Virus record (IMG/VR): IMGVR_UViG_3300043137_000038 | Span: 1 to 23,223 of that record | Length of the DNA: 23,223 nt | Reading direction: 5' to 3' (one strand) | Source of the DNA: a virus | Shown here: piece by piece, positions 1 to 23,223 of the stretch | How the letters are laid out: the number at the start of each line of letters is the position of its first letter | Numbering within the stretch: the first letter of the stretch is position 1 | Translations under genes and position numbers: made by a program | The notes under the pieces: generated by a model | The model's database searches: none | What the model was told of the DNA's origin: nothing | What the model saw: only the letters and a program-made list of their open reading frames with translations

Positions 1-1
1 C

Positions 2-2800
2 AAAGCCGCAATCGATCCTGCGTATAGCGAATTGACGCCTAGATTTAGAAAATACAATCTAGACCTGAAAGTTGTCCCTGGATCTCTAGCCAATAATAAT
101 ACCACTGATTTTGGCGAAGGCATCACTTTGTCAAAAACTGACAAGAAGTTTATCGATCAACCATATGGAACAAACTTCAGAAATTGCGTAACTGGTTTAT
201 GGAATTTTGCAGGAACAACCACATTGTTTCCAGAATACGACGGAGCACCAGAAGTCGTAACTGCGCCTGATGTTAATATCACGTTTGACAATACAGCAAT
301 GTTAAATGACATTATTGATTCTATTGGCGAATTTGTACCTCTTTCGAGTGTTGATAGGAGAGTAGTGGGCACAGATGTAGAAAGAGAAGGCCGTACAACA
401 ACGACTACGACAACAACGCGAGTAACAACAACTAGTTTAGATGTAGTGCGCGGTAGAAATAGTGTCCAGCAAGTTGGAGACTTCGTAACCGATTTCGATT
501 TCAAGCCATTTTTGAGAGAAAGAGATGTCAGAATACTCTCAGAAGGTTTAAGACCAAATACTCGTTTCTATTTCTTCTTTGATGGCAAAGATGTGAATAC
601 AAGTGTTATTCCTGCGAAACAGGGTCCGACACGTAGAATTTCTGATTTGGCACGTTCTGGTAGATTTGGCATTTCGCATGAAATTTTCTCGGACAACAAA
701 GGCGTTCTAAGAGCAATGTTCAGATTGCCAGCAGACACATTCTATGTTGGAGATAGAGTTCTGACTATCGTGGATGTTGATGATCTTAATTCTATTGAGG
801 CTGCAACATCATCATCTAAAGCGACATACAGAGGTTACAACTTCTCGGTAGAAAAAACTGCATTGCAAGTAACAACTCGTGAATCAAGTATCGAAAAAGT
901 AACATCAGCCCGAACTGTTACAAATGTTGATGTTCAAGTGAGTCGTCCACGAGATAGAGATGATGATGATGAGCAAAGAACGTTCAGTGGTGTGATTGAC
1001 CCTATTGCACAGACTTTCACTATCGAAGAAGACATGTCTTCCGACAATGCGCTCTTTGCAACTAAAATTGATCTTTTCTTTAAAGAGAAGAGTTCAACTT
1101 TAGGAGTAACTGTCCAACTCAGAAACACTGTCAATGCTTATCCTGGTCCAGAAATTGTCCCATTCAGTTCGATACATTTGGAGTCTGAAGACGTTAATGT
1201 TTCAGATGATGGCTCTCTTGCAACCACTGTGACGTTTGATGCTCCAGTCGCTCTTAAAACTGGAGAAGAATATTGTGTTGTTGTTCTTCCCGATCAATCT
1301 AATCCAGATTATCTCATCTGGATCGCAAAAACTGGTCTAGAAGATGTGCGAACAGGCTTAAAAATCACAACAGATTCTGCGGCTGGAACATTGTTCACTT
1401 CTACAAATAACAAAGCATGGACGGCATATCAAGATGAGAATCTAAAGTTCAAACTTTACAAAGCAGCATTCACAAACTCATCTGATTCCGCAAACACTTC
1501 TGGCTCATTTGAAATGACAAACAAAGACCACGAGTTCTTCACTGTTTCCTCTTATGCTGGAAAGTTTAAGCGTGGTGAGAAAGTTTTTGTTCAATCGTCA
1601 AATTCAGCAGGAACAATTGCGGCAAACACAACAAGTCAGACAATCACTGGAAGCGGAACATCATTCGCTTCTGCCTTTACTGCTGGTGAAAATATTGTTT
1701 ATATAAATGGCGCTGATTATCAAGTCCTAGAAATCGCAAGTGTTGCCAATAACACTTCTTTGACGGTAAAAGAATTCCCTTCTGGAGCAAACTCTGCTGC
1801 CAATTATTTCAGAACTGTAAGTGGTGATGTAGACTACTTCAATACGACTGGTAATCCTGTCAGACTTATTCTTGAAAATTCAAGCGCTAAGACTGGACTT
1901 GTTTTTGCAAACAACAACGTCATTATAGGCGCTGATTCTGGAGCAACTGCAACTGTTGGTACAGTTGACGCTATTCCAGTGAGTTATTTGCAGCCACAGT
2001 TCTACAGAACAAACTTCACAAGAACAAAAACAACTCTGGCAGCAACCGCACTTTCGAATGGTTCAAGCGATTATCTTGGAGGAGATAGAATCAATATCGA
2101 CTTTAACGATAACAAATATTTCAACACGACTCCGACTTACATTAAAAGTAAATCTCTTGCGCCAACTGAAAGATCATTTGTTCTAGAAATGACCTTGACA
2201 AATTCAACCAATTCCACATTGTCTCGCGACACTTCTCCGTTTGTCGACCATCAAATTTCAACAGTTGATATTTACGAATATCTTATCAACAATGATTTGA
2301 CCGATGAAAATAGAAATGTAGAAGGCGCAGCATCGTCCAAGTATATCTCAAGAACGGTAGAACTTGCTGATGGTCTAGATGCCGAAGATATCAAAATTTG
2401 GTTGACTGCATATAAGCCACCGACTTCTAATATCACAGTATACGCTAAGTTCAAAAACTCAGCAGATGCTACGCCTTTCGATCAAATTCCTTGGACAAAA
2501 CTGCAATCTGAAGACAGAACGAACTTCACATCCTCAAATGCGAATCGTTTCGACTTCAGAGAATTTCAGTATTCATTGGGAACAACGGGCTTCCAATCTG
2601 ACGGTACAACTGTAGTAACATCAGCAACAGCGGGGGGTTCTGCGATTCTCGAAAGCGGCACAACATTCAAGTATATCGATGCTGGTGGCGCTGTCTATAC
2701 TGACTATAAATATTTCGCAGTGAAGATTGTTTTGACATCAGCTGGTCATGATAAAATTCCGAGAGTCAAAGATATGAGAGCGATTGCGTTGGCGATATGA
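2..2800 (+). CDS. Large virion structural protein (baseplate or fibre-attachment type), 5' end cut by window
   Basis: The reading frame is open to the window's left edge, and the codons before the first possible TTG start (32) read KAAIDPAYSE, so this is the C-terminal part of a longer protein, not a complete gene. About 932 residues are visible. A threonine tract (GRTTTTTTTTRVTTT, about nt 391-433) and an acidic RDRDDDDE stretch (about nt 952-975) act as low-complexity linkers. After them comes a segment beginning DPIAQTFTIEEDM, with IDLFFKEKS and a GEEYCVVVLPD stretch. I recognise this pattern from large uncharacterised structural proteins of marine T4-like phages. It has no signal peptide or membrane segment and is probably a particle component. 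Its stop overlaps the next start (ATGA), indicating translational coupling. The exact role (baseplate wedge, fibre connector or other) cannot be decided here. Confidence 0.8.
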   Translation, partial: KAAIDPAYSELTPRFRKYNLDLKVVPGSLANNNTTDFGEGITLSKTDKKFIDQPYGTNFRNCVTGLWNFAGTTTLFPEYDGAPEVVTAPDVNITFDNTAMLNDIIDSIGEFVPLSSVDRRVVGTDVEREGRTTTTTTTTRVTTTSLDVVRGRNSVQQVGDFVTDFDFKPFLRERDVRILSEGLRPNTRFYFFFDGKDVNTSVIPAKQGPTRRISDLARSGRFGISHEIFSDNKGVLRAMFRLPADTFYVGDRVLTIVDVDDLNSIEAATSSSKATYRGYNFSVEKTALQVTTRESSIEKVTSARTVTNVDVQVSRPRDRDDDDEQRTFSGVIDPIAQTFTIEEDMSSDNALFATKIDLFFKEKSSTLGVTVQLRNTVNAYPGPEIVPFSSIHLESEDVNVSDDGSLATTVTFDAPVALKTGEEYCVVVLPDQSNPDYLIWIAKTGLEDVRTGLKITTDSAAGTLFTSTNNKAWTAYQDENLKFKLYKAAFTNSSDSANTSGSFEMTNKDHEFFTVSSYAGKFKRGEKVFVQSSNSAGTIAANTTSQTITGSGTSFASAFTAGENIVYINGADYQVLEIASVANNTSLTVKEFPSGANSAANYFRTVSGDVDYFNTTGNPVRLILENSSAKTGLVFANNNVIIGADSGATATVGTVDAIPVSYLQPQFYRTNFTRTKTTLAATALSNGSSDYLGGDRINIDFNDNKYFNTTPTYIKSKSLAPTERSFVLEMTLTNSTNSTLSRDTSPFVDHQISTVDIYEYLINNDLTDENRNVEGAASSKYISRTVELADGLDAEDIKIWLTAYKPPTSNITVYAKFKNSADATPFDQIPWTKLQSEDRTNFTSSNANRFDFREFQYSLGTTGFQSDGTTVVTSATAGGSAILESGTTFKYIDAGGAVYTDYKYFAVKIVLTSAGHDKIPRVKDMRAIALAI

Positions 2801-3000
2801 TTGTAAATACAGACCACGAAGATTTCGCGAAGGACTTATCCACAGGCGCTCTTATAAATAAGAATAAGAGCGCCTTAGAGAAGTATCGCAAAGCGAAAGA
2901 GCAATCAAATAGGGTAGCCAATTTAGAAAATGAGATGCACGATATCAAGGATGAACTTCAAAATATTCGTGATTTATTAATTCAGATAGCAAACAGGTAA
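2797..3000 (+). CDS. Small coiled-coil protein, function unknown
   Basis: This 67-residue product starts at an ATG overlapping the upstream stop (ATGA). No clear Shine-Dalgarno precedes it, so it is probably translated by coupling to the structural gene before it. The C-terminal half (SNRVANLENEMHDIKDELQNI and on) shows heptad-like spacing of V, L, M, I and L, typical of a short coiled coil. The first half is charged and has no known motif. Small coiled-coil ORFs between large structural genes occur in T4-like phages, but I do not recognise a named family. The gene contains a perfect 11-bp inverted repeat with a late promoter inside it, so part of the coding sequence doubles as a control region for the fibre gene downstream. 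The frame is intact and tightly packed, which supports a real gene. Confidence 0.7.
   Translation: MIVNTDHEDFAKDLSTGALINKNKSALEKYRKAKEQSNRVANLENEMHDIKDELQNIRDLLIQIANR
2845..2874 (+). promoter_or_regulatory. Perfect 11-bp hairpin with a T4-type late promoter inside it
   Basis: GGCGCTCTTAT (2845-2855) pairs perfectly with ATAAGAGCGCC (2864-2874) around an 8-base loop. An exact late-promoter box TATAAATA lies at 2853-2860, across the left arm and loop. Transcription would start around 2866, inside the right arm, so late RNA lacks the full hairpin while read-through RNA contains it. No T run follows the right arm, so a standard intrinsic terminator is unlikely. The next gene start is 3008. Promoter identity rests on motif match only. 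Confidence 0.6.
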
Positions 3001-3007
3001 AAGCAGA

Positions 3008-6000
3008 ATGTCAAAATCATCATATTTAGGCGCTAACGTGGAAGTAACGACTGACAGCTTTGGCGGTTGGATCGGCAAAACGAACTTAGTTATCGCGGAC
3101 ATGGCGACTGTTGTTGTCACAGTCGCGGGCGTTGCACAGCCTAACACTACAAACGGTGCGCAGACTACGGGTAACGCGCATATTCAAGGCATCTTTTCAG
3201 CAAACACTCTGAGCGTGTCCAACGCACTTCGAGGCGGTTCTGTTAGCGTACCAGCGACTCTGAATGTCACTTCAAATGCCGTCTTCACATCCGTAAACGG
3301 CACAATCGATGTCACATCAAGCATTAACCTGTTTACAGTAGACGCGAACAACGTGGTTGTTTCAAGTAACGTGGTATTCGATGGCGGTGCGACAAAGATT
3401 TTCTTGATTGATGCTGCAAACACCACTGTAAATACTGGCTCGTTCTTTGCTAAATCGAACACATATCTTTCTGGTGTTAACACATACATCACAAGCACAG
3501 AACTAAAATCGACTTCGAACACAATCATCACTGGCTCAAGAATTGATTTTGACGGTACGACCTTCGATGTGACTTCCAATACCATATTCACAGCCGCTTC
3601 TTTGAATGCAAATGTTGATGTAATGACGATCGGCTTTAGTGCTGCGGACACTCTAAACGTAAATTCTATCTCAGACTTTAACGCGAATGTCAATATTGAC
3701 GGCATTCTAACTCAGACAGCGAATGCCGTCTTTTCTGGCGCACTTGTAAATATCACTAGCGTCAATACCACAATCGGTGATGCTGGCACAGACATTCTTA
3801 ATGTTAACGCTGCTTCCGATTTCAATGCAAACGTAAACATCGATGGAGTATTCACAGTAACTGCGAATGCGACATTCACAGGAGCAGAAACATTTTTCAA
3901 CAATAATGTCACACTCGGTGCGACAATTGATGATACCGTATCTATTCTTGGTTATGTTGACGAAGATATTTTGCCGTCTGCGACCACAGTTGATTTGGGT
4001 TCTAGTGCAAAGCCTTGGGGCAATGTTCATACGACTTATGTTTGGGCTGATACTGATATTGAAGCTGAAGGTCAAATGGTTCTAAAAGGTCTTGGCACAA
4101 AAACATTTAGAGTTTTGAGCGCCAATACTTCTTATCCAACTTTGAATGTTCTTCTTAGCACAAGCGCAGACGCAAACACAATGGTCATGGCAGCTAACAC
4201 CACTGGTATTCACCCTGGTGCTAATACGACATATGATTTGGGTTCTGTTGCGTCAAACTGGTTGAATCTTTATGTAAAAGATGCATCCGTTGCAAATAGC
4301 GCTGTTGTTTCAAATGTCTTGACTGTGAATGCACAAGCAAACACAGCATCACTTATGGTTCGCGACTTAACCGCAACTCGTGTGCCGTTTGTAGGCACTG
4401 CTGGTGAGATTGTTGATAGTGCAAACTTCGTATTCACATCTGCCAATAACACTCTTTCTGTCACGGGCAACACCACTGTAAGTGCGAATCTATCGGTAAC
4501 GAATGTCGTATCGGCTGCGAATGTCGCCGCTACTCATGTCGGCACTGCTACTCTAAGCACAAGCGGACTTGCTACGATCAATTCCATGAATGTTGTGACT
4601 ACCGCGACATTTAACGCGAATGTTGATTTACAAGATAGCGATTATCTATTGATCGGTACTGGAAACGATCTTCAGATTTACCATGACGGGTTAAACAGCT
4701 ATATCACAGACACAGGAACTGGCGACCTTATTGTAGACGCAAGCACTTTCAGAGTTATGAATGCCGCGAATACAGAAAACATGATTGTTGCGACCGAAGA
4801 TGCTGGAGTGATACTTTACGCGAATAATATAGTAAGGGTTCAAACAACTCTAGTTGGTGCGAATGTCACTGGAACATTCGGAACATCTGGACTCGCTACA
4901 CTCGAATCAGCAACTATCACAAACGCACTGGCAGTAAGTGGAACTTCTACTCTTTCAGGCAACACATCTTTCGGACAAAATATTGTTATTTCAGGAAATT
5001 TGACTGTCCAGGGTACAACAAATCTAGCAACAAATGCAGATTTCACAGTCAACAACTCAATTTCAACAACATCAACAGTTTCTAGCATCCTAACTGTAAA
5101 TGGAAATACTGTTCTTGGTGATACGACTACAGATATTGTAACACTGAATGCAAAGATTGTCAACTCAATTATTCCAAACTCAAATAACGCTTTTGACATT
5201 GGCAATTCGACAAACATATACAAAACTATCACTGCGAACAACTTTGTGGGTAACACAGATTGGACAAGCGTCCAAAATAAACCAGATCCAGTCGTGACTG
5301 TGACACTTGTGGGAGGAGATGTTACAGGAACAGGAAGCGTGACTCTTACCGATCTTACAAGCGGAACTATTTCGTTTGCAGCGAATATTCAACCAAACTC
5401 AGTCGCGCTAGGAACTGATACAACTGGCAACTATATGTCTGGTGTAACTGCCGGTGATGGTATCACTGTAACACATACTCCTAGCGAAGGTTCTTCTGCA
5501 ACAATCGCACACGCCGACACTTCTTCTGTTACAAATGTTAGCGTCAATACCACAGATGGTACAGTTCTTCAAGACTTAGCGCTAACATTTGATACATACG
5601 GCCACGTAACTGGCGCAACAGCATCTTCTACAAACCTTGATAACAGATATCCGCTAGTGACTTTCAAAACATTCACAGTTGACGATACTGACACTGAATA
5701 CACTTGGGCTGAAACTGGCAGCGCTGTTGCTGACGGATTGATCGACACGTTAACTTTTGTGAGCGGTACCGATATCAATGTGAATGTTGACGAAACCAAT
5801 GACGCCATTCGTATCCAAGGCACAAGCACACTTTCAAGCGTGACTGGTCGCGGTGCGTCTACTGCAAGCGCAATCACTTTAAGCAACGCTACAGATTCGA
5901 CAACAACAACCACAGGCGCTTTGATTGTCGCAGGTGGTCTAGGTCTTGCGAAACAGTTAAGAGTTGGCGGCAATGCCACTATTTCTGGATTGATGTCGGT

Positions 6001-7699
6001 AACAGGCAATACAACTTTCTCAGATGATGTGACAATTACTGGCGATCTGACTGTAAACGGTGTTGTAACAACTATCAATTCAACAACAGTTACATATGAT
6101 GATAAAAATATTGAACTCGGCTCTGTAGTTTCTCCAAGTGACGCGGGCGCTAACGGCGGCGGCATCACACTGAAAGGTACAACCGACAAAACTTTCAACT
6201 GGGTAGACGCTACAGACGCTTGGACATCATCCGAGCATATGAATCTTCTGTCAAGCAAAGAATATCACATCAACGGCACATCAGTTCTTAGTTCTACAAC
6301 ATTGGGAAGTGGCGTAACTGGATCAAGTCTGACTTCTGTTGGAACACTTACATCTGGTACTTGGAACGCGACAACGATTGCAGTCAACAGAGGCGGCACT
6401 GGCGCTGTCACTTTAACTGGATATGTGAAAGGCGCAGGAACGACTGCTTTAACTGCATCTGCAACTATTCCTAACACAGACATTACCGGTCTTGGCACAA
6501 TGTCGACTCAGGCTGCATCCTCTGTAAGCATCACTGGAGGCAGTATCACTGGCATTACCGACCTCGCTGTTGCTGATGGTGGCACTGGTATCTCTTCCTA
6601 TGCTGTAGGTGATATCCTATTCGCATCTGGTTCAGCAACACTCAGCAAACTCGCTGACGTTGCTACAGGCAACGCGCTAATCTCTGGTGGCGTGGGTGTA
6701 GCTCCTTCTTATGGCAAGATCGGCTTGACTACACATGTATCTGGCATACTTGGCGTGGAAAACGGAGGCACTGGGCAGACTACATCATATACTGATGGTC
6801 AACTATTAATTGGAAGAACATCTACGGGTACATTGTCGAAGGGGACTTTGACTCCTGGACAAAATGTGATCATCTCAAACGGCACAGGTTCGATTACGAT
6901 TGCGGCTGCGAATACTAATCTTGGATATACAACAGGTTCAAACAGCGGCACAATCACATCTTCAACTGGAACAAACGCAACTATTCCAGCAGCTAACACC
7001 ACTGTTGCGGGACTCATAACAGCGAACTCACAAGATATTTCTGGAGCGAAGACTTTTACGAGTACAATTACAGGCAATTTGACAGGCAACGCCTCAACCG
7101 CAACGTCTTTAGCTACAGCTAAAACAATCACTCTTGCGGGAGACGTTTCAGGTAGCGTATCATTTGACGGATCAGCTAACGTGTCGATGACGGTTGCAGT
7201 TGACGATGACAGCCATAATCATATCATCGCAAATGTGGACGGACTACAAACTGCACTTGACGCAAAAGCGCCTCTTGCGAGTCCAACATTCACTGGAACT
7301 GTAGCTATATCATCGTTGAATCTGGGCGGTACTACTGTAACAGATATCGCAACACAAGCACAAGCCGAAGCTGGAACTGCTAGTACTGTAGTCATGACAC
7401 CATTGAGAACTGCACAGGCTATTGCAGCTTCAACCGCAGAAGTTTTAGAAGCTACTTCTGGTGGAGATTTTGGCGGCGTTGGAACATATGGACTTTTAGG
7501 CGACAATGGCACTACAATCGCTTATGGTGAAACTAAAGCAGGAAGTGCGCTTTTACGAGCAAGTTTATACGATGAAGCTGGTAACGACTACATGGGAATG
7601 ATTCTAGCTGGTTCCTTAACTGGAACATGGAGATTGATGGGCGGCAGTTTTAGTAGCAGTAGAGACCGAAATCTTGGTATATTTTTAAGGATAGCATAA
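3008..7699 (+). CDS. Long tail-fibre protein (1563 aa)
   Basis: This very long, Asn/Thr/Ser/Gly-rich protein lacks long hydrophobic segments and consists of repeated beta-rich modules, typical of trimeric phage fibres. The N-terminal third repeats units such as SDFNANVNIDG and TANATFTG at roughly 40-residue spacing. The middle (about nt 6040-6370) has the segment DLTVNGVVTTINSTTV, then DDKNIELG and LGSGVTGSSLTSVGTL, which I recognise from cyanophage and marine phage fibres. Later come RGGTGAV and NGGTGQTT repeats, a GDVSGSVSFDGSANV unit, PLASPTFTGTV, and the fibre signature ATQAQAEAGTASTVVMTPLR. The C-terminal 80 residues differ (GTWRLMGG, SSRDRNLGIFLRIA) and are the likely tip. No peptidase S74-type chaperone domain is visible. 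A fibre-assembly gene follows with a one-base overlap (TAATG). The ribosome binding site is weak. Which fibre (long, short or side) it forms is not known. Confidence 0.85.
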   Translation: MSKSSYLGANVEVTTDSFGGWIGKTNLVIADMATVVVTVAGVAQPNTTNGAQTTGNAHIQGIFSANTLSVSNALRGGSVSVPATLNVTSNAVFTSVNGTIDVTSSINLFTVDANNVVVSSNVVFDGGATKIFLIDAANTTVNTGSFFAKSNTYLSGVNTYITSTELKSTSNTIITGSRIDFDGTTFDVTSNTIFTAASLNANVDVMTIGFSAADTLNVNSISDFNANVNIDGILTQTANAVFSGALVNITSVNTTIGDAGTDILNVNAASDFNANVNIDGVFTVTANATFTGAETFFNNNVTLGATIDDTVSILGYVDEDILPSATTVDLGSSAKPWGNVHTTYVWADTDIEAEGQMVLKGLGTKTFRVLSANTSYPTLNVLLSTSADANTMVMAANTTGIHPGANTTYDLGSVASNWLNLYVKDASVANSAVVSNVLTVNAQANTASLMVRDLTATRVPFVGTAGEIVDSANFVFTSANNTLSVTGNTTVSANLSVTNVVSAANVAATHVGTATLSTSGLATINSMNVVTTATFNANVDLQDSDYLLIGTGNDLQIYHDGLNSYITDTGTGDLIVDASTFRVMNAANTENMIVATEDAGVILYANNIVRVQTTLVGANVTGTFGTSGLATLESATITNALAVSGTSTLSGNTSFGQNIVISGNLTVQGTTNLATNADFTVNNSISTTSTVSSILTVNGNTVLGDTTTDIVTLNAKIVNSIIPNSNNAFDIGNSTNIYKTITANNFVGNTDWTSVQNKPDPVVTVTLVGGDVTGTGSVTLTDLTSGTISFAANIQPNSVALGTDTTGNYMSGVTAGDGITVTHTPSEGSSATIAHADTSSVTNVSVNTTDGTVLQDLALTFDTYGHVTGATASSTNLDNRYPLVTFKTFTVDDTDTEYTWAETGSAVADGLIDTLTFVSGTDINVNVDETNDAIRIQGTSTLSSVTGRGASTASAITLSNATDSTTTTTGALIVAGGLGLAKQLRVGGNATISGLMSVTGNTTFSDDVTITGDLTVNGVVTTINSTTVTYDDKNIELGSVVSPSDAGANGGGITLKGTTDKTFNWVDATDAWTSSEHMNLLSSKEYHINGTSVLSSTTLGSGVTGSSLTSVGTLTSGTWNATTIAVNRGGTGAVTLTGYVKGAGTTALTASATIPNTDITGLGTMSTQAASSVSITGGSITGITDLAVADGGTGISSYAVGDILFASGSATLSKLADVATGNALISGGVGVAPSYGKIGLTTHVSGILGVENGGTGQTTSYTDGQLLIGRTSTGTLSKGTLTPGQNVIISNGTGSITIAAANTNLGYTTGSNSGTITSSTGTNATIPAANTTVAGLITANSQDISGAKTFTSTITGNLTGNASTATSLATAKTITLAGDVSGSVSFDGSANVSMTVAVDDDSHNHIIANVDGLQTALDAKAPLASPTFTGTVAISSLNLGGTTVTDIATQAQAEAGTASTVVMTPLRTAQAIAASTAEVLEATSGGDFGGVGTYGLLGDNGTTIAYGETKAGSALLRASLYDEAGNDYMGMILAGSLTGTWRLMGGSFSSSRDRNLGIFLRIA
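7341..7359 (+). repeat. 19-base exact repeat shared by two fibre genes (copy 1; copy 2 at 14638-14656)
   Basis: CAGATATCGCAACACAAGC occurs identically at 7341-7359 in the 1563-aa fibre gene and at 14638-14656 in the glycine-rich adhesin gene. Both start the signature ATQA(Q/E)AxAG...MTPLR, which is also present in altered form near 13949 in the 337-aa gene. It marks a likely module boundary. Confidence 0.7.
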
Positions 7700-8100
7700 T
7701 GGAATATCGCAACGCAAGACATATTAATGAGACAATGATTGATTGTGAGATTAATCATCCCACATATGGATGGATCCCATTCACATGTGATCCTAATGAC
7801 ACTGGCGCAAACTTTGATGTGGCAGAACTTTATGTTAGAATGAATGCGGATCCACTCACAATTGCATATACTCCTCCAACACAAGCCGAACTTGACCAAA
7901 AAGAGGCAGAACTAGTTCGACATAGGAGAGATTATCTTCTTAGTAGAGTAGTTGATCCAATTGTTAGTAATCCACTTCGTTGGGCAGACTTAACACCTGA
8001 ACAACAACAGGCGTGGTCAAATTATCGCCGTGAACTTCTTGATATTACAGACCAATTAGGGTTCCCAAATGATATTATCTGGCCTGTAAAACCTGAGTAA
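7699..8100 (+). CDS. Tail-fibre assembly chaperone-like protein (copy 1)
   Basis: This 133-residue protein starts in a TAATG overlap with the fibre gene. The N-terminus carries INHPTYGWIPFT (about residues 18-29), common in phage proteins placed after fibre genes. A helical, charged middle (QAELDQKEAELVRHRRDYLL) leads to the C-terminal motif NYRRELLDITDQLGFPNDI followed by IWP (about 108-129). That motif (YR..L.D...Q.GFPN.I.WP) marks the phage tail assembly chaperone family Phage_tail_APC as I recall it. The expected role is helping fold or trimerise the adjacent fibre, perhaps staying attached at the tip. A second gene with the same C-terminal motif but a different N-terminus lies at 15401-15775, also directly after a fibre-type gene. 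Confidence 0.8.
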   Translation: MEYRNARHINETMIDCEINHPTYGWIPFTCDPNDTGANFDVAELYVRMNADPLTIAYTPPTQAELDQKEAELVRHRRDYLLSRVVDPIVSNPLRWADLTPEQQQAWSNYRRELLDITDQLGFPNDIIWPVKPE

Positions 8101-8113
8101 TGTTTCTTATTAG

Positions 8114-8121
8114 TATAAATA
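8114..8121 (+). promoter_or_regulatory. T4-type late promoter (TATAAATA)
   Basis: An exact TATAAATA lies in the 46-base gap before the gene at 8147. Phage late promoters of this kind need only this -10-like box, read by gp55 with gp33 and gp45. RNA is expected to start 5-8 bases after the last A, around 8126-8129. Identified by motif and position only. Confidence 0.75.
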
Positions 8122-8122
8122 A

Positions 8123-8150
8123 CCATAGATGTAAGGAGATTTTTCTATGG
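8123..8150 (+). promoter_or_regulatory. Hairpin covering RBS and start codon of the 8147 gene
   Basis: CCATAGA (8123-8129) is the exact reverse complement of TCTATGG (8144-8150). The 14-base loop holds the strong ribosome binding site AAGGAG (8133-8138), and the right arm contains the start codon (8147-8149). RNA reading through from upstream can form this 7-bp stem; RNA begun at the adjacent late promoter would lose most of the left arm. The layout suggests translation only from late transcripts. Not tested. Confidence 0.5.
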
Positions 8151-8479
8151 CTATTAAGGCAAATTTAGTTATCGATCAGGGTACTAGTTTTAGTGCTACA
8201 GTCACTGTTACAGATTCTGGGGATGCCATATTTAATCTTACTGGTTATACAGTAGCCGCTCAAATGCGAAAGAGTTATGCATCGACAACGGCTACCACAT
8301 TTACAGCAAGTCATAATGGCGCTTCGGGTCAAATTACAATTGTTTTAAACAGCACCACTACTGCCGCACTTGAACCAGGAAGATATTTGTATGATGTGGA
8401 AATCACATCTTCTGCTGGTTTAATTACAAGAGTTGTTGAAGGTGTTGTTACTGTAACTCCAGGAATGACGAGAATTTAA
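8147..8479 (+). CDS. Small beta-sandwich-like virion structural protein
   Basis: This is a 110-residue protein with a strong ribosome binding site (AAGGAG, 8 bases before ATG) and its own late promoter. The order of motifs is DQGTSFSATVTV near the start, FNLTGYTVAAQMRKS, then GQITIVLNSTTTAALEPGRYLYDVE and a final VEGVVTVTPGMTRI. Alternating beta strands and the phrase 'nLTGytv..qmRk' resemble N-terminal domains of baseplate or fibre proteins in other phages (BppU-N-like) and small structural proteins of T4-like marine phages. It probably sits in the tail or fibre attachment region, as the neighbours suggest. The family name is an inference from pattern, not from a search. It is followed by a one-base gap before the next start. 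Confidence 0.7.
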   Translation: MAIKANLVIDQGTSFSATVTVTDSGDAIFNLTGYTVAAQMRKSYASTTATTFTASHNGASGQITIVLNSTTTAALEPGRYLYDVEITSSAGLITRVVEGVVTVTPGMTRI

Positions 8480-8480
8480 T

Positions 8481-8819
8481 ATGACCATCAATGCTGTTGT
8501 CACTCAAGGAACACAAACTAACGCGGCTGTATCTCCTCAGCAAAACATTTCAGCAACTAATTACCAAGAAGTGATTGCGAGTAGAGCCACAGTTGTTCAA
8601 GGAATACAAACATCCGCTAAGGTAACTCCTCAGCAGAACATTTTAGTTACGAATTATCAGGTAAGCCTTGGCAATATTACAGTGGGCGATCTTACAGATG
8701 TCGTTGAGGGGAATTTACAAGATGGTTCTCTTTTAATATATGATGCATCAACTCAAGTTTGGAGAGCTAGAACCTCCATTGATAACCCAAACACTGAAGT
8801 TAATGGAGGTTTCTTCTAA
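8481..8819 (+). CDS. Small structural or fibre-linker protein with internal duplication
   Basis: This 112-residue protein begins one base after the previous stop and overlaps the next fibre gene by one base (TAATG), so the three genes are translated together. The N-terminal part is a tandem duplication: VVTQGTQTNAAVSPQQNISA followed by TNYQ, then VVQGIQTSAKVTPQQNILV followed by TNYQ, with a period of about 34 residues. The C-terminal part, GDLTDVVEGNLQDGSLLIYD with QVWRA after it, is a phrase often seen in phage fibre and baseplate proteins ('gdltDV ... dGslL.Yd...w'). It may connect or cap the fibre encoded next. No enzyme motif is seen, and no family can be named with confidence. Confidence 0.7.
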   Translation: MTINAVVTQGTQTNAAVSPQQNISATNYQEVIASRATVVQGIQTSAKVTPQQNILVTNYQVSLGNITVGDLTDVVEGNLQDGSLLIYDASTQVWRARTSIDNPNTEVNGGFF

Positions 8820-11368
8820 TGACAATTATTCGGGTAAAACGATCTGGTTCTGGAGGCTCTCCGGGCGCGCTTGCGCAAGGCGAAATGGGTTACTCATTTC
8901 TAGGCGGAACACAATCTAACGGCGGTGATCGTCTTTATATTGGCACAGGAACAGAAACTAGCGGAGTTGCCGCTAACATCGAAGTTATTGGCGGCAAGTA
9001 TTTCACATCAAAACTAAGTCATGTTCCAGGCACATTGACCGCCAATTCTGCTATCATCACAGATGCAAATAACAAGATCGATATCTTGAATGTTGATAGC
9101 ATCACCATCAACGGCAATGAAATCTCTTCTACCAGTACAAACGGAAACATCGCACTGAATCCTAATGGAACAGGCGCTATTGATGCTTCATCTGCGCAGA
9201 TTATCAATCTCGCAAATCCAACAGAAAACGCACACGCCGTAACTCTGGGTTATCTTCAAACAACTTTTAGCGCCAATCTAAATATTTCTGGTGATACTGG
9301 CACAGATACGATTACTCTTTTAAATGAAACGCTTTACTTCGCGGGCGGCACGGGACTCACTTCTGTAGTGTCAAGCAACACTGTCACGATGAATCTTGAC
9401 AACACTGCGGTAACTCCTGGATCATACGGCAACACGACTGCCATTGCAACATTCACTGTTGACCAACAAGGCCGCTTGACTGCGGCAGGAACAGCAAACA
9501 TTGCTACGATTTTAACTATTGCTGGCGATACTGGCACTGATGGTGTTTCTCTGATAAGCGACACTCTGACAATTTCTGGTGGCACAGGACTAACATCCGC
9601 TGCCACAAACAACAATATCACAATCAATCTTGACAACACCGCAGTCACGCCAGCAACTTATGGTACAGCAACTGCGACTACAACATTCACTGTTGACCAA
9701 CAGGGACGCATTACAGCAGCCGCTGCAAACACCATTTCTATTCCAGCATCACAAGTAAACGATTTTGCTGAAGCAGTTCAAGACACAGTTGGCGGAATGC
9801 TTACTGGCACTCAGAATGGTATCACTGTCACATACACAGATGGTGGAGTTGGAGCAGGTGTTCTAAACTTTGATGTTGCCGATCCTGTCATCACATTGTC
9901 GGGAGATGTAACTGGTTCTGCTACCATGACAAATCTTGGTAACGTCACTATCAGCACAACAATTGCCGCAAACTCTGTCGCTCTTGGAACTGATACAACG
10001 GGCGATTATGTTGCAAGTCTTGTCGCTGGTACTGGTGTAACTCTTTCAAACAATTCTGGCGAGAGCGCAACACCAACAATTGCGATTGGTCAAAGTGTAG
10101 CGACAACTGCAAACGTCCAATTTAATAGCGGACTGTTTAACGGTAATCTTACAATTGACGGCAACTTTACTGTAGGTGGAAATACAACAACCATAACTGC
10201 GCAAAATCTATCAATTTCGGATAACATGATTTATCTGAATCAAGGTGTTTTGGCGACTGTTACAAATGCTGTTGGTGACGGCGCAAATGTTGTATATACG
10301 ACTACAACAAATAACTATCAAGTTGGATTTAATGTCACTGTAACGGGCATGACTCCTTCTTCGTTTAACGTCAACTCTACTGGCGTTCCAATTATTGCAG
10401 CGAATAGCACATCGTTTACCATCGCAAGTGCTGTAACAGATACTTTTGTTTCTGGTGGCTCTGCGAGAGGTAAAACCAGTGCTAATCCTGATTTGGGTTG
10501 GGCTGGCGGTTATTACGACGGATCATATGCTCACGCTGGTTTCTTTAGAGATGCAACAGATGGTGTATTTAAGGTATTCAAAAACTATACACCAGAACCT
10601 GATTTATCAGTCTTCATTGATACAGCACACGCTTCATTCGCTTTAGCAGATATGCGCGCCAACAACTTTATCGGAACATTACAAGGCGTTGCGAATACAG
10701 CCCTAGCACTGAATACAGCAAGAACGATTGCGCTTTCAGGCGATGTTGTCGGTTCTGTATCGTTTGATGGTTCCGCTAACGTCACAATCAGCGCAACGAT
10801 CCAAGCGAACTCCGTCGCTCTCGGAACTGATACGACTGGAAACTATGCAGGATCAGTTGCAGTGTCTGGTAACGGATTAACCATCACTGGAACTGCTGGT
10901 GAAGGCACTGATTACACAATCAATTCGAATGCAACAAATGCGAATACAGTATCCACGACTGTGTTTAGAGATGCTTCTGGTAACTTTGCTGCTGGAACAA
11001 TCACAGCTTCATTGACAGGTAACGCTTCAACAGCAACTACGCTTCAAACAGCAAGAACAATTACTCTGGCTGGAGATGTTGCTGGTTCTGTATCATTCGA
11101 TGGTTCTGCTAACGTTTCGATTACAACAACAATTCAAGCCAACTCGGTCGCTCTTGGAACTGACACTAGCGGAGATTATGTTGCGACTGTCGGTGTTACC
11201 GCTGGTACAGGATTGTCAGTATCTGGAACAGGAGAAGGCGCTGCCGTAACTCTTGCTGGTATCAATGCCAACAATACTGTCAAGGGTGTTGCGAGTTTTG
11301 ACGCAAACAACTTTACTGTTTCAACAGGCGCAGTATCAATATCTGCCATTGATGGTGGAACATACTAA
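8819..11368 (+). CDS. Tail-fibre protein (849 aa)
   Basis: The N-terminus MTIIRVKRSGSGGSPGALAQ followed by GEMGYSF is a common start of phage fibre proteins (IxVKRS...LxxGElgYs), probably the part docking to the tail. Residues about 156-228 and 234-306 are a tandem repeat (GDTGTD, GGTGLTS, LDNTAVTP, TFTVDQQGR in both). The middle has ISDNMIYLNQG followed by NPDLGWAGGYYDGSYAHAGF and FRDATDGVFKVF, a segment I recognise from marine T4-like phage fibres. Three copies of a GDV...NSVALGTDT(T/S)G unit follow, the last two with GSVSFDGSANV, a unit also in the 1563-aa fibre. The end (SAIDGGTY) is abrupt and lacks a distinct tip or chaperone domain, so another protein may supply the tip. The start overlaps the upstream stop. 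The exact fibre type is unknown. Confidence 0.85.
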   Translation: MTIIRVKRSGSGGSPGALAQGEMGYSFLGGTQSNGGDRLYIGTGTETSGVAANIEVIGGKYFTSKLSHVPGTLTANSAIITDANNKIDILNVDSITINGNEISSTSTNGNIALNPNGTGAIDASSAQIINLANPTENAHAVTLGYLQTTFSANLNISGDTGTDTITLLNETLYFAGGTGLTSVVSSNTVTMNLDNTAVTPGSYGNTTAIATFTVDQQGRLTAAGTANIATILTIAGDTGTDGVSLISDTLTISGGTGLTSAATNNNITINLDNTAVTPATYGTATATTTFTVDQQGRITAAAANTISIPASQVNDFAEAVQDTVGGMLTGTQNGITVTYTDGGVGAGVLNFDVADPVITLSGDVTGSATMTNLGNVTISTTIAANSVALGTDTTGDYVASLVAGTGVTLSNNSGESATPTIAIGQSVATTANVQFNSGLFNGNLTIDGNFTVGGNTTTITAQNLSISDNMIYLNQGVLATVTNAVGDGANVVYTTTTNNYQVGFNVTVTGMTPSSFNVNSTGVPIIAANSTSFTIASAVTDTFVSGGSARGKTSANPDLGWAGGYYDGSYAHAGFFRDATDGVFKVFKNYTPEPDLSVFIDTAHASFALADMRANNFIGTLQGVANTALALNTARTIALSGDVVGSVSFDGSANVTISATIQANSVALGTDTTGNYAGSVAVSGNGLTITGTAGEGTDYTINSNATNANTVSTTVFRDASGNFAAGTITASLTGNASTATTLQTARTITLAGDVAGSVSFDGSANVSITTTIQANSVALGTDTSGDYVATVGVTAGTGLSVSGTGEGAAVTLAGINANNTVKGVASFDANNFTVSTGAVSISAIDGGTY
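9284..9736 (+). repeat. Tandem protein-level repeat inside the 849-aa fibre gene
   Basis: Two units of about 73 codons (9284-9502 and 9518-9736) encode matching blocks GDTGTD, GGTGLTS, LDNTAVTP and TFTVDQQGR. The bases have drifted at third positions, so the duplication is old or kept at protein level. Confidence 0.75.
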
Positions 11369-11452
11369 ATACAACAGCGATAGATAAGTTATATAACTGA
11401 TTCTATCATTGTTATTATCTGCTATATAGCAATTATACATGGATGCTGGCAT
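11369..11452 (+). promoter_or_regulatory. 84-base gap with palindromes, possible regulatory region
   Basis: This is the longest gap in the fibre cluster. GATAGA (11379-11384) and AGTTAT (11387-11392) face ATAACT (11393-11398) and TCTATC (11402-11407), forming an imperfect hairpin of 12 paired bases. GCTATATAGC (11421-11430) is a second palindrome. There is no exact TATAAATA and no T run for a terminator. The ribosome binding site before the ATG at 11453 is weak (TGGATG). A promoter or RNA-processing site is possible but unproven. Confidence 0.3.
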
Positions 11453-13495
11453 ATGTCAACAAATATTACGTTAAAAAGAAGTTCCGTTCAGGGCAAAGTT
11501 CCAGTCGTAGGTGATCTTGCTCTAGGCGAGATTGCTCTTAATACATACGATGGTAAACTATTCATTAAAAAGAATGTCGGTGGTACTGAAACTATCATTG
11601 ACGTTACCGCGAACACAAATCTATCTCTTACATCGAATAGTTCTACAGTATCTGTCAATTCTGATAGAGGTACTGATGCTACTATTTTAGCGGCTAATGC
11701 TACCACTGCTGGTGTTTTGACTGCTGATGCTCAGACAATTGCTGGAGCTAAAGCATTTACGGGAAAAACTACTACAGGCGATATCACAACCTCATATAAT
11801 CAACTTACTATTAACGGCGGCCACGTTGGTGATGGTGATAATGATTATGGTATAACAATTAACTCGTTTGAACCAGCTATTACACTTATTGACCGTAGTA
11901 CTAGTGCAGGTTCTGTCCAGTTATTCGGCACAAATAATGGTGGTCTATGGATTGTAGGAGATACATTAAATGATGGAACTATTGGACATACTACAAATAC
12001 TACTGACTTCTTAGTTGCTAAATTTGAACCCATCAATACGATATTTTACACGTCTGGTGTCGAATCTATGCGTATTGCCAACACGGGTAACGTCGGCATC
12101 GGAACGGCCGCGCCTACGACACCGCTGCATATTAACGGAACAAATGGTGAATTGCTACGCCTTTCCATATCATCTAACGCTTCTATTCAGCAAACTTTCG
12201 GATTAGGTTTTGCGACAGGTTCGTCTAGCACGCATCCAGGCGCTTCGGTTTCTGCTGAAGAATTTGATGCTTCAGATAGTCGTGCTGCATTAACATTTTC
12301 GACTAGAGGCACTAATGATGACACTGCCCCAACCGAACGTATGCGTATTAGTTCTGCGGGCAACGTAGGAATTGGTACAAGTGCGCCCGCAGCCAAACTG
12401 GATGTTAGCGGAGATGGATCAGTCGCAATAGTCACTCGAACTGATGGTACTCGTTACGCTGCATTAGGTGATACTGGTGCTACTGATGATGGCGGTCTTT
12501 TTTTATATGATGCTAGTGCCAATCTGGAAGTAGTCATCCGTGGTGGTGGTGATACCTACTTTAACGGCGGTAACGTAGGTATTGGTACAACTACTCCCAA
12601 TGCCGGTCTAGATGTTCAAAACTGGACAACATCTAGTAGCCCGACACTGTTTGTTGCAAGAGGAACAATTCCAACAACTGCTACTGGCACATCTATTGTT
12701 CACGACACAATCGGCGTAACATACGCAGCGGCTACAGCAGCTACAACTTTAATCCATTATCGTGCCCGTCCAGCAGACGCCTTCGGTGCTGGCGCAACTC
12801 TTACAAATCAATATGGGTTTTATGCAGATAGTCGGCTTACTCAAGCCACAAATGATATGGGATTCTATTCAGATATTGCAGCCGCAACAGGTCGTTGGAA
12901 TTTCTATGCAAACGGTACGGCAGATAACTACTTTGCAGGCAACGTAGGTATTGGCCTTACTCCATCTACAAGTGATCCCCTAACAGGTGTTGCCGCTGGG
13001 GCTTTGCAAGTAAACGGAAACATCGAACTTAGATATGCGGGAGTAAACACCGATCCAGGTGGTGCAAGATACTTCAACATTGTAAATACCGACACAACTC
13101 TTGTTGCTGACCAGCCTTTAGGTGGCATCCAGTGGGTAGGATTAGACACTGACAACCCAAACAGTAACATGGCGTCAATCACGTCTTATTGTGCTAGTAA
13201 CATTGGAACCACTGGTGATCTGCGCTTTAAGATCGCTGGTACAGAATCTATGCGCATCGCTGCTAATGGCAACGTAGGTATTGGCAACACTACACCCGCT
13301 GATAAACTAAGTGTAAGCGGTTCAGTTAGCGCAACATCATTTAATGCTACTTCTGGCTTTATTGAAAACAGTCAAGTACTCGCGTCAAATTATACTCTTG
13401 TCACAGGAAGAAATGCTATGTCAGCTGGCCCTATTGAGATAAATAATGGTGTAACTATAACAATTCAAGATGGCGCAAGATGGGTGGTGATTTAA
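11453..13495 (+). CDS. Tail-fibre protein (680 aa) with NVGIG repeats
   Basis: The N-terminus NITLKRSSVQGKVPVVGDLA followed by LGEIALNTYDGKLFIKK is the usual fibre start motif, and close to it is a module (GTDATILAAN, QTIAGAKAF) also found in the 1563-aa fibre. From about residue 206 the protein carries five copies of a short unit built on MRI..(N/S)..GNVGIG...P...L.(I/V).G (near nt 12068, 12347, 12569, 12938 and 13250), a repeat common in phage fibres and in S74-type fibre proteins. Between repeats are stretches such as DDGGLFLYDASANLEVVIRG and YRARPADAFGAGATL. The C-terminus (VLASNYTLVTGRNAMSAGPI, then NNGVTITIQDGARWVVI) is a common small beta-tip in fibre proteins. No chaperone peptidase domain is seen. 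The next gene begins one base after its stop, and the neighbour carries the same repeat. Confidence 0.85.
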   Translation: MSTNITLKRSSVQGKVPVVGDLALGEIALNTYDGKLFIKKNVGGTETIIDVTANTNLSLTSNSSTVSVNSDRGTDATILAANATTAGVLTADAQTIAGAKAFTGKTTTGDITTSYNQLTINGGHVGDGDNDYGITINSFEPAITLIDRSTSAGSVQLFGTNNGGLWIVGDTLNDGTIGHTTNTTDFLVAKFEPINTIFYTSGVESMRIANTGNVGIGTAAPTTPLHINGTNGELLRLSISSNASIQQTFGLGFATGSSSTHPGASVSAEEFDASDSRAALTFSTRGTNDDTAPTERMRISSAGNVGIGTSAPAAKLDVSGDGSVAIVTRTDGTRYAALGDTGATDDGGLFLYDASANLEVVIRGGGDTYFNGGNVGIGTTTPNAGLDVQNWTTSSSPTLFVARGTIPTTATGTSIVHDTIGVTYAAATAATTLIHYRARPADAFGAGATLTNQYGFYADSRLTQATNDMGFYSDIAAATGRWNFYANGTADNYFAGNVGIGLTPSTSDPLTGVAAGALQVNGNIELRYAGVNTDPGGARYFNIVNTDTTLVADQPLGGIQWVGLDTDNPNSNMASITSYCASNIGTTGDLRFKIAGTESMRIAANGNVGIGNTTPADKLSVSGSVSATSFNATSGFIENSQVLASNYTLVTGRNAMSAGPIEINNGVTITIQDGARWVVI

Positions 13496-13929
13496 TATGG
13501 CGATTGCATTAAACGGAACAACTGGAATCTCTGGCAGTAACGGAAGTGCAGGAACACCCGCACTTCAGGGTGAGGATCCTAATACTGGTATTTTCTTCCC
13601 TGTAGCTGATACGATTGCTTTTGCTGAAGGCGGTGTTGAGGTTGCTCGGTTTGATAGTTCTGGCAACCTGTTGGTAGGAAATACGGCTTCAAGAGGTTCA
13701 CGCTTTGAAGTGGAACGAACTGACAACAATAACGCTATTGCAGATTTTAAGACCAACAATGCATCTGGTGATGTGATTATTCGTTCATCTGGTGGTCTTG
13801 TTCGCGTAAGAGCGCAGGGGACAAATGATATGTCTCTGATGACCTCTGGTACAGTACGTATGATTATCGCTGCTAATAGTAACGTAGGTATTGCCAACAC
13901 TACTCCCGCACAGACCTTAACAGTTGACG
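12068..13929 (+). repeat. Dispersed NVGIG repeats across two fibre genes
   Basis: Six units encode MRI/MII..(A/S)...NVGI(G/A)..(T/A)(T/A)P followed by a hydrophobic strand; five are in the 680-aa gene and one in the 337-aa gene (about 13859-13929). The core bases AACGTAGGTATTG are identical near 12574, 12941, 13264 and 13880, so the repeats are close enough to support recombination. Confidence 0.75.
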
Positions 13930-14510
13930 GCACAATTGGCGGCACAATTATCGCAACTCAGGCTGAAGCTGAAGCTGGCAGTAATAACACAAAATTAATG
14001 ACTCCTTTAGGTGTGTCACAGGCAATTGATGATCAGAATATAAATTTATCTTCATTGACGACCTTATCAGGATCAAACGTAGATTTTACAGGTATTCCAG
14101 CAACCGCTCGTCGCGTGACTGTGATGTTTAGTGGTCTTTCATCAAATGGTACCGTTGTTCCATTACTTCAGCTTGGCGATGCTGGTGGTATTGAGGCGAC
14201 TGGGTATGTTGGGACAACGGGGGCTATAATAAACGCAGCGGCTACGCAGGTCGGAGGTTTTTCAACTGGAGTGGCGCTTAGTCCATCATGGATAGCAACC
14301 GCCGCTCTACACGGTAGTGTTACATTTAACTTAATGGACGCGACCACAAATCTTTGGGCTATCAGTGGGGTAGCAGGAAGGTCTGATGTTAGTACAGTTG
14401 TACACACCTTTGGTGGCTCAAAAGCCCTTTCTGCAACACTGACACAGGTTAGATTAACAGTTAGCGCAAACATCTTTGATGCTGGTTCCGCGGCGATTTC
14501 TTGGGAGTAG
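13497..14510 (+). CDS. Tail-fibre protein (337 aa)
   Basis: It starts one base after the 680-aa fibre gene. The N-terminus MAIALNGTTGISGSNGSAGT followed by PALQGEDPNTGIFFP and DTIAFAEGGVEVARFDSSGN is a module widely seen in marine phage fibres. One NVGI-type repeat follows (IIAANSNVGIANTTPAQTL), then the fibre signature ATQAEAEAGSNNTKLMTPLG with VSQAI after it (about residues 153-178). The C-terminal third (from about residue 182) is different: SSLTTLSGSNVDFTGIPATA with RRVTVMFSGLS, then a Gly/Ala-rich beta region ending FDAGSAAISWE. This resembles tips that follow the MTPL signature in other fibre genes and is probably the variable receptor-facing part. The stop is separated from the next start by three bases. 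Specific function is not known. Confidence 0.8.
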   Translation: MAIALNGTTGISGSNGSAGTPALQGEDPNTGIFFPVADTIAFAEGGVEVARFDSSGNLLVGNTASRGSRFEVERTDNNNAIADFKTNNASGDVIIRSSGGLVRVRAQGTNDMSLMTSGTVRMIIAANSNVGIANTTPAQTLTVDGTIGGTIIATQAEAEAGSNNTKLMTPLGVSQAIDDQNINLSSLTTLSGSNVDFTGIPATARRVTVMFSGLSSNGTVVPLLQLGDAGGIEATGYVGTTGAIINAAATQVGGFSTGVALSPSWIATAALHGSVTFNLMDATTNLWAISGVAGRSDVSTVVHTFGGSKALSATLTQVRLTVSANIFDAGSAAISWE

Positions 14511-14513
14511 AAC

Positions 14514-15401
14514 ATGAGTAAAATAGCACTATCATCAAATACATCTGGCACTGGCGTATTTACAATTGAATCACTAGGTACAAATACGAATCAAACACTT
14601 ACGCTTCCTGATGCCACAGGAACAATATTTTCAACAGCAGATATCGCAACACAAGCTGAAGCTATAGCTGGTTCTGACAATACTAAACTGATGACTCCAT
14701 TGCGAGTATTACAGGCTTCAATTGCGGGTATAAATGTTCGAACTTTTATAACGACTGGCGAATCACCATATATTCCAACTACTGGGATGAAATATTGTTT
14801 AGTAATCGCTACTGGCGGCGGCGGCGGTGGTGGCGGAGCTGATGGAGCCGATACTGCATCTGGTTCTGGTGGTGCTGGTGGCGGTGCGGGAGGAACAGCA
14901 ATCAAATACTATACAGCAGCACAAATTGGGGTAAGTGGTGCCACATTTGCTGTTGGAGGTGGCGGAACAGCAGGATCAGCTTCTGGTGGCGATGGTGGCA
15001 CTGGTGGTACTACAACATTTACTCCTTCTGGTGGGGGAGCAGCCCTATCTGCTCCTGGAGGAACATTTGGTAATGGTGGGGGAGCGCCAACTACAGGTTC
15101 ATCTGCGTCAGGTGGGTTAGGGGGAACTCCAACAGGTGGTGATTTTAATGTTCCTGGCGGTGATGGTAATGGAGGCACAGGACGAGACGTTGCTGCTCTT
15201 GCTGTCGGTGGCGGAGGGGGAAATAGTTTTTGGGGTGGTGGTGGCAGAGGTGCAACTGATACTAATGGTTCTGTTGCTGGTCAGGCTGGAGGCACAAATA
15301 CTGGTGCAGGAGGCGGTGGTGCGGCCTCTGTTGATACTACAACAGGGGCGGCTGGTGGTGCTGGTGGTGCTGGTGTAATATTTATTTTGGAGTTTATTTA
15401 A
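14514..15401 (+). CDS. Glycine-rich fibre tip / probable receptor-binding adhesin
   Basis: The 295-residue product has an N-terminal fibre part (NTNQTLTLPDATGTIFSTAD) and the signature IATQAEAIAGSDNTKLMTPL (about residues 43-62). From about residue 100 it becomes extremely glycine-rich: GGGGGGGGAD, GGAGGGAGG, GGGGTAGSASGGDGGTGG, VGGGGGNSFWGGGGRG and GAAGGAGGAGVIFILEFI. Phage adhesins of the T2/S16 gp38 type build their tip from glycine-rich motifs forming stacked polyglycine helices between receptor loops; this gene looks functionally similar but homology is not shown. The non-glycine stretches (FTPSG, FNVPGGDG, NSFWGG, TDTNGS) would be the variable loops. The strand FITTGESPYIPTTGMKYCLV ahead of the glycine region is also typical of this protein type. 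The assembly protein that follows overlaps by one base. I infer host-receptor recognition. Confidence 0.75.
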   Translation: MSKIALSSNTSGTGVFTIESLGTNTNQTLTLPDATGTIFSTADIATQAEAIAGSDNTKLMTPLRVLQASIAGINVRTFITTGESPYIPTTGMKYCLVIATGGGGGGGGADGADTASGSGGAGGGAGGTAIKYYTAAQIGVSGATFAVGGGGTAGSASGGDGGTGGTTTFTPSGGGAALSAPGGTFGNGGGAPTTGSSASGGLGGTPTGGDFNVPGGDGNGGTGRDVAALAVGGGGGNSFWGGGGRGATDTNGSVAGQAGGTNTGAGGGGAASVDTTTGAAGGAGGAGVIFILEFI

Positions 15402-15775
15402 TGCGTAAATGTATCATAGATCAACAAACAAATCAGTGTGTAAATATTATCGTATTAGAAGATGGTATACCATTTAATTCTGGCAACAATCATATCTTAG
15501 CTTCAAGACATGATGGCGAGATTGGTTGGGTTCTTACTGATGGTGAATGGGTTTACGAAAAACGTCAAGGACCAGATGTTGCTTCTGAAGCAATTAAAAG
15601 ACGAAACAAGTATTTGCAACTTACCGACAAATATGTTTTGCCAGATTTTCCGTTGTCAGACGAATTAAAAACAGCCATAGTTAGTTACAGACAACAACTA
15701 AGAGATTTGCCAGATCAGTCAGGGTTTCCAAATAATATTGTCTGGCCAGAGCAACCATTTGATATTCTAAAGTAA
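15401..15775 (+). CDS. Tail-fibre assembly chaperone-like protein (copy 2)
   Basis: This 124-residue protein begins in a TAATG overlap with the glycine-rich adhesin gene. The N-terminus MRKCIIDQQTNQCVNIIVLE resembles the beta-hairpin start common in tail assembly proteins (K..iid....v.NIi....). The middle is GWVLTDGEWVYEKRQGP, and the C-terminus contains VSYRQQLRDLPDQSGFPNNI followed by VWPEQPFDI (about residues 95-121), the Phage_tail_APC motif also present in the protein at 7699-8100. The two share this motif but little of their N-terminal halves, so each may be matched to its own fibre. The expected role is folding or assembly of the fibre or tip encoded upstream. This is family knowledge and position, with no direct evidence of partner choice. 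Confidence 0.8.
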   Translation: MRKCIIDQQTNQCVNIIVLEDGIPFNSGNNHILASRHDGEIGWVLTDGEWVYEKRQGPDVASEAIKRRNKYLQLTDKYVLPDFPLSDELKTAIVSYRQQLRDLPDQSGFPNNIVWPEQPFDILK

Positions 15776-15790
15776 ATGCGCGTTCTGTAA

Positions 15791-15798
15791 TATAAATG
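15791..15798 (+). promoter_or_regulatory. Probable late promoter, one mismatch (TATAAATG)
   Basis: In the 66-base gap before the gene at 15842, TATAAATG differs from TATAAATA at the last base only. A good ribosome binding site (AAAGGGA, 15827-15833) stands 8 bases before the ATG. The gap is long for this compact region, which supports a promoter here. The same bases also form part of a MotA-like box (see findings). Confidence 0.5.
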
Positions 15799-15841
15799 CT
15801 TAATAAGTAATATACCTATAATTCTTAAAGGGATCAATAAT

Positions 15842-16669
15842 ATGAGTAATCTTCGAGTAGATAATATCACAGACGAACTTGGAACTGGTGCGCCAGATTT
15901 TCCAAACGGGATTAGCATTGGCGCAACAGCAGACACTGCTACTGGCGCTACGCATTATTTTGTAGAAACAGCAAGTGACGGTGTTATAAGACCAAAGACA
16001 CTGGCAAACGTTAAGAATGAAATAGTAACCAACGCTGTTGTAAGCGCTGCTGGAGCAGTTATGAAAACTGGCGACCAAACAATTGCTGGCATTAAAACAT
16101 TTAGTAACAATCTATCAATCGATAACGCATCACTATACGTCGGTGACACTGGCGCTGGGGATATATTAGTATCCAACGGCTCTGTTAAACTTTTCGGACC
16201 AGGTACAGGCATTGAGTTTAATGTTTTAAGCAGCACCGGAGTGGAGACAACCAGTATTCTAAGTGATTACGAAGAAGGGACATGGACGCCGATAGTGAAT
16301 GGTACATCCACCTCAGTCGCACCTCTCGCGACAGGCACTTTTACTGGATCCTACATCAAAGTCGGTAAAATGGTAATGTTAACTGTGTCACTTGTCAACA
16401 TCGTCACCACAGGATTAACAGCCGCCAATGACCTGTTTATTCATGGATTACCATATGCTGCGACATCAATAACTGGAACAGTTATTTTTCAGGGTTCAGT
16501 CGCCCTTTCCGCAGCAACCGTTGCCAACAATCCAGGATTATCAATATCAGATAACACCGCATACATGCGCATATCTGAAAGCACGACTGCATTTGACTAT
16601 ATGATTGTCAGCGAATTTACTTCAGGTACCGCTGACATTTACGGCACAATTATGTATGAAGCAGCTTAA
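15842..16669 (+). CDS. Tail-fibre or tip protein (275 aa)
   Basis: The start is chosen for the AAAGGGA ribosome binding site 8 bases upstream. The N-terminus SNLRVDNITDELGTGAPDFP followed by NGISIG is a common phage fibre opening (l.vd.iTd..GtGaP.FpnGi). KTGDQTIAGIKTFSNNLSI (about residues 78-96) matches the QTIAGAKAF module of the 680-aa fibre. The C-terminal part opens with SDYEEGTWTPIV, a frequent head-domain motif in fibres, then a beta-rich domain with YIKVGKMVMLTVSLVNIV, FIHGLPYA and ending TADIYGTIMYEAA. This pattern resembles fibre tips that bind surface sugars, but the ligand is not predictable. It is the last fibre-type gene before the neck genes. A separate probable promoter suggests independent expression. 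Confidence 0.8.
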   Translation: MSNLRVDNITDELGTGAPDFPNGISIGATADTATGATHYFVETASDGVIRPKTLANVKNEIVTNAVVSAAGAVMKTGDQTIAGIKTFSNNLSIDNASLYVGDTGAGDILVSNGSVKLFGPGTGIEFNVLSSTGVETTSILSDYEEGTWTPIVNGTSTSVAPLATGTFTGSYIKVGKMVMLTVSLVNIVTTGLTAANDLFIHGLPYAATSITGTVIFQGSVALSAATVANNPGLSISDNTAYMRISESTTAFDYMIVSEFTSGTADIYGTIMYEAA

Positions 16670-16680
16670 AGGAAAAACAA

Positions 16681-16920
16681 ATGTTAGAAAAAAATACAGT
16701 GATTGATAAAATAGAAGTTTTACAGAATGGTTCTGTACAGGTTCGTTCTGCAATGCAAATTATGGAAAATGGTGTTGTTATATCTTCAAGTTTCCATAGA
16801 CACGTGGTAATGCCGGGCGACGATTATAGCTTAGAGGACCCTCGTGTAGCTGCAATATGTAGTGTTACTCACACGCCTGAAGTTGTAGAAGCGTATTTGA
16901 ATAAGATAAATAATCAATAA
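16681..16920 (+). CDS. Small conserved phage protein after fibre gene, function unknown
   Basis: A purine-rich AAAGGAAAAA precedes the ATG by a few bases and makes this start convincing. The 79-residue product begins MLEKNTVIDKIEVLQNGSVQ, then VRSAMQIMENGVVISSSFHR with HVVMPGDDYS after it, and ends in a helix (EVVEAYLNKIN). The pattern 'dkIEvl.nGsvqVR....i.edG.viss..hR..v.PGdd' is one I recognise from short proteins near fibre genes of many phages, where it is annotated as hypothetical. It has no membrane or signal segment. It may be a virion accessory or folding factor, but I assign no function. It lies between the last fibre gene and gp13, in the same direction. Confidence 0.7.
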   Translation: MLEKNTVIDKIEVLQNGSVQVRSAMQIMENGVVISSSFHRHVVMPGDDYSLEDPRVAAICSVTHTPEVVEAYLNKINNQ

Positions 16921-16938
16921 GTAATATGGAGACTTACA

Positions 16939-17682
16939 ATGGCACAACCAACAACAAGAGACACTTTTAAAGAATGGTGCCTACGTAAGTTAGGTAAACC
17001 TGTCATTGAAATTAACGTAGACCAAGATCAGGTCGATGACCGTGTTGATGAAGCCCTTGCCTATTACTGGGATTACCACTTCGATGGCACAGAGAAGACA
17101 TACTATAAACATCAAGTGACGAATCAAGACAAGTCAAATGGCTACATCACTATACCCGAGAATATCATTGGCGCAATCAACATCTTCGACTTGTCATCAA
17201 GTATCGCAACATCTTCAGGTATGTTCAATGTCCAATATCAGTTTGTGTTGAATAACATTTACGAGTTAGCTAATTATAACACATTGCACTATTGGATGTC
17301 AATGGAAAACTTGCAGTTTATGGAAAAAATGTTAGTCGGTTCTCAGCCAATTCGCTACAATCGCCATATGAATAGACTCTTCATTGACACGAACTGGGAA
17401 AGAATTGAAACTGGGCATTACATCATTGTAGAATGCTACATGATTGTCGATCCAAATACTTACGCAGATGTTTGGAAAGACCGCTGGTTACAGAACTATG
17501 CGACAGCAAAAATCAAATACCAATGGGGATCAAATCTTACAAAGTTTACAGGCATGACATTGCCAGGAAATGTGCAGTTTAATGGTGAAGCCATTCTAAA
17601 CGATGCTCTTGCCGAAATTACGAAATTGGAAGAAGAAATGATTTCGTCATATTCTTTACCGATTACTGATCTTATCGGCTGA
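16939..17682 (+). CDS. 13: Neck protein gp13 (head completion)
   Basis: This is a 247-residue protein with ribosome binding site TGGAGA before the ATG. The opening, TTRDTFKEWCLRKLGKPVIE followed by INVDQDQVDDRVDEALAYYW and DYHFDGTEKTYYKH, is the hallmark of gp13 in marine T4-like phages. T4 gp13 forms a ring with gp14 at the portal vertex, closing the filled head and accepting the tail. T4 gp13 is a little longer (about 309 residues), and marine versions are shorter, as here. The order gp13, gp14, gp15, gp16, gp17, gp18 downstream matches T4 and strongly supports the call. A 28-base gap precedes gp14. No anomalies are seen. A GATAAATA sequence at 16905-16912, at the end of the gene before, is at best a degenerate late promoter. 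Confidence 0.9.
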   Translation: MAQPTTRDTFKEWCLRKLGKPVIEINVDQDQVDDRVDEALAYYWDYHFDGTEKTYYKHQVTNQDKSNGYITIPENIIGAINIFDLSSSIATSSGMFNVQYQFVLNNIYELANYNTLHYWMSMENLQFMEKMLVGSQPIRYNRHMNRLFIDTNWERIETGHYIIVECYMIVDPNTYADVWKDRWLQNYATAKIKYQWGSNLTKFTGMTLPGNVQFNGEAILNDALAEITKLEEEMISSYSLPITDLIG

Positions 17683-17710
17683 AATATACTTATGAGATTA
17701 GGATCATAAC

Positions 17711-18382
17711 ATGGCAACAAATTTTTATTTTTCAAACTTTACAAACTCAGGCGAACAAAACTTAATAGAAGATTTGATCATCGAATCGATTCGTATCTTC
17801 GGTCAAGATGTTTGGTATCTGCCAAGAACTCTTGGCGCGGTAGACGACCTTCTTAACGAAGATGATTTATCAATCTTCAATAAGGCATATATGGTAGAAA
17901 TGTATATCAAGAATGTTGACGGCTTCGAAGGTGAAGGCGACTTCTTGTCCAAGTTTGGTTTACAAATTCGCGATTCGATCACATTCACAATGTCACAGAG
18001 AAAGTTTTTGCAAGATGTTGCTTTATATGATGAGATGGTTCGTCCAAACGAAGGCGATCTGATTTACTTCCCGCTAAATCGTAAGTTGTTTGAATTGAAG
18101 CATGTTGAACATGAGTCCATTTTCTATCAGATGGGTGCGCTCCAGACATACGACTTGAAATGTGACCTGTTCGAATTTTCAAATGAAAGATTTGCAACTG
18201 GCGTCCTTGAGATTGACACGCTTCTTAATGCATACCGCACAACGGGTGTTAACGCGAATACGGCAGTTGCGAATGTCGAATCGCTTTCACTTCTTGGAGC
18301 AGACAACTTCACAATTGAAACAATCGCTGACAGTATTCTCGACTTCAGCGAAAGCAATCCATTCGGGGACGATAACTATTAA
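17711..18382 (+). CDS. 14: Neck protein gp14 (head completion)
   Basis: The 223-residue product starts MATNFYFSNFTNSGEQNLIE and continues with DLIIESIRIFGQDVWYLPRT, a recognisable gp14 start in T4-like marine phages. T4 gp14 (about 256 residues) binds gp13 to form the neck collar where head and tail join. Later segments, such as FLSKFGLQIRDSITFTMSQR, PNEGDLIYFPLNRKLFELKH and IFYQMGALQTYDLKCDLFEF, fit the family's beta core. A modest ribosome binding site (TTAGGA) precedes the ATG. The stop overlaps the gp15 start by one base (TAATG), so the two are probably translated together. The gene is intact. Confidence 0.9.
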   Translation: MATNFYFSNFTNSGEQNLIEDLIIESIRIFGQDVWYLPRTLGAVDDLLNEDDLSIFNKAYMVEMYIKNVDGFEGEGDFLSKFGLQIRDSITFTMSQRKFLQDVALYDEMVRPNEGDLIYFPLNRKLFELKHVEHESIFYQMGALQTYDLKCDLFEFSNERFATGVLEIDTLLNAYRTTGVNANTAVANVESLSLLGADNFTIETIADSILDFSESNPFGDDNY

Positions 18383-19179
18383 TGTTTACTCCATTTTACA
18401 ACGAAACGACTCGCAGATATGTCGCCATTTTTGGCACATTGTTCAATGACATAACAATCAGCCGTAAAAACAACGCTGGCACAACCATTCAGACAATGAA
18501 GGTGCCCGTAAATTATGGACCGATGCAGAAGTTTCTTGCAAAGCTAGAACAGGATCCAAATCTGACTGCGCCCGCTATGACTCTACCTCGTATCACATTT
18601 GAAATTATCGGTATGACTTATGACGGCGAAAGAGTGCTTACGCATTTAGCAAGGCACAAGATGCCCAGATCAAATGATGACAACTCTTATAACACGCAGT
18701 TTACTCCTACTCCTTATAACATCGATTTTCAATTGAATATCATGACTAAGTTTACAGAAGACGGCTCTAAGATACTTGAACAAATTCTCCCTTATTTCAA
18801 GCCAGAGTTTACGCCAACTGTAAAATTGGTCGATACTCTTGAAATGTATTTTGATGTTCCTATTGTTCTGACTTCTATAACAACAGAAGACACATACGAG
18901 GGTTCATACGACGAAAGAAGAGCGTTAATTTGGACACTCTCATTCACAATGAAGGGTTATTACTTCGGTCCAGTGACAACGAAAAAGGTTATCAAGTTTG
19001 TAAAAGCCAATGTGTATAATGAGTTGACTGCGAATACCGCACTTGAAAGAGTGACAACAAGACCAGGACTCACATCAACAGGTCTTCCATCGACAGACAT
19101 AAGCAACACAGTAAACTATAGCCTAATAAACTTTGATGATGATTGGGATTACATTGTGACGATAGAGGATATAGCGTGA
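18382..19179 (+). CDS. 15: Tail sheath stabiliser / tail completion protein gp15
   Basis: The 265-residue protein begins MFTPFYNETTRRYVAIFGTL followed by FNDITISRKN, the start expected for gp15 of this phage group, and is close to the T4 size (272). T4 gp15 forms a hexameric ring at the head end of the tail, binds the last sheath (gp18) and tube (gp19) rings, and fits the tail to the neck. VPVNYGPMQKFLAKLEQDPN and PRITFEIIGMTYDGERVLTH are typical stretches. The start codon overlaps the gp14 stop (TAATG). The next gene follows after four bases. No defects are seen. Confidence 0.9.
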   Translation: MFTPFYNETTRRYVAIFGTLFNDITISRKNNAGTTIQTMKVPVNYGPMQKFLAKLEQDPNLTAPAMTLPRITFEIIGMTYDGERVLTHLARHKMPRSNDDNSYNTQFTPTPYNIDFQLNIMTKFTEDGSKILEQILPYFKPEFTPTVKLVDTLEMYFDVPIVLTSITTEDTYEGSYDERRALIWTLSFTMKGYYFGPVTTKKVIKFVKANVYNELTANTALERVTTRPGLTSTGLPSTDISNTVNYSLINFDDDWDYIVTIEDIA

Positions 19180-19183
19180 TATA

Positions 19184-19597
19184 ATGGACGAAATTGGAAA
19201 ACATCTAGGCACTAAGCCAGTTATTGAATATGCAGAAATTGTTGGTGAAGAGACGCCTAGTAAAGTTGTTGTGAAAGCGGAAGATACCACGTCCGAGAGT
19301 GAGCGCGATTACAAATACGCAAGACAGAACTTCATTGACATTATCGAAAAGGGTGCAGACGCATTAGAAAATCTCATGGACGTTGCCCTACAGTCGCAAC
19401 ATCCTCGCGCATACGAGGTGCTTGCAACGACAATGAAAACTTTGATCGATGCGAACAAAGACCTTGTAGAATTGTCAAGAAAGAATAATCCAGAGCCTGA
19501 GCAAAAGCAGACCACTTCAGGCAAAGTTACAAATAATCTGTTTGTTGGATCAACACATGATCTGCAACAAATTTTGAGAGATATGAGAAATGAATAA
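19184..19597 (+). CDS. 16: Terminase small subunit gp16
   Basis: This 137-residue protein lies directly before the large terminase, as in T4 (gp16 164 residues). It is acidic and helix-rich, with YKYARQNFIDIIEKGADALE followed by NLMDVALQSQHPRAYEVLAT and MKTLIDANKDLVELSRK, consistent with the coiled oligomerising core of gp16. The C-terminus NNLFVGSTHDLQQILRDMRN is the characteristic tail in marine T4-like phages. Family role: it recognises DNA and stimulates the gp17 ATPase at the start of headful packaging. No clear ribosome binding site at good spacing is visible. The stop overlaps the gp17 start by eight bases, so gp17's N-terminal half is probably made by coupling. Confidence 0.85.
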   Translation: MDEIGKHLGTKPVIEYAEIVGEETPSKVVVKAEDTTSESERDYKYARQNFIDIIEKGADALENLMDVALQSQHPRAYEVLATTMKTLIDANKDLVELSRKNNPEPEQKQTTSGKVTNNLFVGSTHDLQQILRDMRNE

Positions 19598-20477
19598 TGG
19601 TTATCGTGGCAATAGAAATTTAAAATCTAAAGGCATACAACTTGAATGGAGTCAAGAGAGGGTTCAAGAGTATTTGAAATGCGCAAGGGATCCAATCTAT
19701 TTTGCTGAAAAATATATCCAGATTGTTCACGTTGACCGCGGTCTGATCCCTATTATTCTGTATGACTACCAAAAAGAAATCATGGAAGCAATCGCTTCGA
19801 ATCGCCGTGTGACTGTTAACACTTCAAGACAAGCGGGCAAGACAACGACTGCGGTTGCCGTAATTCTTCACTACATCCTATTCAATGATCACAAGACAGT
19901 TGCGCTTCTTGCGAACAAGGGTGACGCTGCAAGAGAAATCTTGGACCGTATTAAGATTGCATACGAATCACTTCCAGACTGGCTACAGCAAGGTGTTATT
20001 GAGTTCAACAAGGGTTCAGCCGAATTTGAAAACGGCAGTAAGATTATCGCGGCATCAACATCATCATCTTCTATCCGCGGTAAGTCCGTATCGTTTCTGT
20101 ATATTGACGAAACTGCATTCGTGGAACACTGGGATGACTTCTTCGCGTCTGTTTTGCCTACAATCATTTCTGGTAACACAACGAAGATGCTTTTCACATC
20201 TACACCAAACGGTCTGAATCACTTCTATAAGACTTGTGCTGGTGCTATGGAAGAGACAAACGGGTACATCTATATCGAAGTACCTTGGCAAAGAGTGCCT
20301 GGTCGTGATGATGCTTGGAGAGAAGAAACACTCAAGGCAATGAACTACGACTACCAAAAGTTTGCGCAAGAATTTGAATGTGTCACTGGCGACACATTGA
20401 TAACAGTAAGAGACAAAGAAACTGGTATAATTAAAAACATCAAAATTGGCGAGCTGTACGCAGAATTATATTCTTAG
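19590..20477 (+). CDS. 17: Terminase large subunit gp17, ATPase half fused to N-terminal intein piece
   Basis: Residues 1-263 are the ATPase domain of the packaging motor. The motifs are visible: adenine-side YDYQKEIM (58-65), Walker A TSRQAGKTT (78-86), Walker B VSFLYIDETAF (167-177, Asp173/Glu174) and the coupling motif FTSTPNG (202-208). At residue 264, in KFAQEFE|CVTGDTLITV, the sequence turns into intein block A, with Cys264 as the splice residue. The N-intein is 32 residues, ends in IGELYAELYS and stops (TAG 20475-20477). The nuclease half is encoded separately at 21208-22344. Joining the N-extein to the C-extein gives FAQEFE-CEFQGSS, a sequence fitting an uninterrupted gp17. So the stop is not a disabling mutation: splicing in trans should restore about 536 residues (T4 gp17 is 610). 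The start overlaps gp16. Confidence 0.9.
   Translation: MNNGYRGNRNLKSKGIQLEWSQERVQEYLKCARDPIYFAEKYIQIVHVDRGLIPIILYDYQKEIMEAIASNRRVTVNTSRQAGKTTTAVAVILHYILFNDHKTVALLANKGDAAREILDRIKIAYESLPDWLQQGVIEFNKGSAEFENGSKIIAASTSSSSIRGKSVSFLYIDETAFVEHWDDFFASVLPTIISGNTTKMLFTSTPNGLNHFYKTCAGAMEETNGYIYIEVPWQRVPGRDDAWREETLKAMNYDYQKFAQEFECVTGDTLITVRDKETGIIKNIKIGELYAELYS
20379..20474 (+). other. N-terminal intein fragment (32 residues, block A only)
   Basis: CVTGDTLITV is a typical intein block A with Cys1 as the nucleophile. The fragment then reads RDKETGIIKNIKIGELYAEL and ends at TAG. Normal split inteins have N-pieces of about 90-110 residues carrying blocks A and B; this one stops before block B. The arrangement matches the atypically split AceL-TerL intein (25-residue N-piece, CVYGDT start, as I remember it), also found in phage terminase. 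Confidence 0.85.
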
Positions 20478-20490
20478 AAATTCACATTTA

Positions 20491-20498
20491 TATAAATA
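20491..20498 (+). promoter_or_regulatory. T4-type late promoter before the endonuclease gene
   Basis: An exact TATAAATA lies in the 48-base gap between the terminase N-half stop (20477) and the endonuclease ATG (20526). It overlaps a 12-base palindrome ATTTATATAAAT (20486-20497). RNA would begin near 20503-20506 and cover the endonuclease and the terminase C-half. The element sits inside the insert, so it moves with it. Confidence 0.75.
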
Positions 20499-20525
20499 AC
20501 AGTGACATTAATAGGAGTCATATTC

Positions 20526-21218
20526 ATGAATAAAACGTATGTGTATAAAATAACAAGAAATGATGGTCTAGAATATGTTGGCATAACAATTAATCCCAAA
20601 GCAAGAAAAAAATCACATTTAAAGAGTATGAGATTTGCTATTGGCATCAAAGATTTTAAAATACTAAAAGAATGTGGTACTTATAAAGAAGCCGAGCGAT
20701 TAGAAGAAGTATATATCCAACAATTCGATACTTATGAAAATGGATTAAATCTCACTTTAACAGGCAAAGGTTTAAACGACATCGAAAAATTCAACACATA
20801 TGGTCACAAGTTTTCAGAGAAAAGTAAAAAGAAGATGTCGGAATCAGCAAAGAAAAGAGGACTGAATGTGCCGATTGGATTTAAGCATTCTGAAGACACC
20901 AAAAAACATTGGTCCAATATAAGAAAAAATAAAGTATATGGCCCTATTAAACTTACGCGCGAACAATGGTTAGAATTGTATACGGAGTTTAAAGAAGATA
21001 GGATTCAGTTTGAATCCGAATATATAGCAAGATTCGTCAAAAAGACGCAAAAATTAAATGTGTGTCACATAGCATTCTCAGAATTAAAAAGCGGCAACGG
21101 TAAACCGCTGACAAAAGAAACACTATACAGCAACTACTATGCTGAAAAATTTAATGTTACTCCACAAGCAATAAGAGTCATATTTAAAAATAAAGGGATT
21201 ATGGCAGATGCGATATGA
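20526..21218 (+). CDS. Free-standing GIY-YIG homing endonuclease
   Basis: The 230-residue protein has an N-terminal GIY-YIG domain (about 1-85): YVYKI (5-9) stands for GIY, YVG (17-19) for YIG, Arg27 and His31 follow, then a conserved Glu in RLEEVYIQQF (Glu60 or 61) and NGLNLT (72-77). Next come two lysine-rich NUMOD3-like helices (FSEKSKKKMSESAKKRG and HSEDTKKHWSNIRKN), typical DNA-binding repeats of phage homing endonucleases, and a C-terminal region with a possible helix-turn-helix (YYAEKFNVTPQAIRVIFKNK). The chosen ATG has TAGGAGT 7 bases upstream; the in-frame GTG at 20502 lies upstream of that site and is rejected. Location between intein halves points to cleavage of intein-free terminase genes, promoting inheritance of the insert. 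The last 11 bases overlap the terminase C-half start. The cut site is not determinable here. Confidence 0.85.
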   Translation: MNKTYVYKITRNDGLEYVGITINPKARKKSHLKSMRFAIGIKDFKILKECGTYKEAERLEEVYIQQFDTYENGLNLTLTGKGLNDIEKFNTYGHKFSEKSKKKMSESAKKRGLNVPIGFKHSEDTKKHWSNIRKNKVYGPIKLTREQWLELYTEFKEDRIQFESEYIARFVKKTQKLNVCHIAFSELKSGNGKPLTKETLYSNYYAEKFNVTPQAIRVIFKNKGIMADAI

Positions 21219-21522
21219 AGTATTAACTCCAACTGGTTGGTCGGAATTTGTTGGAATAAAAAAGAAACAATCTACTGGTCTAAGCCATATCATAACTGAA
21301 AGTGGTAGACAATTAGAATGTACATTAGATCACCAGATAAAAACTAACTACGGTTGGTTATGTGCCCAAGATATTTCTGTAGATGATATGATATTAACAG
21401 ACACGGGTGCTGAATTGGTGGTAGCAAATTATATACAAAAATCGTCTGTTAACGATGTGTTTGATCTGTTAGAAGTTAAAAAAGATCACCAATATTATAC
21501 GAACGGTATTATTAGCCACAAC
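21208..21522 (+). other. C-terminal intein fragment (105 residues, blocks B, F and G)
   Basis: Block B is LECTLDHQIKTNYGW, with the conserved Thr39 and His42. Block F is VFDLLEVKKDHQYYTNG. Block G is IISHN with penultimate His104 and terminal Asn105, followed by Cys106. All catalytic positions for splicing appear present. There is no endonuclease domain in the intein itself; with the 32-residue N-piece it makes a 137-residue mini-intein. Confidence 0.85.
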
Positions 21523-22344
21523 TGCGAGTTCCAAGGCTCATCTGGTACACTCATCAGCGGTAACGCCTTAAAAGCTCTTGCTCCAAAGCCCGCGATTACA
21601 GAGACAAACAACATTTCAATGTATAAAGCGCCTGTTCCAGGACACACTTATGTGTGTGTCGCTGATGTGTCAAGAGGCAAAGGCTTAGACTATTCCGCAT
21701 TTCAGATAATCGATGTTTCCGAAATGCCTTATGAACAAGTATGCGTGTTTCGAGACAACATGGTAACACCTGTTGACTATGCGGAAATCATATATAGAAC
21801 AACAAAAGGCTATAATGACGCATACACTTTGGTAGAGATTAACGACATTGGTGAACAAGTGTCAACAATTCTCAGTTATGACTTTGATGTTGAAACTCTC
21901 CTGTTTACAGAGTCCGCAGGCAGATCAGGCAAAAGAATTTCTGGTGGGTTCAGCAAAGGCGCTGACAAAGGAATAAGAACGACGAAATCAGTGAAAGCAA
22001 TTGGATGCAATATACTCAAACTGCTTGTTGAACAAAACCAATTGATTATCAATGACTTCCACACCATTAACGAACTATCGAAGTTTTCAAGAAAAGCCAA
22101 TTCGTATGAAGCGGAATCAGGATCACATGACGATTTGGTTATGTGTCTTGTGTTATTTGCTTGGCTATCAGATCAAATGTTCTTTAAAGAAATTACGGAC
22201 ATTAACACTATGTGGAAATTGAGAGAGAAAACAGAAGAACAAATCGATTCTGAAATGTTGCCATTTGGTTTCATGGATGATGGAACAGACTTAGAGACTC
22301 GACCCGTGATAGACTTAGTTGAAGACCGCTGGCTAAATTTCTAA
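21208..22344 (+). CDS. 17: Terminase large subunit gp17, C-terminal intein piece fused to nuclease half
   Basis: The 378-residue product begins with a 105-residue C-intein and continues as the C-terminal nuclease domain of gp17. After splicing at His104-Asn105/Cys106, the extein starts CEFQGSSGTLISGNALKAL. The RNase H-like nuclease residues are visible: Asp153 in YVCVADVSRGKG, Glu210 in LVEINDIG, and Asp308/309 in GSHDDLVMC, matching the three acidic residues of T4 gp17 (Asp401, Glu458, Asp542). FTESAGRSGKRISGGFSKGA and GIRTTKSVK lie between them. The domain cuts the DNA concatemer at the start and end of headful packaging. The ATG lies in the end of the endonuclease gene (11-base overlap), with AAGGG 10 bases upstream. 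Expression should therefore follow the endonuclease gene's promoter or read-through. Confidence 0.9.
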   Translation: MRYEVLTPTGWSEFVGIKKKQSTGLSHIITESGRQLECTLDHQIKTNYGWLCAQDISVDDMILTDTGAELVVANYIQKSSVNDVFDLLEVKKDHQYYTNGIISHNCEFQGSSGTLISGNALKALAPKPAITETNNISMYKAPVPGHTYVCVADVSRGKGLDYSAFQIIDVSEMPYEQVCVFRDNMVTPVDYAEIIYRTTKGYNDAYTLVEINDIGEQVSTILSYDFDVETLLFTESAGRSGKRISGGFSKGADKGIRTTKSVKAIGCNILKLLVEQNQLIINDFHTINELSKFSRKANSYEAESGSHDDLVMCLVLFAWLSDQMFFKEITDINTMWKLREKTEEQIDSEMLPFGFMDDGTDLETRPVIDLVEDRWLNF

Positions 22345-22359
22345 TTGATTTCGAAAAAA

Positions 22360-22367
22360 TATAAATA
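22360..22367 (+). promoter_or_regulatory. T4-type late promoter before the sheath gene
   Basis: An exact TATAAATA lies in the 77-base gap between the terminase C-half and gene 18, 54 bases before the ATG. T4 gene 18 is also a late gene needing high expression. A strong ribosome binding site (AAAGGAG, 22408-22414) follows. Confidence 0.8.
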
Positions 22368-22421
22368 ATGATATAGTTTATTAGAGTCATACACTATTCA
22401 CATATATAAAGGAGAAATGAA

Positions 22422-23223
22422 ATGGGATTTCAGGTAAGTCCAGGTATTAACATTAGCGAGATTGATCTTTCTACTGTTGTCCCTGCGGTAGCATCTACAG
22501 AAGGCGCTATCGCTGGCGTGTTTCGTTGGGGACCGCTAAATGAGAGAGTTCTGGTCACATCAGAGACAAATCTTGCAACGCGCTTTGGTAAGCCTTTCGC
22601 AAACAGCACATGGACAAACGCAGAAACATTCTTTACTGCGGCTGACTTTTTGGCATACGGCAACAAACTTTATGTGGCTCGTGTAGCATCAAATACCGCA
22701 TATAATGCCGGATCATCAAACGCGCAAATTTCTACTGCAACAGCCGCGCTTGCAAATTCATCATCAGCTTTCATAGCGAGATATCCAGGCGCACTTGGCA
22801 ACTCGTTGAAAATTTCTATCTGTGAAAACTCTTCAAACTTTTCTTCGGCCAACAACGGCATCACAGGTATTACCCTCGCTTTAGGTGCAAACACAGCCAC
22901 AGTTTCTGACTACGCATTGCTTACCGCTGGTGATATCCTAAGAGTTGGAAGTTCTGCTATCGGTTTTCAAGACCTAGTTGTTTCGATAACACCCTCAACT
23001 TCTACTGTCTCGTTCACAACAAAATACAAACTTTCCACTGCTTTGTCTTCTGCGACAGGAACAAGAAAATGGGGCAACTACAAAAATGTAAACGCCGCAC
23101 CTGTTGCAAACAATATCCACGTAGTTGTAATTGACGAAGATGGTGATGTGTCTGGCACTCCAGGTACCATTCTTGAAGTTTTTGAAAATGTTAGTATCGT
23201 ATCAACAGCAAAATCAGAATCTG
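22422..23223 (+). CDS. 18: Tail sheath protein gp18, 3' end cut by window
   Basis: The frame opens at an ATG 7 bases after AAAGGAG and stays open to the right edge (267 complete codons). The opening MGFQVSPGINISEIDLSTVV with PAVASTEGAIAGVFRWGP is a clear gp18 N-terminus of T4-like marine phages. TNAETFFTAADFLAYGNKLY with VARV and later YPGALGNSLKIS are further sheath hallmarks. Gp18 polymerises into the contractile sheath around the tube; contraction drives the tube through the cell envelope. T4 gp18 is 659 residues, so less than half is probably visible. It has its own late promoter and is the first gene of the tail sheath/tube group that in T4 continues with 19 and 20. Confidence 0.9.
   Translation, partial: MGFQVSPGINISEIDLSTVVPAVASTEGAIAGVFRWGPLNERVLVTSETNLATRFGKPFANSTWTNAETFFTAADFLAYGNKLYVARVASNTAYNAGSSNAQISTATAALANSSSAFIARYPGALGNSLKISICENSSNFSSANNGITGITLALGANTATVSDYALLTAGDILRVGSSAIGFQDLVVSITPSTSTVSFTTKYKLSTALSSATGTRKWGNYKNVNAAPVANNIHVVVIDEDGDVSGTPGTILEVFENVSIVSTAKSES

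What the first reader, a model, noticed from the sequence alone, without database searches (positions are those of the whole stretch)
19590..22344. Terminase gene 17 is split in two, with intein halves that should trans-splice
The ATPase half ends in intein block A (Cys264) and a stop. The nuclease half begins with intein blocks B, F and G ending His-Asn before Cys. All splice residues and both sets of terminase catalytic residues are present, and the joined exteins read FAQEFE-CEFQGSS without gap or duplication. The packaging motor would therefore depend on protein trans-splicing of two separately translated products. This 'fractured gene' type (split intein with an endonuclease gene between the halves) is known from environmental phage sequences, but this example appears complete and includes its promoters.
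Basis: partly seen in the sequence, partly recalled or inferred. Interest (0 to 1): 0.9.

Follow-up and report, generated by a model that had tools for sequence, protein, structure and literature searches.

The report
Phage DNA-packaging gene split by intein
This phage makes its DNA-packaging motor as two separate proteins that a split self-splicing element (an intein) should join after translation; the case is real and well built, but it belongs to an already characterised and, as shown here, very common family of terminase split inteins.

Summary
TerL (gp17) is in two genes: an ATPase half ending in a 32-residue intein N-fragment (Cys264 onward), and a nuclease half beginning with a 105-residue C-fragment (…SHN|CEF). 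A GIY-YIG homing endonuclease with a T4-type late promoter and Shine-Dalgarno site lies between. The joined 536-residue extein aligns without gap to 67 intact viral TerLs and to T4 gp17.

It is not a new kind. Both fragments match the PDB consensus intein Cat (6dsl), built from the experimentally splicing, naturally split AceL-TerL and GOS-TerL inteins, and Cat carries the same EFE|C flank. A scan with the Cat C-fragment returned at least 187 viral loci. Of 58 classifiable, 55 have the same layout (intein-N, stop, GIY-YIG gene, intein-C), 54 of them with the TATAAATA promoter. Three have lost the endonuclease but stay split. Cultured Serratia, Providencia, Yersinia, Vibrio and Campylobacter phages also carry split terL. 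Trans-splicing is the best explanation (about 0.9) but is not shown for this intein. Verdict: supported interpretation, new member of a known kind, moderate interest.

The parts
19184..19597 (+). terminase small subunit (gp16), overlapping the TerL N half
   Evidence: PHROG 445 at 1e-32, Pfam DNA_Packaging
19590..20477 (+). TerL N half: ATPase extein (263 aa) + intein-N (32 aa) + TAG stop
   Evidence: Terminase_6N 1.7e-24
20379..20474 (+). intein N-fragment, block A CVTGDTLITV, Cys1 = residue 264
   Evidence: CatN match with EFE flank, E 0.002
20491..20498 (+). TATAAATA, T4-type late promoter for the endonuclease and the TerL C half (inferred)
   Evidence: same motif in the same gap in L003, L004 and in 54 of 55 Cat-type loci
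20513..20517 (+). AGGAG Shine-Dalgarno, 8 bases before ATG 20526
   Evidence: sequence
20526..21218 (+). GIY-YIG homing endonuclease gene with NUMOD3-like motif, 230 aa
   Evidence: Pfam GIY-YIG 1e-7, PHROG 314 5.6e-17; 41-44% identical genes at the same place in L003, L004, L005
21208..22344 (+). TerL C half: intein-C (105 aa) + nuclease extein (273 aa); start codon overlaps the endonuclease 3' end by 11 bases
   Evidence: Terminase_6C 1.6e-10
21208..21522 (+). intein C-fragment, blocks B (TLDH), F and G (ISHN)
   Evidence: CatC 1.4e-12; intein_Cterm; invariant D41 H42 H104 N105 across 8 relatives
21523..22341 (+). C-extein, RNase H-like nuclease, starts with Cys+1 (CEFQGSSGTL)
   Evidence: T4 gp17 alignment, 67-relative junction audit
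22360..22367 (+). TATAAATA before the tail sheath gene gp18 (22422-)
   Evidence: Gp18 domain Pfam hit

Best explanation
The locus is a fractured T4-type large terminase gene carrying an atypically split class 1 intein of the AceL-TerL/GOS-TerL family at the EFE|CEF site, with a GIY-YIG homing endonuclease gene in the gap. The N half is translated from the gp16-gp17 message. The endonuclease and C half are probably transcribed late from TATAAATA 20491 and translated in a coupled way. The 32-residue and 105-residue fragments associate, Cys1 and Cys+1 carry out the acyl shifts, the last Asn cyclises, and a 536-residue TerL is released. The endonuclease spreads the insert by cutting intein-free terL alleles. 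Shown here: gene anatomy, homology, conserved splice residues, gapless extein, and purifying selection in the Cat-type branch. Inferred: actual splicing, promoter use, and homing.
For: Match of both fragments to Cat, with the same extein flank. AceL-TerL (25/104 aa), GOS-TerL (37/115) and Cat-TerL (30/104) splice in trans (PMC11766414); here 32/105 with Cys1/Cys+1. Gapless 536 aa extein with all catalytic motifs. Same layout in L003, L004, L005/L007 and in 55 of 58 Cat-type loci. In those loci none of the extracted segments has an internal stop, and pooled dN/dS is 0.08 (intein-C), 0.33 (intein-N, 29 codons), 0.14 (endonuclease), 0.10 and 0.12 (exteins). Complete Serratia 92A1, Providencia PSTRCR_127 and Vibrio K469 records contain one TerL N-half match each, so no intact spare copy was seen. 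Three alleles lost the endonuclease but keep both intein fragments. Foldseek hits of the intein-C model are nearly all intein/hedgehog (HINT) folds.
Against: Splicing of this particular intein is not demonstrated. The window is a 23 kb contig, so a second terL elsewhere in this phage cannot be excluded directly. The intein-C structure model is of limited confidence (pLDDT 68, best Foldseek E 1.3e-3). dN/dS was measured on the Cat-type branch, not on the window itself, and the intein-N estimate is weak because the fragment is short.
Confidence: 0.9

Rival explanations
1. The halves work as two separate polypeptides without being joined; the intein fragments only hold ATPase and nuclease together, as in the genes-in-pieces ribonucleotide reductase made by a homing endonuclease insertion.
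For: The split falls between two independently folding TerL domains, each solved alone for T4-type gp17 (2o0h, 3c6a). A functional genes-in-pieces reductase is cited in PMC3322345 (ref. Friedrich 2007).
Against: All residues for complete splicing are kept, intein-C is the most constrained segment (dN/dS 0.08), and family members splice in trans.
Confidence: 0.06
2. The gap is an RNA intron (group I/II) removed before translation.
For: Phage endonuclease genes often sit in group I introns, and terL of ICP1 is spliced at the RNA level (PMC10448857).
Against: No Rfam match at E up to 1 over 19500-22500; intein motifs flank the gap on both sides; the two halves have their own stop and start codons.
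Confidence: 0.01
3. A decayed or artefactual split: sequencing error or a pseudogene.
For: The endonuclease frame equals the N-half frame, separated by two stops (TAG 20475, TAA 20493).
Against: A second contig (L002) is identical in all five segments at the protein level, and independent relatives at 56-59% identity keep the same split layout and overlaps. No internal stops in the Cat-type segments extracted (46-58 sequences per segment).
Confidence: 0.02

Closest known systems
AceL-TerL, GOS-TerL and the consensus Cat(-TerL) split inteins
   Same: Same host protein, short IntN and about 105 aa IntC, C1/C+1 (as AceL and Cat), EFE|C and C-E flanks
   Different: Sequence is clearly divergent from Cat; IntN is 32 aa here; splicing of this one is untested
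Fractured genes with split inteins (Dassa et al. 2009, NAR 37:2560; not held, cited through other papers)
   Same: Essential phage gene broken by split intein halves with a free-standing endonuclease gene between them
   Different: From memory that work stresses a new endonuclease family; here the gene is GIY-YIG/NUMOD3
Split terL of cultured phages: Vibrio VP-1, K469, 1.244.A; Serratia 92A1; Providencia PSTRCR_127; Yersinia phiR1-RT
   Same: TerL in two ORFs with related intein fragments and an endonuclease
   Different: In the Vibrio phages the endonuclease is fused to intein-N in one frame; 92A1 and PSTRCR_127 carry a different, SegE-like endonuclease and sit one codon upstream; phiR1-RT is split at the Walker B site with a TnsA-like endonuclease
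Contiguous TerL inteins of Salmonella Marshall/Mooltan and Serratia Kevin
   Same: TerL inteins of T4-like phages
   Different: Contiguous rather than split; in Kevin the intein is at Walker A (the site in Marshall and Mooltan was not checked)

Membership tests
AceL/GOS-TerL atypically split inteins | Inserted in TerL at the EFE|C-E site | tested here: met
   CatN (6dsl_A) begins EFE and CatC ends with C-E; window reads EFE|C..HN|CE. AceL/GOS flanks themselves not read.
AceL/GOS-TerL atypically split inteins | Sequence homology over both fragments | tested here: met
   CatC 1.4e-12, CatN 0.002
AceL/GOS-TerL atypically split inteins | Short IntN (25-37 aa), long IntC (104-115 aa) | tested here: met
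   32 and 105 aa against values in PMC11766414
AceL/GOS-TerL atypically split inteins | Splices in trans | not testable with these tools
   Needs co-expression
Class 1 intein | Cys/Ser1, block B TxxH, penultimate His, terminal Asn, Cys/Ser/Thr+1 | tested here: met
   C1, TLDH, SHN|C
Fractured gene (split intein + free-standing endonuclease) | Two extein genes with intein halves and an endonuclease ORF between | tested here: met
GIY-YIG homing endonuclease | GIY-YIG domain above curated cut-off | tested here: met
   32.6 bits against a cut-off of 22.6
GIY-YIG homing endonuclease | Cuts the intein-free terL allele | not testable with these tools
   Needs a cleavage assay
T4 gp17-type TerL | ATPase and nuclease motifs, full-length alignment to gp17 | tested here: met
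   8.6e-107 over residues 4-493; motifs
Group I/II intron | Ribozyme structure in the gap | tested here: not met
   No Rfam match at E<=1

The most novel reading that the evidence does not exclude
The split is more than a by-product of homing: separate late expression of the C half makes active TerL available only after trans-splicing, so assembly of the packaging motor is timed by it. This would explain why the late promoter in the gap is conserved and why alleles that lost the endonuclease remain split.
Probability: 0.1. Interest if true: 0.6.

Novelty: new member of a known kind. Interest (0 to 1): 0.35.

Why it matters
It adds a divergent natural split intein with a complete genomic context to a family used in protein engineering. 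It also shows that this family is widespread in viral metagenome contigs, with intermediates (endonuclease fused to intein-N, separate endonuclease, endonuclease lost) that outline how genes become permanently split. An essential packaging motor that depends on trans-splicing in many phages, some culturable, makes the biology directly testable.

Tried and rejected
RNA intron: no Rfam match. Assembly artefact: rejected by L002 and independent relatives. Structure of the whole C half with four sequences gave a useless model (pLDDT 39); intein-C alone gave a partial model (pLDDT 68) with HINT hits. The endonuclease query found nothing in named phages even at E<=1, although profile comparison links it to the Vibrio fused endonucleases; low-complexity masking is the likely reason, since local BLAST with masking on weakened that match from 3e-10 to 2.7. 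The Dassa 2009 paper is not held, and no held paper was found with the AceL-TerL letters, so the comparison rests on the solved Cat sequence.

Full report
OBSERVATION. The window carries a T4-like structural block: neck/connector proteins, gp15 tail sheath stabiliser, gp16, gp17 and gp18 in order. Gp17 is in two ORFs. The first (19590-20477) is 263 residues of ATPase extein followed by 32 residues of intein and a TAG. The second (21208-22344) is 105 residues of intein followed by 273 residues of nuclease extein. Between them is a 230-residue GIY-YIG endonuclease, 20526-21218. Its start is preceded by AGGAG at 20513-20517 and by TATAAATA at 20491-20498. The second TerL ORF starts inside the endonuclease 3' end (11-base overlap), which suggests translational coupling (inference). 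The endonuclease is in the same frame as the N half, with TAG 20475 and TAA 20493 between.

EXTEIN INTEGRITY. The joined 536-residue protein aligns to T4 gp17 at 8.6e-107. Against 67 intact viral TerLs no alignment column falls between residues 263 and 264, and Walker A (SRQAGKTT), Walker B (FLYIDE), the C-motif (TSTPNG) and nuclease motifs (VADVSRGKGLD, VEINDIG, SHDDLVM) match. The insert is AT-rich (32% GC against 42% for the window and 40-42% for the exteins), in keeping with a mobile element.

WHAT THE INTEIN IS. The full intein hits PDB 6dsl_B, the consensus engineered intein CatC, at 1.4e-12. The N fragment with its flank hits 6dsl_A, CatN, at 0.002, and CatN begins with the same EFE extein. 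Cat was designed from GOS-TerL and AceL-TerL (PMC11766414). That review gives fragment sizes 25/104 (AceL, Cys1/Cys+1), 37/115 (GOS, Ser1/Cys+1) and 30/104 (Cat), all splicing in trans. The window (32/105, Cys1/Cys+1) fits.

HOW COMMON IT IS. A viral-contig scan with the window C half gave the same architecture in L002 (identical), L003, L004 and L005/L007 among many intact TerLs. A scan with the Cat C-fragment gave 187 relatives; of the 80 kept, 58 could be classified. Fifty-five have intein-N, stop, a GIY-YIG gene (189 residues in those printed) and intein-C, with a gap of about 608 bases; 54 of 55 have TATAAATA within the first 200 bases of the gap. These endonucleases are homologous to the window's by profile comparison. 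Three loci (L157, L179, L192) have lost the endonuclease but the two intein fragments are still separate ORFs. L157 and L192 are 99-100% identical on the intein-C side to loci that still have it, and L157 keeps a remnant of the endonuclease 3' end.

SELECTION. In the Cat-type set pooled dN/dS is 0.08 (intein-C), 0.14 (endonuclease), 0.10 and 0.12 (exteins) and 0.33 (intein-N, 29 codons only), with no internal stops. All parts are under purifying selection. This was not measured on the window itself, and synonymous distances in the exteins are near saturation.

NAMED PHAGES. Serratia 92A1 and Providencia PSTRCR_127 have N half, SegE-like endonuclease and C half as three ORFs, displaced one codon upstream (QEH|C). 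Vibrio VP-1, K469 and 1.244.A have intein-N fused in frame to a homologous GIY-YIG endonuclease, with the C half in an overlapping ORF. In the complete records of 92A1, PSTRCR_127 and K469 the TerL N half gave a single match, so no second terL was seen. This supports the split gene being the working terminase.

MECHANISM. Best reading: trans-splicing of two separately made halves, with the C half and endonuclease probably expressed from the late promoter in the gap. Splicing is inferred from family biochemistry and conserved residues. Homing is inferred from the endonuclease family and insert site. The rival of unspliced but functional halves remains possible at a few percent.

VERDICT. What lowers the score is that naturally split TerL inteins with this split position are already characterised, and this layout is common. 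Apparently unreported, as far as the partial paper library shows, are the abundance, the conserved late promoter in the gap, and the fused and endonuclease-less intermediates; none of these was checked against every existing paper.

Noticed in passing
GU296433.1 (Campylobacter phage NCTC12673) about 46039-46755 minus strand and 72885-74222 plus strand; L112, L095; also MT863715.1 (L092): TerL halves with intein-N (..FIDE|CVAGDTKITV..) and intein-C (..VSHN|CAF) lie about 26 kb apart on opposite strands, split at the Walker B site. The feature table skips gene numbers 55 and 82 exactly there.
   Followed up: partly
L093 (Campylobacter phage vB_CcoM-IBB_35) 2002-7278: TerL appears to hold three inteins: one contiguous at Walker A and two split ones whose middle extein would be only about 8 residues (CNIIVVDE). 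The original paper describes an intein plus an intron (PMC3322345). The last intein-C is interrupted by a frame change.
   Followed up: partly
L091 (Yersinia phage phiR1-RT) 2010-4859: TerL split at the Walker B site with a TnsA-like endonuclease between the halves.
   Followed up: partly
L157, L179, L192: Alleles that lost the endonuclease gene but remain split; L157 keeps a remnant of its 3' end.
   Followed up: yes
L005/L007 1169-5095; L084: Two TerL inteins in one gene: contiguous at Walker A plus split at the QEF/EFE site.
   Followed up: no
L083, L085, L005: The split intein sits one codon upstream of the EFE|C site used by the window, L003, L004, the Vibrio phages and Cat.
   Followed up: no
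L086 (Nitratidesulfovibrio phage SRB7757) 2694-4829: Contiguous mini-intein of the same family at the Walker B site of TerL.
   Followed up: no
window 2853, 8114, 22360: Further TATAAATA motifs, all on the + strand, in or near intergenic gaps before large ORFs; probable late promoters.
   Followed up: no
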